This document shows, piece by piece, positions 1 to 64,000 of a stretch of 64,000 nucleotides of DNA (the stretch's first letter is position 1; each line of letters begins with the position of its first letter). This DNA comes from a virus. The translations under genes and the position numbers were made by a program. The stretch lies in the IMG/VR virus record IMGVR_UViG_3300030105_002498, positions 1 through 64,000 of that record, one strand, 5' to 3'. The notes under the pieces were generated by a model. It did no database searches, was not told where the DNA came from, and saw only the letters and a program-made list of their open reading frames with translations.

Positions 1-269
1 CTTTTCCATTTCTTCACAGCAGAGAATCCTAAACTGTGAACTGTAAGTGATTTCCCTTGGTCAAGACCTCGACTCTCAATTTGATTTTGAATCTCCTCTT
101 GTACAGAAGAGTTAAAAGCTAAAAATAGAGTTCTATACTCACACATCTCAAGTAGCTGAAGCAAAGTAGTGGTCTTTCCACTACCTGCAACAGCATTAAT
201 TAAGATGTTAGTATCACTATTATTCCAAAGGTCAAAGATGTCTTGTTGTCTGCTACTAGCCTCAAACAT
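1..269 (-). CDS. SF1 (UvrD/Rep-like) helicase, N-terminal part, runs off left edge
   Basis: The reading frame starts at an ATG at 269 and continues past base 1. The first 90 residues hold a Walker A motif, NAVAGSGKTTTLL, followed by LFLAFNSSVQEEI and TVHSLGF, which match motifs I and Ia/Q-region patterns of UvrD-type superfamily 1 helicases. Such enzymes unwind DNA 3'-5' in repair or replication. The start overlaps the stop of the upstream gene by 8 nt (ATGTTTGA), so the two are probably translationally coupled. Only the N-terminus is visible, so the subfamily is open. Confidence 0.8.
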   Translation of the reverse strand, partial: MFEASSRQQDIFDLWNNSDTNILINAVAGSGKTTTLLQLLEMCEYRTLFLAFNSSVQEEIQNQIESRGLDQGKSLTVHSLGFSAVKKWK

Positions 270-795
270 TAGTTGCAATTGAAATGTCTAAAATTACCCA
301 TTCATCTGATGTGTCAGTGTAAATATTGACATTAGGGAATCTTTTTTTAATCAATTTTTCTACTCTGGTTGCGTCTTTTAAATCTATGTCAGAGTACTTT
401 TCTTGACCAACATCTCCGTTTTCTCTGGTGTAGAAGTGTAAACGATTTTCTCCAGGGTATCTTTTCTCTAAAGTGAGGTTAGACTTAGAACAAGATTGCT
501 TAAAAAAAGCTTGGATTGTATCTAATTCTTCATCTACCTCTTCAGAGGAGAATTCTTTCTTCATTCTATCTGTACCTAGATTATCTATAGCCTCTTGCCA
601 TACCTCCAAACTCTTTGCATAGGTCTCAGGAAGAATGTCTCTAGCTGGGTCAAGTATATCTGAAGCTTTGCCAATAAAATATTTGGCATAGTCTCTAGCT
701 AATTTTAATACAAGCTCTCTCTCTGCTATGGGTAAATCAAACAAGTCAGAGTAAGGACCTGTTAAAGAAAACGTAGTTATTCTATCTAATTTCAT
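262..795 (-). CDS. Unknown protein, 177 aa
   Basis: I do not recognise a family. The protein is soluble and acidic in the middle (a EEVDEELD stretch near residue 85) with a C-terminal half rich in beta-type sequence (NVNIYTDTSDEWVILDIS). It lies between the dNMP kinase gene upstream and the SF1 helicase downstream, 11 nt after the former and overlapping the latter, so it belongs to the same leftward operon and may serve nucleic acid metabolism. That role is only inferred from position. Confidence 0.7.
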   Translation of the reverse strand: MKLDRITTFSLTGPYSDLFDLPIAERELVLKLARDYAKYFIGKASDILDPARDILPETYAKSLEVWQEAIDNLGTDRMKKEFSSEEVDEELDTIQAFFKQSCSKSNLTLEKRYPGENRLHFYTRENGDVGQEKYSDIDLKDATRVEKLIKKRFPNVNIYTDTSDEWVILDISIATNV

Positions 796-806
796 TATTA
801 TTATTT

Positions 807-1547
807 TTATCCTATAATTAAAGTTTCAACAAGAATGGAGTCAACTTTTTTATACAAGTCTTCCAAAGTGCCATTATTTTCCAATACATAATCCCAATTG
901 TCCCAATTATCAAGAGCTGTTTCTGATTCATGCTCTTTAACTAAACCTAAGTAAACATCAGGTCTATTGACTCTAATTGTTATAGACCTATACCTAAGAG
1001 CTTCAGCTTCATTAGGAAATCTCATATCAGGTATAATCCATTTTGGATATGTACCATTAGATACACTTGCTTCATACTCAGCCAGCAAACCATTAACCCA
1101 TACATCAGGGTGTAAAATCTGTCTGCCACATTCAGTACCAAGGAGTTGCATGAGAAGTCTTGGAGTCTGCTTCTTTAAAGTGTATTTACTCCCACTTTGT
1201 GAAGGTCTAAAATTTGCGTATGCTTGCAAATTTTGAGGTATATCCCCATAAGTGTGAGTATAATAATACCACCATTCTTCTCCAAGTTCTTTCTCCTTAA
1301 ACTCCCTATCTTCAAGTTTCTCTCTAGTACATCCAAGTAACATACAAACCATGTCTTTAAGTTTGTCTGCAAATCTTTTAGTCTGATACATGGTTATTGC
1401 ATGAGGTTCATAAACTGCAAATTTATTCTCTAAGGTGGAGTGCTTTGGAAAGCTGACTCTCCCCACCTCTTCATCAACTATTAGTTGAATCATTTTGGCA
1501 ACGGTGTCCTTACCAGAATTTTTCTTTCCCGAAATCGCTATAATCAT
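807..1547 (-). CDS. Deoxynucleoside monophosphate kinase
   Basis: The protein begins MIIAISGKKNSGKDT, a P-loop of the type found in phage dNMP kinases (T4 gp1-like), and has RFADKLKDMV and LLQ-LGTECGR segments and a later DVWVNGL and IIPDMRFPNEAEAL stretch that are typical of that family. It would phosphorylate dNMPs (including modified ones if present) to dNDPs for phage DNA synthesis. Length of 246 aa fits. The start overlaps the end of the upstream gene by 38 nt; the methionine directly before the P-loop strand makes this start convincing. Confidence 0.85.
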   Translation of the reverse strand: MIIAISGKKNSGKDTVAKMIQLIVDEEVGRVSFPKHSTLENKFAVYEPHAITMYQTKRFADKLKDMVCMLLGCTREKLEDREFKEKELGEEWWYYYTHTYGDIPQNLQAYANFRPSQSGSKYTLKKQTPRLLMQLLGTECGRQILHPDVWVNGLLAEYEASVSNGTYPKWIIPDMRFPNEAEALRYRSITIRVNRPDVYLGLVKEHESETALDNWDNWDYVLENNGTLEDLYKKVDSILVETLIIG

Positions 1548-2130
1548 CTTCTTTCATTTTTGGGTAATTAAATACTTCTTCTTCAAGTCTAAAAGGTAAG
1601 TCAAATTCAATTGATTCTTTATCAAAATCATCCTCATCAACATTACTTTTAAACTCTTCGTTCAGCTTATTTATAAAATGCGTGTAGGCAATAGGTTTCT
1701 TTGATAAAACATTTGCATCCTTCTTACGCTCATGTCCAAACAGTCCTTTAATTTGATCTGAAGTAAACATCTTACTGTACTCTCCAGCAAGAAGGTGATA
1801 GTAAGTTTTTACGTAGGGTTCGGGAACTGTAAGAACTACCATGTGCTTTCTCCCATCTTTTAAATCTGAAGAGTACAGGTAATCTACAACATAAAAATCT
1901 TGGTATCGAACCCAAGACAAAAACTTTTCAAAGTTCTGGGGTTGGTATTTTGCATCAAACAATAGATACACACTTGGGTCAGGATTAATGTGGTTATTAT
2001 CTCCTACTCCAACTGCAAGTTTATGGGTTGTGTTTATCCAACCAATAAGAGCTTTCCCATAATAATTCAAAATCGGAGCAAAGTAGTTCCAAGTTTTGTT
2101 TTTATAAATATTTCCAATTTTAATTTCCAT
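1510..2130 (-). CDS. Unknown protein, 206 aa
   Basis: No family recognised. The N-terminal 120 residues are rich in aromatic and beta-type sequence (KNKTWNYFAPILNYYGKALI), the C-terminal 50 residues are strongly acidic (NVDEDDFDKESIEF). Its stop lies inside the start region of the kinase gene and its own start follows the PD-(D/E)XK nuclease stop by 1 nt, so it is part of one tightly packed leftward operon. The frame is intact and long, so I regard it as real. Confidence 0.7.
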   Translation of the reverse strand: MEIKIGNIYKNKTWNYFAPILNYYGKALIGWINTTHKLAVGVGDNNHINPDPSVYLLFDAKYQPQNFEKFLSWVRYQDFYVVDYLYSSDLKDGRKHMVVLTVPEPYVKTYYHLLAGEYSKMFTSDQIKGLFGHERKKDANVLSKKPIAYTHFINKLNEEFKSNVDEDDFDKESIEFDLPFRLEEEVFNYPKMKEDDYSDFGKEKFW

Positions 2131-2131
2131 T

Positions 2132-2962
2132 CTAACTAATCATTTTCATACACTTCTCATAAGTTAACGTTTCATAATACTCTTCTGCTTTAACTAACCT
2201 TGATTCTAAAAAGGTAATGTCAGCAACAATGTCACTTTGAACTTGGTAGGTTTTAACTCTTTGTGCTAGAGTTAAACTCATAATTGCAGCTTCAGTTTCA
2301 TCAAATTTATCACAATCTTCCCCTGAGAAACCTCTAACGAATTTAGGGATAAGCTCATGTGGAGTAGGCATTAATATATAATCCAGGTATGCTTGATTCG
2401 CTTCATAAAGAATACAATAAGCAATTAATTGCCAATGGTAGACTAATGGAATACCTGTCTTACTTCTAAAGCTACTCCAATTTTGAGGAACTTTAATATC
2501 TCTAATAACTTTGCCATAAATAAGGTCACACTCTCCACTCATAAAGTTTCTAGTAATTCTCTCTTCATTTTTCTTGAGGGAGATTCCAATACACTCTTCT
2601 AAAACTTCAATAGCTGCATCTTCAGAAAAGTTCCCTTTATTGACTGCAAAAGAGTCTCCACTAAGAGAAAAATCATGCAAGTTTTGATTAAGCTCTAACC
2701 ACCTTTCTTCAAGATAAGTTTTAGCTCCATCTGGTAAAGGGTCATTCTCTGCTTTAAATTTGTTCTCGAAAGAAGTGCGGAGTTTCTTGGCATCAGTCAT
2801 CATACCTTTAGTCTCACAAAGACTGTCTATGGTTTCTGAGTTTAATAATACTCCAGCTAAGTCTGCTTTCTTTTTGACGACTCCATAAATAGCATCATGT
2901 GCTTCTACATTAAAATTGGGTCGATGTGTGCATATCCTGTATGCTGAGGAACTTCTAATCAT
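2132..2962 (-). CDS. PD-(D/E)XK nuclease (RecB/YqaJ-like)
   Basis: The core motif is visible around residues 150-190: GECDLIYGKVIRDIK gives the Asp and the D-x-K pair of a PD-(D/E)XK active site, followed by YHWQLIAYCIL, which is the QxxxY motif of RecB/lambda-exonuclease-type nucleases. Such enzymes degrade or resect double-stranded DNA during recombination or host DNA breakdown. The 276-aa length fits a stand-alone exonuclease. It follows a terminator upstream, so it likely starts its own transcript or lies at the end of readthrough. A second enzyme of this fold is encoded at 54.9 kb. Confidence 0.8.
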   Translation of the reverse strand: MIRSSSAYRICTHRPNFNVEAHDAIYGVVKKKADLAGVLLNSETIDSLCETKGMMTDAKKLRTSFENKFKAENDPLPDGAKTYLEERWLELNQNLHDFSLSGDSFAVNKGNFSEDAAIEVLEECIGISLKKNEERITRNFMSGECDLIYGKVIRDIKVPQNWSSFRSKTGIPLVYHWQLIAYCILYEANQAYLDYILMPTPHELIPKFVRGFSGEDCDKFDETEAAIMSLTLAQRVKTYQVQSDIVADITFLESRLVKAEEYYETLTYEKCMKMIS

Positions 2963-3010
2963 AATTCAATTTTTAAAAAGTTTGGTAAAATAAAAAAACA
3001 ACAAAGCCAG

Positions 3011-3033
3011 AAAAAACACCCTTAAAAGGGTGC
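3011..3033 (-). terminator. Rho-independent terminator
   Basis: On the minus strand a CACCC/GGGTG hairpin with a 6-nt loop is followed by six Ts. It overlaps the last codons of the 300-aa gene and would end the leftward ubiquitin-like cassette transcript. The stem is only 5 bp, so strength is uncertain. Confidence 0.6.
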
Positions 3034-3924
3034 TTCATCTGTGCTATATATTGGGTTTGTGCTCGATATAGAATCAAGTTCTCTGTACCCCATTCCAGAA
3101 GGAGATATAATGAATACTGGTTCTTCAGTTGCATTTTCTGTATCATCAATTATGCGATAACTTAAAGGATAAGCAAGGCAATCTCTACCTCTGTAGATGT
3201 CTTCCAACTCTGTCCCTCCATGTGTATCAAAGATTCCAAAAAGCTCTGAAATATTATTTCCAAGGAGTTTATTTAACCCGTTAAATTTCTCGTTTAGTTC
3301 AGTAACAGAGTTAAAGTCTACGTTAAACCCTGTATTGTAACAGTCTTTCTCAATTCTCTCTGAAGTAGTAATTTCTACAGGGACTTTATTGTGGTAGCAA
3401 TAAGGAATGTACCTATCTTTAAGGATTTCCCAAAGCTCCGAATATTTCTCTGCTGTAAAAATCTCTGAAGAAAGAAATAATTTTAAATGTGAATGATTGA
3501 TAACTCTTCGTCTTCGTACACCACTATTCTCAATAAGATTCTCAAAAGAATCTGTAGCTAACAATAAAAGTATATTATCGTTTTCATCAGCTATATAGCC
3601 TCTACAAACAGTAAGTCTATAATCATCACAACGGTAAATTTTAAGTTTATTCTCATCTGTAAGTTGCTCTAAAAATTCAGCAGGTCTAGATATACTATGG
3701 TAACTGTGTATATCCTTCATTACATTTTTAGGTCTACAGTATGAATAGACATTTCCTGCAATCTGCTCATAAAAACTTTTCCGACTTTCTGAAGGTTCAA
3801 ATATCCCTGTAGGTACATAACTGGGAAACCATTTGTTAGCTGCTGTAGTTGCCATCTTATCTTGATTAATTTGCATTCTTCCAGACTGACTTAAATAAAT
3901 TATACTAGATATGACATTATTCAT
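3022..3924 (-). CDS. Unknown protein, last gene of the ubiquitin-like cassette
   Basis: 300 aa, no family recognised with certainty. It has a conserved-looking hydrophobic core (RLTVCRGYIADENDNILLLLATD) and several cysteines near residues 60-120, then an INHSHLKLF segment. The start overlaps the E1-like gene stop by 4 nt (ATGA), and a terminator follows at once, so it is the distal gene of the E2/JAMM/E1 cassette. In the bacterial PRTRC cassettes, ubiquitin-like, E2-like, JAB and ThiF proteins travel with further partners of unknown role; this may be such a partner or a target-recruiting factor. That is inference from context only. Confidence 0.75.
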   Translation of the reverse strand: MNNVISSIIYLSQSGRMQINQDKMATTAANKWFPSYVPTGIFEPSESRKSFYEQIAGNVYSYCRPKNVMKDIHSYHSISRPAEFLEQLTDENKLKIYRCDDYRLTVCRGYIADENDNILLLLATDSFENLIENSGVRRRRVINHSHLKLFLSSEIFTAEKYSELWEILKDRYIPYCYHNKVPVEITTSERIEKDCYNTGFNVDFNSVTELNEKFNGLNKLLGNNISELFGIFDTHGGTELEDIYRGRDCLAYPLSYRIIDDTENATEEPVFIISPSGMGYRELDSISSTNPIYSTDEAPF

Positions 3925-4610
3925 GATTGTATTTCAGTTAAAGTTACAGGAATAAAAAATTCATAAAAGAAAGGGACATCTCTGACATACTCTCTTTCAT
4001 AAATGTTTGTAATATGGTTTGTGAAGAAACCTAGCATGTGAGAAGCAATCATAGCAGCACTATGAGTTGTCTGCTTCAAAGTACATGGAGCATCTTCTAC
4101 ATCTCCATCAGAAAACAAGTGTTCTCTCTCATACTCATCCATATTATCTGGAGTAACACAAAAGATTTGCAATTGTTCCATAGTTAATCTTCCATCAATG
4201 AAGATAGGAGTTACAGGACAATTCTTATGACTCTTTTTCCATACATTAAATAGGTCTGTCCTTGCTTTCATGTTATCGAAAGCAGAGAAGATAAAATAAT
4301 GTGTTGGAGAATTAAGGTCAATCTTCTTATTAAATATGTTAATACTCATCCCACAAAAACTTTTAACAATATTAAAGATGGCATCCACTTTAAAGCTTCC
4401 AATATCCTCTTTTCTGAAAAGTTGTCCTCCAATGTTATGAGCTTCAATAGTATCAAAATCATATACCATAGGCTTGATATTTGCCCTGGAACAAAAGAAA
4501 GCTAACCAACTTCCAATCCCACCTGCCCCCCCAATGAGGACAGATTCAGGATTATCTGTATTAAACCAAGGTGCTCCTTTAAAACGACTGTGTTGTGTAC
4601 TTACTGGCAT
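3921..4610 (-). CDS. E1/ThiF-like activating enzyme
   Basis: Residues 23-35 (SVLIGGAGGIGSW) form the glycine-rich Rossmann loop of the ThiF/MoeB/E1 superfamily. Asp51/Asp53 in MVYDFDTIE, the N-x-GGQLFR segment at 59-66, Lys74 and SAFDNMKAR at 109-117 match the ATP-binding and adenylation positions. Cys176 in APCTLKQTTH lies where E1 enzymes carry a catalytic cysteine. These enzymes adenylate the C-terminus of a ubiquitin-like protein and may pass it on as a thioester. At 229 aa it is a minimal E1. It overlaps the JAMM gene by 10 nt and is followed by the 300-aa unknown. Confidence 0.85.
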   Translation of the reverse strand: MPVSTQHSRFKGAPWFNTDNPESVLIGGAGGIGSWLAFFCSRANIKPMVYDFDTIEAHNIGGQLFRKEDIGSFKVDAIFNIVKSFCGMSINIFNKKIDLNSPTHYFIFSAFDNMKARTDLFNVWKKSHKNCPVTPIFIDGRLTMEQLQIFCVTPDNMDEYEREHLFSDGDVEDAPCTLKQTTHSAAMIASHMLGFFTNHITNIYEREYVRDVPFFYEFFIPVTLTEIQS

Positions 4611-5722
4611 TTTTCTTTTTTAATTATCTCTTCGCAGAGAAATGAAGTAATAGATTTAATAAATGGGTAATCTTTCTCAAAGCTTTCTAAAATTTCCATA
4701 GCTTCTTCCATAATGGTGATATATTCTCGCTCTCCTTTTGCATTTGGAAAATGCAATTGAATAACAGGAACAATATCTGCAAGCAACTCTACAACAAATA
4801 CTGGTAAAGAAGCATCATCTACGTCTTCCCAATAGAATGCTAATTCTTGAATAGCAGTTTCAACCTCAAACACAACTATATCAGCAGGTTTTCCAAATCT
4901 TAACATATAGATCAAGAACTCCTCTATCTCCTCTGTCCTAGGTTGTGCTTTACTTACAACTCCATAGAAAGCTTGTTTTTTTGGATTACCCTTGGGTTTT
5001 TTCTTTTTAGAACTAGTCTTAGGCAACTTTTTATAATAAGAATTACCTTGATTTGGATTCCAACCTTTATTTACAAAAGGTTTTGACGTTTTAGTTTTAG
5101 CTATAACTGCTTTCTCAATAATTCCTCTTACTCCTTCTGCAAAATCCACATCTACACTAATTTCTTCTTGTGGTGTTTCAAGTCCACAATCATAAACAGC
5201 TACAACTTCTCTTTTGAGCGTATAAACTTGATCTTTAATACTGTAACTGTCTCCTTCATCATTAGTAGCTTCAAAAGAAACTGGAACTTCTACTTCCACT
5301 TTTGCATGAACTGCAACTTTAGCTGTAAATTCCATGAAATTATTAACTATCAAAGAAAGATAATAATTGTGAGATGGAGAGTTATCTTCTAATTCTTCTG
5401 TATCTGTATTTGAAAAATAAACAGCCATAGTATTGTGACTATGGATATGTCCAATTTTCCAGTCCATTGCTTCAGGTTTATTCATCACATAATCAATATG
5501 CTTATCATCATAACCTGAAGTATCTCTTTTCTTTTCATTGAAACTGTACTCTGTGTAGACCTGGCTACCTTTGTGCATAGGAATGATGTCTTGAAGAGTT
5601 ATCACCATCTCAGTTGGATTAGTGATACTTCCAGAAACACTATAAAGTAAAATACCAGACCATTCTACTTTATTTATTGCACGACATAAGTATTTAATCT
5701 TATTTAGAACCTCTTCAGGCAT
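4601..5722 (-). CDS. JAMM/MPN (Prok-JAB) metallopeptidase with C-terminal extension
   Basis: I choose the methionine at 5722: it gives an 8-nt ATG/TGA overlap with the upstream gene, while an earlier ATG at 5794 would overlap by 80 nt. From this start, Glu20 (VEWSGILLY) and the motif H94-S-H96, seven residues, S104, two residues, D107 form a complete JAMM zinc site (GHIHSHNTM...FSNTD). Such enzymes cleave isopeptide bonds or process ubiquitin-like precursors. A lysine-rich linker near residues 225-250 joins a C-terminal helical domain of about 110 aa. Neighbours are E2-like (upstream) and E1 (downstream). Confidence 0.88.
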   Translation of the reverse strand: MPEEVLNKIKYLCRAINKVEWSGILLYSVSGSITNPTEMVITLQDIIPMHKGSQVYTEYSFNEKKRDTSGYDDKHIDYVMNKPEAMDWKIGHIHSHNTMAVYFSNTDTEELEDNSPSHNYYLSLIVNNFMEFTAKVAVHAKVEVEVPVSFEATNDEGDSYSIKDQVYTLKREVVAVYDCGLETPQEEISVDVDFAEGVRGIIEKAVIAKTKTSKPFVNKGWNPNQGNSYYKKLPKTSSKKKKPKGNPKKQAFYGVVSKAQPRTEEIEEFLIYMLRFGKPADIVVFEVETAIQELAFYWEDVDDASLPVFVVELLADIVPVIQLHFPNAKGEREYITIMEEAMEILESFEKDYPFIKSITSFLCEEIIKKEKCQ

Positions 5723-6938
5723 TATGGTTTTGATAATAGCTGTTTGCTCCTGCAAACTGGATGCTTTTTTTGTAGAGACTTTTGGATAATTCATTAGATA
5801 TATGATTTAAAAAAACTGGATGAATAATAAAATTTATTGTATCAGGGACTTCCTCTGCTTTAAGGCTATCCACTTGCATGTAATGTTTCCTACCTTGCAT
5901 TAAAACATAAGGTCTTCCTTTCTTTCTATCAAATTCCTCTCTTAACTGGTGTTTAGATAAGTAGTTTTCAGGGTGTGTTGTCCCCATGTATTTCCCATCT
6001 ATCTTAATAGGAGAAACTAAATAGTATTTTTTTGCATGAAATGAAGCTTCGAGATTCGCTTTAATCAAATCTCCTAATGCTTCATCAGGTTGCACTTTGA
6101 ATCTATCTTTATCTACATAAAAATTTAGCTGGTCGTAGTCTCTCATGTTGTCTATCACTCTATGAGCAAATCTATCCATATCCGAAGTAGATACCTCATT
6201 TGAGTCTGAATAAGAGCCTAGAGTAATATTTTTCATATCCATGTGAGGTACACCATCAATAGATTCCCACTCTAACATACTATCAATAGTTAATAAAAGT
6301 AACATAAAGTTATTTTCATCGAACTCTGCTCTTAATAAGGCAAGTAAGTCAGATATTTCATTATCACCTAAACAAAAATTATTCAAATAAAGTTGGTCAC
6401 TCTTACTACTATGCCATGTGGGAAGATGAGAATGAGTGTATCTTGAATGCCATTCTCTAAAAGTAAGTTTACTTCGAGTACCTCTTGGTGATCTGAAATT
6501 GACAGTAAACTGGTCAAGAGTAAAACCTTCAGGTTCAATTTCCATAACAACAAATAGATTTTCAATCTTATGTTTATGGTCAAATTTATTAGTGATATGA
6601 ATTTCTGGGTAGAGTATGTTAATATGAAGACGAAATCCTTCAAAGTGGTCATGACCACTAAATTCAGGCTCACAAATTATATCCCAATTGTCTTTGTGGT
6701 GTAAGGTTAGTTGTTTCATAACTTGGTCCATGATAACCTGAAATTTTGTTGCCATATTATGGTTGTTTCTAACCCCCCTAATCAAACCTTTCATCACCAT
6801 ATTAAATAAAAAAGAAGGTTTACGAGAGCAACCAGTTTCTTGTAAACTCCTACCTATATTAAACCATTTTCTAGTTTTAGCTGCGTTATTCTGGTTATAC
6901 TCTCTATCATGGTTAAAAATTGCTGAAGTTAAGTCCAT
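5715..6938 (-). CDS. Putative E2-like conjugating protein
   Basis: 407 aa. The central region (about 90-200) has beta strands (LFVVMEIEPEGF, QFTVNFRSP) followed by YTHSHL at 167-172 and a cysteine at 189 in NNFCLGD. The order of an HxH segment before a lone Cys in a xxCLG context recalls the HPN...CL arrangement of ubiquitin E2 folds and of the bacterial Prok-E2 families. I infer E2-like activity from this and from the adjacent JAMM, E1 and Ubl-like genes; sequence alone is not proof. The first gene after the terminator at 6965, it opens the three- to four-gene leftward unit. Confidence 0.6.
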   Translation of the reverse strand: MDLTSAIFNHDREYNQNNAAKTRKWFNIGRSLQETGCSRKPSFLFNMVMKGLIRGVRNNHNMATKFQVIMDQVMKQLTLHHKDNWDIICEPEFSGHDHFEGFRLHINILYPEIHITNKFDHKHKIENLFVVMEIEPEGFTLDQFTVNFRSPRGTRSKLTFREWHSRYTHSHLPTWHSSKSDQLYLNNFCLGDNEISDLLALLRAEFDENNFMLLLLTIDSMLEWESIDGVPHMDMKNITLGSYSDSNEVSTSDMDRFAHRVIDNMRDYDQLNFYVDKDRFKVQPDEALGDLIKANLEASFHAKKYYLVSPIKIDGKYMGTTHPENYLSKHQLREEFDRKKGRPYVLMQGRKHYMQVDSLKAEEVPDTINFIIHPVFLNHISNELSKSLYKKSIQFAGANSYYQNHNA

Positions 6939-6964
6939 TATTTAAAATTTTAGAGTTAGAAAAT

Positions 6965-6997
6965 AAGAAGAGGACTTTATAAAAAAGTCCTCTTCTT
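6965..6997. terminator. Strong bidirectional terminator hairpin
   Basis: A perfect 13-bp inverted repeat (AAGAAGAGGACTT and its complement) with a 7-nt loop lies between the Ubl-like gene and the E2-like gene. On the minus strand it is followed by a T-rich stretch. It partly separates the Ubl gene from the rest of the cassette. Confidence 0.8.
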
Positions 6998-7011
6998 TTA
7001 ATTAGTTGATA

Positions 7012-7659
7012 TTAAAATCCAGCTTTGATGATATTCCAATCAGCAATTAAAGCTAATGTTTCTTCTTTATCTTCTGAAGCTTGTGCCATAGCTGTATCAA
7101 AACAAGCTTTTGCATCTTGAATCTCACGAACATAGCCAGTAGCTTCTTCGTTTCCTTCTGCAACTACTAACATAGCTTCCACTACAGCATCAAAATCCAA
7201 AGTCTCATCTTTTACGATGGCTTTAGTCATTTGCTTTACTGCACCCATAACACTATCAGATTCAGGAGCAACCCAAGCTGCAATTGCTTTTCTAAGAGCT
7301 GAAGTTCTTAGTTGAGTCCAATTTCTACCTTCTTCGATAGTTTTCAAGTGGTCTTTTAAGTCTTTTCCAAACTCTTTGATAATAGCTTTCAACTCTTTTC
7401 TTGAAGTTTCAGAACCATTAGGTAATTCAACTCCAGACTTAGTTTTAACTGGTCTCAAGAAGATTACAAAGTCCCCTTCAGGTAATACAGATAAATCATT
7501 ATCTAATCCACAACGATTAATGTTCTCTGTTGCTGCAAGAGTAGATAAATCATAACCTTCTGCTGCAACTGCACTTTTGAGTTCTCCCCAAACTTTAGCG
7601 TCACTTTGAATTTTTGTTTTGTTGCTTCCTTTAGTTGAAAAAATAGTTACTGTTCGCAT
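7012..7659 (-). CDS. Ubiquitin-like (beta-grasp) protein with helical C-terminal extension
   Basis: Residues 1-75 read as a beta-grasp: strand TVTIFST, strand KTKIQSD, helix VWGELKSAVAAEG, then LAATENI and a final strand DFVIFLRPVKTKSG. This is the order seen in the Prok_Ub (PRTRC protein C-like) families. Residues 80-215 are alanine/lysine-rich helices ending KAGF, so there is no terminal GlyGly; activation would need processing, perhaps after Gly76 or Gly82, by the JAMM enzyme. Location immediately before the E2/JAMM/E1 genes supports the assignment. It could instead be a non-conjugated beta-grasp protein. Confidence 0.65.
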   Translation of the reverse strand: MRTVTIFSTKGSNKTKIQSDAKVWGELKSAVAAEGYDLSTLAATENINRCGLDNDLSVLPEGDFVIFLRPVKTKSGVELPNGSETSRKELKAIIKEFGKDLKDHLKTIEEGRNWTQLRTSALRKAIAAWVAPESDSVMGAVKQMTKAIVKDETLDFDAVVEAMLVVAEGNEEATGYVREIQDAKACFDTAMAQASEDKEETLALIADWNIIKAGF

Positions 7660-7717
7660 AATAAAAAAATTTTAAAATTAATTAATAATAAATAAATAAA
7701 AAAGAAAACGTCACCTT

Positions 7718-8287
7718 CTATAATTCTATAGTTGGCTTCCTAAGTTTACTTAGGATTGTATTTGTAAATTCATAGGATTTGTCATCACCTGGAGCAATAA
7801 TATAATTATAGTCAGGGTGAATCGGAATCTCTTTAATCGTGGTTTTATCATAGGCTTTAGTGAAGAATGGGTTCTTGATGTAGGGAATAAAGTATTTTGT
7901 TTCTTCAGTAACACGCCAAATACAAGGTTGTAAAGAAGAGATAAAATCTATTACTCTTATACTGAAATTCATCCAGGAATATCTGTGAGTTTTAGGATTT
8001 CCAGTCTGAACAGTTAAAGCCGTAGGATAAAAAAATACTCCTTGGAGTTCTAAATTAACTCTTTGAATACTCTTTGCTAAGTCCACTCTAGGACTGCAAT
8101 TAACTTCAAGATGGAGGTCCACCACATTGATGTTAGTCAGAGGAAAATTGAACACTTGGAATATCTTGTTCTTTTGAGGTTGGTGAGAAATATTAGGAAG
8201 GACCTGTTCTTCTAGTGTTACTAGTTCTTCCAGGTATAAGGGAAGGAGAGAGTGCCAAGTTTCATGTACATCATGGATTGGTATCAT
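7718..8287 (-). CDS. Uracil-DNA glycosylase-fold protein lacking the catalytic motif
   Basis: 189 aa. Several blocks follow family-1 uracil-DNA glycosylase: IFQVFNFPLTNINVV (compare the strand before GQDPYH), GVFFYPTALTVQTG (compare LLLNTVLTV..G), RYSWMNFSIRVIDFIS (compare the W..FT..VI..I helix) and a final YEFTNTILSKL. However, where active enzymes have GQDPYH this protein has LHLEVNCSPR, and the HPSPLS loop is replaced by APGDDKS. It may bind DNA or uracil without cutting. It overlaps the primase gene by 4 nt. Its role is unknown. Confidence 0.6.
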   Translation of the reverse strand: MIPIHDVHETWHSLLPLYLEELVTLEEQVLPNISHQPQKNKIFQVFNFPLTNINVVDLHLEVNCSPRVDLAKSIQRVNLELQGVFFYPTALTVQTGNPKTHRYSWMNFSIRVIDFISSLQPCIWRVTEETKYFIPYIKNPFFTKAYDKTTIKEIPIHPDYNYIIAPGDDKSYEFTNTILSKLRKPTIEL

Positions 8288-9366
8288 ATCAGTCTTTTTT
8301 CAGTTAAATAATCTTTCAAGACTCTTTCACCTTTTCTATAGAATAAATCCGCAGGGTCAGTTATCTTGAGTTTTCTGAGTTCTTCAGGTAAGTAAAGGAA
8401 TGTTGCTTTAGGTTGTTCAAACAACTTATTAATAGTTTTAGCTACTTCTTGTGAAGCTTTAATACCAGTATCATCATTATCAAAAAATACAACAACTTTA
8501 TCAAATCTACTACATAAATCTTTAAGAGCCTTCTTATCAGGTGTTTGTCCTTCATTTTGAAACCACACAACATTTAAGCCTAAGTTTCTAAGTACTCTAC
8601 AATCTTTATAAGATTTAGAAATTACCAATTGTCTACCTGATGATACAAGCCTTTTAAAGTCTCCAATATCATCATTGTTACAATTAGTAACGAACTTGTA
8701 TTTTTTATTTTTCTGATAAGGTCTGTAAATTTTTCTGTGGGAATCTCCGAAGTCTGTGTAAGCATAACCTAAATCTCCAACATTGAAAGTAAAGTCTCCT
8801 TTCTTCGTGTTTTTTAACTTTAACTTTTGTATAGGAAAAACTTTGTCTTCAATAAGGTTAGCTTTTGATATGCCATACTTACTCCAGTAAATACCATCTC
8901 TATTTTGCCAACCTCTAGTAGAAACAAATATCTTAACAGGTAAGACATGTTTTTTAACAACATTAGTTATAGATAACTCTCGTCTTTTAGGACCTTGATA
9001 CTCTTTGCCATCAATTAGTTTAGCTTTTATAAAACTTAAAACTTCGTACAAATTATTAAGTTTCTCGCTGACTTGGATTGCATCAAAACAATCTATGTTT
9101 TTCATTTTGATTCTTCCATACTTAGATGGATTACCAAAATCCTTAAATCTTAATTTGTTGTTATAATACTCAAACCAACATCCAGGGTTATTGTCATTTA
9201 GTCTTGGGTCATCACTCACCCTAAAAGGAGAAGTCACATATTGAAACTCTTCAGGTTCAAAGTCAAAGACTAAAGAAAAAATCTCTTCTTGAGATATATA
9301 TTTAAGAATGGTGTTCTTATCAATATATCCTATTGGGTCTAAATCATCAGTCTTTTGATTACACAT
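8284..9366 (-). CDS. DnaG-like primase
   Basis: 360 aa. The C-terminal half carries a TOPRIM domain: QLVISKSYKDCRVL (with Lys replacing the usual catalytic Glu, as in many phage primases of this kind) and VVVFFDNDDTGIKAS with the D-x-D pair. The N-terminal part (SPFRVSDDPRLN and WFEYYNNKLRFKDFG) resembles the CHC2-type primase domain without zinc cysteines. It would make RNA primers for the DNA polymerase at 16.8 kb with the DnaB-like helicase at 11.5 kb. Overlaps the UDG-like gene. Confidence 0.85.
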   Translation of the reverse strand: MCNQKTDDLDPIGYIDKNTILKYISQEEIFSLVFDFEPEEFQYVTSPFRVSDDPRLNDNNPGCWFEYYNNKLRFKDFGNPSKYGRIKMKNIDCFDAIQVSEKLNNLYEVLSFIKAKLIDGKEYQGPKRRELSITNVVKKHVLPVKIFVSTRGWQNRDGIYWSKYGISKANLIEDKVFPIQKLKLKNTKKGDFTFNVGDLGYAYTDFGDSHRKIYRPYQKNKKYKFVTNCNNDDIGDFKRLVSSGRQLVISKSYKDCRVLRNLGLNVVWFQNEGQTPDKKALKDLCSRFDKVVVFFDNDDTGIKASQEVAKTINKLFEQPKATFLYLPEELRKLKITDPADLFYRKGERVLKDYLTEKRLI

Positions 9367-9387
9367 AGATAAGATTTAAGATGAAAT

Positions 9388-9420
9388 AAAAGGAGTCTCC
9401 AAGGGGAAGAGACTCCTTTT
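9388..9420 (-). terminator. Rho-independent terminator
   Basis: An 11-bp perfect stem (AAAAGGAGTCT and complement) with an 11-nt loop, followed on the minus strand by TTTTATTT. It ends the unit containing the 262-aa gene. Confidence 0.8.
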
Positions 9421-9442
9421 TCATATACGGAAAATTATTTGA

Positions 9443-10231
9443 CTACCACTTTGACTTAGATGCTGCTTTTCCTGCATCAGCAGTAAAGTTCTCATTAGAA
9501 CCAACAGCTTGTCTTGGACCATTTTCTTGTCCTTCTTCTTGTAAGTAAGCTTTCTCTGAACCCATGAAGTTTGCATCTCTAGTGAATGGGTGTTCCACTC
9601 CTTCAGGTGTTACATACTTCAAGTTTCCTTCAAAACATTCTTTGAAGTCACCTCTGAAAGAAGGGCAGAAGAATCTTCCACCTTTCATATTTTTAGCTAA
9701 CTCTAAGAATGTTCTATCTTGACCATCAGCAATTTGCCATTGGTATTGCAAGAAAGTATCAATAGGAATTGTAGTATAAGTCTGAGGTAACAGACCACAT
9801 ACAATTTGCGCCCATGCAGCAAAGTTTGCAGCAGGTGTTGCTAGAGCAGCATCAAGACTAGCTTGAGTAACTCCTACAGCTTTAACTGCATGAATCACTA
9901 CAGCTTTTTGTTGCTTAATTTTCGTATTATAAGCAATAGTGTACTCATCTTCCCACTCTGCACCTGGTACTGGAGCTGGAATTTTGTCCCCACTTGCCCC
10001 AAACAAATCTCCAGTTACATCATAGATTCTACGATTGTATTCTCTGTCCCCAATTTTCACGTTGATGTCTACTGCATCAGCAGCAGCTCCATCTGCACCA
10101 GCAGTTGCATTATAGATAATCTTTGTGAAGAATACTCCAGAATTTAGACCAAATGCTCCACCTGTTTTTGATTTTAAGCTTTGGTCATTGTCATTAACTG
10201 TACCGAAACCTTCTCTTTGAATTTTTCCCAT
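9443..10231 (-). CDS. Probable single-stranded DNA-binding or abundant replication protein
   Basis: 262 aa with a glycine/alanine-rich body, a central YQWQIADGQDRTFLELAKN stretch and a charged disordered C-terminal tail of about 30 residues (QEEGQENG...ASKSKW). It stands between primase and helicase genes, is flanked by its own terminator, and begins after a 57-nt AT-rich leader, as expected for a highly expressed protein. crAss-like phages carry their SSB near the primase. No OB-fold motif can be read directly, so SSB is a positional guess. Confidence 0.45.
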   Translation of the reverse strand: MGKIQREGFGTVNDNDQSLKSKTGGAFGLNSGVFFTKIIYNATAGADGAAADAVDINVKIGDREYNRRIYDVTGDLFGASGDKIPAPVPGAEWEDEYTIAYNTKIKQQKAVVIHAVKAVGVTQASLDAALATPAANFAAWAQIVCGLLPQTYTTIPIDTFLQYQWQIADGQDRTFLELAKNMKGGRFFCPSFRGDFKECFEGNLKYVTPEGVEHPFTRDANFMGSEKAYLQEEGQENGPRQAVGSNENFTADAGKAASKSKW

Positions 10232-10288
10232 GTTAGGATATATTTTTTAAAATAATAAATGATAAAAATAGAAAACTCTCGGAATTTA

Positions 10289-10723
10289 TTACCCATTATT
10301 CCAACTAGAACGGGGTGTTTCTTGGGTAGCAGCTTCTTCGTCTACTACTTCTTCTTTTTCTTCTCTTTTAGTTCCTTCTTCAGTTACTTCATCAGTTGGT
10401 GAAGAATCATTATTTTCAAAAACTGTTAAACCTTCAAAAGCTTGCGCATCTTGATTAGCTTCTTCATCCATGATTGCAGCAGCTTCAACATCAGGAATAA
10501 CCAATGGAGTAGGTGCTAAAGAAACTTCGTTTTCATCATCTAAAACGACAAAAGTAGACACTTTAACTTTCTTAACTTTTCTTCCTTTCAACTTAGGGTG
10601 TTGAAATAATTCTTTACACTCTGTTTTAGTGATGCCATAGTATACTGCAATTGCATCTCGATCTTGACCATTTCCTAGCAATTCTAGGACTTTACTAATT
10701 CTAATTTGAATTTGATTGCTCAT
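10289..10723 (-). CDS. Small HTH-like protein with acidic tail
   Basis: 144 aa. Residues 5-45 look like a helix-turn-helix (KVLELLGNGQDRDAIAVYYG, then ITKTECKELFQHPKLKG), with a basic patch RKVKKVKV. The remaining 80 residues are strongly acidic and low in complexity (VTEEGTKREEKEEVVDEE). This build is seen in phage DNA-binding regulators and in proteins that recruit polymerases. Function unknown. Confidence 0.65.
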   Translation of the reverse strand: MSNQIQIRISKVLELLGNGQDRDAIAVYYGITKTECKELFQHPKLKGRKVKKVKVSTFVVLDDENEVSLAPTPLVIPDVEAAAIMDEEANQDAQAFEGLTVFENNDSSPTDEVTEEGTKREEKEEVVDEEAATQETPRSSWNNG

Positions 10724-10770
10724 TTTATAAAATTTTTAACGTTAAAATAAATAAATAAAATAGAAAACTC

Positions 10771-11445
10771 TTAAACTTCCATAAGTCTTTCAACAAGGAA
10801 CTGATAATCATTGTCAATGACAGCATCAAATGCTCCCATAGGACTTCTCCCTGTATTAGCTCCTGAATTCTCTGTGTAGAGAATATACCTTGTGTTACCT
10901 TCCTCTTTAATTACGTCAGAGTACAATACAGTTTCAAGTTTACCTTCAATCTGCATGTTTGTTGCCATATTACCAAGAGTCTTTAATCTCTTCTTCATAT
11001 CTGCACCAGTCTTGTAATCTTCAACATGTCCTGTAAGGATTGCAAACTTTTCATCTTCAAACATATCTCTTGATGCTACCTCATCAATATGGTCTCTGAT
11101 GTCCTTATAAGTCTTTGGGATTAAGTGATAAGGCATTGTAGGATTAAACTTCTTACCATACTCCGCTTTTCCTCCTGTCCATACAGGATTCTTGTTATCA
11201 GCATTGAACCAGATATTAGTCTGGCTAGGCAAGTTTCTCATTCCAGTAGATTTACCTGTTCCAGGTTCTCCTAAAATAAGAATAATTTCAAAGCCTTTCT
11301 CTTGAAAGTAAGATATAAGTTTCCAAATATCTTGTCCATAATCCTTCCACTTATCATGGTTGGCTTTCTTACTGCTTGTCATGTACATCTCATTTTGAAT
11401 ACCAGTAAGAGTATCAACGCAGATGGTTCTGATTTTTTCAGACAT
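10771..11445 (-). CDS. Phage P-loop ATPase with rearranged motif order
   Basis: I start it at 11445 (MSEKIRTICVDT), because the longer frame overlaps the upstream gene. It resembles phage NTP-binding proteins of the AAA_24/Sak4-like type, but the Walker B strand block (RTICVDTLTGIQNEMY and KWKDYGQDIWKLI) comes first, and the Walker A strand and loop (IILILGEPGTGKSTGM) follow at about residue 58. The conserved C-terminal parts (FAILTGHVED, KTLGNMATNMQIEGK, SGANTGRSPMGAFD) are in the normal place. It is likely a recombination or replication accessory ATPase beside the DnaB-like helicase. Confidence 0.75.
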   Translation of the reverse strand: MSEKIRTICVDTLTGIQNEMYMTSSKKANHDKWKDYGQDIWKLISYFQEKGFEIILILGEPGTGKSTGMRNLPSQTNIWFNADNKNPVWTGGKAEYGKKFNPTMPYHLIPKTYKDIRDHIDEVASRDMFEDEKFAILTGHVEDYKTGADMKKRLKTLGNMATNMQIEGKLETVLYSDVIKEEGNTRYILYTENSGANTGRSPMGAFDAVIDNDYQFLVERLMEV

Positions 11446-11461
11446 AAATAATAAAATTTTA

Positions 11462-12589
11462 CTAATCAATTTCCAATTTCTCAAAACTCTTATATGCCCC
11501 TGCCATATTAACTCTAAAATGCTGTGGAAATTCACAATGTCGTGACTCCACTAAATGAACTGTTCGCATCTTAGGATATAATTCATTCCCTCCTTTGTCT
11601 TTTATTTCTTTACCAAAATGTTTAGATAGGTTATATCTTTCATCATTAGGGTTGAAGAGTGTAAAAACATAATCTGCATCCTCTGCAAGATTACCAGTAT
11701 CTTTTATATCATCTGAGTTGGGGTACAATAAATCACTAAACTCCTTAATCCTGTCCAATTGAGTCATGTTTCTGTTAAGATGTATTATGTCAACAAAAGT
11801 CCATTGACACCAGTTTCTTATTTCAACCTGGTATTCTATGTACTTGTCAACAGCTTGCTTCTTTTGGAAACCTCTCTCAAGGAGTATTTTTCTCAAGTGG
11901 TCAGTAATAACAATAGTAAATTTTTTAGGGTCATGAGGATTATATCCTGTGATTCTCCTACCTTTACCCATTTTTACATAGTTAAACTTACCATGTTTTT
12001 CAGCATGAGCCAAAAAGAATTTATAATAGCCAGTAGGGTTATCTTTTTGTTCTATAAAAGTCATTATGCCAGGAACTATACAAACACCATTGGTACTGTA
12101 CTCCCCAAAAATAGGGATTATTCTTCTGTCATAAACATCTTTTAAAGGTTCAAGAAGTATCTCTTTGACTTTAATAATATTCTCATTATCATCCTGAAGT
12201 CTACCTCTCAAGTAGTTAGCACTAAGTTCAACATCATCACTACCATTTCTTGTCACACCTGGAGGTAAGGAAATATGAGTAATTCCATAGTCCAAGAAAA
12301 GAAAGTGGGCAGCATATTCAAATTCTTTGCTAACTCTGTCAATCTCTAAAGATAAATAAATGACTTCTAAGGGAGTGTTACTTGCTATAGCATCAAGTAT
12401 AGGATTTATGACAAATCCATTATCAACGAATGTTGACTTACCTGCTTTAGGTGCAGCTCCAACTCCGTAGAGTCTTCCTTTCTGCACTCCATTAATAGCA
12501 TTAGAAATATGGGATAGTCCTTTACCCATAGATAGTCCTTTGTTACCTTCAGCTTGACCTTTCTTAAACTCTTCTATAAAATTACTCAT
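11462..12589 (-). CDS. DnaB-like replicative helicase (RecA-type fold)
   Basis: 375 aa. Walker A is GVGAAPKAGKST at residues 43-53, followed by VIYLSLEIDR (motif H1a, with the catalytic Glu), Walker B-like FTIVITDH and a late block HLNRNMTQLDRIK ... DTGNLAEDADYVFTLFNP that matches DnaB motifs 3 and 4. It would unwind the replication fork 5'-3'. There is no N-terminal DnaB domain, so it is a compact version. The start is preceded by the stop of the 183-aa gene at 1 nt. Confidence 0.85.
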   Translation of the reverse strand: MSNFIEEFKKGQAEGNKGLSMGKGLSHISNAINGVQKGRLYGVGAAPKAGKSTFVDNGFVINPILDAIASNTPLEVIYLSLEIDRVSKEFEYAAHFLFLDYGITHISLPPGVTRNGSDDVELSANYLRGRLQDDNENIIKVKEILLEPLKDVYDRRIIPIFGEYSTNGVCIVPGIMTFIEQKDNPTGYYKFFLAHAEKHGKFNYVKMGKGRRITGYNPHDPKKFTIVITDHLRKILLERGFQKKQAVDKYIEYQVEIRNWCQWTFVDIIHLNRNMTQLDRIKEFSDLLYPNSDDIKDTGNLAEDADYVFTLFNPNDERYNLSKHFGKEIKDKGGNELYPKMRTVHLVESRHCEFPQHFRVNMAGAYKSFEKLEID

Positions 12590-12590
12590 T

Positions 12591-13142
12591 CTACTTCATG
12601 GTTATGGATTTACTAACTCTCTCTTTATTTATAAACTTTCTGTCTTTCGCTAAATCTACAAAAGTTAAGATTGGATTAGTTTTGTCTGTCCCTTTTCCTT
12701 TTTGAATAAAGTAGTGGGGGTTACTGACAAACTTAGCTTGTCTCCTCTCTTGCTGACAACTCATAATATAAAGTTGTGTAGCTTCAAGGATTAAATCTTT
12801 ATGTAGTTCAGGAAACTCAAGTAATAAAGCTTGCATTCGATTAACACACTCTCTCTTGTATTTGTTATGTTTTTGAAAGGGTTCAAAGAGAATTAAGTAT
12901 TCATCTTTAACCCAGTCTAATCCCATATCAAGATTTTCAAAGAGAGAAATTTTCCAATCAAGAGACTTTAGAGTTTTGTCAAACTTGACAATATTCAGAA
13001 TATGGAGTTTTTGTTTAAGACCTTCAGGAACATAGGAAACTTCATATCCAAGATATAAAGATACTAAATAACAAATAGAATCTCCAACATGAAAGCCACT
13101 TTCTCGTAAAAATTTAATTAAATCTGGATTAATTTTTCTCAT
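12591..13142 (-). CDS. Unknown replication-block protein, 183 aa
   Basis: No family recognised. The protein is mostly helical with a repeated leucine/aromatic pattern, a basic C-terminus (NKERVSKSITMK) and a Cys-Gln-Gln segment in the last third. It is tightly coupled: its ATG overlaps the stop of the 33-aa gene upstream by 3 to 4 nt and the helicase begins 1 nt after its stop. Helicase loader or adaptor would be a reasonable guess from position, but nothing in the sequence proves it. Confidence 0.65.
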   Translation of the reverse strand: MRKINPDLIKFLRESGFHVGDSICYLVSLYLGYEVSYVPEGLKQKLHILNIVKFDKTLKSLDWKISLFENLDMGLDWVKDEYLILFEPFQKHNKYKRECVNRMQALLLEFPELHKDLILEATQLYIMSCQQERRQAKFVSNPHYFIQKGKGTDKTNPILTFVDLAKDRKFINKERVSKSITMK

Positions 13143-13240
13143 CTTTTCTTTTTGTTTATTTCGTAATATTCCAACACTTTTTTGATAAACTCATCCTTGT
13201 GGCTCTTAAAAATCTTAGCCACTTCTTTAGGTGTTATCAT
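13139..13240 (-). CDS. Tiny 33-aa basic protein
   Basis: The product reads MITPKEVAKIFKSHKDEFIK and 13 more residues ending NKKKR. Both ends use ATGA-type overlaps: its ATG overlaps the RNA ligase stop and its TGA overlaps the ATG of the 183-aa gene. Such exact coupling on both sides argues that it is translated. It looks like a short HTH-like helix pair with a lysine-rich end. Function unknown. Confidence 0.6.
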   Translation of the reverse strand: MITPKEVAKIFKSHKDEFIKKVLEYYEINKKKR

Positions 13241-14313
13241 ACTGTGTCTAATTTTACAAAATAGTATTGTCTAACTCTATTAGAAAACTCTTTAGAAATT
13301 TGCTTCCACTCTAAGTTGTTAGCTTTCATGGCTTCATGTTCTTCAGTAATGATGTCATTAGCAACCCATTTTAATAAGGCTGGCATGTGCTTTTTCTCTG
13401 TAGCTCCTACTTCCATAATACCTTGTTCAATTCTATTTTCACTACAAGAGTAATCAATGAAATCTCCAACACTTTGAAGTAGTGCCTCATCAACTGGTGC
13501 AAGTTGCTTGATGCTTCTGCCACCAGTTACAGAATGTTTAATACCTTTTACTTTAAAGATATGTTTAGCACCATTAACAATAGCAGACCAAACTACACCT
13601 TCTCCAACACCTTTAAATCCTAAAGAAGCTGTTACAGGACAAAGGGATTCAACCCTGTTGGTAATTTCAATCAGAATGTTTTGTATAGCAGCAGGAGTAT
13701 TGAAATCAATATCAAGTTCAAACTTAGGAAAATTATGGATATTGTAAATATCTTCAACAACAACTCTATCATATCCGTTATTTAACCATGATGCTTCCTC
13801 GGCAATTTTAATGCCACTAATATCTATCCAGATTTCTTCTTCTGTTACAGGATTCCAAATCAACAAATCAAATACATAGAAAGCTTTCTCTCTTTCAGAA
13901 ATTCCAACTCCTTTCTGTACACCTTTTCCTGCCCACTCTCCAAATAGATGCATCTGGTCTCCCTCAAAACATTCATACTTGTCCCACCAGAGCCTAAATA
14001 AATGAGTAAAATACTCTTTATTAGTAAGCTGGACAAACTGATTAAATCCGAAATGGGCATTTTTAGAAGAGAAATCATCAGCCTCAAGTAAAGAAGTTCT
14101 TTTCTGTGCTACAATACCTTCTTTAGGAGTGTAAGCAATCCCAGCATTTGTTCCATGTAACTTAACTGTCCCCTCAAAAGTAATAGTAGGTTTTTCGTAA
14201 GTATTGTAAACAGGGTCTCCATTTTCATCAGTATACGCATAGTTAGCTGTATGTTGAATGTCCCTGATTACATCTTTAAATTGTCTAATCTTGTGGTATG
14301 CTTTGAATTCCAT
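13237..14313 (-). CDS. RNA ligase (T4 Rnl2-like)
   Basis: 358 aa. The nucleotidyltransferase motif I is KLHGTN with the adenylated lysine at about residue 51, followed by LFGEWAGKG (motif III region), VGEGVVW (motif IV) and HIFKVKG (motif V). Rnl2-type ligases seal nicks in RNA, often to repair tRNAs cut by host defence nucleases. That is noteworthy because this genome carries many tRNA and tRNA-like genes. The start overlaps the SF2 helicase gene by 29 nt. Confidence 0.85.
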   Translation of the reverse strand: MEFKAYHKIRQFKDVIRDIQHTANYAYTDENGDPVYNTYEKPTITFEGTVKLHGTNAGIAYTPKEGIVAQKRTSLLEADDFSSKNAHFGFNQFVQLTNKEYFTHLFRLWWDKYECFEGDQMHLFGEWAGKGVQKGVGISEREKAFYVFDLLIWNPVTEEEIWIDISGIKIAEEASWLNNGYDRVVVEDIYNIHNFPKFELDIDFNTPAAIQNILIEITNRVESLCPVTASLGFKGVGEGVVWSAIVNGAKHIFKVKGIKHSVTGGRSIKQLAPVDEALLQSVGDFIDYSCSENRIEQGIMEVGATEKKHMPALLKWVANDIITEEHEAMKANNLEWKQISKEFSNRVRQYYFVKLDTV

Positions 14314-15598
14314 TAGTTATGCTTTTTAGATGTTTATAAATAATTTTACTTTTATCAAAACTCGCTAGTGTTCGTTGTACCCATACTTCATCTTGGGTGT
14401 CCTTTATACAAAGCAGCCAAATCTTAGCTATGTAATTCTTTTGACTTAATAGAGTCCTACAAATCTTTTGAGATGTTGAACCATTCTTATCAGAATCACA
14501 TTGCACTAGTATTAAGTTATCCAGGTTCTTATAAGTGTAACCTGTCCCTCCTGTATTCACCATAGCTATTGTATCAATCTCATCTTTCTGAAATTGTAAT
14601 AACTTGGTGTTGTCTGTTTTACTGTGGTAAGTAGCATTAGGATGAATTTCTTCAGCTTGAGCTATACTATTACAGAAAATCAATTTCTTAGTGTCTTTTA
14701 GTTCTTCAATAAGAGCTTTTGTTACAACCTCTTTAAGTTCTGAATTACCAATGGCTTGCTTTCTTCCAATCAATAATGAAGCATGATATGGAGTATGTAA
14801 CTTGTCTTTAGTAATTCTATACAGAACTCCTTCAAGTGTTACCTTACCAGTATATGTACCATCATCTTGTATTACAAAGTATCCAAGAGAACTTCCACTT
14901 GCTCCAATAATAGCAAACAATCTTCCACCATATTTACTAGTCTTCTCTGCTAGACCTAGAGTACCATTTAATCCTCCAGTTAAAGTTAGCATTCCTTCTC
15001 CATCAAAGACAACCTTTGCCATAGTCTTAGAATTAATTGCAGCTTGAATCCTATTATACTTAGTCAGTAATTCCTTAATAGGATTAATCATAAGTACAGT
15101 AACTTCATAGTTTGCAAGTATTCCCATATCAACAGCTTCATTAATAGGCATCTCATATAAAATCTCTAATTCCAATTGTTTATACAATTCCAACTTATTC
15201 TTATGTTTTGTTGGTGTACCTGTCATAGATAAAATAGATTCATAATCTAATAACCTATCAAATAAAGCAATAGAATTTAACTCAGTTAAAGCTTGTTCTT
15301 CATCGAGTATTATCAATTCAAAATAGCCTTTTATTTTACTTAAAGAACTATATGTAACAGTAGTCAATTTTTTCAAGTATCTTTTTGCTCCCCATTTCTC
15401 AAACTCTTCAGGTATGTCAACCTTAGATAGTTTAGCAGAAGGTGTTACCCATAGGATTGACTCAGGCTTAAATTTCTTTATAGCCATGATTGCAATCTTA
15501 GTCTTACCTACTCTAGGAGCAAGTAACAACCTACCATGAAGTTGTTCAACTTGAGATACTACATTCTTCTGGATTGCAGTTTTATCTTTATTCGTCAT
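14285..15598 (-). CDS. SF2 DEAD/DEAH-type helicase
   Basis: 437 aa. LLLAPRVGKTKIAI (residues 25-37) is a Walker A loop of SF2 type, with ILWVTPSAKL (motif Ia), FELIILDEEQALTE (motif II, DEEQ) and SMTGTPTKH (motif III). The C-terminal half has IFCNSIAQAEEI, MVNTGGTGYTYKNLDNLIL and QKICRTL (motifs IV-VI). Such phage enzymes act in recombination, replication restart or late transcription. The canonical motifs are all present, so it should be active. Confidence 0.85.
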   Translation of the reverse strand: MTNKDKTAIQKNVVSQVEQLHGRLLLAPRVGKTKIAIMAIKKFKPESILWVTPSAKLSKVDIPEEFEKWGAKRYLKKLTTVTYSSLSKIKGYFELIILDEEQALTELNSIALFDRLLDYESILSMTGTPTKHKNKLELYKQLELEILYEMPINEAVDMGILANYEVTVLMINPIKELLTKYNRIQAAINSKTMAKVVFDGEGMLTLTGGLNGTLGLAEKTSKYGGRLFAIIGASGSSLGYFVIQDDGTYTGKVTLEGVLYRITKDKLHTPYHASLLIGRKQAIGNSELKEVVTKALIEELKDTKKLIFCNSIAQAEEIHPNATYHSKTDNTKLLQFQKDEIDTIAMVNTGGTGYTYKNLDNLILVQCDSDKNGSTSQKICRTLLSQKNYIAKIWLLCIKDTQDEVWVQRTLASFDKSKIIYKHLKSITNGIQSIPQD

Positions 15599-15806
15599 TT
15601 CCCTCCCACATTACACTTACGATCCATAGAGTAAAGAGTAAAAGTGTTGCAGTTGGCAATACAAATATTCCTATGATAGTATCGTATGATAAAATAACTT
15701 GACCTTGTTTAACCTCTCCCCAAATATGGAGAGAACAACAGATGCCAAGAACAGTCATAAGTCCGAAGATTATAATAGTAAAAATTTTTTTCATTCCTTT
15801 TAGCAT
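15588..15806 (-). CDS. Small membrane protein with two TM helices
   Basis: 72 aa; TM1 about residues 8-30 (IFTIIIFGLMTVLGICC) and TM2 about 42-65 (TIIGIFVLPTATLLLFTLWI). A short charged loop separates them. The stop overlaps the SF2 helicase start. Internal ATG MKK at residue 5 is an alternative start. Possible inner membrane effector; no family recognised. Confidence 0.6.
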   Translation of the reverse strand: MLKGMKKIFTIIIFGLMTVLGICCSLHIWGEVKQGQVILSYDTIIGIFVLPTATLLLFTLWIVSVMWEGNDE

Positions 15807-16045
15807 AATAAAAGTGTTTTAAGGTTAGGTTTAATGTAAGTGTAATGAGCCATGATGTGTTTATTAGTATAACCATCCTTATCTGCTGTCCCCATATTTC
15901 TATTAAGACTAGCAAAAATTACGTCATCTCTATTCTTGATTTCTATGTAATGCTGCATAGCATCAACATATTTATCAAAACCAGTAATTTGATTTCTATT
16001 CTTTCCAGTACCACCCATTATTATAACGTAAGCAATTATCCACAT
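15800..16045 (-). CDS. Unknown small protein, 81 aa
   Basis: Begins with a hydrophobic stretch MWIIAYVIIMGG and continues as a soluble, histidine-containing domain (KYVDAMQHYIEIKNRDDVIF). It overlaps the membrane protein gene by 7 nt. It shares the MW-I start context with its neighbour at 16036-16299. Function unknown. Confidence 0.5.
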   Translation of the reverse strand: MWIIAYVIIMGGTGKNRNQITGFDKYVDAMQHYIEIKNRDDVIFASLNRNMGTADKDGYTNKHIMAHYTYIKPNLKTLLLC

Positions 16046-16299
16046 AATAATAAAATTTTAAAACTGGGTTTATAAGATGTTGTTTTACAAAAAGAAAGTT
16101 CGGCATCATTCCAAAATCCTTCCACATGATGTGGTTCAGTACTTTGTGTAATAACAGAAATATTAGCTGAGTAAATATCATCATAAGTCATTAGATTATC
16201 ATAGTATTCTTTAGCTTCCTTTTCTGTTTCATGTACACACCAAGAATCTGTTAATTCTCCAGTCATACAATCTTTAATAGTTGATGATATTAGCCACAT
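16036..16299 (-). CDS. Unknown small protein, 87 aa
   Basis: MWLISSTIKDCMTGELTDSW start; central KEAKEYYDNLMTYDDIYS stretch; three histidines/cysteines (VHETEK, TEPHHVEG, SFCKTT) that could bind metal. Packed between two other small genes in the same direction. No family recognised. Confidence 0.5.
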   Translation of the reverse strand: MWLISSTIKDCMTGELTDSWCVHETEKEAKEYYDNLMTYDDIYSANISVITQSTEPHHVEGFWNDAELSFCKTTSYKPSFKILLLCG

Positions 16300-16302
16300 A
16301 AG

Positions 16303-16551
16303 TCAAGATATTTTGTTACGTTGATTAAATGAAAGCATCATTGCTTGTTGTCTAATTCCCCACTTTCTTGTTAAGACATCGGGTAAATAACTATCAAACA
16401 TGATACATCTATCTGCCATCCTTTTTGCATCAAAAGTACTCATCCTTCCTTCGATAAGACCTTCTTTATCTGCAAAAGATAAAATAACATCTGCAAGCTC
16501 TTTTAAACTCTTTGTAAAGTTGACAGCTTGGTATTTTTCTAATTCATTCAT
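16303..16551 (-). CDS. Unknown small helical protein, 82 aa
   Basis: Begins MNELEKYQAVNFTKSLKELA and is predicted helical, with a DAKRMADRCIMF segment. The start is separated from the previous small gene's stop by 3 nt. Part of the leftward operon between the polymerase and the SF2 helicase. Function unknown. Confidence 0.55.
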   Translation of the reverse strand: MNELEKYQAVNFTKSLKELADVILSFADKEGLIEGRMSTFDAKRMADRCIMFDSYLPDVLTRKWGIRQQAMMLSFNQRNKIS

Positions 16552-16554
16552 AAG

Positions 16555-16722
16555 TCATTCAAATTTAAAGTGTTCAATTAAAAAATAAATAGCAAATAAA
16601 AGTGGGATAAGGATGCCTATAAATATATAGACTAAGACTGCAAATCTTTTTCTATCACTATCCATCTTTTGTAAATTGTCTTGTCTCTCTTTGGAGATTC
16701 TTTCACGGTCTTGGTCATTCAT
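16555..16722 (-). CDS. Single-pass small membrane protein, 55 aa
   Basis: Read directly from the sequence: a charged N-terminal helix MNDQDRERISKERQDNLQKM is followed by a hydrophobic segment (FAVLVYIFIGILIPLLFAIY) and a short tail EHFKFE. Charged N-terminus and one TM helix suggest a membrane-anchored adaptor. The ATG lies directly after a C-rich stretch on the minus strand (AAATCCCCCC), similar to the repeated box seen in the accessory region. Confidence 0.55.
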   Translation of the reverse strand: MNDQDRERISKERQDNLQKMDSDRKRFAVLVYIFIGILIPLLFAIYFLIEHFKFE

Positions 16723-16760
16723 AATCGGGGGGATTTTTATGGGTTAAAAAATTTTGTTTA

Positions 16761-18680
16761 TTAATGGCAGTCAGCATAATTGCTGCCCCAGTCTATACTA
16801 CAACCTAGCTCTACATTAAGGTTGCATTCAGCATTAGCTGCTACTATACTATCTCTTACAACTTTAGTTGCGAAGCTCTTATCTGTTTTCTTACAGACAA
16901 ACATGAGTTCATCATGATATTGCATTGCTACTTTAATTCCTCTCTCAGAGAGTCCTCCCCTGACATGTCTTAACCATGTATCAAAAAAGTACACACCTGA
17001 ACTTTGATTCAAAGTAGAGAACTTATCTTTATCTTCTTTAAGGAACATCCAAAATCCAGATAAAGGATTATAAAGCCATTTCTGACCTTCAAAAGTTTTA
17101 ACTAAGCAAGCATCAGCAGTTTGTTTTACACCTTTATTTCTCTCCCAGTAAGTAGTGTGTAACTTCTTACCTTGAGATAAAGGTTTTTGTAATGTTTTAG
17201 CTATTTTGGCTGCACCTGCTCCATAAGTAGCACTAAAGTTCACCTGTTTAGCATCACTTCTAACTTCATTAATAGTATAGTATCTAGCTTTACTTGCACT
17301 TGACTCCCACACAAAATTTTCATCTTCCCTTTCTTCTTTTATAGACTGATAAAAGTCTACATCATCTTGAGTAAGCATCTCTGCAATCAAACCTATATCT
17401 AAATGAGGGTCAAAACCTGGCACTCTCATCTCTGTAACATAATCTGGGTCAAAGAAGTAGATATAATGTTGTTTAGTATTATCTTCAAGTCCTGAAATAT
17501 CACTACCACACATTATATACTGGTCATTAGGTACAGTTAAGCACCCTCTAATCTCTTTGCCATAAGGTTTATGAGTTCCAGGTAAGTTGACAATAGGTTT
17601 AGCATGTTGTAATCTCATGGTGTTTGTGAAACCATGAGCATTAGCTTGCATAAAACCCTCTTTATCAACATTCTCTTTAAATGACTTGAGAAGTCCTATT
17701 CTATGTTTTGCAACATACAGTCCTTCTAAGTTATCAAGACCTTCAACAGTCTTATAAAAAGCTTGTACTGAAGGACAAATACCTTGCCCAAATGGTAAAC
17801 TTATCTGAGGAACAGGCTCACCAGTATTCTTAGATACTTTGTGAGTTGCAGGAGTCCACCCTAATTCAAATAACCATTTTTTCAACTGCAATGTTGAACC
17901 TGGATTAGGTAAATTATAGATAACTTCTGTGTCTTCAGGTAAGCCTTTCAATATTAACAGGTCAAACCACTTTTGTCCATGGCTTGAGAGTGTCCCATCT
18001 TGCTTATGAGGCTTCTTAGGTTTCTCTTTCAAAACTGTAGCTATGTGTAGTGGCATTGATGCTCTTAAAGCATCAATTTTCTCTTCATAGATAAAATCTA
18101 AGTCAAGTTTAGTCCTATCACACAATTCCTGGTCTAAAAATACACCAATCTCTTCTTGGTCTTTTAAACATCTTAACTTATAGTTAATGTAACCAATGAT
18201 TCTCTTCATCTCTGAAATATTCCCTGAGTAAATAGAGTGTAAGTAATCCAGTTGTTTATGAAACAACTCTGCATTAATCTTTACATCCTCTTCACATCTA
18301 AAAATATACTCCTCAACAGTCAAGTTCTTCCAATCATCAATGACTGGTTTAGGGATTCCAAACTCTTCTCCCCAATAAGCTAATCCATGTCTCTTTCTAT
18401 AACAGTACAAATACCAGGACAAACCAAGTGTGTCAATAATATCACATGTTATAACATAGCCTAGTATTTTTTCAATTAAAGGTATGTCATATCTAATAGA
18501 ATTGTGAGCCACTAAGTAGCCTTCCTGTAGTACTAAGAATCTAACAATAGATTCAGGTGTCGTTAAGCTACCAGACTTAATCAGAATACCATCTTTATAA
18601 GTCTGGTAGGATAAACAATGAATTTTTGTTGCTACATTAAGCAACCCATCTGCCTCCACATCCCATATAGTATATAACAT
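16761..18680 (-). CDS. DNA polymerase, family A, with 3'-5' exonuclease
   Basis: 639 aa. The exonuclease domain has Asp7/Glu9 (WDVEADGL), N-SIRYD with Asp65 and CEEDV with Asp132. The polymerase domain shows motif A (CGSDISGLE, Asp394), motif B (RSDAKQVNFSATYG, 474-487) and motif C (YHDELMF, His589-Asp590-Glu591). These are all intact, so it should be a proofreading replicative polymerase. Short length and T7-like layout fit crAss-like phage PolA. It is followed by the OB-fold and membrane genes and works with the primase and helicase encoded downstream. Confidence 0.93.
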   Translation of the reverse strand: MLYTIWDVEADGLLNVATKIHCLSYQTYKDGILIKSGSLTTPESIVRFLVLQEGYLVAHNSIRYDIPLIEKILGYVITCDIIDTLGLSWYLYCYRKRHGLAYWGEEFGIPKPVIDDWKNLTVEEYIFRCEEDVKINAELFHKQLDYLHSIYSGNISEMKRIIGYINYKLRCLKDQEEIGVFLDQELCDRTKLDLDFIYEEKIDALRASMPLHIATVLKEKPKKPHKQDGTLSSHGQKWFDLLILKGLPEDTEVIYNLPNPGSTLQLKKWLFELGWTPATHKVSKNTGEPVPQISLPFGQGICPSVQAFYKTVEGLDNLEGLYVAKHRIGLLKSFKENVDKEGFMQANAHGFTNTMRLQHAKPIVNLPGTHKPYGKEIRGCLTVPNDQYIMCGSDISGLEDNTKQHYIYFFDPDYVTEMRVPGFDPHLDIGLIAEMLTQDDVDFYQSIKEEREDENFVWESSASKARYYTINEVRSDAKQVNFSATYGAGAAKIAKTLQKPLSQGKKLHTTYWERNKGVKQTADACLVKTFEGQKWLYNPLSGFWMFLKEDKDKFSTLNQSSGVYFFDTWLRHVRGGLSERGIKVAMQYHDELMFVCKKTDKSFATKVVRDSIVAANAECNLNVELGCSIDWGSNYADCH

Positions 18681-18690
18681 ACACGCTAAT

Positions 18691-19053
18691 TTAATTGTTC
18701 CTTTCTTCTTCTCCTCCTCCTACTGAGGGGATTAGTTCCAAGTTCTTAAAATGCCAAGGGAGTTTAAAGAATAAACCCTTCCCTACTAATTTGTAGTTTA
18801 CTTTTTTACCAAAAGTACTTCCAACTTCAATCACTCTCCAACTAAGAAGATTCTCATCCATAACAATATCATTTAAGTTAAAATAAGGAATGTCATCCCC
18901 CTCAACTAAAAAAGATACTGTTACTCCGTATTCAATCTTCCTTCTATAAGAAGAAAAATCCCATTCGTTTAAAGCTTCCCAAAAAGTTAAGGGACGATAG
19001 TGTCTTTGAGTTCTTCTATCATAAGAAAAACCAGATATTGTAGGATGTCTCAT
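18691..19053 (-). CDS. Unknown protein, 120 aa
   Basis: No family recognised. Beta-rich sequence (VTVSFLVEGDDIPYFNL, LLSWRVIEVGSTFG) and a glycine/glutamate-rich C-terminal end (GGGEEERNN). Its start overlaps the OB-fold gene stop by 1 nt and it ends just before the polymerase start, so it is probably a polymerase accessory protein, by position only. Confidence 0.6.
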   Translation of the reverse strand: MRHPTISGFSYDRRTQRHYRPLTFWEALNEWDFSSYRRKIEYGVTVSFLVEGDDIPYFNLNDIVMDENLLSWRVIEVGSTFGKKVNYKLVGKGLFFKLPWHFKNLELIPSVGGGEEERNN

Positions 19054-19340
19054 TAAACTACACGTAAGCTGAACAAAAAGATGTTGTTATAAATCTTACC
19101 ATTCTTTTCACTTCCCTCAAAAGAAAACTCTATTGTGGCAAAATCACCCACTTGTACAGTTTCTAATAATTTCATCTTGTTATTCCTTACTTCAGGAAAT
19201 AACTTTTGTCCATCTGGTGATACAAGAGTAATAACTCTCTTATAAAGGTCTCTCCCTTGTCTTGGAATATGAATTTCTGGTCCAATTGCTGTAATTTCTC
19301 CTGCTATTGTCAAATAATTCTTTTGCTGTGATTGTGCCAT
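19053..19340 (-). CDS. OB-fold, DUF3127-like protein
   Basis: 95 aa. YLTIAGEITAIGPE, the PEVRNNKMKLLETVQVGDFA core and GKIYNNIFLFSL match the DUF3127 pattern common in Bacteroidota, an OB-fold linked to single-stranded nucleic acid binding. It lies in the replication block next to the polymerase, so an SSB-like or DNA-binding role fits. Confidence 0.65.
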   Translation of the reverse strand: MAQSQQKNYLTIAGEITAIGPEIHIPRQGRDLYKRVITLVSPDGQKLFPEVRNNKMKLLETVQVGDFATIEFSFEGSEKNGKIYNNIFLFSLRVV

Positions 19341-19402
19341 GTCTTTCAGTTATTTTAAGTGTTCTAAATTTTTCTCAACTTTGTCAAAAAACTCGTGCAT
19401 AG

Positions 19403-19822
19403 TTACTCTATACTTCTTTTAATAATTCTTAAAGCTTCTTTTAATACTATCTCCAAAGCTTCTTCATAAGTACCTGTAAACTCTGACCTATAACTATGTT
19501 GTGTAGAATACCCTTTACCATGCTCTGAAAGAGAGTAGTGGAATTCAACATCACTTCTATAGTTCACTCTACTGACCATAATATCAATATGCATATTGCA
19601 ATGATCTCTTAGCCATTTCTGTAAGCTTGGTTGAGTTGGTGCAGATACGTTCCAATATTCACTAGACTCTAAAGAATTAAAGTCTAACCAACAAGTAAAG
19701 TCCTTAACATCCACAATCTGAGAAGCCTCTTCTTCTGCTCCATAAGCAAAAATACACTTCTCTTTAAATCCTTTCTCTTTAGCTAACTTAGCTGTCTCAA
19801 ATGAGACTAGTTGTTCTTGCAT
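19403..19822 (-). CDS. Conserved phage protein of unknown function, 139 aa
   Basis: The N-terminus VSFETAKLAKEKGFKEKC, the QPSLQKWLRDHCNMHIDI middle and the YEEALEIVLKEAL end are the pattern of a small protein common in Bacteroidota phages that has no assigned function. Compact alpha/beta, likely cytosolic. Stop is 3 nt before the RecD/Dda-like helicase gene. Confidence 0.7.
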   Translation of the reverse strand: MQEQLVSFETAKLAKEKGFKEKCIFAYGAEEEASQIVDVKDFTCWLDFNSLESSEYWNVSAPTQPSLQKWLRDHCNMHIDIMVSRVNYRSDVEFHYSLSEHGKGYSTQHSYRSEFTGTYEEALEIVLKEALRIIKRSIE

Positions 19823-19824
19823 GA

Positions 19825-21111
19825 TTAGGTGTTATAAAGAATTAATAATTCAGAAGCTCTTGTAACACCAGTATATGATATTCTCTCGACTTCCACTTTG
19901 TTTCGGTTCTTCTTAATATCTTTAACATTCATAATAGTCTTCTGAAAAGTAGAACCTTGGCTCTTGTGAACAGTCAAAGCATGATTATGGTTCAAGTTTG
20001 CAAACTTCTCTTGGAAGTTATAAAAGTCTACCCATTTAAGTTGGTAGGCTTTAGCTTGCTGTTTCATGAAATTAACTATGTTCTTATAGTCTTGCTCAGA
20101 ATCCTCATGTATTACTATTACCCCAGGTGGGAGTGTCCTGTCTACCTTCGCTAATAAATCCTCTGGATTAATACAGTACACTTTCATATCTACCTCTCCT
20201 ACGTCTACATTCACTTTAGTGTTTCTGGTAAGGTACTTTAAAGATATGGTTTTTATTTCTAAAGTGTTCACTTTTATCTCACCATTAGTATAATGAGTCT
20301 CTCCATAAGGAGCATTAAACACTAAACTCTCTCCAATCTCTACTTTATTTGGGTCAGTATAAATGGCTTTTCTCACATCTCTATTGATTGCATCAACTTC
20401 TTTGTTTGTCCAAGCCAAGTACTTAATTTCATCAGTTCCATTAACTGCTGCCAGAGATTCAATAACTTTTTCTCTATCATTACTGAAGAGATAACCATTC
20501 ATATTCTCATCTACAGCATCAATGTTACTATTAAGTAAATCTAAGTTCCTACTCAAGTTAATGATAGAACTACCCTTTGCTTGTCTGATAATTTCAGTCA
20601 ACTCTACTGTTGGATAATCAGCTAAAAATACTGGAGACTCTAACTCTTTTATAGGATTGATTTGTTTATCATCTCCTAAGAAAAGAATTTTACATCCTGC
20701 AAGAGTAGCATACTCTTCCAACCATAGAAGTAAATCTGCACTTACCATTGATGCTTCATCAATAATAATACAACTCATCCCTTTTAATGGAGGATAATGA
20801 GGATGAAAGTCAGGCTTAAAATCTATCTCTCCTGTCTTAGTATTAATCTTCCTCTTTAGTTTAAGTATAGATTGAAGAGTTCTAAACTCAATGAGTTCGT
20901 GTTCATCAATCTTCAGTCTTAATACTGCAAGAGCTTTGTGTGTTGGGGCAGACACACTAATTTTCTTCCCTTTAAGTAGCATAGGAATTAATGTTTGTGC
21001 TAGTGTAGTTTTCCCTACTCCAGCACTCCCTTTAATTAATAATCTTTTATGGACTTCAAGTAATATCAGTCCTACCTTTTTAACGTCGTCTTGGTGTTCT
21101 GTTAGAACCAT
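19825..21111 (-). CDS. RecD/Dda-like SF1B helicase
   Basis: Start set at 21111 (MVLTEHQDDV), because a longer N-terminus to 21165 would run into the terminator. Motif I GSAGVGKTTL (residues 28-37), VSAPTHKAL (Ia), CIIIDEASMV (II), ILFLGDDKQINP (III), and ALTVHKSQGSTF near the C-terminus (V) are all present, as in T4 Dda and RecD. 5'-3' helicases of this type displace proteins at origins and forks. 428 aa, intact. Confidence 0.85.
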   Translation of the reverse strand: MVLTEHQDDVKKVGLILLEVHKRLLIKGSAGVGKTTLAQTLIPMLLKGKKISVSAPTHKALAVLRLKIDEHELIEFRTLQSILKLKRKINTKTGEIDFKPDFHPHYPPLKGMSCIIIDEASMVSADLLLWLEEYATLAGCKILFLGDDKQINPIKELESPVFLADYPTVELTEIIRQAKGSSIINLSRNLDLLNSNIDAVDENMNGYLFSNDREKVIESLAAVNGTDEIKYLAWTNKEVDAINRDVRKAIYTDPNKVEIGESLVFNAPYGETHYTNGEIKVNTLEIKTISLKYLTRNTKVNVDVGEVDMKVYCINPEDLLAKVDRTLPPGVIVIHEDSEQDYKNIVNFMKQQAKAYQLKWVDFYNFQEKFANLNHNHALTVHKSQGSTFQKTIMNVKDIKKNRNKVEVERISYTGVTRASELLILYNT

Positions 21112-21147
21112 GAGTCTTAATTTTAAAAGTTCGATAATAAATAAAAA

Positions 21148-21184
21148 AACAACAGTCCAACCCATAATAGGTCAGACTGTTGTT
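21148..21184 (-). terminator. Rho-independent terminator
   Basis: Ten-bp stem AACAACAGTC/GACTGTTGTT with a 17-nt loop; minus-strand RNA continues TTTTTTAT. It separates the 209-aa gene from the helicase gene. Confidence 0.85.
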
Positions 21185-21221
21185 GCCATGTGAAACATTA
21201 TATAGATTATAAAATTCCAGA

Positions 21222-21851
21222 TTATAACTGTTGTTCCGCAATTACTGTCACAGTTGTGTTATCCACTTCTGCTTGTAATTCTGCCGAAACATAACCATAA
21301 TCCAAATCAGCATTCCGATTATCAACATCGTTCTTAGCTGTAGCAGAGAAGGCTATTCTTCTGTACTGAACTTTGCCACTTGAATGGATTGCTAACTTTC
21401 CTTCGTTAGTATGACCCATTGGGTAACGTACTGCTTGTCTATTTGAAAATGTGTCAATAGTGACATTTCTTTCAGGATTTCTGATTGCATCCTGCTGATT
21501 GTCAGAGATAACAGGTTTATTATCCATGATACGATATAAGCAAGCTCCTGGTGCTCCTGCCAACTTAGCAACAACTGCCTCAATTGAAGTCCCTACAGGA
21601 ACATCAATCCAAGCTACTCTAGTTTCATGATTAACAAAAGGCTCTGAAGGCTCAAACCCAAACTCTTCAGTACTAAATACATTTCCATCAAGAGAATTTG
21701 TAACTCTCTTACTTGGGTATGTAGTGTTAGTAGTGATTTTTTGTTTCAACTCAGCAGTAAGAGTTCCTTCTTTTTGGTAGTCACTAGCATACACTCTTGA
21801 AACTGTAACTGGACCTGCAATTACTTCTTTGATAATTTCTGAATTTGCCAT
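21222..21851 (-). CDS. Conserved crAss-like protein of unknown function, 209 aa
   Basis: The start MANSEIIKEVIAGPVTVSRV and the blocks TYPSKRVTNSLDGNVF, VNHETRVAWIDVP and KVQYRRIAFSAT recall a protein found in many crAss-like phages near the replication genes. Function is not known. It is isolated between a terminator and the next gene and probably highly expressed. Confidence 0.7.
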   Translation of the reverse strand: MANSEIIKEVIAGPVTVSRVYASDYQKEGTLTAELKQKITTNTTYPSKRVTNSLDGNVFSTEEFGFEPSEPFVNHETRVAWIDVPVGTSIEAVVAKLAGAPGACLYRIMDNKPVISDNQQDAIRNPERNVTIDTFSNRQAVRYPMGHTNEGKLAIHSSGKVQYRRIAFSATAKNDVDNRNADLDYGYVSAELQAEVDNTTVTVIAEQQL

Positions 21852-21887
21852 AATAAAATTCTTTTTAGAAAATGTTTGTAAAAATTG

Positions 21888-22463
21888 TTATTTAGATAAT
21901 AGTAAGATTCTTAAATCGCTTGTAATTTGAATGCTGTCAACATGGTTGACCTTATTTTCCACCTGTAAGTTCCCTGTTACAAAATTGTAAAAACTTGCAC
22001 CATCCTTTCCATAAGATGTGGATTGAACTTTAGCATACTGTTTCTTCCAAGAAGTAATGTCATAAAGACCCATAGAACTAAAAAGATAAATTTTTATATC
22101 TGTGATAAAAGATTGGTTTACACAAATAGTAGTATCAGGGTAAGTCAGATATTTTATTCTATTATTAATTGTAATAAGTTTACCATTGCACAAAGCAATT
22201 TTAAGTTCATTGTATTGCCCTTTACCAATAAAAGACTCACCAACTACATTATTACCCTCTGTATACCGTGAATCAATCTTACTTGGTGTAAGACACAAGA
22301 AAACATCAGCATCTAATATTGGTTGAGAAGAATATTTACCCTTCTCGTCGTGGTAGGTCACTAAAAAACCCTCATTTGTAAGGTGTTGAACAACTTCCTT
22401 AAATGCTTCTTTAGGGTATTTTAATGACCTACTTACATAAACCTTGATTGGTCTACTTAACAT
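21888..22463 (-). CDS. Nucleoside deoxyribosyltransferase-like (Rossmann/TIR-like) protein
   Basis: 191 aa. The first 100 residues alternate strands and helices: KVYVSRSLKYPKEAFKEV, GFLVTYHDEKG, DADVFLCLTPSK and IGKGQYNELKIALCNGK. The DxD..L..P and K-x-x-x-E-L segments resemble the nucleoside 2-deoxyribosyltransferase/SLOG group, which cleaves or binds nucleotides. The last 80 residues are unclear. Overlaps the 96-aa gene by 11 nt. Assignment is tentative. Confidence 0.45.
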   Translation of the reverse strand: MLSRPIKVYVSRSLKYPKEAFKEVVQHLTNEGFLVTYHDEKGKYSSQPILDADVFLCLTPSKIDSRYTEGNNVVGESFIGKGQYNELKIALCNGKLITINNRIKYLTYPDTTICVNQSFITDIKIYLFSSMGLYDITSWKKQYAKVQSTSYGKDGASFYNFVTGNLQVENKVNHVDSIQITSDLRILLLSK

Positions 22464-22743
22464 CTAGGAAAAATTCTTGCATCGTAGCATTAGCAAATTC
22501 GATTTGTTTCTCGATTAAAGCAAGTTCTACAATTGAATTTTGAAATTGGTCATTCCAAGTTTCTTCAACAGTAGCCAAATTGACTTGAAGAAGATTCTCT
22601 TTTCTCATTAACAATTCATCTCGCTTGTCTTCTAGTTTATCAATCAATCTCTCTTGATTACGAGCTAATGATTTAGCTTTTCGGATAGCTTTGTTTTGGT
22701 CAGCAGTTGCTTTGTCCTGAGTTAGGATTTGTAAAATTTTCAT
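22453..22743 (-). CDS. Coiled-coil protein, 96 aa
   Basis: Long helices with heptad-like charge pattern (KAIRKAKSLARNQERLIDKL, then EDKRDELLMRKENLL). First gene downstream of the repeated box at 22874-22897. Function unknown. Confidence 0.6.
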   Translation of the reverse strand: MKILQILTQDKATADQNKAIRKAKSLARNQERLIDKLEDKRDELLMRKENLLQVNLATVEETWNDQFQNSIVELALIEKQIEFANATMQEFFLDVK

Positions 22744-22873
22744 CTTGAGTTATTTTTATGAAATTAATAATAATAAATTTTAAAAGGAGATTAAAAACAC
22801 TACAATCTTTTCCTGTTGCGTCAACAACAGCATAACAAACTATAACGTCAACAACGTCATAACTAGTTATCTT

Positions 22874-22897
22874 CCCAAATTAGTGGGGGTCTTGAAG
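22874..22897 (-). promoter_or_regulatory. Repeated promoter-like box, copy 1
   Basis: Minus strand CTTCAAGACCCCCACTAATT followed by TGGG. It lies 130 nt upstream of the 96-aa gene and immediately after the tRNA-like gene ending at 22925. Four other copies on the minus strand occupy similar positions (26.9, 28.97, 29.9 and 31.4 kb). Probable phage-specific promoter for the leftward genes. Confidence 0.6.
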
Positions 22898-22924
22898 GGA
22901 TGTTATTCCTCCATATGTATTTTG

Positions 22925-23000
22925 CATGACTGAGTGGAATCGAACCACTTTCTCTCCACCTAGAACTAAGAGCAAATTATCCAGTATATTATACAATCAC
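22925..23000 (-). tRNA. tRNA-like gene, anticodon unclear (76 nt)
   Basis: Acceptor GTGATTG pairs with CAGTCAT (7/7 with G-U pairs, extendable to 10), TA at positions 8-9, a weak D arm with the conserved A14 and GG, and a perfect T arm AGTGG/CCACT with TTCGATT loop. The anticodon arm is 19 nt rather than 17: either CTCTT/TGGAG with a 9-nt loop, or CTTAG/TGGAG with a 7-nt loop and anticodon CTA. Isotype cannot be assigned from the sequence alone. Confidence 0.6.
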
Positions 23001-23009
23001 GCATTTTGT

Positions 23010-23150
23010 AGGGATAGTGGGACTTGAACCCAGGTGTATACACTTTGTACTTCAGCATATACCTCAACTTCGTTCACGTTATAAAGTTTAAGAAACCTTT
23101 TACGACCTCCTGCTTATAAGACAGGTGCTCTACCAACTGAGCTATACCCC
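23010..23150 (-). tRNA. tRNA-Ile(UAU)-like gene with a 70-nt insertion
   Basis: The 5' part is a canonical tRNA: acceptor GGGGTAT, D arm CTC..GAGC with TTGG, and anticodon arm CCTGT/GCAGG with loop CTTATAA (anticodon UAU, Ile). After AGGTC comes a 70-nt stretch with two small hairpins before the T arm (TGGG TTCAAGT CCCA) and the acceptor 3' strand CTATCCC (6 of 7 pairs). Either the variable region holds an insertion, or two partial tRNAs are fused. Confidence 0.5.
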
Positions 23151-23163
23151 CATATTTAAAAAT

Positions 23164-23235
23164 CCAGATAGACCCTGACACCATACTCAAACGTAACATC
23201 TTGTCAACTCCTAAGAGTTACGGGTATCTACCTGG
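23164..23235 (-). ncRNA. Structured RNA with long closing stem
   Basis: On the minus strand CCAGGTAGATACCC pairs with GGGTCTATCTGG, enclosing CGTAAC/GTTACG with an inner AACTC/GAGTT hairpin. ATTTTTAAAT follows, so the element could double as a terminator. It shares the pieces CCCGTAA, GAGTA, ATGGTGT and AGGGT with the RNA at 23571-23675. Identity unknown. Confidence 0.5.
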
Positions 23236-23244
23236 TTTTTATTG

Positions 23245-23398
23245 TAGCGTAGATAGGAGTCGAACCTACAATCTTCACCTTAACGGTGATGCATAACGGA
23301 ATACTAAATAGGAAAACTTCAATTAGAATTAGTTGCAACTACTTCTTATTTTATAAATTCCATTTCAAACATATTCCTGTCCTTCATGCTTCTACGCA
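23245..23398 (-). tRNA. tRNA-like gene with 91-nt D loop (154 nt)
   Basis: All four helices of a tRNA are found in order: acceptor GCGTAG/CTACGC (6 bp plus a mismatch), two nt, D stem GCAT/ATGC, one nt, anticodon stem TCACC/GGTGA, a 5-nt variable region, T stem GTAGG/CCTAT with TTCGACT. The D loop is 91 nt long and is itself closed by GGAATA/TATTCC. The anticodon loop is only GTTAA if the 5-bp stem forms. It could not decode normally, so function is open. Confidence 0.55.
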
Positions 23399-23474
23399 AA
23401 AGTTTATTCTTGAGAGACTTTAACTAGCTAGCTTTCAGTACGATATGATATACTTTATCATAATCTCTCAATTG

Positions 23475-23544
23475 TATCTTAGATGGGAGTCGAACCCATA
23501 ACTAATCCCGCTAGGGAGTACTCTACCTGTTGAGTTACTAAGAT
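23475..23544 (-). tRNA. tRNA-like gene with 4-nt anticodon loop (70 nt)
   Basis: Acceptor ATCTTAG/CTAAGAT is perfect, D arm ACTC/GAGT with AACAGGTA, T arm ATGGG/CCCAT with TTCGACT is perfect. The anticodon arm CTCCC/GGGAT encloses only TAGC, three nt short of a normal loop, exactly as if the anticodon had been lost. Variable region TAGTT is normal. The good helices mean it probably folds as a tRNA, but it cannot carry a usual anticodon. Confidence 0.55.
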
Positions 23545-23570
23545 TGCATATTAAAATGCTACCAAAAACA

Positions 23571-23675
23571 TTATCTTTTCTAACCTGGCAATGGCTGTCT
23601 ACCCTCTTCACACCATGTACTCATGGATATTGCCCTTCAGAGTGGGTTGTTGAAGCCTTTTACGGGAAAAGATAA
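23571..23675 (-). ncRNA. Structured RNA, about 105 nt
   Basis: On the minus strand a perfect 10-bp helix (TTATCTTTTC/GAAAAGATAA) encloses a hairpin CTTCA/TGAAG with an 11-nt loop, a GGCAAT/ATTGCC stem and an inner CCATG AGTA CATGG hairpin. The loop ACCCACTC can pair with GAGGGT, suggesting a pseudoknot. It begins 1 nt after the stop of the 63-aa gene. No known RNA family recognised; it is not 5S rRNA. Confidence 0.45.
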
Positions 23676-23676
23676 A

Positions 23677-23868
23677 TCAATAAGGTATTCTAATGTGAGA
23701 CCACCTTTTCTTAGTTCTAATATCTGATATAGTAACAGGATTTACTCCGTAGTCTTCAGCTATTTTCTTATTAATCCCATGATAAGGGTATCGTAATCTC
23801 TTTTTAATATCCCTCACATCATCAGGAGTAAGAACATCTCTATTATTAGGTATTTTACTTTCTCTCAT
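23677..23868 (-). CDS. Small HTH DNA-binding protein
   Basis: 63 aa. The C-terminal half, INKKIAEDYGVNPVTISDIR, is a helix-turn-helix; the N-terminus is basic (MRESKIPNNRD). It sits between two RNA clusters after a terminator. Possible local regulator. Confidence 0.6.
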   Translation of the reverse strand: MRESKIPNNRDVLTPDDVRDIKKRLRYPYHGINKKIAEDYGVNPVTISDIRTKKRWSHIRIPY

Positions 23869-23900
23869 GACTTTAGATTGAATTATTAATTAATAAAATT

Positions 23901-23937
23901 GTGAGGAGAAGATTTTCTATGTATTACTTCTCCTCAC
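23901..23937 (-). terminator. Rho-independent terminator
   Basis: Perfect 11-bp stem GTGAGGAGAAG/CTTCTCCTCAC with a 15-nt loop, followed on the minus strand by AATTTTATT. It ends the transcript that contains the tmRNA. Confidence 0.8.
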
Positions 23938-23971
23938 TCAGGCGTGGGTTGACCTGATTTTTTGGGATTTG

Positions 23972-24416
23972 TGGAGGTGCTGGGATTTGAACCCAGGTCC
24001 AGACAATTTTCTAAAATACAAATTATACATGTTTTGCACAGAGAATTTCACTCTACACACTTGAACGTCAACCTAAGTTGTCAAGTCACGGTTATTTCTA
24101 GAAATAACAAGAGCAAAGTTTTCCACTTCACAGTTTTGGGATTCGCAATTCCCAGGGCTAACCGAAGTTAACTTCCACCATCTCATTTTTACTTCAAACA
24201 AAAATGAGAAAAAAGAATTACTATGCTGCTTCCAAAACTTGTGTTCTAGGAGATACATAGGTTGCAGTCAGTAAGTTATTCGCAATAGCGTTGCTTACCT
24301 CTGCTTTGTTAATTGTATTAGCAATTATGTTTTACTTATTAGTATTTTAGTGGTTAATAAGCTTTCCACTACATGTTTGTACATCTTCCAATTCCTGTCG
24401 ATTCCATTTCACCCCC
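23972..24416 (-). ncRNA. ssrA: tmRNA (transfer-messenger RNA)
   Basis: The 5' end GGGGGTG with ATG-GAATCGACAGG matches the start of tmRNAs, and the 3' end GGACCTGGGTTCAAATCCCAG then CACCTCC gives the T arm and acceptor strand; GGGGGTG pairs with CACCTCC (7 bp, one G-U). A reading frame at 24283-24221 encodes ANNLLTATYVSPRTQVLEAA and ends in tandem stops TAG TAA. A TCTCATTTTT/AAAAATGAGA hairpin and further stems follow. CCA is not encoded. The resume codon (GCG at 24283, or earlier) is not certain. Confidence 0.8.
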
Positions 24417-24426
24417 ATTAAAAATT

Positions 24427-24520
24427 AGCAACTGACTTCAGGACTTTACCTGCTTTCTAGTTATCACTTCGGAGTATCTATTAGAGTAAGCTCTGAGAGT
24501 TTTTTACTTTGTCAGTTACT
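24427..24520 (-). ncRNA. Possible structured RNA or terminator upstream of tmRNA
   Basis: Minus strand AACTGAC pairs with GTCAGTT 75 nt later, with an inner CAGG/CCTG hairpin next to the 3' arm, followed by AATTTTTAA just before the tmRNA 5' end. It may be a leader/processing structure for the tmRNA or a terminator. Confidence 0.35.
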
Positions 24521-24626
24521 AAAAGTGACCAGCCTACGCCTTACATCTGGTCTGTTACCCTCATTGTAATTTCCTCTGCTACTGAGAGAGTTCAAATTAC
24601 TGAGTCAATAGTCTAGAAACTATAAT

Positions 24627-25364
24627 CTAACCTAGTCTATTTTTCTGTATCTGATTTAGAACCTTTTTCTTAATTTGGATTCCAATCTTCTGCCTATCTT
24701 TTTTACTTGCTAGTAATAAAGCTGCTTCTTTGTTTCTCCTTTTCACTAAGCCTTTTAATTTTTTACCATTGGCATCACGAAAGTAAAGTTTCATAACTCT
24801 AGCTATTTCAATTCTATTTCCAGAGTTAATAGCAGAATTCAACTGCTTCCCGAAATGACCTACATTATAGTCTGTCACGGACAGAACTAATTTAGTCCAA
24901 CGATCTAACTTAGGAAACCTCTCATCAAGGTTCTGGTAAACTCTATTAAACTCTTTAGCTGCCCTTTTATTGGCTTCCTTTAGAGAAATAACTTCACCTT
25001 CCTTACTCTTTGTTCCCCAACCATTTGTCCATTGGTTAACATCCCAGTAAGCTGTAGGTCTAAAGCTTTCACAAGACTTCAGCAACAAGAATGTTAGTTC
25101 ATAGTCTGTCATTTCAGGACCTACCACTTTTTCCTCTTCTTCTAAAGAAGGAGAGACATTACTTACTCTGACAGCACTTGTGGATAAGTCTCGTAGTGTA
25201 ACTTCTTCTTTTAACTGTATCACTTCTTTATCAATGACCAGGTTAACATTTATTTTCTTAACGAAGAGTAACATTAAAATTAATATTACTAACGTCATTT
25301 TTCCCAGCACATTACAAAGAGTTGCAAAAGAGGGGATTTGTGATTGGATTGTTTGAAAATTCAT
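24627..25364 (-). CDS. Endolysin, GH24 phage lysozyme with N-terminal membrane anchor
   Basis: 245 aa. Residues 20-40 (MTLVILILMLLFVKKI) form a signal-anchor helix, followed by a spacer and a GH24 domain: LLLKSCESFRPTAYWDVNQW with catalytic Glu, GWGTKSKEGE with the Asp/Thr region, and the helix VTDYNVGHFGKQL. It would cleave peptidoglycan glycan strands; the N-terminal anchor suggests a signal-arrest type export that delays lysis. The holin-like gene is on the other strand at 53.1 kb. Confidence 0.8.
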   Translation of the reverse strand: MNFQTIQSQIPSFATLCNVLGKMTLVILILMLLFVKKINVNLVIDKEVIQLKEEVTLRDLSTSAVRVSNVSPSLEEEEKVVGPEMTDYELTFLLLKSCESFRPTAYWDVNQWTNGWGTKSKEGEVISLKEANKRAAKEFNRVYQNLDERFPKLDRWTKLVLSVTDYNVGHFGKQLNSAINSGNRIEIARVMKLYFRDANGKKLKGLVKRRNKEAALLLASKKDRQKIGIQIKKKVLNQIQKNRLG

Positions 25365-25406
25365 TATGAGTGTTTTTTAAATATTAAATATTAAGAATAA
25401 ATTTAG

Positions 25407-25480
25407 TACCCTGACTAGGATTTGAACCTAGAACCTACACTTTAGAAGAGTGTTGCTCTATCCAGTTGAGCTACCAAGGC
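25407..25480 (-). tRNA. tRNA-Arg (UCU)
   Basis: Standard 74-nt cloverleaf: acceptor GCCTTGG, D arm GCTC/GAGC with AACTGGATA, anticodon arm ACACT/AGTGT with loop CTTCTAA (anticodon UCU), T arm CTAGG/CCTAG with TTCAAAT. Decodes AGA, a frequent Arg codon in this AT-rich phage. In contrast with the neighbours at 22.9-23.5 kb it has no irregularity. Confidence 0.9.
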
Positions 25481-25553
25481 AAAAGTATGAGGAGGATAAC
25501 CTTTGTTAAACTCCTCATTTGACCAATACTCTTCATTTTGAAGAATCTACTTC

Positions 25554-26357
25554 TTATAATTTTGTCAATTTAAAGGCGTTCTTTTCAACCCCATTAGATA
25601 TTGACACAACATATAAACCTGGATAAGACAAATCAATGTCTAATTTAGATGACTCCTGCGAGTCCCAAACGTCTTGGGATATTAACTTCCCTGTCATATC
25701 AAAGACCATTACCTTATAATAAAAGAACTCTTCCGAGGTCTTAAATGTAAAGGTATTTTCTCCTATAGTTTTATTGACTGTTACACCAGACTCTCCATCA
25801 TACCTAACAGCTACTATATTTGACAACTCATTTTTTCCATCAAAATCTACAAAATCTAGTTGGTAATAATTCATCCCATCAACAGGGTTATCATCATAAA
25901 ATGTCCATGATAATTGGTCAGTAATTGTATTTTGAATTACTTCAATTACCTTACCATTTCTTATTACCACTATATTTTCTAGATTCTCTTGCATTGCTAA
26001 CCTCCATTGTAGCTTAGTTCTTTCACCTTCGAGACTAACTTGAAAATCAATTAACTCAATAGGTAAAGACTGATTGTACTGACAAATCTCATTGCAGTCA
26101 ACAAACTTAATTGAATGTAAGAATGGGTTTCCAGTAACACTAGAAAATTTATATTCTCCTGCTGTTAATTGTCCTCCCCAATCAAATACACCAGTTCCAA
26201 CCGTGTCAATGTAAATGCTATCACTAGCACAAGGGACATCATTGAACTCAATAAATGTGTAATTACTATCTGTTGTCTGCTCATGTTCATTAGGACATTG
26301 CCCACTACATGCAGTTACAAATAAAAATAAAAATAAAATGTTGTATATGTTTTTCAT
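25554..26357 (-). CDS. Secreted lipoprotein with type IX secretion (Por) C-terminal domain
   Basis: 267 aa. The N-terminus MKNIYNILFLFLFVTACSGQ has a signal peptide with the lipobox TAC. The middle has LPIELIDFQVSLEGERTKLQW and NYYQLDFVDFDGKNELSNIV, a pattern typical of Bacteroidota T9SS cargo. The last 75 residues (KVMVFDMTGKLI ... LSYPGLYVVSIS ... AFKLTKL) fit a type A sorting domain. A phage product exported by the host's own T9SS to the cell surface would be unusual. Function unknown; possible superinfection exclusion or receptor masking. Confidence 0.75.
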   Translation of the reverse strand: MKNIYNILFLFLFVTACSGQCPNEHEQTTDSNYTFIEFNDVPCASDSIYIDTVGTGVFDWGGQLTAGEYKFSSVTGNPFLHSIKFVDCNEICQYNQSLPIELIDFQVSLEGERTKLQWRLAMQENLENIVVIRNGKVIEVIQNTITDQLSWTFYDDNPVDGMNYYQLDFVDFDGKNELSNIVAVRYDGESGVTVNKTIGENTFTFKTSEEFFYYKVMVFDMTGKLISQDVWDSQESSKLDIDLSYPGLYVVSISNGVEKNAFKLTKL

Positions 26358-26403
26358 ATTTCAATATTTTAGTACGTTAAATAAATGTTTTAGAAAACTC
26401 TCC

Positions 26404-26766
26404 CTACCCTCTAGCTCTTCGCTGTCTTGGTGGGTCATATGTTGCAGTATATCTTACTTCACCTAAAGCATTTGTTTCTTTAATTACTGGTCCATGTTCA
26501 ATGACTCCAGCAAACTGAGGCATACCCATTTTATCATTTTCATAGACATGGATAGTTGAGATATACAATGGTTTACCCATACATGCTGTCAATCTTCGGA
26601 TATTCTCCAAGATTTTGTTTAAGTATGACTCACTATAAGTATCAGCTAAAAAGAAAGATTTACTTGATTGATTCAATCTTCGCTTTCTTGCATACTGTCT
26701 TTGTAGTGAAGACACTTTACGTGCTATTTTACTATCTGTTAATGATCCCTTTGTCATCTTTTTCAT
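26404..26766 (-). CDS. Basic small protein, 120 aa
   Basis: I start at 26766 (MKKMTKGSLTDSKIARK), since the longer start lies in a hairpin. Lysine/arginine-rich N-terminus (SSLQRQYARKRRLNQSSKS), then a beta-type region (YISTIHVYENDKMG) and an RQRRARG end. Possibly nucleic-acid binding. Unknown function. Confidence 0.5.
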   Translation of the reverse strand: MKKMTKGSLTDSKIARKVSSLQRQYARKRRLNQSSKSFFLADTYSESYLNKILENIRRLTACMGKPLYISTIHVYENDKMGMPQFAGVIEHGPVIKETNALGEVRYTATYDPPRQRRARG

Positions 26767-26825
26767 GATATTTATTTTAAAGTGTTTAAAAATTCTTAAA
26801 TAAAGCGTAAAGCTAACATATTTCA

Positions 26826-26861
26826 TGGAATAGTTCAAGTTCTCACACTCAAACTATTCCA
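26826..26861. repeat. Perfect inverted repeat
   Basis: TGGAATAGTT and AACTATTCCA, 10 bp, flank a 16-nt loop just upstream of the 120-aa gene. No T tract. May be a 5' leader hairpin or operator. Confidence 0.5.
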
Positions 26862-26920
26862 TTTTACAAAAAGTAGTTCTTGATATTACATGACTCTTTT
26901 ATTTAAAGATGTATAAGCTT

Positions 26921-26943
26921 CAAATTAGTGGGGGTCTTGAAGA
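26921..26943 (-). promoter_or_regulatory. Repeated promoter-like box, copy 2
   Basis: Same box as at 22874 (minus strand CTTCAAGACCCCCACTAATT, then TG), about 155 nt upstream of the 120-aa gene start and just downstream of a hairpin that can end the upstream unit. Confidence 0.6.
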
Positions 26944-27016
26944 TAGGTAGGAAAGAAAAAAGAGAAGCCAAGACACAATTTATGTCTTAACTTCAATAAT
27001 ACTACCATTTCAAACT

Positions 27017-27054
27017 CTTAATAAATAATTATACAATTACAATTATTTATTAAG
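27017..27054 (-). terminator. AT-rich hairpin after secreted-protein gene
   Basis: Perfect 14-bp inverted repeat (CTTAATAAATAATT and complement), 10-nt loop, starting 4 nt after the stop of the 123-aa gene. No clear T tract, so terminator or RNA-stability hairpin. Confidence 0.45.
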
Positions 27055-27057
27055 TTG

Positions 27058-27429
27058 TTAATAGTTTGAATTTATAAGGTGTTTATTTATGCCGTAAATT
27101 ATCATATTATAATTAACATAAACTCCTTCACCTCTAACTTCATGCCATCTGGAGATTAAATCCAGCATAACAGTATTTTCCTTTGTCCCGTCTTTAGCTT
27201 GTGCATACGACTTATAAGGCTCTTTAAAGAATTTACAGAATGCTTCAGATTGTGTATCTATAAAGTGGATAATCATCCTATTGTTTCCATCCCATTCTCT
27301 TACTGCCTCATTTCTTATATCTTGGTAAATTTCTTCTTTGTTTGCTCTTAACCATTCAGATTTCTCTGATAATTGAGCATTTGCAGAAATAGTAATAAAT
27401 AAGAATGCTAATAAAATTAAGTTTTTCAT
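27058..27429 (-). CDS. Secreted protein with flavobacterial signal peptide, 123 aa
   Basis: MKNLILLAFLFITISANAQ is a signal peptide with cleavage before Gln. The mature 104 aa are charged with several aromatics (RSEWLRANKEEIYQDIRNEAV region, then WHEVRGEGVYVNY). No family recognised. With its neighbour at 27501 and the protein at 35867 it forms a set of phage proteins that begin MKNL and are exported. Confidence 0.65.
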   Translation of the reverse strand: MKNLILLAFLFITISANAQLSEKSEWLRANKEEIYQDIRNEAVREWDGNNRMIIHFIDTQSEAFCKFFKEPYKSYAQAKDGTKENTVMLDLISRWHEVRGEGVYVNYNMIIYGINKHLINSNY

Positions 27430-27451
27430 GAGTGATTAAATTTAAGTGGTT

Positions 27452-27489
27452 AAAAAAGAGAGTCATGTACTAGCATACACAACTCTCAT
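27452..27489 (-). terminator. Rho-independent terminator
   Basis: Stem GAGAGT/ACTCTC with an 18-nt loop followed on the minus strand by TTTTTT. Ends the 115-aa gene. Confidence 0.6.
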
Positions 27490-27500
27490 ATTGAACAACA

Positions 27501-27848
27501 TTAGTTACTTTTCAAGTATTTGTTATAAGGATTCCCAGTATTCTTACTAAGAATGATAATAAAGAATGTGCCTTTCTTGCTCACTCTAACATTACTACCT
27601 TCAAATACATGCTCAGTTGGTTTCCCAACCCAGACAGCGTAATCATTGCCAGTCTTAGGACTATTACATTTGATATACTCTGAACCACCAGTAGTGGTAA
27701 ATGTATCAAATGTCTTGTCTCCAACAACAATATTACTAGTAGGTGTTCCTGTATTTACATCAAATCCACCACCTTTAGATGCTGTGAATGTTTGAGCACT
27801 AGCGTTGATGCTAAATGCCAAGACTAAAAAGATTAATAAGTTCTTCAT
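27501..27848 (-). CDS. Secreted protein, 115 aa
   Basis: MKNLLIFLVLAFSINASAQ is a signal peptide. The mature part is glycine/threonine-rich with a beta-type pattern (GDKTFDTFTTTGGSEYIKC, KKGTFFIIILSKN). Unknown function; exported to the periplasm or surface. Confidence 0.65.
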   Translation of the reverse strand: MKNLLIFLVLAFSINASAQTFTASKGGGFDVNTGTPTSNIVVGDKTFDTFTTTGGSEYIKCNSPKTGNDYAVWVGKPTEHVFEGSNVRVSKKGTFFIIILSKNTGNPYNKYLKSN

Positions 27849-27882
27849 AATTTGATTGAATTGAATTTGTTAAAGAATAATT

Positions 27883-28029
27883 TTACGTGTTGATCTTAGC
27901 TACCACATTAATGAGATGCCTTTTTCTGATACTAAAGCAAAGTTGAGCCTTCATTCGTTCTTTCTTTGGCTTACCTGTCGCTTTGTTAATCTTTACACCT
28001 GGTGGTGTTGCTTTTTTAAAAATATCCAT
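27883..28029 (-). CDS. Small basic protein, 48 aa
   Basis: Read directly: starts MDIFKKATPPGVKINKATGK and ends VAKINT, rich in lysine/arginine (KPKKERMKAQ, RKRH). Its ATG is preceded by AAAACCCCCAGATATG, a variant of the repeated box. Likely nucleic-acid or host-protein binder. Not strongly supported beyond the intact frame. Confidence 0.45.
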   Translation of the reverse strand: MDIFKKATPPGVKINKATGKPKKERMKAQLCFSIRKRHLINVVAKINT

Positions 28030-28069
28030 ATCTGGGGGTTTTTTGATGTTTTAGCTATTAACTAAAACA

Positions 28070-28104
28070 GTTAGAAAATAGGAGAACCTTAATGAAGGCT
28101 CTCC
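28070..28104 (-). terminator. Rho-independent terminator
   Basis: GGAGAACCTT pairs with AAGGCTCTCC (one mismatch), 4-nt loop, followed by TATTTTC on the minus strand. Ends the 132-aa gene. Confidence 0.65.
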
Positions 28105-28123
28105 ATGAAATATAGGTTAGTTG

Positions 28124-28522
28124 TTATTGTTCAACTACTTGAGTCTGTCCAATTATACTAAGGAACTCTTCCCAAGTCTTACAAATTAAATCAGTCCCAT
28201 TTGCAAGCACTACTCTAAAATAAGTATAATTATTGCAAGCTTGGTTTTTTGGAGACATAGTATCACGAATGTAATCATAGCCTTCAATTTTTGGCTCTCT
28301 ATTCGTATCAATTTGATAGTCTTGAAGAATTTTAAGTCCTCCTAAATGACTATAAGATGTGCCATGCTCATGATTGTAAAGGGTTTGCACCTCTTGCTCT
28401 ATAAGACAATAGTTCCTATTTCCTTGGTGACTTCTTGACCAGTTGTTAATAATTATTCCAGGTACTCCTAAATCAAAGGATTCTTTTATCTCTGGAGATG
28501 ATAAATTGTGTCGCTTTTTCAT
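28124..28522 (-). CDS. Unknown protein, 132 aa
   Basis: No family recognised. Residues 55-95 have KILQDYQIDTNREPKIEGYD and the middle contains several Tyr/His (YNHEHGTSYSHLGG), suggesting a folded DNA- or metal-binding domain. Stand-alone gene after the terminator of its downstream neighbour. Confidence 0.5.
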   Translation of the reverse strand: MKKRHNLSSPEIKESFDLGVPGIIINNWSRSHQGNRNYCLIEQEVQTLYNHEHGTSYSHLGGLKILQDYQIDTNREPKIEGYDYIRDTMSPKNQACNNYTYFRVVLANGTDLICKTWEEFLSIIGQTQVVEQ

Positions 28523-28551
28523 GATGGTAATATTTATAAAGGATTAAAAAA

Positions 28552-28770
28552 TTAAATGTAAGGCACTCTATCGAATGAGAGTGTAATTATTGTATCTCTT
28601 GTTACCACATTGATAACTAAATACACAAAACAATTCTCATAACTATCATACGTGAAATGATATTCCACATTTGCTATGTCACAACCTTTTAAGGCTTCAA
28701 TACTAGATTCTAAACTATCTGTAGCTGTATAATCAACTAATAGTTTAATTATATGGTCTGCAATAATCAT
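28552..28770 (-). CDS. Unknown small protein, 72 aa
   Basis: MIIADHIIKLLVDYTATDSL start, beta-rich C-terminus (CFVYLVINVVTRDTIITLSF). First gene downstream of box copy 3 (about 200 nt away). Between lies a leader with GCATGTCC/GGACATGC, a possible RNA structure. Confidence 0.5.
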   Translation of the reverse strand: MIIADHIIKLLVDYTATDSLESSIEALKGCDIANVEYHFTYDSYENCFVYLVINVVTRDTIITLSFDRVPYI

Positions 28771-28965
28771 AATATTGTAGTTTTATAAAGGATTAAAAAA
28801 TAAAGTGTATGTTATAATACTATTAAGAGCTTTTAGTCTCTCTCATACTCGTTAGGAAAAGTGCTGTTTTTAAAGCCTGTCTTTTCCCTCACAAATATCT
28901 TCAGGACATGCAACTAGTGCAGCCTAAATCCTCATTATTTCTAATGATTAAATAATATTGTGTCC

Positions 28966-28988
28966 CAAATTAGTGGGGGTTTTGAAAG
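28966..28988 (-). promoter_or_regulatory. Repeated promoter-like box, copy 3
   Basis: Minus strand TTCAAAACCCCCACTAATTT then GGG, upstream of the 72-aa gene and immediately downstream of the expanded tRNA-like RNA. Confidence 0.6.
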
Positions 28989-28994
28989 AATGTG

Positions 28995-29220
28995 TCTTCA
29001 CTCTTGGAGTCGAACCAAGAATTACCACGTTACATTTAATAGTCATTGAAGTTAAGCACACACTTAAAATCTTTCGATTTAAGGCTTTAAGTCTCGTTCT
29101 TCATATATTTACAGATTGCTATTAAATGTGCAAGGCTCTATACTATTCCATCAGCAGTTAAATTAATAACTTTTGCGAAAATACATTACCATAGATTTAC
29201 TTTTCACCTTGCAAGTGAAG
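28995..29220 (-). ncRNA. Giant tRNA-like RNA (226 nt) with expanded D and anticodon arms
   Basis: All four tRNA helices are perfect and in order on the minus strand: acceptor CTTCACT/AGTGAAG (7 bp), TG, D stem CAAGG/CCTTG, one nt, anticodon stem ACATTTAATAG/CTATTAAATGT (11 bp), 12-nt variable region, T stem CTTGG/CCAAG with TTCGACT loop, acceptor strand, A. The D loop is 71 nt and the anticodon loop 76 nt, the latter with an internal GAAA-tetraloop hairpin. Position 1 lies inside the 3' end of the 74-aa gene. Not explained by a known intron class. Confidence 0.7.
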
Positions 29221-29428
29221 ATATTGTAAACTCATCCCAGAGTTTATCTTTAACAGCGTCAAGTTCTTGCTGCTTTTCTCTTATAAAATCACTCACCATG
29301 TGTGAGTGTGTTACATCTAGGAAGTATCTATCTTCCATACTCATTAAACTAACCTCTTTTGAATACTCTTCTTCATTGAGCATCATGTTGTACTCCCAGA
29401 TTTCATAATCTGTGTTATAGTCTTTCAT
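29204..29428 (-). CDS. Unknown small protein, 74 aa
   Basis: Acidic helical protein (DYNTDYEIWEYNMMLNEEEY, then FIREKQQELDAVKDKLWDE). The last codons overlap the acceptor 5' strand of the giant tRNA-like RNA. Function unknown. Confidence 0.5.
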   Translation of the reverse strand: MKDYNTDYEIWEYNMMLNEEEYSKEVSLMSMEDRYFLDVTHSHMVSDFIREKQQELDAVKDKLWDEFTISSLAR

Positions 29429-29466
29429 AGTGTTGTTTGTTTAATGAGATAATATGCTAAAATAGG

Positions 29467-29492
29467 TGGAAGCCTTATCATCATAGCTTCCA
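29467..29492 (-). terminator. Possible terminator
   Basis: TGGAAGC/GCTTCCA with a 12-nt loop, followed on the minus strand by CCTATTTTA, downstream of the 92-aa gene. Confidence 0.5.
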
Positions 29493-29587
29493 AAGTGACA
29501 TTTACATGAAACCACAAAGGGCTGTCAACTTTTATTGTCCTATTTCAAGACTTGATATTAATTTGTGTAATGCTCTTATTCTTAAAG

Positions 29588-29866
29588 TTAAAATGGTGGG
29601 TCAACAATAGACTCAAAAAAGTCTTCAAATTCACTATAGTCTTTAGACCAACCATGTCCTTGTTTATCTTCATTTTCTAAAATCAATGTTTTAGACTCTT
29701 CATGATATTCTTTCACTTTGTAAACATAACCAGCTACAAACTCTTTTGTTTCTTTATGGTAATCATCTTCCATATGAACATCCTGATAACAGTACGCATA
29801 AGTAACCTTATTTTCCTTAATGTTGTTTTTAAAGGTTTCAACAACTAAATCAAATTGTATGTTCAT
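29588..29866 (-). CDS. Unknown acidic protein, 92 aa
   Basis: MNIQFDLVVETFKNNIKENK start; negatively charged (EFEDFFESIVDPPF end). First gene after box copy 4 at 29923. Function unknown. Confidence 0.5.
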   Translation of the reverse strand: MNIQFDLVVETFKNNIKENKVTYAYCYQDVHMEDDYHKETKEFVAGYVYKVKEYHEESKTLILENEDKQGHGWSKDYSEFEDFFESIVDPPF

Positions 29867-29922
29867 AATAGTGGTAGTTTTAAAGGTAAAATGAATTCGC
29901 TAAACTAAACAAATAGTTGCTA

Positions 29923-29945
29923 CAAATTAGTGGGGGTTTTGAAGG
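29923..29945 (-). promoter_or_regulatory. Repeated promoter-like box, copy 4
   Basis: Minus strand CTTCAAAACCCCCACTAATT then TG, 57 nt upstream of the 92-aa gene and immediately downstream of a terminator (29964-29996), the best promoter-like context of the five copies. Confidence 0.65.
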
Positions 29946-29963
29946 TAGGCTAAAGGACAAATA

Positions 29964-29996
29964 AAGAATGCTAACCTAAAGTGGCTAACATTCTTT
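29964..29996 (-). terminator. Rho-independent terminator
   Basis: Thirteen-bp stem AAGAATGTTAGCC/GGTTAGCATTCTT (two G-U pairs), 7-nt loop, then TTTATTTG on the minus strand. Confidence 0.75.
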
Positions 29997-30000
29997 GGGT

Positions 30001-30183
30001 CTATTCTAGTCCTAATTTATCAAGTCCTAAGCCATAAGATGCAAGCTTCCAGGTTAACACACCTTTCTTAATCTTATACTTATAAACTATACCATCAGCT
30101 AAAAATTGTGTCCTCCACACTTTAACTTCAGAATTAAAATGCTTATTTAAAGCAAGTTGTATGTAATTATTTAAGTCAATCAT
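30001..30183 (-). CDS. Unknown small protein, 60 aa
   Basis: MIDLNNYIQLALNKHFNSEV start, then a basic KYKIKKGVLTWK segment. Its stop is adjacent to the terminator. Function unknown. Confidence 0.45.
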   Translation of the reverse strand: MIDLNNYIQLALNKHFNSEVKVWRTQFLADGIVYKYKIKKGVLTWKLASYGLGLDKLGLE

Positions 30184-30210
30184 AATACTTTCCTATTTTA
30201 CCTTGATTAA

Positions 30211-30250
30211 TAAAATGGAGCAGCCAAGCATAATTGCTCAACTACTCCAC
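30211..30250 (-). terminator. Rho-independent terminator
   Basis: Long stem (GGAG with CTCC, and AGTTGAGCA with TGCTTGGCT) around an ATTA loop, then TTTTATT on the minus strand. Ends the 111-aa gene. Confidence 0.7.
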
Positions 30251-30258
30251 ATTGGACA

Positions 30259-30594
30259 CTAGTAGGATATTACTCCTTCCATGTCTTCAACCACTATCTC
30301 TAAGTCTTCAGTTATGTACACAATACCTATCTGTAGGTCTTGGCTATCATAAATCTCCATGTCAGCTTCAGGGTAATCTCTATCATCAACTATGTATGCA
30401 TAGTCTAAGTAATCACCAACAAAAGTATCAACCTCTTCTTCCACCATTCTTTCAATTGTTGTTGAAACTAACAGTTGATTTATAATAGCTTCAGATTGTT
30501 CCATACTATTTGCAGTTTCAACGTAATGGCTAGAAGAAACTAATAGGAATGCTGTAAAGAGTACGATGAGCATAATTGTTATTTTATTTTGCAT
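30259..30594 (-). CDS. Acidic exported or membrane-anchored protein, 111 aa
   Basis: MQNKITIMLIVLFTAFLLVS is an N-terminal hydrophobic segment (signal peptide or anchor). The rest is very acidic (EEEVDTFVGDYLDYAYIVDD), as in surface masking or mimicry proteins. No family recognised. Confidence 0.55.
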   Translation of the reverse strand: MQNKITIMLIVLFTAFLLVSSSHYVETANSMEQSEAIINQLLVSTTIERMVEEEVDTFVGDYLDYAYIVDDRDYPEADMEIYDSQDLQIGIVYITEDLEIVVEDMEGVISY

Positions 30595-30712
30595 GATGTT
30601 ATTATTTTGTAAAATGAGTGATTATAAGTTAAGGCTATTAATAAAAAGGTTTAGTAAATAAGGTTTATTTTGAATAGTGTTTATGGTGATGAGGAGTACT
30701 AAAAGGCACTTC

Positions 30713-30785
30713 TACTACAACTAAACTGCAAACTAAACTGCAATTTATACAACAAACACTACAATTATGTAATAAACACTACAAA
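30713..30785. repeat. Short direct repeats (iteron-like)
   Basis: CTAAACTGCAA occurs twice 12 bp apart (30721, 30733) and AAACACTACAA twice 20 bp apart (30754, 30774), with further CTACAA units. They lie downstream of the 51-aa membrane gene and upstream of the 111-aa gene. Possible protein-binding or origin sites. Confidence 0.4.
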
Positions 30786-30818
30786 GAACACCAGTTATGA
30801 TGCCCTTTGTAGTATTGA

Positions 30819-30974
30819 TTATACGAGAAACATTACATAGACACCACAAAAGGTGCAAGCTGCAATGAGCAACCAAGTTATAACAGTTTCACCAAGCTTC
30901 TTCATATACTGCAATTGCAATGAAACAAAGAAAGCAATACCAAAGAATAGAATACCAACCATTAGGTGTATCAT
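30819..30974 (-). CDS. Small membrane protein, 51 aa
   Basis: Read directly: TM1 MIHLMVGILFFGIAFFVSLQ, a short linker KKLGE, TM2 WLLIAACTFCGVYVMFLV. No motif recognised. Preceded by the terminator of the gene at 31044. Confidence 0.5.
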   Translation of the reverse strand: MIHLMVGILFFGIAFFVSLQLQYMKKLGETVITWLLIAACTFCGVYVMFLV

Positions 30975-31006
30975 AATAAAAGTGTTTAGCAAGAGATTAA
31001 AGAAAA

Positions 31007-31036
31007 GGGATATACACCTATTATAGTGTATATCCC
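31007..31036 (-). terminator. Rho-independent terminator
   Basis: Perfect 11-bp stem GGGATATACAC/GTGTATATCCC with an 8-nt loop, followed by TTTTCT on the minus strand. Confidence 0.8.
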
Positions 31037-31043
31037 AATGTAA

Positions 31044-31316
31044 TTACAACGTGATTTCAGAAGCCTTGTACTTCACAATCCTCTTAGCGGTGTATTGTCC
31101 TTGAGGAGCATCACGCAATTCAGATTGGATAGCTAAGTCGCTAATGCTAGGGTCAGCCTGTAACTGAGCAATAAGTTCCTTGTGTAAGGACACAGCTACA
31201 CGAGCCTCATTATCCCAATGGCGCATCCATTCTGTTGGAACACCATTAGAATCATTGCTTGTGTTCAAGTTCAGAGTTGAGTAGCCGAGTTCAGATTTGA
31301 TTTCATTGATAGTCAT
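31044..31316 (-). CDS. Unknown protein, 90 aa
   Basis: First leftward gene at the strand switch, downstream of box copy 5. MTINEIKSELGYSTLNLNTS start; KELIAQLQADPSISDLAIQS middle. Its charged VKYKASEITL end looks like a binding tail. Function unknown; early expressed by position. Confidence 0.55.
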   Translation of the reverse strand: MTINEIKSELGYSTLNLNTSNDSNGVPTEWMRHWDNEARVAVSLHKELIAQLQADPSISDLAIQSELRDAPQGQYTAKRIVKYKASEITL

Positions 31317-31435
31317 GATACATACTGTTTAGATAGATAGTGGTTGACAAAATTGCCAGGAATCAGAGTGGGTCTCGAAGAGAACCTTGAGAAACAAGAA
31401 GTAGATTATTCTGCCCCAAGTTTATGTACTCTGCT

Positions 31436-31461
31436 AAAAATAGGTGGGGGTATTTAAGTTG
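31436..31461 (-). promoter_or_regulatory. Repeated promoter-like box, copy 5 (diverged)
   Basis: Minus strand CTTAAATACCCCCACCTATT, differing from the other copies in a few bases, upstream of the 90-aa gene at the divergent strand switch. Confidence 0.5.
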
Positions 31462-31541
31462 GGAAAATGAGAGGGGGTTTTAATTAGGGTGGCTCACAAA
31501 CTCACATTTTTCTAAAAAATTTTCACAAACCTTTAAAAAAT

Positions 31542-31572
31542 TTGCGTACTAAAATAATCCTCAGTACCTTGT
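31542..31572 (+). promoter_or_regulatory. Bacteroidota-type promoter, variant
   Basis: TTG at 31542-31544 and TACCTTG at 31565-31571, spacing 20 nt, match the -33/-7 layout of Bacteroidota sigma factors (TAnnTTTG) with one base missing. It opens the rightward side and lies 20 nt before the 72-aa gene. Confidence 0.5.
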
Positions 31573-31588
31573 TTCAAATTAAAATATT

Positions 31589-31807
31589 ATGAAAGACTTC
31601 ACACACATAACACAGACAGAATTTTACGAATTATTTATAGATACAGAAAGATATTCATGGAGACAGACTGCTCCTGATATGGATTGGAGAGAAGCACACA
31701 TGGATTTTGTATGGGATAATGACACTATGGAAACAGTAGGATTTAAGAGGACTTCCTCATGGGGAGAAAAAGATGAATATTTTATCCAAGAAAAACTTGC
31801 ATACTAA
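31589..31807 (+). CDS. Small protein, 72 aa
   Basis: First rightward gene. MKDFTHITQTEFYELFIDTE, acidic with many aromatics (WRQTAPDMDWREAHMDFVW). Unknown family. Preceded by the promoter at 31542-31572. Confidence 0.55.
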   Translation: MKDFTHITQTEFYELFIDTERYSWRQTAPDMDWREAHMDFVWDNDTMETVGFKRTSSWGEKDEYFIQEKLAY

Positions 31808-31977
31808 AATAAGTCTTATTATCTTGCAGTCATAAAGGGGTTTCGCTACCTGCCTTAATTTTTAATAAATAAATAAAAAAATGTTTTTAATAACTATATA
31901 TACTTATACTTGCAAATCGACTCACTACTGTGAGTAAGAGCATTTCTATATTGTTATAACAAAACAAAAATTTAGGA

Positions 31978-32011
31978 GACTCTTACTTTAAAATAGTAAG
32001 GGTCTTTTTTT
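31978..32011 (+). terminator. Rho-independent terminator
   Basis: Ten-bp stem GACTCTTACT/AGTAAGGGTC (one G-T), 7-nt loop, then TTTTTTT on the plus strand. Precedes the tRNA cluster. Confidence 0.8.
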
Positions 32012-32015
32012 ATTT

Positions 32016-32099
32016 GGGACAGTATGCAAGTTAGTCAAAGCAGGTGGATTGTAAATCCATTCTCTCACGAGTTCATAGGTGCAAATCCTATCTGCCCCA
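32016..32099 (+). tRNA. tRNA-Tyr (GUA)
   Basis: Acceptor GGGACAG/CTGCCCC (one mismatch), D stem TGC/GCA, anticodon arm GTGGA/TCCAT with loop TTGTAAA (anticodon GUA), long variable arm typical of bacterial Tyr tRNA, and T arm ATAGG/CCTAT. 84 nt with discriminator A, CCA not encoded. Confidence 0.85.
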
Positions 32100-32105
32100 C
32101 AACAT

Positions 32106-32179
32106 GGGTTTTTAGCTCAATTGGTTAGAGCACCTCACTCATAATGAGAAGGTTCTTAGTTCGAGTCTAAGGAGACCCA
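32106..32179 (+). tRNA. tRNA-Met (CAU), elongator-like
   Basis: Acceptor GGGTTTT/GAGACCC, D arm GCTC/GAGC with TTGG, anticodon arm CCTCA/TGAGA with loop CTCATAA (CAU), T arm CTTAG/CTAAG with TTCGAGT. An Ile tRNA with lysidine cannot be excluded from sequence. Confidence 0.85.
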
Positions 32180-32185
32180 CATTAC

Positions 32186-32258
32186 ACCATATTAGTATAG
32201 TGGCTAATTACACTTCTCTTGTAAAGAAGAAACAACAGTTCAACTCTGTTATATGGTG
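32186..32258 (+). tRNA. tRNA-Thr (UGU)
   Basis: Acceptor ACCATAT/ATATGGT (7/7), D stem GTA/TAC, anticodon arm CTTCT/AGAAG with loop CTTGTAA (anticodon UGU), T arm AACAG/CTGTT with TTCAACT. Short but complete cloverleaf of 73 nt. Confidence 0.8.
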
Positions 32259-32480
32259 CTACTCATAGGCATGTCCTGTTTGTTTTCTATTCTCAGCATT
32301 AGTTGCTGACCAGCCTCCTATATTAGGTAGACCTTCTGACTCTTCATCAACTCTGGTACATTCTGTACTCTGACAAGTTGGGCATTTAAGAGGTCTTTTA
32401 AATTGATCCCTAAGTTCTCCTTTGATAGTGATTAATCTTTGCACTTCAAATTCATGATTGTTCTCGCAAGTTATCTTCAT
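32259..32480 (-). CDS. Small zinc-ribbon-like protein, 73 aa
   Basis: Contains CENNHEFEV near the start and KCPTCQSTECT at residues 33-43, Cys/His spacing typical of a treble-clef or zinc ribbon. The stop touches the tRNA-Thr 3' end. Overlaps the 58-aa gene by 29 nt. Function unknown. Confidence 0.5.
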   Translation of the reverse strand: MKITCENNHEFEVQRLITIKGELRDQFKRPLKCPTCQSTECTRVDEESEGLPNIGGWSATNAENRKQTGHAYE

Positions 32481-32628
32481 CTTTTATTAATTGTTTTATT
32501 GATCCTTTTAATTCACTTGGGTGTGGTGTTGTTCCATATAGTACAAAGTCCCAGAATCGTTTATCCATCATATCTCTCCACTTTTTCTCAAACTCAGCAT
32601 CTTCCTTTGACATCCATAATTTATTCAT
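32452..32628 (-). CDS. Small protein, 58 aa
   Basis: Read directly: MNKLWMSKEDAEFEKKWRDM start, then DKRFWDFVLYGTTPHPSELK. Overlaps the zinc-ribbon gene. Charged amphipathic helices. Function unknown. Confidence 0.45.
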   Translation of the reverse strand: MNKLWMSKEDAEFEKKWRDMMDKRFWDFVLYGTTPHPSELKGSIKQLIKDEDNLREQS

Positions 32629-32881
32629 GATTGTTATTGTTTATTAAACTCGATTACGAGTCTTATGATTAAAAGTATTATAATGTAGAGTAGCATAGTA
32701 GAATCCTTTGATTATTATTAATCCAGGTGGAGGGGGACAATTTTCAGAATTGACGTATTGACTGGATTCTCTATCCAAAATTACTCATAATTACAATACA
32801 AGTCAAGTTATAACCAATATATTTTCAAAATAATTTTATTATAGGAAATCACATATTTCAGAAAAAAATTTAAAAGAAAGC
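32629..32881. other. Intergenic region without gene
   Basis: About 250 nt, AT-rich. It contains an ACTCG/CGAGT hairpin near 32648. No convincing ORF or RNA gene was found. Confidence 0.5.
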
Positions 32882-32912
32882 TTGTTTAGGATTAATATTA
32901 TACTTAACTTTG
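32882..32912 (+). promoter_or_regulatory. Bacteroidota-type promoter
   Basis: TTG at 32882-32884 and TAACTTTG at 32905-32912, spacing 20 nt, an exact match to the -33/-7 pattern. It lies 22 nt upstream of the 113-aa gene and probably drives the packaging block. Confidence 0.75.
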
Positions 32913-32934
32913 TTTCAAATAAAAATGTAACATC

Positions 32935-33276
32935 ATGATAATCGAATTCAACACAGTAAGAACCAATGACCTCGAAATGTTCGAGAGAGGGCAAGAGATT
33001 CAAAAATCTCAAGAAATGGGAATGGAGTATGTAGCTGACTTTTACAATGAAAGTGATTGGCAAGCTATTACCAGTTTAGACATGACCACAGTTATTGACT
33101 GGTCTGAAGGAACAGTATGGCTGAATGACACAGAGCTTCCTTGTGTCTATGCAAGACTCCACGGAGGTTTTATGACTAGTGCCATACTTATTACAATTGA
33201 CGACTTTAGAAAAATCTACGAAAAGATTTTCAACATTGAAGTCAAATCAGGATTAGATTACTTAAATGGACACTAA
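32935..33276 (+). CDS. Unknown protein, 113 aa
   Basis: MIIEFNTVRTNDLEMFERGQ start; beta-rich core (SEGTVWLNDTELPCVYARL). No family recognised. First gene of the main rightward operon; the stop/ATG overlaps the next gene by 1 nt. Confidence 0.55.
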   Translation: MIIEFNTVRTNDLEMFERGQEIQKSQEMGMEYVADFYNESDWQAITSLDMTTVIDWSEGTVWLNDTELPCVYARLHGGFMTSAILITIDDFRKIYEKIFNIEVKSGLDYLNGH

Positions 33277-33707
33277 TGGAAAAAATTCAAAGAGGATTAT
33301 ATTTGGGTAGAAAGGAATATTATGAGAAGCATCTCAGCATTATCAATCCTCTACTTCCTACTCAACTCACAGTAAAAGAAATTTCAGTACTGGCAGCATT
33401 TATGTCTTTGTCAGAAGAAATTACAGAGGATGATGTATTCAATACTCTTGCGAGAAAGAAAGTTAAAAAGGCTTTGAAATTATCAGCAGGAGGATTGTCT
33501 AATTACCTAGACGCATTAATAAAGAAAGGGTTTGTAAATAAATCCGACATCACTAAGAGAATAACTATTAAAGAGTACTTAATTCCAGACCCGATAGCAC
33601 AAGGGTATCAATTTAAAATCATACTTAAAAATGAAGAAACAAAAGAAGAGAGACCCAAGCGTGATACTACAGAGACATCTGATACTAGAAGAGTTGAGGA
33701 ACTTTGA
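33276..33707 (+). CDS. Winged-helix DNA-binding protein
   Basis: 143 aa. QLTVKEISVLAAFMSL and KLSAGGLSNYLDALIKKGFV form a helix-turn-helix with a wing, as in MarR-type regulators. The C-terminus is acidic with a repeat of Glu/Lys/Thr. Likely a late-gene transcription regulator. Its final 77 nt overlap the next gene. Confidence 0.65.
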   Translation: MEKIQRGLYLGRKEYYEKHLSIINPLLPTQLTVKEISVLAAFMSLSEEITEDDVFNTLARKKVKKALKLSAGGLSNYLDALIKKGFVNKSDITKRITIKEYLIPDPIAQGYQFKIILKNEETKEERPKRDTTETSDTRRVEEL

Positions 33708-33912
33708 TGTAAAGTATATTAAAGAACTTAATCCTCACATATTAGATTCGTTCTGTGAACAAGACAAAGAAGGGAATGTAATTGAGCTTTGTGAAATTAA
33801 TTGGGAGTATGCTTTATTTACAGCTCCCTTGAAAGAATTAATTTACTTGATGGAAAGACTTTTAACACATAGACATGAAAGGATTATTGAAGCAAATAAT
33901 ACAACTACTTAA
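33631..33912 (+). CDS. Unknown protein, 93 aa
   Basis: MKKQKKRDPSVILQRHLILE start, basic N-terminus then acidic (FCEQDKEGNVIELCEINWEY). Large overlap with the winged-helix gene, so the real start may lie further in. Unknown family. Confidence 0.5.
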   Translation: MKKQKKRDPSVILQRHLILEELRNFDVKYIKELNPHILDSFCEQDKEGNVIELCEINWEYALFTAPLKELIYLMERLLTHRHERIIEANNTTT

Positions 33913-33914
33913 AG

Positions 33915-34238
33915 ATGAAAATACACAGTAAAGAGTTGCTCGAAGAATTTCATAAAGAAGTAGATGAGGATTTCCCAGGTCTGACTACCCAACAGATAAG
34001 AGAGATAGCATACGGACCTTGGAGATACCTCAAAGCTCAGATGGAAAGTGGAAGCTTGATAACTGTTAGATTCAAATACTTCGGGACATTTACTGTGTAT
34101 GAAGGACGAGCAAGAGGTTTACTTGAAAGACTGAAGAAAAGGTTTCAGGAACATGGTATAGAACCAGATGAGTATTTTAGAATCAAGACTATGTTAGAAG
34201 ATTACTTAAATAAAAAAGATGAAGAAGAAGGGAGTTAA
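33915..34238 (+). CDS. HU/IHF-like DNA-binding protein
   Basis: 107 aa with the SGSLITVRFKYFGTFTVYEG block, like the beta-arm region of HU/IHF, preceded by a helix pair and followed by a long charged helix. crAss-like phages encode IHF-like proteins in this place. It bends or compacts DNA, perhaps during packaging or late transcription. Confidence 0.65.
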   Translation: MKIHSKELLEEFHKEVDEDFPGLTTQQIREIAYGPWRYLKAQMESGSLITVRFKYFGTFTVYEGRARGLLERLKKRFQEHGIEPDEYFRIKTMLEDYLNKKDEEEGS

Positions 34239-34566
34239 ATTTATATATGATGTAGGCTATTACATTCAAGGTAACACTAGGTATCATATCTACTACTCCT
34301 CCTACAGTTGGTTGATTAGAGATTTTATTATGGAACAGATTAAGTTTCGGATTCTGGTGATGGATGAAGAATGCTACAACAGAGGGACTTGTGTTAAGTG
34401 TGGTTGTCGAACAACAGCATTACAAATGGCTGACAAAATGTGTGACAAACCTTGTTACCCACCAATGTTGACAGAAGAAGGTTGGAGAACTTTAGGTCCA
34501 ATCTTAAAGAAAGCTTTTATAGAAGATAAAGAATTGTATAAAGAATTAATAGCTTGTCATGAATAG
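34219..34566 (+). CDS. Cysteine-rich protein, 115 aa
   Basis: ECYNRGTCVKCGCRTTALQM and CDKPCYPPML carry six cysteines in the order expected of a zinc-binding fold; an aromatic N-terminus precedes (YDVGYYIQGNTRYHIYYSSY). An internal ATG at 34330 is an alternative start. Conserved in related phages, function unknown. Confidence 0.6.
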   Translation: MKKKGVKFIYDVGYYIQGNTRYHIYYSSYSWLIRDFIMEQIKFRILVMDEECYNRGTCVKCGCRTTALQMADKMCDKPCYPPMLTEEGWRTLGPILKKAFIEDKELYKELIACHE

Positions 34567-34858
34567 ATGGAAAAATTATAGATTGAATGTTGGACCTATT
34601 GAAGTAGGGATGTTAATAAGTATTGTCTTTCAAGCTGAAGGACCACTTCCTGGGATTGTTTCTATAACACCTGGATGTAGTTGTAGCTCTGCTAAGTATA
34701 ATAAAGATACGATGGAGTTGACAGTTAAATACAGAGCAGAAAGTATTCCAAAACATTTGAGACACCAAGGATGGTATCTTGCTGGAAAGAAAGTGACTGT
34801 TCTCTACACCGACAAGACTACGGATGTATTATCATTTATCGCAAAAGTAACAAACTAA
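34559..34858 (+). CDS. DUF1573-like Ig-fold protein, 99 aa
   Basis: TPGCSCSSAKYNKDTMELTV and KVTVLYTDKTTDVL give the short Ig-like pattern of DUF1573, common in Bacteroidota surface and phage proteins. Overlaps both neighbours. Possibly a capsid or tail accessory. Confidence 0.55.
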   Translation: MNRWKNYRLNVGPIEVGMLISIVFQAEGPLPGIVSITPGCSCSSAKYNKDTMELTVKYRAESIPKHLRHQGWYLAGKKVTVLYTDKTTDVLSFIAKVTN

Positions 34859-35436
34859 TGGCATTCTTATTTGAAATAACAGAGAACGTAGCTTACCCAA
34901 ATGCAGAGACACTACTTGTACAACCTTTTAAAGAAATTTGGGAGAGAGATGCAAGTAAGAATAAAACTTATGCATTAGAAGAATTTGCTTACATGGAGTT
35001 TATGACTTCAATGAAAAAGTCTAATCCTTACAGACAGTATGATGAGTTGAGAAAAGAACGAGTAGTAAGGGAGGCTGTAATCACACAAGAAAATTGGAAT
35101 CCTGATGGATTTATTGAAGATGGTATGAATGCTATTAGAAAGTTTCAGACTGAAGCATCCACTACATACTCTTACTATCTTGCGGCTAAAATGGCTGCCG
35201 AGGGGATGAAGGACTTTTTTATGACTCCAGGTTTATTGTTGCAGACAAACCCCAAAAGTTTAAATCCTATTTATAAGCCGAGAGACATTACATCTGCGTT
35301 GAATGACACAGAGAAAGTTTTATCAAATTTAAAAGCACTTGAGAAGAAGGTTGAGGAAGAATTGTACGAAGAGACTAAGAATAGAGCAGATAAACAAATC
35401 TCTCCATTTGCAGACCCTAACAGTTTAAAAAGATAA
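34858..35436 (+). CDS. crAss-type structural or assembly protein, 192 aa
   Basis: Start at 34858 (MAFLFEITENVAYPNAETLL), which overlaps the previous stop as TAATG. Helical throughout, with a LRKERVVREAVITQENWNPD segment and a long C-terminal coiled coil (EKVLSNLKALEKKVEEELYE). Placement just before terminase suggests a packaging or head-assembly factor; identity uncertain. Confidence 0.55.
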   Translation: MAFLFEITENVAYPNAETLLVQPFKEIWERDASKNKTYALEEFAYMEFMTSMKKSNPYRQYDELRKERVVREAVITQENWNPDGFIEDGMNAIRKFQTEASTTYSYYLAAKMAAEGMKDFFMTPGLLLQTNPKSLNPIYKPRDITSALNDTEKVLSNLKALEKKVEEELYEETKNRADKQISPFADPNSLKR

Positions 35437-35438
35437 GT

Positions 35439-35870
35439 ATGAATAGTATGACACCTTGGATGGACACAAAAGGAAAGATTTATGATACTTTGGATAATGA
35501 AGAGATGGTAGACTGCGTAGGATTTATCTACGAGGTTCAATTTAACAATGGAATGAAGTACTTAGGAAGGAAAGCTTTGTATCACAACAGAACTCTCCCC
35601 CCATTGAAAGGGACAAAACGAAAGAGAAAGAAAGTAGTAGAATCTGATTGGTTGAAATACTGTGGCTCAATTAAGAATGAAGAATTTAAAGAGGGTATGA
35701 AGAGGGGAGAAATTTTTCCTATAGCTCGTACCATACTTAGATTCTGCAAGACAGCTTGGGAGATGACTTATCACGAAACAAGAATTTTATTCATCCAGGA
35801 TGCCCTACTACAAGATAGTTATTATAACAGTAATATCTTAGGGAAATTCTACAGACCCAAAGAATCATGA
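35439..35870 (+). CDS. GIY-YIG-like endonuclease
   Basis: 143 aa. GFIYEVQFNNGMKYLGRKAL matches the GIY-YIG core with the second Tyr/Gly pair, and ESDWLKYCGS plus the ETRILFIQDALLQDSYYN end resemble phage Seg-like endonucleases. Position next to the terminase gene is common for nucleases of this type that assist packaging. The first motif is slightly diverged. Confidence 0.6.
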   Translation: MNSMTPWMDTKGKIYDTLDNEEMVDCVGFIYEVQFNNGMKYLGRKALYHNRTLPPLKGTKRKRKKVVESDWLKYCGSIKNEEFKEGMKRGEIFPIARTILRFCKTAWEMTYHETRILFIQDALLQDSYYNSNILGKFYRPKES

Positions 35871-36358
35871 AAAATTTATTCATTCTATTATTCACTCTGT
35901 TCACTTTCAGCACCTTTGCTCAAGTGGGAGTGAAAGATCATAACCTTATACTCAGTCTTGAAACTTACTATGAGAATGTCCAGTACCAGGGTGACTCAGG
36001 AGATATTTTTAAACATCAAGGAGGAATGGAGTTTAATGTAAAATTTGAATTTAAAAATCCAAAGCTCCAGTTTATAGGAGCAGACTTTGGAGTTGGATTT
36101 AATACTTACGAAGACTTTTTTAAACTCCACCTTGGAGTTGCCTTTAGGAAAAAACTATTTAAAGACTTCGTTGAAGCAAGTTTAATTATCCCTAGACTTT
36201 CTGCACCTTTGGATGGTATTAAAGGTACAGGTTACAACACGCCTTGGGGATGGAGTTTAGAATTTTTAAAATCCCCTGTAAAACTAAAACTTACGCAGTA
36301 CTTCTATAAGAATGCAAGTTTATCAAGAGTAGGGATTGTCTATAGATTTAACAATTAA
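35867..36358 (+). CDS. Secreted, outer-membrane-like protein, 163 aa
   Basis: MKNLFILLFTLFTFSTFAQ signal peptide. The mature part alternates beta strands (MEFNVKFEFKNP, FIGADFGVGFNTYE) and ends in an aromatic strand (RVGIVYRFNN), like a small beta-barrel. It starts 4 nt before the GIY-YIG stop and sits inside the packaging operon, so an outer-membrane role such as superinfection exclusion is possible but not proven. Confidence 0.6.
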   Translation: MKNLFILLFTLFTFSTFAQVGVKDHNLILSLETYYENVQYQGDSGDIFKHQGGMEFNVKFEFKNPKLQFIGADFGVGFNTYEDFFKLHLGVAFRKKLFKDFVEASLIIPRLSAPLDGIKGTGYNTPWGWSLEFLKSPVKLKLTQYFYKNASLSRVGIVYRFNN

Positions 36359-36368
36359 ACAAAACTAT

Positions 36369-36713
36369 ATGTTCACACTATTTAAAAAACACACAGAGGA
36401 AGTTTATACAGAAGATGGTATAGAAACTAGCTGGTGTTTAGAATCAGGATTACTTTTAGAAATTAGTCCTGTTAAAGAACAAGAAATTGGACTGGCAACA
36501 GCCTTAATGGAATTACATAAATCCGCTGATATTGCAGAGGACTTAACCCTGAGTTTCAATAAGAGGAGGGAACTTCTGCAATACAAAGAAGAAGAACTAG
36601 CACGTCGTGCTTATCTAGATAGTTTAGAGGAGGGGAGATTTGTTAGTAGGCAGGAAGGAATTTTTATTAAAGACCCAACAAAAGGATTCGATTTAGCCTT
36701 TGATTTTGAATAA
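36369..36713 (+). CDS. Unknown protein, 114 aa
   Basis: I start at 36369 (MFTLFKKHTEEVYTEDGIET) because an upstream start overlaps the previous gene. Acidic and helical, with SADIAEDLTLSFNKRRELLQ. It lies 7 nt before terminase, possibly a small packaging factor (small terminase candidate), but no HTH is evident. Confidence 0.5.
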   Translation: MFTLFKKHTEEVYTEDGIETSWCLESGLLLEISPVKEQEIGLATALMELHKSADIAEDLTLSFNKRRELLQYKEEELARRAYLDSLEEGRFVSRQEGIFIKDPTKGFDLAFDFE

Positions 36714-36720
36714 ATATAAT

Positions 36721-38949
36721 ATGGCAAAGAAAGAGATATTAGATGAATGGTTTGCAAGTGGTGCAGACTCAGAGTACAAGGAAGGTAAACTAAATTCCAT
36801 CAGAAACCCTGAAGGGATTTGGATTAATAGTTCTGTGTTTAGAGAAGAGGGAGACCACTTTATGAAACATGGTTATTACTGTGCAGACCCTTGGGGTTCT
36901 CCTGCATGGTATGACTATTGGGAGGAGCAAAGGAATAGATGTATAATAGGATATACTGTTGGTGGTGTCAAGGTAACTGGAGACCATTACTCTTATCTAA
37001 ATTTTTGTCCAATACAGAAAGCTGAAGATGCTGGAGCAAAAAGAACAAAGAAGATTAAAGGCTTTCCAGATTTTTGGGATGGAGATTATAATTACTTCTG
37101 GATTAGGGAGATTGCAAGGTATGGTGTATTCGAGGCTACTGAAGAGGGGCATGATGATAACCACGCCTTTCTTAAAATGGACACTATGGGACAAGCTGTT
37201 GAGATGAAGAAAAGATTTGAAAGTCTTAAACTTGAAGTTGTCCTTGAAGCTGATTGTCTTAGTGGAGGTTGGAATTTGATTGTAGGTAAGTCAAGACGTA
37301 AAGGTTACTCTTACAAATCTGCTGCTGCTGCATCAAGAAATTATTTTACTAAGCCGAACTCCTACACTATTTTTGCAGCCTATGAAAAAAAGTATCTTTA
37401 TCCAAAGGGACTTCTTACGATGGCAGTAAACAATATTAACTTTATGAATGGTAACACAGGTTGGGCAATGCCTTCTGATGTTGTCCAAAAGCAAGACCAT
37501 ATTAGAGCATCTTATATTCAGTATAAGAATGGTATCAAACTTGAGAAAGGTTTTATGTCAGAGATTCAAGGACTTACCTTTAAAGATAATGCTGATGCTG
37601 CCAGGGGAAAAGATGCTGAAGAAGTTTACTTTGAGGAGTCAGGAGCTTTTGGTACACCTGGACTATTAAAGAAAGCATATAAAGCAACGGAAGATTGTGT
37701 CATGGCTGGAGCTATAAAAACAGGGATGATAACAATATTTGGTACATCTGGAGATATGCAAGGTGGTACTGCTGATTATGCAGACATGCACTCAAGACCT
37801 AAAGCCTTTGGATTATTACCATTTAAGAATATTTGGGATGAAGATATGGAAAGTACTGTCTCAGGATTCTTCCACCCTATTACATGGAACATGGAGGGGC
37901 AGGATTTACACACAGGTAAACCATTCTATGACAAGCAAGGTAACTCAGATAAAGTTGCTGCGGATAGATTTGAGATGGAGTACAGAGCCGAACTTATTAA
38001 GAATGGAGCAACATCAACTGAGATTCAAGCAAGAATGCAGGAGAAGCCTCGTGGACCAGGAGAAGCATTTGCTTCAGTTTCCGTGAACAATTTTCCAGTA
38101 GTTGAATTGAAGAAGAGATTACAACTTGTAAAAGGTAAGCAATTACATAAGACTCATGCTACACCAGTTGAGCTATACATGGAGAAAGGTCAAGTGAAAG
38201 CTAAGATGTTACTTGATGGTAAAGCTACTCCAATAGATAGTTACAATAATGTACCCACAGATAAAAGAGGAGTTGTTCAGATTTATGAACAACCTATTTA
38301 TGACCCACCAAAAGGATTATATAAAATTGGATATGATCCTGTCAGACAAGATATTGGACCATCATTGGCAGCTATCATAGTTTATAAGAGTGTGCATACA
38401 GGAAGTCTCTATCATAATATTATTGTGGCTGAGTACATTGGGAGACGAGAATCTCCTGAAGACATGGACAGAATTGCTGCCATGTTAGCAAAATTGTACA
38501 ACACTCAAATCATGCACGAGAACGAGGTGACAGGTGTTAAGAATTATTTCAGAAGAACAAAACAATTACACCTACTTGCTGCTCAACCTGATGCAGTTAT
38601 TAGTAAGAATATTAAGAAGTCTAAGGTAGCCAGGGTTTTTGGATGTCACATGAATGAGATGCTTAAAGATGCAGGAGAAAGATATGTGAAGGAGTGGTTA
38701 CTTACAGTACTAGACTTTGATGAGAATGGAGACCCAGTTACAGTTATAGATAGAATCTACTCTGTAAGAATGTTAGAAGAACTTATTGCATATAATAGGA
38801 AAGGTAATTTTGATTTACTTTCTGCGTTCTTTATGTGCATGTTCCAAGTGCAAGAAGAGACACTAGGTAAAAAGCATAGTACAAACAAGAAAAATAAAAA
38901 TGCAAAAAAACTTCTTAAAATGATGGATAAAATGCACAAAAAGAATTAA
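36721..38949 (+). CDS. Terminase large subunit (TerL)
   Basis: 742 aa from MAKKEILDEW. Walker A-like GKSRRKGYSYKS at about 189-200 and Walker B-like EEVYFEES at about 300-307 with FGTSGD following are the crAss-type ATPase motifs. The C-terminal half carries nuclease-type segments (YKIGYDPVRQD, MHENEVTGVK and the later FDLLSAFFM). It drives genome packaging into the prohead and cuts concatemers. The protein is full length and no motif is lost. Confidence 0.9.
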   Translation: MAKKEILDEWFASGADSEYKEGKLNSIRNPEGIWINSSVFREEGDHFMKHGYYCADPWGSPAWYDYWEEQRNRCIIGYTVGGVKVTGDHYSYLNFCPIQKAEDAGAKRTKKIKGFPDFWDGDYNYFWIREIARYGVFEATEEGHDDNHAFLKMDTMGQAVEMKKRFESLKLEVVLEADCLSGGWNLIVGKSRRKGYSYKSAAAASRNYFTKPNSYTIFAAYEKKYLYPKGLLTMAVNNINFMNGNTGWAMPSDVVQKQDHIRASYIQYKNGIKLEKGFMSEIQGLTFKDNADAARGKDAEEVYFEESGAFGTPGLLKKAYKATEDCVMAGAIKTGMITIFGTSGDMQGGTADYADMHSRPKAFGLLPFKNIWDEDMESTVSGFFHPITWNMEGQDLHTGKPFYDKQGNSDKVAADRFEMEYRAELIKNGATSTEIQARMQEKPRGPGEAFASVSVNNFPVVELKKRLQLVKGKQLHKTHATPVELYMEKGQVKAKMLLDGKATPIDSYNNVPTDKRGVVQIYEQPIYDPPKGLYKIGYDPVRQDIGPSLAAIIVYKSVHTGSLYHNIIVAEYIGRRESPEDMDRIAAMLAKLYNTQIMHENEVTGVKNYFRRTKQLHLLAAQPDAVISKNIKKSKVARVFGCHMNEMLKDAGERYVKEWLLTVLDFDENGDPVTVIDRIYSVRMLEELIAYNRKGNFDLLSAFFMCMFQVQEETLGKKHSTNKKNKNAKKLLKMMDKMHKKN

Positions 38950-38969
38950 CTTGCATAAAACTTGACTTA

Positions 38970-41378
38970 ATGAAAAAAATTACTCAGAACCAACGACTAA
39001 GTACTTCTGCTAAAAAAGCAGAGGACTTTAGCTGGTATAAAGAACAGGCGGATTTATTGGACACTCAACAGAACGGAGGTACTGGGTATGGTGATATAAC
39101 AGATTACAAGAGACAAAAAGTAAACTACGATCTTTTTAATAACATTCTTAATTTATCTGACTTCGAGTATGTTTGCCAACCTTATGGTGCAGATGTAGGA
39201 GAATTGCCAGCAACAATGGTAAATAGAGATATTGTATCAGGAAAGATCAAAGCTATGCTAGGTATGGAAATGAAGAGGTCTTTTTCCTGGAAAGTTATTG
39301 CCACTAATCCTGAAGCCACTACACGAAGAGAAGATGAAGAGTTCAAAAGGATTAGAGAATTTGTCATTAGCTCCATCATGCAACCAATTAGGCAAGAGGC
39401 TGAAGTGAAAGCTCAACAACAAATGAAGAGTGCTGGGGAATTAAGTCAACAACAAATTGAAAAGATACAACAACAAGTAGAAGCGGAGACAAAACAAATG
39501 ACTCCAGATAGTGTACGAAAGTACATGGAGAGAGACCATCAAGACCCTGCTGAAGTTTTATCCCACCAATTACTAGAATACCTAATACAAAAATGTGACC
39601 TTAAAAGAAAATTTAATGATGCCTTTAAGCATGGTTTATTATCTGCCAAAGGTATTATGTATGTAGGTACTATGAATGGAGAGCCTGAAGCTTGGAATGT
39701 AAATTCTATTAGGTTTAATTGTGAAAAGTCTACTGACACTCCTTTTACTCAAGATGGGGAATGGGCAACTTGTGAATACAGAATGACTCCTTCAGAAGTA
39801 ATTGCTAGATTCAATGATGAGTTGACTCAAAAAGAAATTGATAAAGTCTATAGTGACTTTGCAAATTATACTCAGAGTAAGCTCCGAGATAACATTTTTA
39901 GCTTTAACGATAGCGATGATGAAGAGGATTACGCAACTGTCAGAGTATTACATTGTACCTGGAAGTCTTTAAGAAAGATTGGATTCCTTACTTTTGTCAA
40001 TGAGCAAGGTGAGGAGCAGGAAGTTATAGTAGACGAAAGCTATGAGATGGATATATATTCAGGAGATATTTCTGTAGATTGGAAATGGATTCCAGAAGTA
40101 TATGAAACGTGGAAGATTGGTTCAGACATTTACAAGCACATGAGACCTATTCCAGGTCAATTTAAAGATATTGAAAACTTATATTACTGTAAGCTTCCTT
40201 ACTATGGAGTGATTTATGATAATATGAACTCTCAAGAGACAGCTCTTATGGATAGATTGAAAGTCTACCAGTACTACTACAACATTGTAATGTACAGATT
40301 AGAGTTGCTTTTAGCATCTGACAAAGGGAAGAAAGTGATGATGAACATTAATGCTATTCCAGATAGTGCTGGTATCGACATTGAGAAATGGAAATACTAC
40401 ATGGATGCATCACCAGTAATGTGGTATGACCCTAATGAAGAAGGGGTAGAATACAATGATGTAAACACCATGGCTAAGACTATTGATTTGTCTTTAGCTT
40501 CTGATATTGGAAAATATATTGAACTTGCTGAATACTTAAAGCAACAAGCTGGACTCTCTGTAGGAATTACTCCTGGAGTTGAAGGACAAACTGGAGCTTA
40601 TGAAGGTAAAGGTAATGCTCAACAAAACTTAATTCAATCATCACATATATTAGAACCTTACTTTGATTTACATAATCACTTAAAGAAAAGTGTGTTACAA
40701 GCATTACTTGAGACTGCTAAAATTGCTTACGCTAATTCAGGTAAGAAAAAGCTAACTTACATTTTGGACGACTTTAGTAGAAAGATTATTGATTTAGACA
40801 TAGCTCTATTGGATAATTCTACTCTAGGTTTATTTGTATCTAATGCAGCTAAAGCTGAAGAAGCTCAAGAATTAGTAAGAACTCTTGCTCACGCTGCACT
40901 ACAGGCTCAGAAAGTTGAGTTCTCAGATGTACTAGCTGTTGTTAAACAGACTGGAATTGTTGAAGCTGAAGAGACTCTTAAAGCTGCTGAACAAGTAAGA
41001 AGAGAACATGAACAAAAATCACAACAAGAGCAGCTACAAGCAAATGCAGAAGAGGCTGACAAAGCAAGAGAGTTTATCAAAGAGACATGGGAGCATGAAG
41101 CTAACATGATTAGACTCAAAGAAGAAGAAAGAAGAGAAACAGAGATTGTTAAAGGTGGTCTCATGGCTGCATCCTTTAATCCTGACATGGATAAAGATCA
41201 AGATGGAGTGAATGATTTCATTGAAATAGCTAGAGATGGACTTGATGCAGACATTAAACAATCTGCCCAACAACTAGCAAGAGAGAAATTTGAACATGAT
41301 AAGATAGTCCATCAAGATAAAATGGATAACGAAGAGAAAAAAATGGAAGCTAATGCTGCTAAAGCAGTACAAAAATAG
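38970..41378 (+). CDS. Portal protein
   Basis: 802 aa, 20 nt after TerL. The N-terminal region (KQEDFSWYKEQADLLDT-like start, VNRDIVSGKIKAMLGMEMKR) matches the portal of crAss-like phages; a Gln-rich coiled coil lies near residues 130-180. The C-terminus is a long charged coiled coil with DKDQDGVNDFIE, an EF-hand-like calcium loop at 41190-41225. The dodecamer forms the head-tail channel. Ends with TAG. Confidence 0.9.
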   Translation: MKKITQNQRLSTSAKKAEDFSWYKEQADLLDTQQNGGTGYGDITDYKRQKVNYDLFNNILNLSDFEYVCQPYGADVGELPATMVNRDIVSGKIKAMLGMEMKRSFSWKVIATNPEATTRREDEEFKRIREFVISSIMQPIRQEAEVKAQQQMKSAGELSQQQIEKIQQQVEAETKQMTPDSVRKYMERDHQDPAEVLSHQLLEYLIQKCDLKRKFNDAFKHGLLSAKGIMYVGTMNGEPEAWNVNSIRFNCEKSTDTPFTQDGEWATCEYRMTPSEVIARFNDELTQKEIDKVYSDFANYTQSKLRDNIFSFNDSDDEEDYATVRVLHCTWKSLRKIGFLTFVNEQGEEQEVIVDESYEMDIYSGDISVDWKWIPEVYETWKIGSDIYKHMRPIPGQFKDIENLYYCKLPYYGVIYDNMNSQETALMDRLKVYQYYYNIVMYRLELLLASDKGKKVMMNINAIPDSAGIDIEKWKYYMDASPVMWYDPNEEGVEYNDVNTMAKTIDLSLASDIGKYIELAEYLKQQAGLSVGITPGVEGQTGAYEGKGNAQQNLIQSSHILEPYFDLHNHLKKSVLQALLETAKIAYANSGKKKLTYILDDFSRKIIDLDIALLDNSTLGLFVSNAAKAEEAQELVRTLAHAALQAQKVEFSDVLAVVKQTGIVEAEETLKAAEQVRREHEQKSQQEQLQANAEEADKAREFIKETWEHEANMIRLKEEERRETEIVKGGLMAASFNPDMDKDQDGVNDFIEIARDGLDADIKQSAQQLAREKFEHDKIVHQDKMDNEEKKMEANAAKAVQK

Positions 41379-41422
41379 AAAAAAGCTATTACATTAGTAA
41401 AATTAAAAATTAAGTTTTATAC

Positions 41423-41453
41423 TTGAAATTCTTAAAGTAAAATATTAAATTTG
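41423..41453 (+). promoter_or_regulatory. Bacteroidota-type promoter
   Basis: TTG at 41423-41425 and TAAATTTG at 41446-41453, spacing 20 nt, exact match to the consensus. It lies 8 nt before the start of the scaffold-like gene, so the transcript start leaves almost no leader. Confidence 0.75.
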
Positions 41454-41460
41454 TATCACA

Positions 41461-42660
41461 ATGGCAAAACAAGAAGAAAATTTAGATGACTTTGGAGGTT
41501 GGGAACAACAGACAGAAGCAATGGACTTTTTCGGAAGTTCAGAAGAGGTAGTCAGCTACGCACCTAAAAAAGAAGATGAAGTCGAGGGAAAAGCAGCTTC
41601 ATCAGAAAAGAAAGCAAAAAAAGAAGAGGAAGGTGTCCACTTCTTTGGAGAAGATGATGAGCCTGAAGCAGCTCCCAATCCAAAAGAGGATGAGGAAGAA
41701 GACGCAGTAGCAGATATTCTAGATGATTCGGAAGAAGAAGAATCTGAAGGAGGTGCTAATTTAGATGATGAATCTGAAGTTCAAACTGGTTCTCTTGGAA
41801 CTTTAGCTCACTTAAAAGAGAAAGGTCTTATGGACTATGAACTCGAAGAGGGAGAAGAGTTGACAGAAGAGAAAGCTGCAACAATTATTGAAGATAACTG
41901 GGAAACTGGTATTGAAGATAGAGTTGGAGAATTGTTAGAAGACTTACCACAATCAGTTAAAGACTTGAATAAGTTTGCAATGGCAGGTGGAGATGTTGGA
42001 AAATTTTTTGCTGCATTCGCTAAAGGAGTTCCTTCAACAGGAGATTTAGATATGAGTATAGTAGCTGACCAAGAGTCTCTAGTAAGGGAATCTTTAAAAG
42101 CTGAAGGATATGATAAAGACTATGTTGATACTCAATTAGACTTCTTAAAAGATTCTAATAAGTTGAAAGTCTTTGCTGAGAATAAGAAAGCTAAACAAGA
42201 TCAGGCAAAAGAAACTGAAAGTGCAGAACTAGCTACGTCTCAAAGAGCTGCTGCAACAGCGAGAAAGAACCAACTCAAACAAACTAAGACTGCCCTCTCA
42301 GGAAGTATTAACAAATTAGAGGATGTAAAAGGCATTACATTATCTAAACAAGACAAGAAAGAATTACCAACCTATATGGTTGATAGAAATATAAAGCTGC
42401 AAAATGGAAGTTCAATAACTACCATGCAGAAAGATTTAATGGAAGCTTTGCAAGATGAAGGTAAAGCTCTGTTCATTGCTAAACTTTTAAGAACTGATTT
42501 TGACCTAACTGAAATTCAATCAAAAGTCGAGGAAAAGATTACCAAGAAAGTGAAGGATGGCATCCGAAGAAATACCAAGGATGTTAAGGGAGGCAAAAGC
42601 TCAAGTTCTAGAAATAGTACTAAGCCTAAAAAGTCTCTGGCGGATTATTTTAACGATTAA
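41461..42660 (+). CDS. Head scaffolding-like protein
   Basis: 399 aa. The first 110 residues are acidic and disordered (EEEESEGGANLDDESE type), followed by helices and a strongly basic C-terminal end. This build, and the position between portal and capsid, fits a phage scaffold or head-assembly protein; no domain name can be confirmed. Confidence 0.7.
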   Translation: MAKQEENLDDFGGWEQQTEAMDFFGSSEEVVSYAPKKEDEVEGKAASSEKKAKKEEEGVHFFGEDDEPEAAPNPKEDEEEDAVADILDDSEEEESEGGANLDDESEVQTGSLGTLAHLKEKGLMDYELEEGEELTEEKAATIIEDNWETGIEDRVGELLEDLPQSVKDLNKFAMAGGDVGKFFAAFAKGVPSTGDLDMSIVADQESLVRESLKAEGYDKDYVDTQLDFLKDSNKLKVFAENKKAKQDQAKETESAELATSQRAAATARKNQLKQTKTALSGSINKLEDVKGITLSKQDKKELPTYMVDRNIKLQNGSSITTMQKDLMEALQDEGKALFIAKLLRTDFDLTEIQSKVEEKITKKVKDGIRRNTKDVKGGKSSSSRNSTKPKKSLADYFND

Positions 42661-42685
42661 TTTTAAATTTTAAAACAAATTATTT

Positions 42686-44143
42686 ATGGCAACTCTTGGT
42701 AGTAAGCTAATTACTAAAGAAATGGAATGGAGTGCGAATATGACAGAGCAATCTCACTTAGGGAGAGCATTGTTAGCAAAGCCTCATAAATTCATAGACC
42801 AGATGGACCAGTTGTTTTCTGCACAAAACTACTACTCGGATAATCCGATGTCTAGTATGTTGATGGGTAACAAGAAAACAGAGGAAACTATCGCTGCTAC
42901 AGAATGGGAGTGGGATTTGAAAGGTGCAAATACAAGACCATTAGTTGTCTTGGAAAATATTTTACCTGCTTCAGATACGACTCCTGGTAAGTTCCGAAGA
43001 ACTTTCCGAATTAAATTGGATGAGAATTGGTATGTACCTGGTGATGTAATCACTCCTGGAACATCTAATAAAAGATTCCAATGTCGAATTATGGATGAAG
43101 TAGTCCGTCATGGTGATGGATGGATTTATACAGTTCGTCTAATGTCTGATGACCCTGCTTTATCTCTCCCAGTTAAGTACTTAGCTCCTGGGACACAATG
43201 GGCAAAACTGTACTCTCAATACGAAGAGGCAGCAGAACAATCAGGTAGTACTCAATACAGCTTACCTATTTCTCTTAGAAATAAGATGGGTAAGTTTAGA
43301 AAGAAGTACAAAGTAACTGATTACGCTTCAACAGAAGTACTTGCAGTAAAAGTACCAGATAGCAAAGGGAAATACCATGATTCATGGATTCGCTATGCAG
43401 AGGTAGAATACTGGCAACAATGGTACAGAGAGTTGGAAAGAGGGTACTGGTACTCAAGAAGTACTGATACAGTTATTGGAGCAAATGGTAGACCAGTAAG
43501 GTCAGGTCCAGGAATCCAACAACAATTGGAAGATTCTCATATTCACAGATATTCTCACTTAACTACTAAGTTAATTGAAGAGTACTTGATGGACATTTTC
43601 TACTCACGAGTTAAGCCAGGTAAAGGTCGTTCTATCAAAGGATTTACAGGTGAATATGGTATGCTTGCATTCCATAGAGCTGTACAAGACTGGATGAACA
43701 AATCTGGTTTCATTAAGAATTTCGAGATATTCTCAAACAAAGTTGGCTCTCCTTACCATACTAATGCGTTAGAAGGTGGATTCCAATTTGTAAAATACAA
43801 CATGGCAAATGGTACTAGTCTTGAATTAGTCCACAATCCATTGTATGATGACAGAGAAATCAATTTCGAGATTGACCCTATCACAGGTTTCCCTGTAGAG
43901 TCACAACGAATCACTTTCATGGACTTCTCTGGAGAAGGGAATAAGTCTAATATGAAGTTAATCAATAAAAAAGATGGATTTGCGTTCACTTATATTGAAG
44001 GACTTTATGGACCTTACGGACCTAAGAAAGGTGGAAGTTCTGCTCACTCAGGTTCTTACTATGAAATGCACGTTGAGAAATCTTGTGGACTTCACATTCA
44101 CGATGTTACAAGATGTGGTGAATTGATTCTTTCAAGAAACTAA
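42686..44143 (+). CDS. Major capsid protein
   Basis: 485 aa. The sequence (NMTEQSHLGRALLAKPHKFI start, EWEWDLKGANTRPLVVLEN, then EKSCGLHIHDVTRCGELILS end) is the crAss-type HK97-fold capsid protein. It is preceded by the scaffold gene and followed by a terminator. There is a short spacer without obvious Shine-Dalgarno, as usual in Bacteroidota. Main structural protein of the virion. Confidence 0.9.
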   Translation: MATLGSKLITKEMEWSANMTEQSHLGRALLAKPHKFIDQMDQLFSAQNYYSDNPMSSMLMGNKKTEETIAATEWEWDLKGANTRPLVVLENILPASDTTPGKFRRTFRIKLDENWYVPGDVITPGTSNKRFQCRIMDEVVRHGDGWIYTVRLMSDDPALSLPVKYLAPGTQWAKLYSQYEEAAEQSGSTQYSLPISLRNKMGKFRKKYKVTDYASTEVLAVKVPDSKGKYHDSWIRYAEVEYWQQWYRELERGYWYSRSTDTVIGANGRPVRSGPGIQQQLEDSHIHRYSHLTTKLIEEYLMDIFYSRVKPGKGRSIKGFTGEYGMLAFHRAVQDWMNKSGFIKNFEIFSNKVGSPYHTNALEGGFQFVKYNMANGTSLELVHNPLYDDREINFEIDPITGFPVESQRITFMDFSGEGNKSNMKLINKKDGFAFTYIEGLYGPYGPKKGGSSAHSGSYYEMHVEKSCGLHIHDVTRCGELILSRN

Positions 44144-44173
44144 TCGAATTTTAAGTGTGAACAAATAGTTTTG

Positions 44174-44217
44174 TAAGAGAAGGGAGGAACTTAAACCTCC
44201 TCCTTTCTTCTTTTTTT
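44174..44217 (+). terminator. Rho-independent terminator after capsid gene
   Basis: A 12-bp-like purine/pyrimidine hairpin (GAAGGGAGG with CCTCCTTTCTTC, one G-U) followed by TTTTTTT on the plus strand. Confidence 0.8.
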
Positions 44218-44243
44218 AGCATCATCAATAAATAAAAAAAATC

Positions 44244-45041
44244 ATGAGTTTAAAAGTAGAAGTAAGACCAATAGAAAGAAAGACATGGCATGGAAAAACT
44301 GGACATGAATCTTTTAAAAGACCTGTCAAGTTAAAAGCATTAGTCGATGGAGATACTATGGAGTATGCAACAGGAATGAGTCCTCAAGAAATTAAAGAGT
44401 ATTCAGAGATTTTAGGACAGAATTTAAGTCCTATTTTCAATCCAGATACTCCTCACCCATTTTGGGATTCAGCTATGGCTACTATAAATTTAGAGAACAG
44501 CACATTGTTTCTCGACCCCCAAAGACCAATTGAATTCGTGAAAATCAAATTCATGAAAGCAAGTAGATTCGTTGCAAACTCTATGAGAGAATACGAACAA
44601 GGTTTATTCCCAGATGCTACGCATGTGATTAGTGACGAAAGAGAAGAAGTGGATGCAAGAGCAAGTAAAATTGAAATGAAAAAGAACGCAGTTATTAAAT
44701 CTGCGGGACTTGGAAAAGAAAGAAAGATAAGTTTGATTATGGTACTTGCAGGTAAAAACCTTAAAGGAAAATCAGACAATTTCATTGAAGTAGAATTGGA
44801 CAAAATTGTTCAAGGACAATCAAGAGAAGTTTTAAGACATATTGATATGGATGCAGAAGATGTATCAGCACATGCTTTAGTCTTAGAATGTTTACAGAAA
44901 AGTGTACTTATGAAACAAGGACACAAAATTTTCTACCATGACAACTTCTTAGGAGGTGACGTATTAGATGTGATAACCTACTTAAAACAACCAGATAACC
45001 AACAATTGAAATTAAGATTGATGGCTGCTGTTAACGATTAA
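44244..45041 (+). CDS. Virion protein downstream of capsid, 265 aa
   Basis: Begins MSLKVEVRPIERKTWHGKTG; the blocks GMSPQEIKEYSEILGQNLSP and PHPFWDSAMATINL look like a conserved crAss-type accessory structural protein. Exact role is not known; located between capsid and ring protein genes. Confidence 0.6.
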   Translation: MSLKVEVRPIERKTWHGKTGHESFKRPVKLKALVDGDTMEYATGMSPQEIKEYSEILGQNLSPIFNPDTPHPFWDSAMATINLENSTLFLDPQRPIEFVKIKFMKASRFVANSMREYEQGLFPDATHVISDEREEVDARASKIEMKKNAVIKSAGLGKERKISLIMVLAGKNLKGKSDNFIEVELDKIVQGQSREVLRHIDMDAEDVSAHALVLECLQKSVLMKQGHKIFYHDNFLGGDVLDVITYLKQPDNQQLKLRLMAAVND

Positions 45042-45043
45042 TT

Positions 45044-45751
45044 ATGACTATAAAGGAAATGCACTTTGACGTAAAGATGAAGCTTAATAAAGTGGATAGC
45101 CAAAGCTATAGGAATCTAAAAGTTCCTGAGATAGATTGGGCATTGAATGAAGCTTTAGAACTCTTTATTAAAATGGTAGCTTTCCCTAGGATTAAGACTC
45201 GACTAGGTTTTGAAAATGTACAAAGAAATACAGATAATATTAGGACTCTAGTGATTTCATCAGGAACTTTACCAGTAGTTGGAAATGTTTTTCCAATTAC
45301 AGGTCCTTTAAACTACTGGCACTTTATTTCTGGAAATGTTACTATAACAAAAGAGAATTGCACAAAACAAGCAAGAATAAAGATTAGACAACACGATGAT
45401 GAATTTGAGTCTAGTCCTTTTGATAAATCTTCATTTGAGTGGAGAACTGTGAATGCAGTTTTTAATTCAGGAGGATTGAGTTTTTTTACCGACGGTACAT
45501 TTGCAATAACAAGTGCAGAAATTCAGTACGTGAGGCGACCTGCCTATATACACAATGCTGGAGATTATGCAGGAGGGACGTATATTTTACCATCTGGTGT
45601 AACTTTATCTGGTACGCAAGATTGCGAATTGCCAATGGAGACACACCGAGAGATTGTGGATATTGCAGTTTTAATTCTATCAGGACAACTTCAAACTTCT
45701 GATTACCAATTGAAATTCAGTAAACTCAACTTTAACAACTTAAATAACTAA
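45044..45751 (+). CDS. Tail ring/adaptor protein
   Basis: 235 aa, MTIKEMHFDVKMKLNKVDSQ start with a helical N-terminal domain and a beta-rich middle (FISGNVTITKENCTKQARI). Place and composition fit a crAss-like ring protein that joins portal to tail. Overlap by 2 nt with the previous gene's stop region. Confidence 0.6.
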   Translation: MTIKEMHFDVKMKLNKVDSQSYRNLKVPEIDWALNEALELFIKMVAFPRIKTRLGFENVQRNTDNIRTLVISSGTLPVVGNVFPITGPLNYWHFISGNVTITKENCTKQARIKIRQHDDEFESSPFDKSSFEWRTVNAVFNSGGLSFFTDGTFAITSAEIQYVRRPAYIHNAGDYAGGTYILPSGVTLSGTQDCELPMETHREIVDIAVLILSGQLQTSDYQLKFSKLNFNNLNN

Positions 45752-45755
45752 CGTT

Positions 45756-46973
45756 ATGTCAATTAACAATGATGTTTTTACAGTAATTGTATCAACAGGA
45801 AACTCTGCACTTATTGCAGCAGGAAATCCAATCTCTGCTTTAGCAGTTAACCAAATGGGATTCTTTGATGCTAAGACAAACCTCTCTATCACTACACCAG
45901 CGAGAGAATTCTTTATCGCAATTGGTAAAGATACTACTGGTGGAGCTGTGGTAAATGAGATTAAAACTTCAGCAGGACAAAAAGTCCAAAAGGAGAACAT
46001 TCGAGCTTTAAGCTTTAGAGAGCACTCAGCTTCACAACCAATGATTGTGAAAGTAGCAGATTATGCTGCTGATTGTGATTCAGACTACACTATCAGAGTG
46101 GAGTTTAGAAATCAAGAAATTTATCGAAGACAAGGGTACAACCAATTTACAAAAGCATATTCAGTAAGAACTGCTTGTTGTGAAGATTGTGCATCATGTC
46201 CTTCAGGAGATGCTAACGAAATCACTAGTCTTTTGATTAATGAGATAGCAATTCAAAAAGATGGATTGTTGACTACAAACCCAATTGCAAGACAGGCTAT
46301 GACAATTGCAACACAAGGGGTAGCTGCAAACTATGCTGCTGGAGATGTTATTCTTGTAGCTGATTTAGCTGTAATGATTGCATACAATGCAGTTCAGACT
46401 GATGATACTTTGAAAGTATATAGTGACATTGAGTTAACTAGTACTGAATTAGCTATCAAAGCTTTCTGTGCTATTAACGTGGCTTACTTCAAACCAAGAC
46501 AAACTGAATTAATCATCTCTTTAGTTGATGGATTTGGATGTACTGGAACAGTAAGTACAACTCAAAACCTTGCTTATGAAGAAGGACATGGGTATGATGT
46601 ACAACAAAAAGAATACCATGCAGGTGGATGGGATAACAACCCAGGACCATACCGAGTAAATGTATCAACAGGATTAGCGAGAGCTATTAACTATGATGCA
46701 GTTGTCTCTGAAAAGTATGACCAATTTGCATTAACTTATGACCAATACTCAGTAGCAGGTTGGGGTGAAAACCGTAACAACCTAGCAACTATTGTTGCTA
46801 TTCCTGCAACTAGTACAGTTACAAGAAATAGTTTTGCTACAGTTTTAGATGCGGTTACCGCAGGATTAGGTTTTGACCCTTTAGCTAACGATGCTGCTGC
46901 GGCAAATGTTAATCCAGCAATTGTTGTACCTACGACTGATATTGATGATGTTACATTGGATGGAGATGCCTAA
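45756..46973 (+). CDS. Large structural protein, 405 aa
   Basis: Beta-rich repeats and a small cysteine cluster TACCEDCASCPSG at residues 150-160. No family recognised; lies between ring protein and fibre genes, likely a virion protein (auxiliary head or tail). Contains long alanine/threonine stretches typical of phage structural proteins. Confidence 0.55.
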   Translation: MSINNDVFTVIVSTGNSALIAAGNPISALAVNQMGFFDAKTNLSITTPAREFFIAIGKDTTGGAVVNEIKTSAGQKVQKENIRALSFREHSASQPMIVKVADYAADCDSDYTIRVEFRNQEIYRRQGYNQFTKAYSVRTACCEDCASCPSGDANEITSLLINEIAIQKDGLLTTNPIARQAMTIATQGVAANYAAGDVILVADLAVMIAYNAVQTDDTLKVYSDIELTSTELAIKAFCAINVAYFKPRQTELIISLVDGFGCTGTVSTTQNLAYEEGHGYDVQQKEYHAGGWDNNPGPYRVNVSTGLARAINYDAVVSEKYDQFALTYDQYSVAGWGENRNNLATIVAIPATSTVTRNSFATVLDAVTAGLGFDPLANDAAAANVNPAIVVPTTDIDDVTLDGDA

Positions 46974-46980
46974 TTAGGTA

Positions 46981-47010
46981 TCTTCTCCAATCTTTTAACA
47001 TTGGAAAAGA
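46981..47010 (+). terminator. Hairpin between structural genes
   Basis: TCTTCTCCAAT pairs with ATTGGAAAAGA (one mismatch), 8-nt loop, no T tract. May be mRNA structure or attenuator. Confidence 0.35.
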
Positions 47011-47016
47011 CCATTT

Positions 47017-47592
47017 ATGATTATAGTAAATGACATAAACATTAGCAGCGATAGCTCATCATTAGATGTGTCTATTGCTGCTCCTGTCGGTGAAGTCTTT
47101 GTTTCAGGTAGTATTTGGACTTCAAGTACTTACAAGAGCCTTACGACTTTGATTGACCTAACATCTTTAATGAGTGGAACACTATTAGAGGTTTTTTCTA
47201 TTCCAGTAGCTACTATTGGAGAAACAGCTTTTAATGGAGTTTTCTTTTTAGAGTTTACTACAGATTTGGGAACTACTAGGACTGTAGCTGTAAGTAATTT
47301 GACAATTTACAACCAATGTATTTTAGATAAATTACTCAAGGTTACTTTAATTGATTGTACACCTGTAGAAGTTAATGATTGTAATGAATCAGAACCTTCC
47401 ACTATCTCTACAATAAACACTTTTTTAGAGGGATTATATTTTGCCTTAGAGCAACAAGATTTTCTCTCAATTCAAAAAATCGAAATTTGCATACAAAAAT
47501 TGTGTTGTAATGATTGTGGTTGTACTGATACAACAAACACAGACAATCTTACAGGAAATACAATCTTTGCTAATGCCGTTGTAAAATATTAA
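47017..47592 (+). CDS. Structural protein with C-terminal cysteine pairs, 191 aa
   Basis: Begins MIIVNDINISSDSSSLDVSI, beta-rich, ending with EICIQKLCCNDCGCTDTTNT. Cysteine pairs of this kind recur in several neighbours. Likely tail-associated; no family recognised. Confidence 0.5.
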   Translation: MIIVNDINISSDSSSLDVSIAAPVGEVFVSGSIWTSSTYKSLTTLIDLTSLMSGTLLEVFSIPVATIGETAFNGVFFLEFTTDLGTTRTVAVSNLTIYNQCILDKLLKVTLIDCTPVEVNDCNESEPSTISTINTFLEGLYFALEQQDFLSIQKIEICIQKLCCNDCGCTDTTNTDNLTGNTIFANAVVKY

Positions 47593-47609
47593 AATAAAAT
47601 AAATAAGCT

Positions 47610-48797
47610 ATGTTAAACAAAAAATTCAACAACTTACCTCTTTTAGACCAAATTAAAAGATTACACCAACAAATTAACAAACTGAATGGTGTTTTAAATA
47701 ATGGGTCAGCTAAATTCACTTCTACATATATTCCTTTTGGACAGGGAGATGGAGACTTAACTGAAAATGCTCAATTCGTTTTAGTGAATCCTACTTCAAT
47801 GACGGCTCAGAAAAGTTTGTTAATTAATAGAGAAGGAATAGGTCCTAGTAATGGTGCTTGGGGTGCTCTTGATGTATTGGCAGGGGAGTCTTACGGAATC
47901 AACTTCGGAGTAACGGATGGAGGTACTGCTATAGATGGGTTTGGAGGTTCTGATTCTCGATCTTATTTTACAAAAGTAAAAGGAACTACTGTTCAAGCAA
48001 TTGCAGGTATTGGTTCTCTAGCTCCATTAGTTAATGGAGAAAATATACAAGCCAATGAGTTTCGATCTAGTCACTCTTTAAGAATGAATGCGAGAGGTGG
48101 AATGAATAGCGTTTCCGTAAATACAATTAGAGGAGATGGAAATCATTCTGTAGATTATAAATGGTTTTCTGCTAACGCTACAAATTCTGGTTACGGAAGT
48201 CTTGCTACAGAGATATTTGTGATGAATGGAGAAACTGGACAGATAACTTTTAGTAAATACGGAACAGGTGCAATGAGTGCTGCAACGTTGGGAAAAGTAG
48301 AGTCAGGATATGTGACAGTAAGTGCAACGGATGGAACTCAATTAGATAAACCTATTGCAGATTTAGGCGCAAAGTCGTTTGCTAGTTTTGGAATGGCTTT
48401 TAATTCGTCTGGCGTAGTTACAGGAAATGCTTTAAACTGGCAGGCTAGAGTGTCCAATAATGCAGGAATAACTTTGACTAATAGTAGCAGAACGATAACA
48501 CTACCCGCAAATTCGGGATGGTACGAAGTTACAGCAGGTTTTGGTATCAGCATGACATTGGCAACTGATTTTGTAGAATTTAATACTGCTGCCACTACAG
48601 GTGCAATTGCAAATAGTACCAAATCACGACACATTCCAAGCACGTCAACTAGTAACAATTCTCCTAATAATATAAACACATCTTACATTAATACTGCATC
48701 AGGAGCAGTAGCATTTGAGGTACGAGTAACAGCTTATTCAGGTTCAATTGAAATAGAGTCAGACAACACTTTTTTAATAGTAAAACAAATAAACTAA
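47610..48797 (+). CDS. Tail fibre-like protein 1, 395 aa
   Basis: MLNKKFNNLPLLDQIKRLHQ start forms a helix shared with the 48882 gene, followed by glycine/serine/threonine-rich repeats, a KYGTGAMSAATLGKVESG segment and a beta-rich C-terminal domain of TNF/C1q-like look (WYEVTAGFGIS, FEVRVTAYSGSIEI). Trimeric receptor-binding fibre is the best guess. Confidence 0.65.
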   Translation: MLNKKFNNLPLLDQIKRLHQQINKLNGVLNNGSAKFTSTYIPFGQGDGDLTENAQFVLVNPTSMTAQKSLLINREGIGPSNGAWGALDVLAGESYGINFGVTDGGTAIDGFGGSDSRSYFTKVKGTTVQAIAGIGSLAPLVNGENIQANEFRSSHSLRMNARGGMNSVSVNTIRGDGNHSVDYKWFSANATNSGYGSLATEIFVMNGETGQITFSKYGTGAMSAATLGKVESGYVTVSATDGTQLDKPIADLGAKSFASFGMAFNSSGVVTGNALNWQARVSNNAGITLTNSSRTITLPANSGWYEVTAGFGISMTLATDFVEFNTAATTGAIANSTKSRHIPSTSTSNNSPNNINTSYINTASGAVAFEVRVTAYSGSIEIESDNTFLIVKQIN

Positions 48798-48800
48798 AAT

Positions 48801-48860
48801 ATGTTAAATAGAAAATTTAATAGCCTACCTCTATTGGAGCAAACTAAGAAACAAAGATAA
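48801..48860 (+). pseudogene. 19-codon remnant of fibre N-terminus
   Basis: MLNRKFNSLPLLEQTKKQR then stop. It matches the first 15 residues of the preceding fibre gene (MLNKKFNNLPLLDQ) almost exactly and lies directly after it. It looks like a partial duplication of the anchor helix, left behind when a fibre gene was deleted or fused. Confidence 0.55.
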
Positions 48861-48881
48861 AATTAATAAAAAAAATATATT

Positions 48882-50762
48882 ATGAATAGTCATTTTAAAA
48901 ACAAACCGCCTTTAGAGCAAATTAATAGATTGCATAAAGAAATTCATCTTTTGGAAAAAAGGTTAAATGAAAATAGTGGAAACTTTCCCTCAAACTTTAC
49001 CTATAAATCTATTGTATTTGTAGATGCTAGTGGTAATGCAACAGAAGACAATGCTAATTTGAGATTTGAGTCTGCGACAATAGTGGTAGGTGATTATATG
49101 AGATTAGGTTCTAATAGAGTAAGATGGGGGTTAGCTGGAGATAATAATTTTGCAGAAGATTGGGGAGGGGATAGATTTAGAACTAAGCATACCAACAGTA
49201 CTAATGGTGGTTTAACTAACGTCTCTACTACAATTGGAGGTACAGGAGCAGTTCCTACTGAAACATCAAATGGTCAGATATTATTTCAGGACCTATATCG
49301 AACTAGGGATTCTAATAGTGAAAATTATAGAGGTGGTGTAACTACACGTCTTAGTAAAGACGGACCTGCTCATAAACTAAACTGGAAATTCGATAGTGGT
49401 AATCTTGGGGAAACTATACTTGAAATTGGAGGGGAAAATGATACTTTAAAACTTAATAAATACGGTAAAGTAAATCCAACTCAAACTATAGCGAATACTG
49501 GGGGAAATTATACCAATAATTCAACTATTCCATTTTTCAGTAACGAGGGAATATTTACGGAATCCAATGATTTTTTTACTGGGAAAAACACGTCAGGAAG
49601 TGCAAATAGTTTTCTATCAATTGGAGGAGTCAAAAACGTTCCTTTGAATACTGGAAATAGTACTTTCGTAGTTTTTGAAGCTACTAATCCTAGTTATGGA
49701 AATACCTTTGCTGTTACTGATGACCAAACTTTCTTATACAAAGGAGGTCATGGCTACCAAGCTTTTCACATAAGTGTTCATGGGGGAACTGATAACAGAA
49801 ATGCAGCTACCTTTGATCCTGTTGGGAGAGCAGGGGTGAGTCCTGGAGGTTACAGAATATCAGCAGCAACTAATGGAAGTGGAACGGGGTCAACTGGGGA
49901 CTTTCAAGTCTCTATGCTTGCTGAAGTAAATGTTGAAGAGGATGGACTAAATATGAAGTTATCCAATGGTCCTTTTACAAATCAAGATACTTACACATGG
50001 ATAACTCTTTTAGCTAAGAATAAAGCTATCCAGTTTGCTAGATTTAATAGACCAACTTTAGAGCAGACAACTGCTGATACAAATGGTAACTACACCAAAA
50101 GAAGTACTATACCATTCTTTTCTGATGAAGGTATAATTACTGAGAGTCCCACTTTAACGTTTGACACTACTTTAGATTATTTAGTAGTAAAATCCCCGTC
50201 AGAAGATTTTGAATCTAAGTACGGAGGACCTTCTTATGCACATTATCCAGTATCTTCTCATCATTATAGTAATGTAGGTGTATCTTCAAGTAGAAACACA
50301 TACTCTAGAAGTGGAGGTACGGCTGCAATCCCAACAGATGCCCCTAATGCTGTAGTACCTATGATGAATAGATACTATGCAACATTAGGAGGAGCAGAGG
50401 TAATACAAGCTCAAGACGGACTTTATATGTCTGATGTAGCAAATAACGAAGCATTTTGGTGCTGGCAAGGGTCTTCTGGAGCTTACTCTCCTACTGGATC
50501 AAATGTAGTAGGTAGATTACACTCAATAAGTGGAGTATTTGAATTACCTAAATACGGAGCAGGTACAAAAACTGCAACTACTTTAAGTAAGACTCCTTCT
50601 ACGGGTCTTGCACAATTTGCAACAGATGGAACTGTACTTGATAAAGCTATATCTGTACAAGCTAGTACTGCTGCTGCTGCTGCTGATGGTACATTACTTA
50701 CTAATGAAGTTTTCATGGTAACTAATGGAGATGGTACTTCTGCACTACATATTAAAAACTAA
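48882..50762 (+). CDS. Tail fibre-like protein 2, 626 aa
   Basis: N-terminus MNSHFKNKPPLEQINRLHKE resembles the first fibre. It has two internal copies of a block with GNYT, STIPFF and EGI-TES (codons from about 49477 and 50060), glycine-rich beta repeats and a C-terminal KYGAGTKTATTLSKTPSTG segment. Likely tail fibre or spike with a different receptor from fibre 1. Confidence 0.65.
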   Translation: MNSHFKNKPPLEQINRLHKEIHLLEKRLNENSGNFPSNFTYKSIVFVDASGNATEDNANLRFESATIVVGDYMRLGSNRVRWGLAGDNNFAEDWGGDRFRTKHTNSTNGGLTNVSTTIGGTGAVPTETSNGQILFQDLYRTRDSNSENYRGGVTTRLSKDGPAHKLNWKFDSGNLGETILEIGGENDTLKLNKYGKVNPTQTIANTGGNYTNNSTIPFFSNEGIFTESNDFFTGKNTSGSANSFLSIGGVKNVPLNTGNSTFVVFEATNPSYGNTFAVTDDQTFLYKGGHGYQAFHISVHGGTDNRNAATFDPVGRAGVSPGGYRISAATNGSGTGSTGDFQVSMLAEVNVEEDGLNMKLSNGPFTNQDTYTWITLLAKNKAIQFARFNRPTLEQTTADTNGNYTKRSTIPFFSDEGIITESPTLTFDTTLDYLVVKSPSEDFESKYGGPSYAHYPVSSHHYSNVGVSSSRNTYSRSGGTAAIPTDAPNAVVPMMNRYYATLGGAEVIQAQDGLYMSDVANNEAFWCWQGSSGAYSPTGSNVVGRLHSISGVFELPKYGAGTKTATTLSKTPSTGLAQFATDGTVLDKAISVQASTAAAAADGTLLTNEVFMVTNGDGTSALHIKN

Positions 50763-50767
50763 ATAGA

Positions 50768-50974
50768 ATGGAAACATTACTAAAAAATATATTGTGCCAA
50801 ATAGATAGAATGAAAGTTTTAGGAAAAGATGTTGATTCAACTTCCCTAAATCTTTTATCTCTACTATTAAAATATCAGACTTACACTACTGCACACAGTC
50901 TGACTGAGTATTCTGATAAGATAGATAAACTCCTCTTCCAACTTGAAACTTCCTGTTGTAAGATTTCAAAATAA
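50768..50974 (+). CDS. Small coiled-coil protein, 68 aa
   Basis: METLLKNILCQIDRMKVLGK start, leucine-rich helices and a CCKISK end. Lies between fibres 2 and 3; possible fibre chaperone or connector. Function unknown. Confidence 0.5.
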   Translation: METLLKNILCQIDRMKVLGKDVDSTSLNLLSLLLKYQTYTTAHSLTEYSDKIDKLLFQLETSCCKISK

Positions 50975-50980
50975 GTGAAG

Positions 50981-52717
50981 ATGAATGATAATTTTCCAAC
51001 AGGAAACTTTCAAAAACAGATAGAGTGGTTACGAAGACAGATAATTTGCATTAAAACTGATTGCTGTGATGGAGGAGTGAATATATATACTACTTCTCTT
51101 AGTCTTGAAGATGATAGAGAGGTTACTATGGCAGAGAAGAATTTAAGTTTCTTATCTGATACAGGTACATTCTTAGCTAGTGTTACAGGAGGTACTAATA
51201 ACCACTACTTTAAACTAACGAGTACTGGACCTTCTTTACAATACTTTGATGGAGCAGTTAAGAGTTCAGTTGTAGCAACAGTTACAACCTTGGACTTAGC
51301 TTACGTTGATGGTACTGGAACTTCAGCACTCTCTATAAAAGGGACTGGCATAGATTTAACCTTGGGAGCTTCTAAAGACTTGAGGATTAATTCTAATCCA
51401 GGTACAAATGGACAGTTAATGGTTTCTCAAGGACCTAACTTACCTCCAGTATGGTCTACTGTATCTTCTCCTGCAAACAGTAACTATGCTATTGCAGATT
51501 TAGTAGCTGATAATGCTAGAGCACACACCTGGGCAGGATTTAACCTTACTGAGAACTTCACTACAGGAACTAAATTCCTTACTTTTATAAATGGTGCAGC
51601 GATAAATACAATAAGTAATTCGTCAAGTGGTCATGGGACTAGTGTAACTAATGGGACATCTACTTCAGGATTACTAATAGTTCCTGCTCTTTCACAACTC
51701 AATTTTGTAAATGGAGGAGATACTGTTCAAATGTCAGCAAGTTCAGCAGGAGTTTCTATAAATCTTGCAGGGAACACTTCTTTACTAATCAATGCTTCAG
51801 CAGGTGTAGTAGGAGAAGTTCTTACTTCGCAAGGAAGTACTACAGCTCCCATTTGGACTGCTTTACCAGCAAGTGGAAGTAACAATATAAGTTTCATTGC
51901 TTTTGGAACTAATTATAGTATAACAGATGGGGCAGGAACTTTATCAACTCCAATAGTCAATTGGGCATACTCAAATTTGACTGTAACAACCCCTCGTACT
52001 CACACTATTGATGCATTAGTAACTTATAACTTTGGTGCAAATAACCAAGTAAAGAATTTCACTACTGGTGGAATAGACTTTGATGCTATTGATGGAACTG
52101 AAGTAAATGGATTTACATTCCACTCTGGACAAACTTTTATATCTACTGGAATAACTGGAGGAGATTCTACTAGTTTGAACATGATAGGAGGAGCAACTAA
52201 CCTTACTCACACACAAGCTGGAGGCAGAGTTAAAAGCTTATCTTTCCAACTTAACTCAGTTGAGATGTATAGTATTCTAGCAGGGTCAAGTTCAAGAATG
52301 AAATTAGTGACAGAAGAGATTGCACAAATCTTAGTGACAAATGGAACTAAAATTTCAGAAATTGTTATAGACACAAGTACTATCAATCTGAAATTTACTG
52401 GTACAGATTTGAGGTTAAATGGAAGTGCAGGATTAGATGGAGAAGTACTAACTTCAAAAGGACCTGGAGTTGCTCCAGTATGGGGTAAGAAATTAGATTA
52501 CTTTGTTATAGCAGCAGGTGCAGAAACTTTTGTAACAGTTACAGGAGCATCTTTACCAATATTAACTGCTGAAATTTTAGTTACTAAGAATGGAATAGTT
52601 CTTAGACCTGATGCAACAAATGGATATACTCACGTAGCAGCTACAGGAGTTGTCACTTTTAATGGAACAAGTTCTCCTTTAGCAACAAGTGATGAAATCT
52701 ATATACAATATAAATAA
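50981..52717 (+). CDS. Tail fibre-like protein 3, 578 aa
   Basis: Start at 50981 (MNDNFPTGNFQKQIEWLRRQ), since the upstream GTG is weaker. After an IICIKTDCCDGG segment come three copies of a repeat (INS-PGTNGQLMVSQGPNLP, INASAGVVGEVLTSQGSTTA, LNGSAGLDGEVLTSKGPGVA). The C-terminal 60 residues (VIAAGAETFVTVTGASLP) are a beta domain. Fibre protein. Confidence 0.65.
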   Translation: MNDNFPTGNFQKQIEWLRRQIICIKTDCCDGGVNIYTTSLSLEDDREVTMAEKNLSFLSDTGTFLASVTGGTNNHYFKLTSTGPSLQYFDGAVKSSVVATVTTLDLAYVDGTGTSALSIKGTGIDLTLGASKDLRINSNPGTNGQLMVSQGPNLPPVWSTVSSPANSNYAIADLVADNARAHTWAGFNLTENFTTGTKFLTFINGAAINTISNSSSGHGTSVTNGTSTSGLLIVPALSQLNFVNGGDTVQMSASSAGVSINLAGNTSLLINASAGVVGEVLTSQGSTTAPIWTALPASGSNNISFIAFGTNYSITDGAGTLSTPIVNWAYSNLTVTTPRTHTIDALVTYNFGANNQVKNFTTGGIDFDAIDGTEVNGFTFHSGQTFISTGITGGDSTSLNMIGGATNLTHTQAGGRVKSLSFQLNSVEMYSILAGSSSRMKLVTEEIAQILVTNGTKISEIVIDTSTINLKFTGTDLRLNGSAGLDGEVLTSKGPGVAPVWGKKLDYFVIAAGAETFVTVTGASLPILTAEILVTKNGIVLRPDATNGYTHVAATGVVTFNGTSSPLATSDEIYIQYK

Positions 52718-52730
52718 AGTATAGAATTTT

Positions 52731-52761
52731 TTGGACTTTAACTAAAAAATATTTATCTTTG
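52731..52761 (+). promoter_or_regulatory. Bacteroidota-type promoter
   Basis: TTG at 52731-52733 and TATCTTTG at 52754-52761, spacing 20 nt. An ACTGAGGA/TCCTC..AGT hairpin follows at 52768-52788. Drives the holin and phosphoesterase unit. Confidence 0.75.
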
Positions 52762-52832
52762 CGATGTACTGAGGATAGTCCTCCGAGTATTTTCATCAAT
52801 AGAAATCATATCTTAAACTTAAATTTTAAATT

Positions 52833-53093
52833 ATGTCAAAAGCAGAAAGTCCCGTATTAACTTTTCCAGAACCAATTCATCAAAGACTCCTTGAAATCGT
52901 TTTACAAGGCAAGCAGATTGAGCAGGAAAAAAATATTATTTTAGGTACTTACTTCTCAACCCTTAACATCGCAGACCCACAAAGTTACGATATTAATTTG
53001 GAAGCAAATACAATTACCAAACAAGAAAAAGTAGCTTCCGTTCCAGTTCCAGAATCAAAAGCACCTAAACGAAAAAGAAAAACAGTCAATTAA
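52833..53093 (+). CDS. Unknown protein, 86 aa
   Basis: MSKAESPVLTFPEPIHQRLL start, charged C-terminus PKRKRKTVN. No family recognised; immediately upstream of the holin. Confidence 0.55.
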   Translation: MSKAESPVLTFPEPIHQRLLEIVLQGKQIEQEKNIILGTYFSTLNIADPQSYDINLEANTITKQEKVASVPVPESKAPKRKRKTVN

Positions 53094-53094
53094 A

Positions 53095-53622
53095 ATGGTG
53101 TTTAAAGTAGCTTATATAACAAAATTTTTTTTAGGAAAGAAGTCAGTTGTTCTGACTTCTTTCTTACTTAGCCTTTCCCTTGGAGGGATATTAAATCAAG
53201 TTTCAACCCGTGTCTCAACTAAAGACTTAGAAGGTTCAATCTTAGTGCTAGTAATTCTAGTTGGATTAACTGTATTCTTTTCTATTATAGATATGATTAC
53301 AGGAGTTTTAGCTAGACCCAAAGGGTCAAATATTAGTAGTGGTAAATGGGGAAACACAGTAGGAAAACTAGTATCTCTAGTTTTATACTTGAGCTTCAGT
53401 TTATTTCTAATGATTATTTTGTCAGATAATTACTTTGTTTTAGTAGTTCTGTTCTCCCCCTTAGTTTTAAACATCCTCAAAGAATATATAAGTATTGGGG
53501 AAAACTTAGAAAAACTTAATGGAAAAAAGCCTTATTTATTTTCTGTAGTAGATAAGATATTCTTAATGCTAGAAAATAAGTTTTTCACTCACGTCACAGA
53601 AAAAATTAATAAACTAGAATAA
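53095..53622 (+). CDS. Phage holin (holin family 4-like)
   Basis: 175 aa with three to four TM segments (SLGGILNQVSTR after the first, ILVLVILVGLTVFFSIIDM, LVSLVLYLSFSLFLMIIL, VLVVLFSPLVL) and the IDMITGVLARPKGSNISSGK segment typical of this family. It forms membrane holes at the end of infection. The endolysin is on the other strand at 24.6 kb. Confidence 0.8.
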   Translation: MVFKVAYITKFFLGKKSVVLTSFLLSLSLGGILNQVSTRVSTKDLEGSILVLVILVGLTVFFSIIDMITGVLARPKGSNISSGKWGNTVGKLVSLVLYLSFSLFLMIILSDNYFVLVVLFSPLVLNILKEYISIGENLEKLNGKKPYLFSVVDKIFLMLENKFFTHVTEKINKLE

Positions 53623-53623
53623 T

Positions 53624-54886
53624 ATGATTAATAAAGAATTGATTAACCACATACTATCAAACTCAGGACAATTAAGAGATAAGGAAACTTGGTATGATGT
53701 GGGAGAAAAATTTCATGTTACTGCCCCCGATGAAGACAAAGCTAAAATAGACAACACTTACAAGAAAAAAGCCGTAGCCAGGAAAGCTCAACAAATCTGG
53801 CAAAAATATATAGGTCAAAAGAATGACTTGAAATTAGACAGAGAAACTTATGTCAATGGAAAGTTAAAATTCGAGACCTTTAAGAAGAAGCCTGATTCAG
53901 CAGAAATGGATTTTGAAGGCTACAGTTTAGAGAGAGTTACCACCAATCCCTATGGTGGAATGTGGATGAAGTATAAGAAAGATGGACCAACCCCAGACAG
54001 CTTCAAAGAAATCCTAGAAGCTGGAAATATCGAAGCTTGGAATATAGATAGAAATATAATTAAAGGAGAATCAGACTTAATGGTTCTTATCTCTGATACT
54101 CATATTGGAGCGAAATCTAGTAATGGTGAAGCTTACACTAAAGAAGTATATCAAGCTAGATTAAAATCAATCACAGACAATGTAATTAATAATCAAACTG
54201 CACCTTACAAAAGGTTGATAGTAGTTCACTTAGGAGACTGGTTAGATAGTGTATTTACTAATAGTGATTCTAAAACAGGATTGACTACAAGAGGTGGGCA
54301 TGAGATGCCATCTTTATACTCTCCTGTGGAATCTTTTAAGATGGCTTATGAAACTCACCTGAGTTTTATTAAAACACTTAGAGCAGAGGTAGAGCATGAA
54401 TCTATGGAAGTTATAATGATGACCAATGCTAACCATGATTCTGATAGTGCTTTTGCAGCTTCAACTTGTTGTGAAATCCACTTAAAATACTTAGACCCTG
54501 AAATCAAATACACCACTTCAAGAGATTTTATTGAAACTTTGAAGGTGCAAGGAGTGACTATAGGACTTTCACATGGAAAGGACAGAGAGTATTTGAATAG
54601 ACCCTTACCTAGAGTGATGACAGAAAAGGTAGAGAATTACTTAATTTCCTACTGTCTGAATCATAACATTAATCCTAAAGAATTTATTTGTTTATCTGGA
54701 GACCAACATAATTGGTCAGATACTTTCTCACAAAATTTAAGGTATATCAAATGCCCATCTCTTTTTGGGTCTTCAGAGCATTCAGAAATGAATTATGGAA
54801 GGTCTATTATTGGATTTGTAACTGCGGAATTTAAGCCTGGAGCTACAATTAAAAATGGAGTCATTATAAAACCTGAACTATTATAA
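53624..54886 (+). CDS. Metallophosphoesterase (calcineurin-like)
   Basis: 420 aa. The five motifs are seen in order: DTHIG, HLGDWLDS, NANHDSD, SHGKD and SGDQHN. The catalytic metals are held by Asp, His and Asn of these. N-terminal 150 residues are an extra domain without known match. Such phage enzymes may cut nucleotides, DNA repair intermediates or host signal molecules. Confidence 0.85.
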   Translation: MINKELINHILSNSGQLRDKETWYDVGEKFHVTAPDEDKAKIDNTYKKKAVARKAQQIWQKYIGQKNDLKLDRETYVNGKLKFETFKKKPDSAEMDFEGYSLERVTTNPYGGMWMKYKKDGPTPDSFKEILEAGNIEAWNIDRNIIKGESDLMVLISDTHIGAKSSNGEAYTKEVYQARLKSITDNVINNQTAPYKRLIVVHLGDWLDSVFTNSDSKTGLTTRGGHEMPSLYSPVESFKMAYETHLSFIKTLRAEVEHESMEVIMMTNANHDSDSAFAASTCCEIHLKYLDPEIKYTTSRDFIETLKVQGVTIGLSHGKDREYLNRPLPRVMTEKVENYLISYCLNHNINPKEFICLSGDQHNWSDTFSQNLRYIKCPSLFGSSEHSEMNYGRSIIGFVTAEFKPGATIKNGVIIKPELL

Positions 54887-54926
54887 TAGGTGTTTCATTT
54901 ATTGATTAATTTTTGTATATTTACAG

Positions 54927-55631
54927 ATGAAATCACTTAAAAATCAAATACTATTTTTCTTCCAAGATTTAACCTTTGAAGAAAGCACACATAAATACTT
55001 TGTAAAAGGAGACCCACTTGAAAAATCGGTTTCAAAACTGATAAAGGATTTTTGTCCTTTTACTGACTTTAAGAAAATAGCACTAGCTTGTGACAAGAGG
55101 GATAATTTGCCTCTAGGTACAACTAGAACCTTTTGGAAAAACAAGTCAGATGTCTCTTTAGCTCAAGGTAACAAGGCACATTTCTTCGGAGAGTATTATC
55201 CTTTCAGAAGAAAATTGAAACCTACAGATAAACTTGAAGAAGCTGTGGTCAACTTTTGGAATGATCTTCCTGACCACATTCTTCCAGTTTTTACAGAATT
55301 GAAGATGTACCACAAAATAAGAATGTTTGGTGGTATGATGGATATTCTACTTTACAATACAAAGACGAAAAAATTTATTATAGCTGACTACAAAACTAAT
55401 GAAGACCTCTTTAAAAATTTTAAAGGAACAAAGATGACAGGTCTCTTTTCACACTTATTAGACAGTCCATACAACCACTATCAACTTCAATTCAGTTTTT
55501 ATCAGATACTATTTGAACAAACTGGATTAGAAGTAGAAGGTAGAGTTCTAATACATCTCAAGCGAGATGGGACTTATATAATGTATGATACAGATGACTT
55601 AACTAGTACTTTAAAACAATATTTAAAATGA
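54927..55631 (+). CDS. PD-(D/E)XK nuclease
   Basis: 234 aa. GGMMDILLYN..., IIADYKTNED and NHYQLQFSFYQILF give the Asp, D-x-K and QxxxY set of the RecB/Cas4-type nucleases. Second enzyme of this fold in the window, but of another subgroup than that at 2.1 kb. The last 4 nt overlap the fibre gene. Confidence 0.8.
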   Translation: MKSLKNQILFFFQDLTFEESTHKYFVKGDPLEKSVSKLIKDFCPFTDFKKIALACDKRDNLPLGTTRTFWKNKSDVSLAQGNKAHFFGEYYPFRRKLKPTDKLEEAVVNFWNDLPDHILPVFTELKMYHKIRMFGGMMDILLYNTKTKKFIIADYKTNEDLFKNFKGTKMTGLFSHLLDSPYNHYQLQFSFYQILFEQTGLEVEGRVLIHLKRDGTYIMYDTDDLTSTLKQYLK

Positions 55632-57073
55632 AAGAATTTAATCGAGAAACTTTTGAACAACTTCTAAAGACAGTTTCTTGTCTTCAATGTGAAGTAGCTA
55701 AACTTCCCTCTACTCCCAAATTTACTGCTAATAATATTATTGTTGCTAATGCAGCAGGAAACTTATCAGAAGATGTTTCTCAAAGATTTACATACGATCT
55801 CGTTAATGGAATTCTTGATATAAAGAATAGTATAGGTTCTACTGACTACCGAATTCGACATGGAAATGACGGACTTCAATTAAACGGTTATGGTGGAGCA
55901 GGAAATGGATTGGTTAATATAAATCATGCTGCTAGTCGTGGGACTGAAGCAGTTCCAACTTCTATTGTAGGCGATACTGTTAATTCAAGAACTTTATTTT
56001 GGAGTCATGCTAATAATGCAAATGGACTTGCATCTTATAATTTAGTTGGAGAAGCTCACACAGACACTTATGAAAGAAGTGATGGATGGCATGCAGGTGC
56101 TTATACCTGGACAGTTAAACCTATATCAGGTGGAGTAAATTGGTCAACACAGACTGATGTTATGGAACTTACAAGTGTGTCTTTAAGATTGCATAAATAT
56201 GGTTTAGGTAATATTACTTCTGCTTCTATTACTGCTGCTTTAGGGGCATTAGCTAGTGGAGGTCCTGGAGCTGCTGTTGACTCTGATTTTATATTAGGTG
56301 TTAGTAATAATGGACATTTAATTGAAGTTAATAAAACAACCCTTGGTGGTGCTAATCTTTATAATATAGATGGAGAAATAACTGGAAACAGAAATGTGGA
56401 TTTAAGAAGCTTGGACCTAAACTTTAGGAAAGGTGCATCAGGTTCAGAAACTCCATTGATCTCTTTTGATGGAGGTAGTACAAGAGTTATAGTTGGTGGA
56501 ACTACTTCTGAAGGCTTTGGTACACTCCATGTTAAGTCTCAAGGAGCAGGAGATTCACAAGTCTTTATTTGTGGAGATACTACTAATACTGTTATTTTAA
56601 GACTATTAAATAGTGGTACATTCAGACTTGATGCTTATGGTGAAGGTAATAAGAGTGCTGCGGACTTATCAGAAGTTTATACTAATGGAACAATTTTAGC
56701 TCCTGCGGATAATGGAACTATTATTGAAGTGCCTAATCCCGCAGGTGGAACTTATGTTTGGAGGACAACTACTGAAAATTCCAATATTAATAATTGGAGT
56801 CCTACTGCCCTTGACATTAGTAATGTTATTTTAAGAAATGGAACTGGAGCTATCAACTGTACAGGACTAGATGCTACTGATGCAATACAAGGTACTGAGA
56901 AACAAATACATAACAGAGGAACTGGAGTACTTAGTCTTACTAATGCTGATGCATCATCAACTGTTGGGAATAGATTCAGACTCCCTGGAGCAACAACTCA
57001 TGCTATAGCTGTAGATGCTGTGGCTACTGTGATTTATAATGGTACGGACTGGTTTTTAAAATCTTCTTCATAA
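55628..57073 (+). CDS. Tail fibre-like protein 4, 481 aa
   Basis: N-terminus MKEFNRETFEQLLKTVSCLQ with a cysteine pair, then FTANNIIVANAAGNLSEDVS as in the other fibres. KYGLGNITSASITAALGALA and DAYGEGNKSAADLSE repeat the KYG-x-G module. The C-terminus (GNRFRLPGATTHAIAVDAVA) is beta-rich. Fibre or tail-tip adhesin. Confidence 0.65.
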   Translation: MKEFNRETFEQLLKTVSCLQCEVAKLPSTPKFTANNIIVANAAGNLSEDVSQRFTYDLVNGILDIKNSIGSTDYRIRHGNDGLQLNGYGGAGNGLVNINHAASRGTEAVPTSIVGDTVNSRTLFWSHANNANGLASYNLVGEAHTDTYERSDGWHAGAYTWTVKPISGGVNWSTQTDVMELTSVSLRLHKYGLGNITSASITAALGALASGGPGAAVDSDFILGVSNNGHLIEVNKTTLGGANLYNIDGEITGNRNVDLRSLDLNFRKGASGSETPLISFDGGSTRVIVGGTTSEGFGTLHVKSQGAGDSQVFICGDTTNTVILRLLNSGTFRLDAYGEGNKSAADLSEVYTNGTILAPADNGTIIEVPNPAGGTYVWRTTTENSNINNWSPTALDISNVILRNGTGAINCTGLDATDAIQGTEKQIHNRGTGVLSLTNADASSTVGNRFRLPGATTHAIAVDAVATVIYNGTDWFLKSSS

Positions 57074-57780
57074 TGTTAAATAGCGAAGTAATACAAAGAG
57101 TACAAAGCCTGTACTCAAGAGGGGTTCAATCTGATGACACTAGGTTACAGGATAGGCACATATATAATAAACTACTTACGAGTAGAGCTAGACTTTTGGT
57201 CCAAAAGGCTAAGAAGAGGCAGAAGATTAATCAATGGAACTATCAGTTACTACCTTGTGTGGAGATGATTGAAGCTGCAAAACATGAATGTCCTTGCTTA
57301 CCTCCTGTTGGATGTAAGATATTAAGGACTAAAGAAGTGTTACCAAGTGTTTTAACAAACCTGGATTCTCATTTAATACAATCTGTTACTTCAATTGAAG
57401 GGAGTATTGTATTTTCTGAGATAACGTGGAAAGAGATGAAGTACAAAGCAGGGGCAAAATATACTAGATTCAAACCTGAGTATTTTCTCCGTGGAGACTA
57501 TTTATACATTACTACTAAAAATGCTTCAGAAGTTATTTCTATAGAAGCTTTGTTTCAGAATCCAGAGGAGGCTGATACTTTTCCTTCTTACTGTGATGAC
57601 CCAGATTGTACTGACTGTTCAGACTGCACAAGTGTTTTAGATAAAGTATTTCCTCTTGATGATGACTTAATTGATACAGTAGTTGAGATGGCAAATGCAG
57701 AACTTATATCACTCTTTACACAAATGTTAGAAGACAAAACAAATAACTCTTCTGATACAGAAGAACAAAGAACCAAATAA
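57073..57780 (+). CDS. Tail ring protein, 235 aa
   Basis: Helical N-terminus (NSEVIQRVQSLYSRGVQSDD) and a cysteine cluster CDDPDCTDCSDCTS at residues 176-189. Start overlaps fibre 4 by 1 nt. Comparable to crAss-like ring proteins that form the tail tube next to the muzzle gene. Confidence 0.6.
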   Translation: MLNSEVIQRVQSLYSRGVQSDDTRLQDRHIYNKLLTSRARLLVQKAKKRQKINQWNYQLLPCVEMIEAAKHECPCLPPVGCKILRTKEVLPSVLTNLDSHLIQSVTSIEGSIVFSEITWKEMKYKAGAKYTRFKPEYFLRGDYLYITTKNASEVISIEALFQNPEEADTFPSYCDDPDCTDCSDCTSVLDKVFPLDDDLIDTVVEMANAELISLFTQMLEDKTNNSSDTEEQRTK

Positions 57781-58241
57781 TGACAAACATTAGAGACAGT
57801 TATAAATTGTATAAAGAGAGTGTTGATAATCCAGTAGACATTAAGACTTACGTAAAGTTGTCAGGATTGTACAACAAGTTTCTAATGAATAAAGTACTCG
57901 AAGGAGAGACAGTAACACTTCCTTGTAGGCTAGGTAACATCTATGTTGCAGGAAGGAAACAAAAAGTTAGGTTTGATGAAGATGGCAATGTCCAAGGACT
58001 AGCTCCAGATTGGGTAGGTACTAAAAAACTTTGGGAGTCTAATCCAGAAGCAAAAGAAAAGAAACAACTTTTATACCATCTTAATGCTCACACAGATAAT
58101 GTGAGATATAAATATGTATGGAGTAAGAAGGATGTATTAGTAAAAAATAAAACATTGTATTCCTTGAGATTAACCAGGACTAATAAAAGAGCAGTTCATA
58201 AAAGGATAATAGAAGGACAACAATACATAACTAAATATTAA
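57780..58241 (+). CDS. Tail assembly protein, 153 aa
   Basis: MTNIRDSYKLYKESVDNPVD start; rich in Lys/Arg and beta type (LPCRLGNIYVAGRKQKVRF). Similar proteins precede the last ring gene in crAss-like phages; role probably tail completion. Not certain. Confidence 0.55.
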   Translation: MTNIRDSYKLYKESVDNPVDIKTYVKLSGLYNKFLMNKVLEGETVTLPCRLGNIYVAGRKQKVRFDEDGNVQGLAPDWVGTKKLWESNPEAKEKKQLLYHLNAHTDNVRYKYVWSKKDVLVKNKTLYSLRLTRTNKRAVHKRIIEGQQYITKY

Positions 58242-58243
58242 TT

Positions 58244-59203
58244 ATGGCTGAATCAATTCAATACATAAGTGTTACGAGAATTTTTAACAAGTTATCTCGT
58301 GACCTAAGAGGAACAGAACTTAATGAGTCAGATGTAATAGAGTGGATTGGGGAAGCTTTAGACTTTCTAAGAGTATCTGGAACTCAAGAAGAATCAATAG
58401 CATTCATTACTGTAAAAGACCACATGGCAGATGTGCCTATAGGGTTACAGACTGTACTTCAGATAGCAAGAAACAATAACTACTCTTCTGATGAGTGTCT
58501 TACAACTGCTGACATAGCTGATACAATTGAAGATACAGTAAACAACCCAGTCTTTTTAGATTGCCAAGGTAAGCCTATTGTAGATTATGATGTTGCATAC
58601 TACAGACCTTTCTTCGATTTACAATGGGAATATGACCCTTGGAGTAGAAGTAACTTGTATGCTACTCAATACACTCCAGTAAGACTTGCTAACCATACAC
58701 TATTTGGAAGTATTGTTTGTAAGGAGAAAGGCTTTGATAATTTGTACACAAGTAAAAGTGATGAGTATAATATAGTGGGAACTGATGAAAAGAAATTTAG
58801 ATTCTCTTTCCGTGAGGGTTCTATTGCAGTCTCTTATTTGAAGACTGCTACAGATGAGGAAGGCTATCCATTAATTCCTGACCAGGTATCTTATATCACA
58901 GCTATAACCTACTTTGTAAAGTGGAAACTTGCAGAATGGTATGCTTGGAACAGTAGAGATGGGTCTGTTGGTAACAGAGACTACAATGAAAAGAGATGGT
59001 TAAAGTATGTAAGACAAGCTAAGAACTGGACTAAGATGCCAAAAGGTATTGACCAGTATCAAAACTTACTTGAAGAATCTCATTACCTTATTCCAAGACT
59101 TAAAAAATATTATGGATTTTTTGGTAACTTAGGTAGATCAGAAGACAGAGTGTTCAATGACCCAGACTACAGAAAAAAATTCGAGTCTTACGACAATTTA
59201 TAA
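58244..59203 (+). CDS. Tail ring protein, 319 aa
   Basis: MAESIQYISVTRIFNKLSRD start; EWIGEALDFLRVSGTQEESI and a later WYAWNSRDGSVGNRDYNE segment match the crAss-like ring protein next to the muzzle. It is 2 nt after the previous stop. Helical with charged surface. Confidence 0.65.
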   Translation: MAESIQYISVTRIFNKLSRDLRGTELNESDVIEWIGEALDFLRVSGTQEESIAFITVKDHMADVPIGLQTVLQIARNNNYSSDECLTTADIADTIEDTVNNPVFLDCQGKPIVDYDVAYYRPFFDLQWEYDPWSRSNLYATQYTPVRLANHTLFGSIVCKEKGFDNLYTSKSDEYNIVGTDEKKFRFSFREGSIAVSYLKTATDEEGYPLIPDQVSYITAITYFVKWKLAEWYAWNSRDGSVGNRDYNEKRWLKYVRQAKNWTKMPKGIDQYQNLLEESHYLIPRLKKYYGFFGNLGRSEDRVFNDPDYRKKFESYDNL

Positions 59204-59206
59204 ATT

Positions 59207-62200
59207 ATGGCAGAAAAAAATAATGTTAACAGATTAAGTAAAGGAATTAGTACTGATGTTTCTCCTATTGACCAAAAGCAAGGGACTTACAGGTATGCTA
59301 AAAATGCTGTACTTGAAAGCCGAGACGGAAATATTGGATTCCTTTCTAATGAGTTAGGGAATGAAGTTTGCGCTTTGTTCCCTACTGGTTATACACCAAT
59401 AGGTAAAGAGTACATGACTAATGGAGAAGTTGCTATCTTCCTAGTGAGCTTAGATGATGCTACATCTGAGATAGGTATTCTAAAAGATAACTGTACTTAT
59501 GAAACTGTAGTTAATACTAACTTAGGTTTTAAAATAAAAAATCAGATAGACGCTACTTACAGATTGAGAAGAGGTTGTGAAAGAACTGTCTACTTTACTG
59601 ATGGTGCTAACAAACCAAGAATATTTAACTTTGATAGTCCAGAAGACTTTCAAGATGGAGCTGGAGCTTGGGTTGAAACTAAGTTCAATCTATTCAAGAT
59701 TTATAATAGCATTCCAAGATTTTCAAATATTGAGATTGCGGAGACAGGACAATTACCTCCTGGTTCATACAACGCTGCTATACAGTATCTTGATGAAGAC
59801 TTTAATCCTACAGAATGGATTAATACTACAGACACAGTTATTATTTACAATGATAATGGTAAGTCAAAGCCTTTTAGAGATGTAAGAGGTTCTACAAATG
59901 CTATCACGGATTACCAAGACTATGGTAATACTAATAAGTCCATCAAGTTTACACTTAGTAACTTAGATGAAACCTTTTTATTTTATAGAATAGCTATCAT
60001 TGAAGCTAACAATGGTTCTGGAAATGTGAGTAGAGTTGTTTTCTCAGGAGAGATTTCTACTAAAATACTGAGTTACACTTATACTGGAACTAATGGACAG
60101 ACTGAAGGTACTGTACAAGAGATACAACAGTTTAATAATATCATTGAAAGTGCTAAACATATTGAGCAAATTGAAAACAGACTAATTTTATCTAATACAC
60201 AAGGTAAGCAAATTAACTATTGTAGATTACAAAAGTATGCTTCAAGAATTAAAGCTAATCTAGTTACTGAATCAGTAGTACTTAATGATCTAACTTTTGA
60301 GAACAATCAAAAGAGACCTGAACACCACCTTGAAAAAGTAGGCTACATGCCAGGAGAGATATACTCTTTTGGGATTGTATGGGTATTTGATGATGGCACT
60401 ACATCACCTGGTTATCATATTCCAGGTAAAGCTTCAACTTACAATTCTCTGATGAGTTCAGATAATGTACTAGAGAATAGTTTCTATACTGAGAATGATA
60501 GTTGTAGTGGAGAAGACTTTTGGGGATATGATTCTCAAGGGACACCTTTAAAAAATACAGCAATTAGACATCACAGATTCCCACTAAGAAGTAAAGTTAA
60601 TAAACCTTTAGTTACAAGTCTTGGTTCAAGTACTGAGTTAACTCAGAATGTTTTATCTCTTACTATTACTGGAACTATTGCTGACCCTCCTGTAAGTGCT
60701 TCGACTATGGAGGTGACTGTCAATTATACTATTGATGCTGTTGCTGCTACAGAAGTTATTGACATAAACACAGAGACTTATGACCCAGCAACAGGAATAT
60801 TAAATCTTCAGATAACTTCTAACTTAGGTGTGTTAGTATTTGTAGATGTATTAGAAACTCCTGATGCAGGTGGAGCTGGTGTTGCTCCTTCAACAAATTC
60901 AACTTTAACTTATGTTGGTACAGTTACAGAAGAAACTGTAATCTTAAATGATATAGTTTATACTTCAGACATATTTGGGATTAACTTCTCTAATATTGAT
61001 GTACCAAGTGCTGATGACCTTAATGGAGAAGTTGTAGTTGGTTACTACATTGTGAGAAACAAAAGAGAAGAAGCTGAGAAGACTATTTTAGATACTGGTG
61101 TTATCACACCTTTACTTGAAGAAAAGAGAGCAGGAGTCAGTAAGTTTGTTTCCTTTGGACACATAGCACCAGAGAGTGCAGATTTAAAAGATGATGTATT
61201 TGCACTAGTTCACCCTGAACATAAATTTAGACAAAAAGAATATACAGGTGTCACAGAGTTGATACAAGAAGGTGAGTATGTTATAACAAGTAGAAATGTT
61301 TCTTCCCGTGTTACACAAGATGTGCTACCTGGGACTTCTTACGATGCTTCTGTAAATAAAAGAAGAGAGAGGGATTCTGATGGTTTCGATTTACATACTA
61401 TTACTAGAAACAACAATGTTACTTATAATGTAAAAGAAGGAACTCTTGCAGATCAAGCTGACATAAATGAAGTCTTTTATCTTGACAGTCTTTTTAGTAA
61501 GACTATTACTGACTTAGGTGGAGATAGAAAAGACATCTTCAATATGTCAGGAGATAACAAGACTGGAATCTTACACTTAAATAAAACTTTAGATACTGTT
61601 GATCTAAGAGATAATCTTCCTTATGTAGTTATGAAGAGAACTTTAACTGACCCTTATGGGAATTTTAGAGTGCTACCTTATTACAAGGAGAATGCAAACA
61701 CAATTAACCTTAGTGGAGCTACAGAGAATACTGTAACAATCTTTAATGGAGATTCTTATATCTCTTCAATGAGATATGTTTCTTCAAGTTACTATGACCT
61801 AAGAATCAAAGATAGAGATAGAAAATCAGGAGCACTTAATTTTATTATAGGTGTTCTTGGAGTTATTACTGGAGCTGTTTTAATTGCTACAGGTGTTGGA
61901 GCTGCTGCTGGTATTGCTGTTATTGGTTTTGGAGTTACACAACTATCAACAGGATTTAAAGTTGCACAAGCTTCAAGAGTTTACCAAGATTTGTATGACC
62001 AAGGTTTACAAGATACTGTAGATGATGCTGCTACCCAACAATACTTTGCACCTGACCCACAAGATGATGAATTACAATGGATGACAGATGTTGTCACTAA
62101 CCTTTGGTTTGAGAGTAGTGTGAATATGAATTGGAGACAAGGGAATACTGTTGGATTAACAGATTTCTTACCTTCTCCTGGAGACGTAGATACAGAAGCT

Positions 62201-64000
62201 TTAAATGGTTATGCCCTGGAGAAAGTTACAAACATAGACCCTTCAGCAGATGGAGGTAGAAACTACCAAGGATATTGCAAATCTGAGATATATGAAGTGA
62301 ATGCAGATTACTTTAGAAGAGATAGAGAAAAGATTTTCTTTCATCTTGCTTTAGAGTATGACTGTTGTACAAAGTGTCTTGAGCAATTTCCACATAGGAC
62401 TTATAATTCAGAGCAATCTTTTCAAGAGGAGCTTACAGATAACTACAGAATCTTCTTACCTAACAACTATAGAGATATGGAAGGAGAGACTGGTATTATA
62501 ACAAATGTATTCAGAATACAAAACAACTTGTACATTCATACTGAAGAAGCTTTGTGGCATTTACCACAGAACATTCAGGAAAGAGTTACAGGTGACATTA
62601 TATCTTTTATTGGAACTGGGAGTTTCTTTAGCATTCCTCCAAGAAAAATATTAGATGATTCTTCAGGTAATTCCGCAGGAACACAACACAAATGGGGAAT
62701 GCTTAAAACTCCTCACGGAGTGTTTTTTCCTTCTGAAAATCAAAATACTCTTTATAAATTTAATGGGAACGACCTTGTTCCTATTAGTAACTTAGGTGAG
62801 TATAGTTGGTTTAAAGAAAACATTACATTGAACCAAGATAAGACTTATTTTAATGATACAGGTAAACAGTACCCTTATAAAGATAACCCTTCCAATGATT
62901 ATGGTACAGGGTTTATATTAACTTATGATTCTAAATTTGAAAGAGTCTTAGTTACTAAGAGAGATTTCTTAATTGATAGTGGTCTTTTAAATTCTACTCA
63001 TGGAGACTATACGATTTGTGTATATAATGGACAACTCCTTGCCCACCTTAACATCTCTGAAACTATTGCTGCTGAAGCTTTAGATGGATGGTATGTTACA
63101 GGAATGAATGAGAACTGTTACCTATGCTTTGAAAAGTTGACTACAGAGATTATTCAAACTGAGGTAGCAAGTACTATACCTAACGATGCAGACATTCATG
63201 TATTCTTTGATACTTCAGGTTCATTTGGAGGTATCAATGATTCTTGTTTAACGAGTATTGATGATGCTATTGATGAGTGGATTGTAAACTATGCACTAGC
63301 TAATCCTGATTGGACTGGAACAGTTTATAAGTATGAAGATAATACAGAGAGATGGATTAACTACCCTCAAATTATTGCAAGTACAACTTACTCAGGGGTT
63401 GATTTATCAACTAAAGATATTATTGTAATTTCATTTTGTAATGAAGCTACACCTATTTATCATGATTCAAGTTTAGATAGTCCAATTGCTCCACCAACAG
63501 CAGCATACCTGGCTGATTTTAATAACTTTAAGACACTCCATGGTTTGTATAAATCTTTTATCGGAGTAGCTTATCCAATAGTATTTGGAACAGATGCAGG
63601 GTCTTGTGGAACTGGTGGAGGTAGTGTACCTTCGTCAAAGAATTTCTTGTCGCATTCTATTGCTGCAACTTTTGGACTACCTCTGACTGTTGAAGAAGTA
63701 GCTTCAGAATTGGGTTCACAGAATCCAGGCTTTACTGCTGGAGAATGGGCAGACCTTAAAGTTACCTTACAAGGAATTAATCCTTACCCTGATGATGGAC
63801 TAAAAGATTATGGTTGGGCAGGTAAATGGGACAGAGCAGCTAATACTTCAGGAGAGGTAATTGATTCTGTACAGTTTCAAGTTGATATGGAAGACATTTT
63901 AGCTGGAACAATAGTGACAGAAATTGTTGATGTAGCTGTACCAGTATTTGAAACACAATGCTTACCACCTACACCTTTAGTATCTGCAACTCTCCTTGAT
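59207..64000 (+). CDS. Muzzle-like giant tail protein, partial at right edge
   Basis: Open for 1598 codons without stop. The N-terminus NNVNRLSKGISTDVSPIDQK and NAVLESRDGNIGFLSNELGN recall the crAss-like muzzle/stabilisation protein that closes the tail. It has a glycine-rich hydrophobic stretch near 61829-61970 (LNFIIGVLGVITGAVLIATG, then VGAAAGIAVIGFGV) and a vWA-like segment with a DTSGS metal motif at 63209-63223. It may form part of the DNA ejection channel. Confidence 0.8.
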   Translation, partial: MAEKNNVNRLSKGISTDVSPIDQKQGTYRYAKNAVLESRDGNIGFLSNELGNEVCALFPTGYTPIGKEYMTNGEVAIFLVSLDDATSEIGILKDNCTYETVVNTNLGFKIKNQIDATYRLRRGCERTVYFTDGANKPRIFNFDSPEDFQDGAGAWVETKFNLFKIYNSIPRFSNIEIAETGQLPPGSYNAAIQYLDEDFNPTEWINTTDTVIIYNDNGKSKPFRDVRGSTNAITDYQDYGNTNKSIKFTLSNLDETFLFYRIAIIEANNGSGNVSRVVFSGEISTKILSYTYTGTNGQTEGTVQEIQQFNNIIESAKHIEQIENRLILSNTQGKQINYCRLQKYASRIKANLVTESVVLNDLTFENNQKRPEHHLEKVGYMPGEIYSFGIVWVFDDGTTSPGYHIPGKASTYNSLMSSDNVLENSFYTENDSCSGEDFWGYDSQGTPLKNTAIRHHRFPLRSKVNKPLVTSLGSSTELTQNVLSLTITGTIADPPVSASTMEVTVNYTIDAVAATEVIDINTETYDPATGILNLQITSNLGVLVFVDVLETPDAGGAGVAPSTNSTLTYVGTVTEETVILNDIVYTSDIFGINFSNIDVPSADDLNGEVVVGYYIVRNKREEAEKTILDTGVITPLLEEKRAGVSKFVSFGHIAPESADLKDDVFALVHPEHKFRQKEYTGVTELIQEGEYVITSRNVSSRVTQDVLPGTSYDASVNKRRERDSDGFDLHTITRNNNVTYNVKEGTLADQADINEVFYLDSLFSKTITDLGGDRKDIFNMSGDNKTGILHLNKTLDTVDLRDNLPYVVMKRTLTDPYGNFRVLPYYKENANTINLSGATENTVTIFNGDSYISSMRYVSSSYYDLRIKDRDRKSGALNFIIGVLGVITGAVLIATGVGAAAGIAVIGFGVTQLSTGFKVAQASRVYQDLYDQGLQDTVDDAATQQYFAPDPQDDELQWMTDVVTNLWFESSVNMNWRQGNTVGLTDFLPSPGDVDTEALNGYALEKVTNIDPSADGGRNYQGYCKSEIYEVNADYFRRDREKIFFHLALEYDCCTKCLEQFPHRTYNSEQSFQEELTDNYRIFLPNNYRDMEGETGIITNVFRIQNNLYIHTEEALWHLPQNIQERVTGDIISFIGTGSFFSIPPRKILDDSSGNSAGTQHKWGMLKTPHGVFFPSENQNTLYKFNGNDLVPISNLGEYSWFKENITLNQDKTYFNDTGKQYPYKDNPSNDYGTGFILTYDSKFERVLVTKRDFLIDSGLLNSTHGDYTICVYNGQLLAHLNISETIAAEALDGWYVTGMNENCYLCFEKLTTEIIQTEVASTIPNDADIHVFFDTSGSFGGINDSCLTSIDDAIDEWIVNYALANPDWTGTVYKYEDNTERWINYPQIIASTTYSGVDLSTKDIIVISFCNEATPIYHDSSLDSPIAPPTAAYLADFNNFKTLHGLYKSFIGVAYPIVFGTDAGSCGTGGGSVPSSKNFLSHSIAATFGLPLTVEEVASELGSQNPGFTAGEWADLKVTLQGINPYPDDGLKDYGWAGKWDRAANTSGEVIDSVQFQVDMEDILAGTIVTEIVDVAVPVFETQCLPPTPLVSATLLD

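Follow-up and report, generated by a model that had tools for sequence, protein, structure and literature searches.

We analyzed a 64,000-nucleotide stretch of the IMG/VR record IMGVR_UViG_3300030105_002498 (hereafter the window), whose source virus is a crAss-like phage. Five adjacent genes had been described at 3022-7659 in an earlier note, and all five open reading frames were found at these coordinates. They are packed on the minus strand, are transcribed from 7659 to 3022, and follow the order pro-Ubl, E2-like protein, JAMM peptidase, ThiF/E1 and a fifth gene (Table 1). Gene ends overlap by 80 bp (E2/JAMM), 10 bp (JAMM/E1) and 4 bp (E1/fifth gene). The cassette is placed amid genes for replication and recombination (middle genes in crAss001), and the neighbours that we tested were a UDG-like protein and an exonuclease. 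Nucleotide-metabolism genes also adjoin it. The cassette is probably expressed together with the replication genes.

Table 1. Genes and features of the cassette, with positions in the window
Feature	Position	Strand	Basis
Pro-Ubl, 215 aa: ubiquitin-fold domain and helical C-terminal tail	7012..7659	-	AlphaFold; phrog_15560 E=5e-29
Mature Ubl domain (predicted), residues 1-76, ending Ser75-Gly76	7432..7659	-	Conservation, structure alignment
Helical tail, residues 77-215, predicted to be removed	7012..7431	-	Length 1-252 residues in relatives
E2-like protein, 407 aa	5715..6938	-	AlphaFold; phrog_15310 E=1e-32
E2-fold core (likely), residues 60-236	6231..6761	-	AlphaFold/VIA-align: Ube2w vs 63-229, Z 5.4; alignment A8
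Conserved H169-S170-H171	6426..6434	-	H171 106/107; H169 94/106 (Q in 10)
Candidate E2 catalytic Cys189	6372..6374	-	107/107 among sequences with a residue there
JAMM/JAB metallopeptidase, 397 aa, C-terminal half variable	4601..5794	-	PADLOC, PRTRC A profile; phrog_21448, phrog_16107
JAMM motif H118-S-H120-x7-S128-x2-D131	5402..5443	-	Complete; invariant among uninterrupted genes
ThiF/E1-like adenylyltransferase, 229 aa, one adenylation domain	3921..4610	-	PF00899 ThiF E=2e-13
Nucleotide loop G28-x-G30-G31-x-G33-S34	4509..4529	-	Conservation in relatives
Candidate E1 catalytic Cys176	4083..4085	-	97/97 among sequences with a residue there
Fifth cassette gene, 300 aa, fast-diverging	3022..3924	-	phrog_15446; same slot after E1 in relatives

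The first gene had been read as encoding a beta-grasp protein, and this was borne out: AlphaFold predicted a ubiquitin fold for residues 1-76, and the model aligned to ubiquitin, NEDD8 and SUMO, with the aligned range stopping at residues 75-76 of ubiquitin/NEDD8. Gly76 was present in 101/101 and Ser75 in 97/101 non-redundant Ubls. Past Gly76, where a sharp boundary in variability lies, the protein is hypervariable and continues for 1 to 252 residues among relatives. A few phages carry a freestanding Ubl that ends 1, 2 or 5 residues beyond Gly76, and in cr106_1 the tail is a separate open reading frame. The earlier note expected processing for lack of a terminal Gly pair; the predicted site is the invariant Gly76, with the correction that this Gly is internal. 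In the window, Ser75-Gly76 lies 139 residues ahead of the stop and holds a single Gly (SG) rather than GG. JAMM cleavage is predicted to occur directly after it. A weak Pfam match of the tail to Phage_term_sma was absent from relatives and was rejected as chance.

The peptidase was claimed to be complete, and it is, with E44 ahead of the motif listed in Table 1. The PADLOC JAB model matched it with E=1.5e-4 and its profile matched PRTRC protein A (prob 64, E 6e-5), while the Pfam match alone lay under the Pfam cut-off. The E1/ThiF protein likewise has the nucleotide loop and the candidate Cys noted earlier, and Cys176 is invariant in relatives. Its best PDB profile match was UBA5 (E=5e-12); MccB and PaaA were matched too, as was PRTRC ThiF (prob 99.3, E 3.5e-20), and the protein was weakly similar to PADLOC E1-E2 models. 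A Rossmann adenylation domain is common to this protein, ThiF/MoeB and UBA5-type E1 enzymes, but the phage protein differs in its N-x-x-R-Q motif, where Gly takes the place of Arg in 98/98 relatives, whereas Arg is kept in 5/5 PRTRC ThiF proteins. The adenylation site is therefore not fully canonical. Among NCBIfam models those of the ThiF family scored highest, which, together with the single-domain architecture typical of ThiF/MoeB, the nucleotide-metabolism genes nearby and the database name 'thiamine biosynthesis protein', would suit a sulfur carrier. The Ubl would then resemble ThiS/MoaD and supply a thiocarboxylate for a small molecule or for tRNA/nucleotide modification, with the E2-like protein as the acceptor enzyme. 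We regard this as unlikely. The cassette holds neither a rhodanese nor a thiamine/molybdopterin enzyme, and the thiamine/molybdopterin partners of the ThiS/ThiF pathway are not annotated around it, whereas a JAMM peptidase and a conserved-Cys protein with an E2-type fold are always present. Iyer et al. also argue that JAB-associated E1 operons differ from the JAB-free thiamine and molybdenum-cofactor pathways (PMC1779556).

The E2 assignment is the weakest of those made for the cassette. No significant sequence match to any E2 was found in Pfam (73 members) or in a PDB profile search with the whole protein and the core domain, and hhalign gave no significant match between the window protein and PRTRC protein B. 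Foldseek with the full 407-aa model returned only unrelated, non-significant matches (E > 0.4). The AlphaFold model had a pLDDT of 88.6 and a pTM of 0.85, and when the Foldseek-ranked chains were aligned to it by VIA-align all of the top 50 rows were E2/UEV/RWD-type folds (Z about 4-6, at most 6.2). This modelling suggests that the protein likely has an E2/UEV/RWD-type fold. The earlier description as E2-like with a lone Cys after an HxH segment is supported as to the fold, at moderate Z scores, but not as to the Cys: the window protein holds other Cys residues, and Cys189 is the sole conserved one. No conserved His was seen after Cys189, where the conserved residues are G191, E225, S226, G229 and P231. 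Since the E2 likeness is structural and moderate, and since MccB and PaaA are among the matches of the E1 profile, one might take the Ubl with its tail for a plain phage protein of two domains, one of them a beta-grasp module, the Cys protein for something other than an E2, and the E1-like protein for an enzyme that modifies something else, as MccB and PaaA do peptides. This would leave unexplained why Gly76 is invariant whatever the tail length, why genes are naturally split there and why a JAMM gene is always adjacent, and we consider it the least probable of the alternatives weighed here. The fifth gene had a mean column identity of 15% (alignment A7) and was unrelated to the PRTRC F protein by profile; its product may be a target itself or an adaptor for targets.

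We then asked how the cassette is kept in relatives. The window E2, searched directly as a protein against viral contigs, gave no matches, and alignment-based scans were therefore used. The same gene order was found in about 150 retrieved phage loci (U-E2-JAMM-E1-(X) in 103 + 45 of 174 examined), and exceptions were mostly contig ends or genes split by introns or endonucleases. Cultured carriers include the Bacteroides phages crAss001 and DAC15 and the Flavobacterium phages Fpv1/FpV4, whose database records call the cassette 'thiamine biosynthesis' or 'hypothetical'. In ~100 non-redundant sets Gly76, E2 Cys189, E1 Cys176 and the JAMM metal ligands were invariant, with E2 and Ubl identity of only 13-41%; Ubl, E2 and the fifth gene diverge faster than E1. 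As a cross-check for selection bias, E1 residues were scored in loci fetched with JAMM and JAMM residues in loci fetched with E1, while none of the loci had been retrieved with Ubl or E2 queries; the key residues were kept in this selection-free comparison as well. In six crAss-like genomes without the cassette, E1, E2 and JAMM were all undetectable together, and inheritance was all-or-none in the phages checked. The gene set is not due to chance, being kept in order and with its active-site residues in ~100 non-redundant phage loci. The earlier note would have given up its reading had beta-grasp or E2 folds not been predicted or had JAMM/E1 residues been lost in relatives; the predicted folds were of ubiquitin type for the Ubl and of E2 type for the E2-like protein, and the key residues of JAMM, E1, E2 and Ubl were kept.

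The earlier note placed the genes with the bacterial Ubl/E2/E1/JAB cassettes, including PRTRC. The first part was supported: the cassette shares with the bacterial Ubl-E2-E1-JAB operons a beta-grasp Ubl with a terminal or predicted cleavable Gly, an E1/ThiF loop and Cys, and an adjacent complete JAMM, and its E2-like protein has a likely E2-type fold and an invariant candidate Cys. Membership in PRTRC was rejected by PRTRC's own models, whose curated cut-offs were missed (ThiF 36/145 bits, A 15.6/102 bits, B and C unmatched). PRTRC, apparently operon type 6d of Iyer et al. 2006 and found on plasmids and integrative elements, has the same relative order of Ubl, E2, JAB and E1 (loci L177 and L180) and, like the phage, a C-x-G around the E2 Cys. 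Its E1 and JAMM are distantly related to the phage proteins, but for E2 and Ubl no relationship was detectable. It carries an F gene between C and B that the phage cassette lacks there, and no ParB, E or F protein of PRTRC was found in the cassette or among the tested neighbours. Its E2 is about 240 aa long vs 407 aa, and its Ubl has a single Gly (KG) at or near the end, whereas the phage Ubl has the Gly of SG followed by a long tail. In lambda-type phages, TAPI is likewise a Ubl with a further domain at its C-terminal side, and TAPK is a JAB peptidase for which cleavage after Gly is predicted (PMC1779556), but these are tail-assembly genes without E1 or E2, unlike the present cassette in its replication module.

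BilABCD and CBASS Cap2/Cap3 have the Ubl/E2/JAB/E1 logic in common with the cassette, but they are host-borne. BilA has two Ubl domains vs one in the phage, BilD is a two-domain E1 vs a single domain, and the Bil E2 carries a CEHH pattern that the phage E2 lacks. In Bil, a precursor Ubl is processed by JAB (PMC11354881). Bacteria deploy Cap2/Cap3 and BilABCD against phages (PMC10097602, PMC11354881), and this, the weak similarity of E1 to PADLOC E1-E2 models and the fast divergence of Ubl, E2 and the fifth gene relative to E1 would agree with a cassette that serves solely to oppose CBASS/Bil ubiquitin-like defences, chiefly through a JAMM deconjugase or a Ubl decoy. A decoy or deconjugase, however, needs no invariant E1 Cys, E2 Cys or Ubl Gly of its own, and the full machinery is kept. 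Counter-defence is in any case a possible purpose of a conjugation system rather than an alternative to conjugation, and as a sole function it seems very unlikely.

We consider it quite probable that the five genes are a phage-owned, reversible ubiquitin-like conjugation system. That about a hundred distinct related viruses retain the set with intact active-site residues suggests that the phage runs its own protein tagging during infection. We infer the enzymatic steps, their order and the isopeptide chemistry as follows. The Ubl would be made as a precursor and cleaved by JAMM after Gly76. E1 would use ATP to adenylate Gly76, form a thioester on Cys176 and hand the Ubl to Cys189 of the E2-like protein. 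Target proteins would then receive the Ubl on their lysines, presumably through an isopeptide bond, and JAMM may also take it off. The earlier suggestion that structural proteins are modified was not supported, as the cassette lies amid replication genes and its products are not among the virion proteins that the published crAss001 text names (PMC6235969). Our guess is that the targets are host proteins or proteins of replication and not parts of the virion, because the cassette sits among replication and recombination genes that belong to the middle genes of crAss001. With somewhat less assurance, we favor the wider view that the full pathway is encoded and used by a large crAss-like clade, cultured human-gut phages included, so that it belongs to viral genomes and not to a host defence operon, and that in mid-infection a JAMM-matured Ubl is placed on host proteins or on those of phage replication by way of new E2 and Ubl families.

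In the open-access papers that we searched, no text connected crAss-like phages with ThiF, JAB or ubiquitin conjugation; an earlier mention may exist in subscription papers or preprints. Bacterial ubiquitin-like conjugation was recently recognised as a weapon against phages, while here the phage side owns a full cassette. If the proposed system is real, five conserved genes of abundant gut phages would gain a function, and E1-E2-Ubl-JAMM chemistry could be studied in a simple model made of one operon. Since crAss001 and DAC15 are cultured, the idea is directly testable in Bacteroides laboratory strains. A scan of bacterial genomes by short exact motifs, in which absence elsewhere is not proof, gave one match (L174, Spirochaetia MAG, 3.7 kb). 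Its E1, fifth gene and UDG-like open reading frame look similar to those of crAss001, and the match is most likely of phage origin and was binned with the genome. Introns commonly occupy conserved catalytic motifs, and in several relatives group I introns sit in the codons of the JAMM active site.

The virus record containing the window is 93,330 bases long, and the major capsid protein, portal and terminase of this phage belong to phage families common to crAss-like phages; the nearest relatives of the capsid were in the Flavobacterium psychrophilum phages FpV4/Fpv1 (72% identity), followed by Crassvirales. The cassette consisted of five tightly spaced ORFs with overlapping ends, and all five matched phage families of unknown function. 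The phage also carries a tmRNA and a predicted tRNA that is a possible TAG suppressor, of the kind found in some TAG-recoding crAss-like phages.

Features of the window phage and of retrieved loci (L-numbers)
Feature	Position	Strand	Remark
Cassette, window	7659 to 3022	-	five ORFs
Ubl ORF		-	215 aa, first
E2-like ORF		-	407 aa, second
JAMM ORF		-	397 aa, third
ThiF/E1 ORF		-	229 aa, fourth
Fifth ORF		-	300 aa, last; function unknown
UDG-like neighbor, window	7718-8287	-	adjoins cassette; weakly resembles uracil-DNA glycosylase (E=2e-4 to NCBIfam ung, well under its cut-off)
tRNA, window	22924-23000	-	CTA anticodon, predicted
tmRNA, window	23969-24416	-	RF00023, 98.8 bits
cr106_1 (L009)	2020-2535		HNH endonuclease gene
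L056, JAMM gene	4560-6250		group I intron (RF00028) at HxH codons
L087, JAMM gene	4290-5800		group I intron (RF00028) at HxH codons
L090, JAMM gene			group I intron (RF00028) at HxH codons
L127, E1 gene	8205-9984		group I intron (RF00028)
Fpv1 (L006), JAMM gene	5725-7073		endonuclease-bearing insertion
PhiXhv-15 (L176)	3817-7696		possible second set

Searches with E1, JAMM, E2 and Ubl matched 78, 74, 69 and 34 phage records, respectively, Ubl being the least similar of the four, and alignment-based scans of IMG/VR identified 115 relatives by E1 and 304 by JAMM. Among 174 loci (the window and the fetched loci, some on the same contig), the order Ubl-E2-JAMM-E1 was nearly universal with or without a recognized fifth gene; in most exceptions the contig ended there or an insertion had split a gene. 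The crAss001 counterparts, in the window order, were gp79 to gp75, of which gp77 is annotated as a metalloprotease, gp76 as a thiamine biosynthesis protein and the other three as hypothetical; DAC15, Kolpuevirus, Mahstovirus, Kahnovirus, Lahndsivirus, FpV4 and others shared this order. None of E1, JAMM and E2 was detected in six crAss-like genomes from the Suoliviridae, Intestiviridae and Steigviridae (Pamirivirus cr116_1), with crAss001 as the positive control; in the genomes checked the cassette is inherited all or none. A scan of bacterial genomes with short exact motifs yielded one small contig, which is probably phage DNA.

We determined residue conservation in sets made non-redundant at 90% identity. 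Gly76 of Ubl was present in 101/101 sequences (Ser75 in 97) and Cys189 of E2 in 107/107 (His171 in 106), while His169 was kept in 94 and was Gln in 10. These two proteins were only 18-41% (Ubl) and 13-30% (E2) identical to those of the window, and their invariance was unbiased by the motif scan since no locus came from Ubl or E2 queries. G28, G30, G31, N59, Q63, K74, D112 and C176 of E1 were invariant, as were E44, H118, H120, S128 and D131 of JAMM in uninterrupted genes. The IMG/VR scans relied on E1 and JAMM motifs, so each was checked in loci fetched via the other, and the residues were again invariant except in intron-split or truncated genes. The evolutionary rate of E1 was far below those of E2, Ubl and the fifth gene.

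Mean conservation of Ubl fell from 0.62 (residues 60-76) to 0.38 (77-100) past Gly76. The tail ranged from 1 to 252 residues among relatives, and in three phages the ORF stopped 1, 2 or 5 residues past the Gly. In cr106_1 the HNH gene lies exactly between Ubl, which ends ...KKIKSGKF-stop, and the tail, a separate ORF. AlphaFold modeled residues 1-70 at pLDDT 94-98, followed by a low-confidence linker (~71-80) and helices. Residues 1-76 superposed on UBX, ubiquitin, SUMO and NEDD8 (Z 8.6-9.4), with the aligned range stopping at ubiquitin/NEDD8 75-76. Foldseek gave a single match <1e-3, and ubiquitin-like folds dominated the top of its list.

The E2-like model was confident (pLDDT 88.6, pTM 0.85), with a helix (60-81), strands (85-94, 98-116, 122-137 and 152-158), HSH (169-171), Cys189 and helices (194-204 and 208-223) in the order of an E2. 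Each of the best 50 of 999 re-aligned chains had an E2, UEV or RWD-type fold or came from a complex containing one, including TSG101 UEV (Z 6.2, 136 residues) and Ube2w (Z 5.4, 116 residues). Because these scores were modest and sequence-profile searches gave no match, we consider an E2 fold likely for the 407-aa protein and infer its catalytic role.

The E1 profile matched UBA5 best (5e-12), then MccB, MoeB, ThiF and Cap2, and Gly replaced Arg of N-x-x-R-Q in 98/98 sequences with a residue at that position. JAMM was nearest, weakly, to CSN5 and JAMM1. Compared with PRTRC cassettes from plasmids, E1 and JAMM were related while E2, Ubl and the fifth gene were unrelated by profile. The comparisons establish the gene set, its order and the conserved residues; by analogy with the named E1, E2 and JAMM families and with Bil maturation (reviewed in PMC11354881), the cassette probably carries out conjugation chemistry. 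The portions of Iyer et al. 2006 (PMC1779556) consulted describe bacterial operons 6a-6e and phage TAPI/TAPK, and mention no cassette in which a phage combines E1 and E2.

The cassette adjoins primase, helicase, UDG and exonuclease genes. Replication, recombination and nucleotide-metabolism genes of crAss001 belong to the middle class, which is switched on at 10-30 min (PMC8375218), and gene position suggests that its cassette is also middle. Since the cassette adjoins such genes and gp75-79 are not among the virion proteins named in the main text of the crAss001 paper (PMC6235969), we would guess, with a slight preference, that the targets are replication or host proteins.

A second, separate phage Ubl/E2/E1 set is possibly present in the Xanthomonas jumbo phage PhiXhv-15, which encodes ThiF together with proteins of 141 aa, whose sequence ends ...KASGG-stop, and 892 aa, which has a Cys-rich C-terminus and the motif HPH...GSLCLGS; the phage profile found no JAMM there. 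The insertion in Fpv1 occupies the same JAMM site as the introns and is lacking in FpV4, and an opposite-strand homing-endonuclease-like ORF accompanies both this insertion and the L087 intron.

Follow-up and report, generated by a model that had tools for sequence, protein, structure and literature searches.

TLR1 and its family of tRNA-like phage RNAs with a conserved domain in the D arm

Anatomy and setting of the TLR1 locus

What is an RNA in which every helix of a tRNA pairs perfectly and the loops at the D and anticodon positions run to 71 and 76 nt? The question is raised by an IMG/VR record of 93,330 bases from a crAss-like phage of Bacteroidota, whose terminase shares 58% identity with the terminase of Flavobacterium phage Fpv2; the window analysed here is a 64,000-nucleotide stretch of this record. 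The initial annotation described the locus and left its strand unstated. We placed it on the minus strand because this orientation is favoured by the consensus of the T loop, by the promoter-like motifs and by the genes around it; both strands fold better than their shuffles (folding z of -2.5 and -3.2 for the two). The RNA, for which we coined the name TLR1, runs from 29220 to 28996 with a discriminator A at 28995 (28995-29220, minus strand; 225 nt plus the discriminator), and its perfect helices, a strict descriptor and a covariance model built without it all point to this feature.

Read 5' to 3' on the minus strand, TLR1 begins with the acceptor strand CTTCACT (29214-29220), TG and the D-stem strand CAAGG (29207-29211), passes through the 71-nt D loop to CCTTG (29135-29131) and a single C, and enters an anticodon-position arm (29032-29129) made of an 11-bp stem and a 76-nt variable loop. 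The 3' strand of that stem is followed by a 12-nt variable region (AACGTGGTAATT, 29020-29031), the T arm CTTGG-TTCGACT-CCAAG (29003-29019), the acceptor 3' strand AGTGAAG (28996-29002) and the discriminator, with A-CA next after the acceptor strand. Rechecking confirmed that all four helices are perfectly complementary in tRNA order, with 7/7 pairs in the acceptor, 5/5 in the D stem, 11/11 in the anticodon-position stem (ACATTTAATAG at 29129-29119 with CTATTAAATGT at 29042-29032) and 5/5 in the T stem; the spacings of 2, 1, 12 and 0 nt and the loop lengths of 71 and 76 nt reported earlier were exact. The description of these as giant loops is right in size but needs amending in kind, as neither is a plain loop: both hold nested hairpins in predicted folds, and the D loop also holds a conserved module.

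Such pairing had been judged unlikely to arise by chance, and shuffling bore this out. A strict descriptor (acceptor of 7 bp, D stem of at least 5 bp, anticodon stem of at least 8 bp, T stem of 5 bp with a TTCRA loop, span of at most 300 nt) gave TLR1 as the sole match in the window and no match in 2,991 dinucleotide shuffles of it, while a looser descriptor gave 30 matches in the same number of shuffles.

A promoter-like motif (CCCCCACTAATTTG, 29920-29936, minus strand) lies upstream of the unit that TLR1 ends, and the next such motif (28963-28979, minus strand) lies 15 nt beyond the TLR1 discriminator. The motif TTCAARACCCYCACTWATTTG is conserved before transcription units in this crAss-like phage clade, from which we infer a promoter role. 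The form TTCAARACCCYCACTWATTTGkrG was seen on the minus strand of the window at 29936, 28979, 26934 and 22889, and also in L014, L021, L022, L024-L027 and L029; a scan of genome contigs for the promoter motif gave scattered matches in unrelated taxa. Two other units carry terminator-like hairpins at the place corresponding to TLR1. At the 5' end of TLR1, the last 17 nt of a 74-aa ORF (29204-29428, minus strand; 99% identical in a near relative) overlap the RNA. TLR1 12-mers showed no excess elsewhere in the phage's own genome, and thus there is no sign of an antisense target within the phage itself.

A family sharing a D module and covarying helices

Scans with the terminase, the 74-aa ORF and a lysozyme-like protein yielded a sole further TLR1 carrier, IMG/VR contig 3300035196_000195 (L007), which is ~97% identical to the window across most of the region. 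L007 retains all four TLR1 helices and matches TLR1 exactly in the acceptor and D stems. In the anticodon-position stem, ACAUUUAAUAG/CUAUUAAAUGU of TLR1 becomes ACAUUUAAUUAG/CUAAUUAGAUGU: each strand gains a base, which adds a U-A pair, and one existing U-A turns into U-G. Unrelated sequence has taken the place of the D-arm tip (29142-29182 in TLR1, minus strand) and of the inner part of the anticodon-position loop, giving D loops of 71 and 70 nt and anticodon-position loops of 76 and 74 nt; this hypervariability of the D tip at near-equal length is repeated in a second lineage. The T stem of L007 is kept, its T loop is GGCAGCA and TTCRA is lost, so tRNA-type processing may not hold in this relative. 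A GG in the variable region, considered as a T-loop partner, disappears along with the T loop in L007 but is unconserved in the family, and was set aside. When the window was aligned to L007 and L008 (22918-24650 and 28943-29582), divergence between these near-identical phages fell mainly in the tips and loops of RNA arms and took the form of sharp block replacements, the tmRNA pseudoknot region included.

Searching IMG/VR with the 5' conserved part of the D arm returned L039, a contig where another tRNA-like gene contains this D arm and the rest of the DNA has no similarity to the window. A family pattern (TGAANAGTAAANNNNNGGYAATG) that omits the closing helix retrieved 20 contigs from IMG/VR. 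Fifteen of these, further to the window's own contig, have UCUAU or UUUAU at the centre, and all fifteen have the AUAGA partner and the full acceptor/T-arm frame; the remaining five, with another centre, lack both. For the frame, the acceptor start was set by the core and an end was accepted only with perfect pairing. Because the core fixed the acceptor start, the presence of the frame in each of the 13 distinct sequences counts as a genuine test, and the requirement for an acceptor and T stem was satisfied by random positions in 70 of 20,000 trials.

The conserved D module, which lies inside the giant D loop, reads CAAGG-UGAANAGUAAA-UYUAU-GGYAAUGU…AUAGA-G-CCUUG. Across the family the order is acceptor, 2 nt, CAAGG or CCAGG, UGAANAGUAAA, UYUAU, GGYAAUGU, a variable hairpin, AUAGA, G and CCUUG or CCUGG, followed by the anticodon-position arm, a variable stretch with AAU, the T arm, the acceptor, A or G, and C. 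The D loop spans 58-111 nt and the anticodon-position arm 9 to ~100 nt, the smallest being TTGCTGCAA in L056 (9 nt). In TLR1 (all minus strand) the internal loop of the module is TGAANAGTAAA (29196-29206), with 10 of 11 positions identical in all 13 members, which were retrieved by a pattern fixing those same 10 positions. The inner helix P2 pairs TCTAT (29191-29195) with ATAGA (29137-29141) and is paired in 13/13. It is followed by GGYAATGT (29183-29190), invariant in the 13 members except at Y; this block includes a D-loop-like GGYA and may touch the T loop at the elbow. The 3' half of the module is ATAGA-G-CCTTG (29131-29141), in which ATAGAGCC-T-G is invariant in the 13 members, as is the AAT of the variable region immediately 5' of the T stem. 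A TTCRA T loop is present in 12/13 members, L007 being the exception.

Core identity reaches 97-100% between phages whose flanks are unalignable (34-44%), and the D tip and anticodon-position arm share only 15-68%, including where the upstream flanks share 78-79%. Members often begin a few nt past the stop codon of a small ORF, as L074, L075, L080, L061 and L067 do.

Compensatory changes in related phages had been proposed as the check on this locus, and they were found. Each of the 22 pairs is intact throughout the 13 distinct sequences, and two-sided changes are seen at 11 of them (7 acceptor, 3 T-stem and 1 D-stem pairs; 49 cells), in addition to the two-strand insertion in L007. Double changes occur at all 7 acceptor pairs, and one A-U pair of the D stem becomes C-G in relatives; in P2 the sole change seen is C-G to U-G, and two-sided covariation is absent from this helix. 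The covariation score was 0.514 compared to 0.118 in shuffled alignments, with 0 of 500 shuffles reaching it, and RNAalifold, given no structure, recovered the same helices with the D stem lengthened to 7 bp. A leave-out covariance model of 11 members, from which TLR1 and L007 were excluded, matched TLR1 end to end (60.8 bits, E=4.6e-13) and scored L007 at 56.0 bits, and in the all-member model TLR1 scored 102.7 bits against 116-143 for the others. TLR1 and L007 are divergent members of the family, whose existence and anatomy we consider very probable.

Carriers span several lineages, with crAss-like TerL proteins, TerL proteins like those of Flavobacterium elemo and Cellulophaga phages, and phrog_38 TerL proteins, as well as L039, which was without a match; some have groEL or a protein whose other occurrences are in records of uncultured megaphages. 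Searches by blastn of 50,697 named phage records and 72,556 plasmids gave no member, and the 701-bp TLR1 locus had no match among named phages. The named phage MW202828 gave a weak match (27 bits) that looks like an ordinary tRNA-Leu-type gene. The family model found no member in 395 Bacteroidota genomes, a set that contains no positive control. In the crAss-like relatives L014-L038, nhmmer and blastn gave no TLR1 homologue and the all-member model no full-length member. A search of the open-access full-text literature, a scope that leaves aside subscription papers and most preprints, did not find a description of the family, which is apparently previously undescribed.

Relation to tRNA, tmRNA and other structured RNAs

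TLR1 belongs to an RNA family that is new, although the tRNA-like scaffold on which it is built is known. The suggestion of a new type of RNA in the initial annotation is upheld by 13 distinct covarying sequences without an Rfam match: an Rfam 15 scan of TLR1 and ten member loci returned nothing, the Rfam tRNA gathering threshold was not reached at any of them, and ARAGORN left TLR1 and members uncalled at the loci examined. Like tRNA (RF00005), the family has an acceptor stem and T arm in the canonical order and of canonical size, with a 7-bp acceptor, a 2-nt link, a D-position stem, a TTCRA T arm and a discriminator, and some members have an anticodon stem of near-normal size. Unlike tRNA, its D arm is a conserved domain, and the anticodon loop and U33 are unconserved. 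That TLR1 cannot decode in the normal way, as claimed earlier, stands, the 7-nt anticodon loop having given way to 76 nt in TLR1, 74 nt in L007 and a 9-nt mini-arm in L056.

The family resembles tmRNA (RF00023) in having an acceptor and T arm without an anticodon and a long insert at the anticodon position, and differs from it in having a paired D stem with a conserved domain and no tag frame. No tag frame with a resume codon was found, the sole ATG-started frame in the TLR1 loop being missing from L007, and neither RF00023 nor ARAGORN gave a tmRNA match at TLR1 or member loci. The G3-U70 alanine identity pair is absent from TLR1 and from 12/13 members, and only L039 has it. The TLR1 phage carries a separate tmRNA gene.

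Other structured RNAs offer partial parallels. GOLLD and ROOL are large structured phage RNAs frequently encoded close to tRNAs; the TLR1 family has no Rfam match to them and is far smaller and tRNA-shaped. YrlA bacterial Y RNAs and viral 3' tRNA-like structures are noncoding tRNA mimics, from which the TLR1 family differs in its hosts and in the lack of an Rfam sequence match.

The window and its relatives contain further odd RNAs. The phage tmRNA lies at 23969-24416 (minus strand), with counterparts in L014, L018, L024, L027 and L029 and one left unannotated in Fpv2; the tag is unusually long in this clade, ARAGORN giving 33 aa (ANTINKAEVSNAIANNLLTATYVSPRTQVLEAA) in the relative and between 8 and 26 aa in others. 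At 23475-23544 (minus strand) a tRNA-shaped gene has a 4-nt loop at the anticodon place, which makes decoding impossible. The RNA at 23243-23397 (minus strand) is tRNA-like, with a ~100-nt D loop, a D stem of GCAT/ATGC and a 5-nt anticodon-position loop; it is 100% identical in L007 and is without the conserved D module. Inserts of 70-105 nt occur in tRNAs at 23009-23151 of the window (minus strand; in the T-stem 5' strand, where excision would leave a perfect T stem, GTGGG/CCCAC), at 12242-12408 of L031 and at 2545-2688 of L062 (both in the anticodon arm). Several small structured segments with long closing helices (24420-24620, 23565-23660, 23405-23470 and 23155-23235, all minus strand) sit between the tRNA-like genes; in the relative one is 98% identical and another has its interior replaced. 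The inserts of the other odd window tRNAs share only the T arm with TLR1, and one 10-mer with L007.

Possible functions of the TLR1 family

Taken whole, the best explanation is a new scaffold-based phage RNA family acting as a non-decoding tRNA mimic, to which we assign a probability of about 0.5. The mechanism, mimicry with occupancy of a partner, is put forward tentatively, at somewhat less than even odds. Host RNase P and RNase Z would excise the RNA from a polycistronic transcript via the acceptor and T arm, which would also stabilise the product; the conserved D domain would be the active part, docking on a tRNA- or ribosome-handling component and thereby occupying it; and the two variable arms would either act as struts that stabilise the RNA or be what varies from host to host. 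RNase P and RNase Z recognise the acceptor and T arm, and processing by these enzymes is proposed because those parts are present; action via the D domain is proposed because this domain is what selection keeps. It counts against this scheme that an RNase P cut at the TLR1 acceptor would also remove the end of the overlapping 74-aa ORF.

Two other roles in translation are each unlikely on our weighing. The RNA could inhibit or divert trans-translation by titrating SmpB or another tmRNA partner, as an acceptor and T arm without an anticodon follow the logic of the mycobacteriophage DS6A tmRNA, which has little beyond the tRNA-like domain, and a molecule similar to it strongly inhibits tmRNA, perhaps by SmpB titration (PMC4131195). 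The TLR1 phage and its relatives have their own tmRNA genes, so the pathway matters to them, yet for the same reason SmpB titration would be of little gain; in addition, G3-U70 is missing in 12/13 members, and the D domain neither resembles the D region of tmRNA nor matches Rfam tmRNA. The D module could instead mimic 23S rRNA (E. coli ~470-515, helix 24, domain I), making the RNA a tRNA-rRNA chimera whose helix-24-like domain would capture a ribosomal protein or exit-tunnel factor. AAGGUGAAAAGUAA and GAAAUAGAGCCUUG match 23S AAGGUGAAAAGAAC and GAAAUAGAuCCUGA at one homologous place, in the same order and spacing. The resemblance, noticed before being tested, covers 23/28 positions in Flavobacterium (0/1000 shuffles as good) and 21/28 in E. 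coli (6/1000), but single blocks alone are not significant, and the conserved P2 would compete with the rRNA-like internal loop.

Somewhat less probable again is a decoy or shield against tRNA-cutting defences, an idea raised in the initial annotation, with the anticodon-position arm as bait for an anticodon nuclease. Retained tRNA ends would suit such a decoy, as would an anticodon-position arm and D tip that are hypervariable between near-identical phages, as in an arms race, but the arm shrinks to 9 nt without a fixed 7-nt loop or U33, and conservation falls on the D domain rather than the anticodon arm. We hold it equally improbable that TLR1 serves the upstream mRNA as a signal for 3'-end processing or stability and does nothing in trans. 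It closes a unit immediately ahead of another promoter-like motif, a place taken by terminator-like hairpins in two other units, and several relatives start a few nt after a small ORF; both observations are consistent with this role, whereas a plain signal needs no invariant ~55-nt D domain across unrelated phages. The initial annotation also offered a processed precursor, and an intron-containing tRNA whose inserts are spliced out to leave a normal tRNA is very improbable here. Nearby and related-phage tRNA-like genes do carry anticodon- or T-arm inserts, including that at 23009-23151, where removal would restore a perfect T stem. In the TLR1 family, by comparison, it is the insert that is conserved, an anticodon loop that could be restored is missing from several members, and no Rfam intron family matches.

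These findings describe a covariation-supported phage RNA family that Rfam and ARAGORN missed entirely, in which a tRNA scaffold is put to a non-decoding role and the D arm rather than the anticodon arm is conserved. If the chimera with 23S rRNA were true, Bacteroidota phages would take over or protect host translation with a new class of RNA. Returning to the tRNA mimic, TLR1-family RNA probably contacts a conserved host target, because the core is near-invariant across unrelated phages and the two arms turn over fast; such a target would be directly findable by pull-down.
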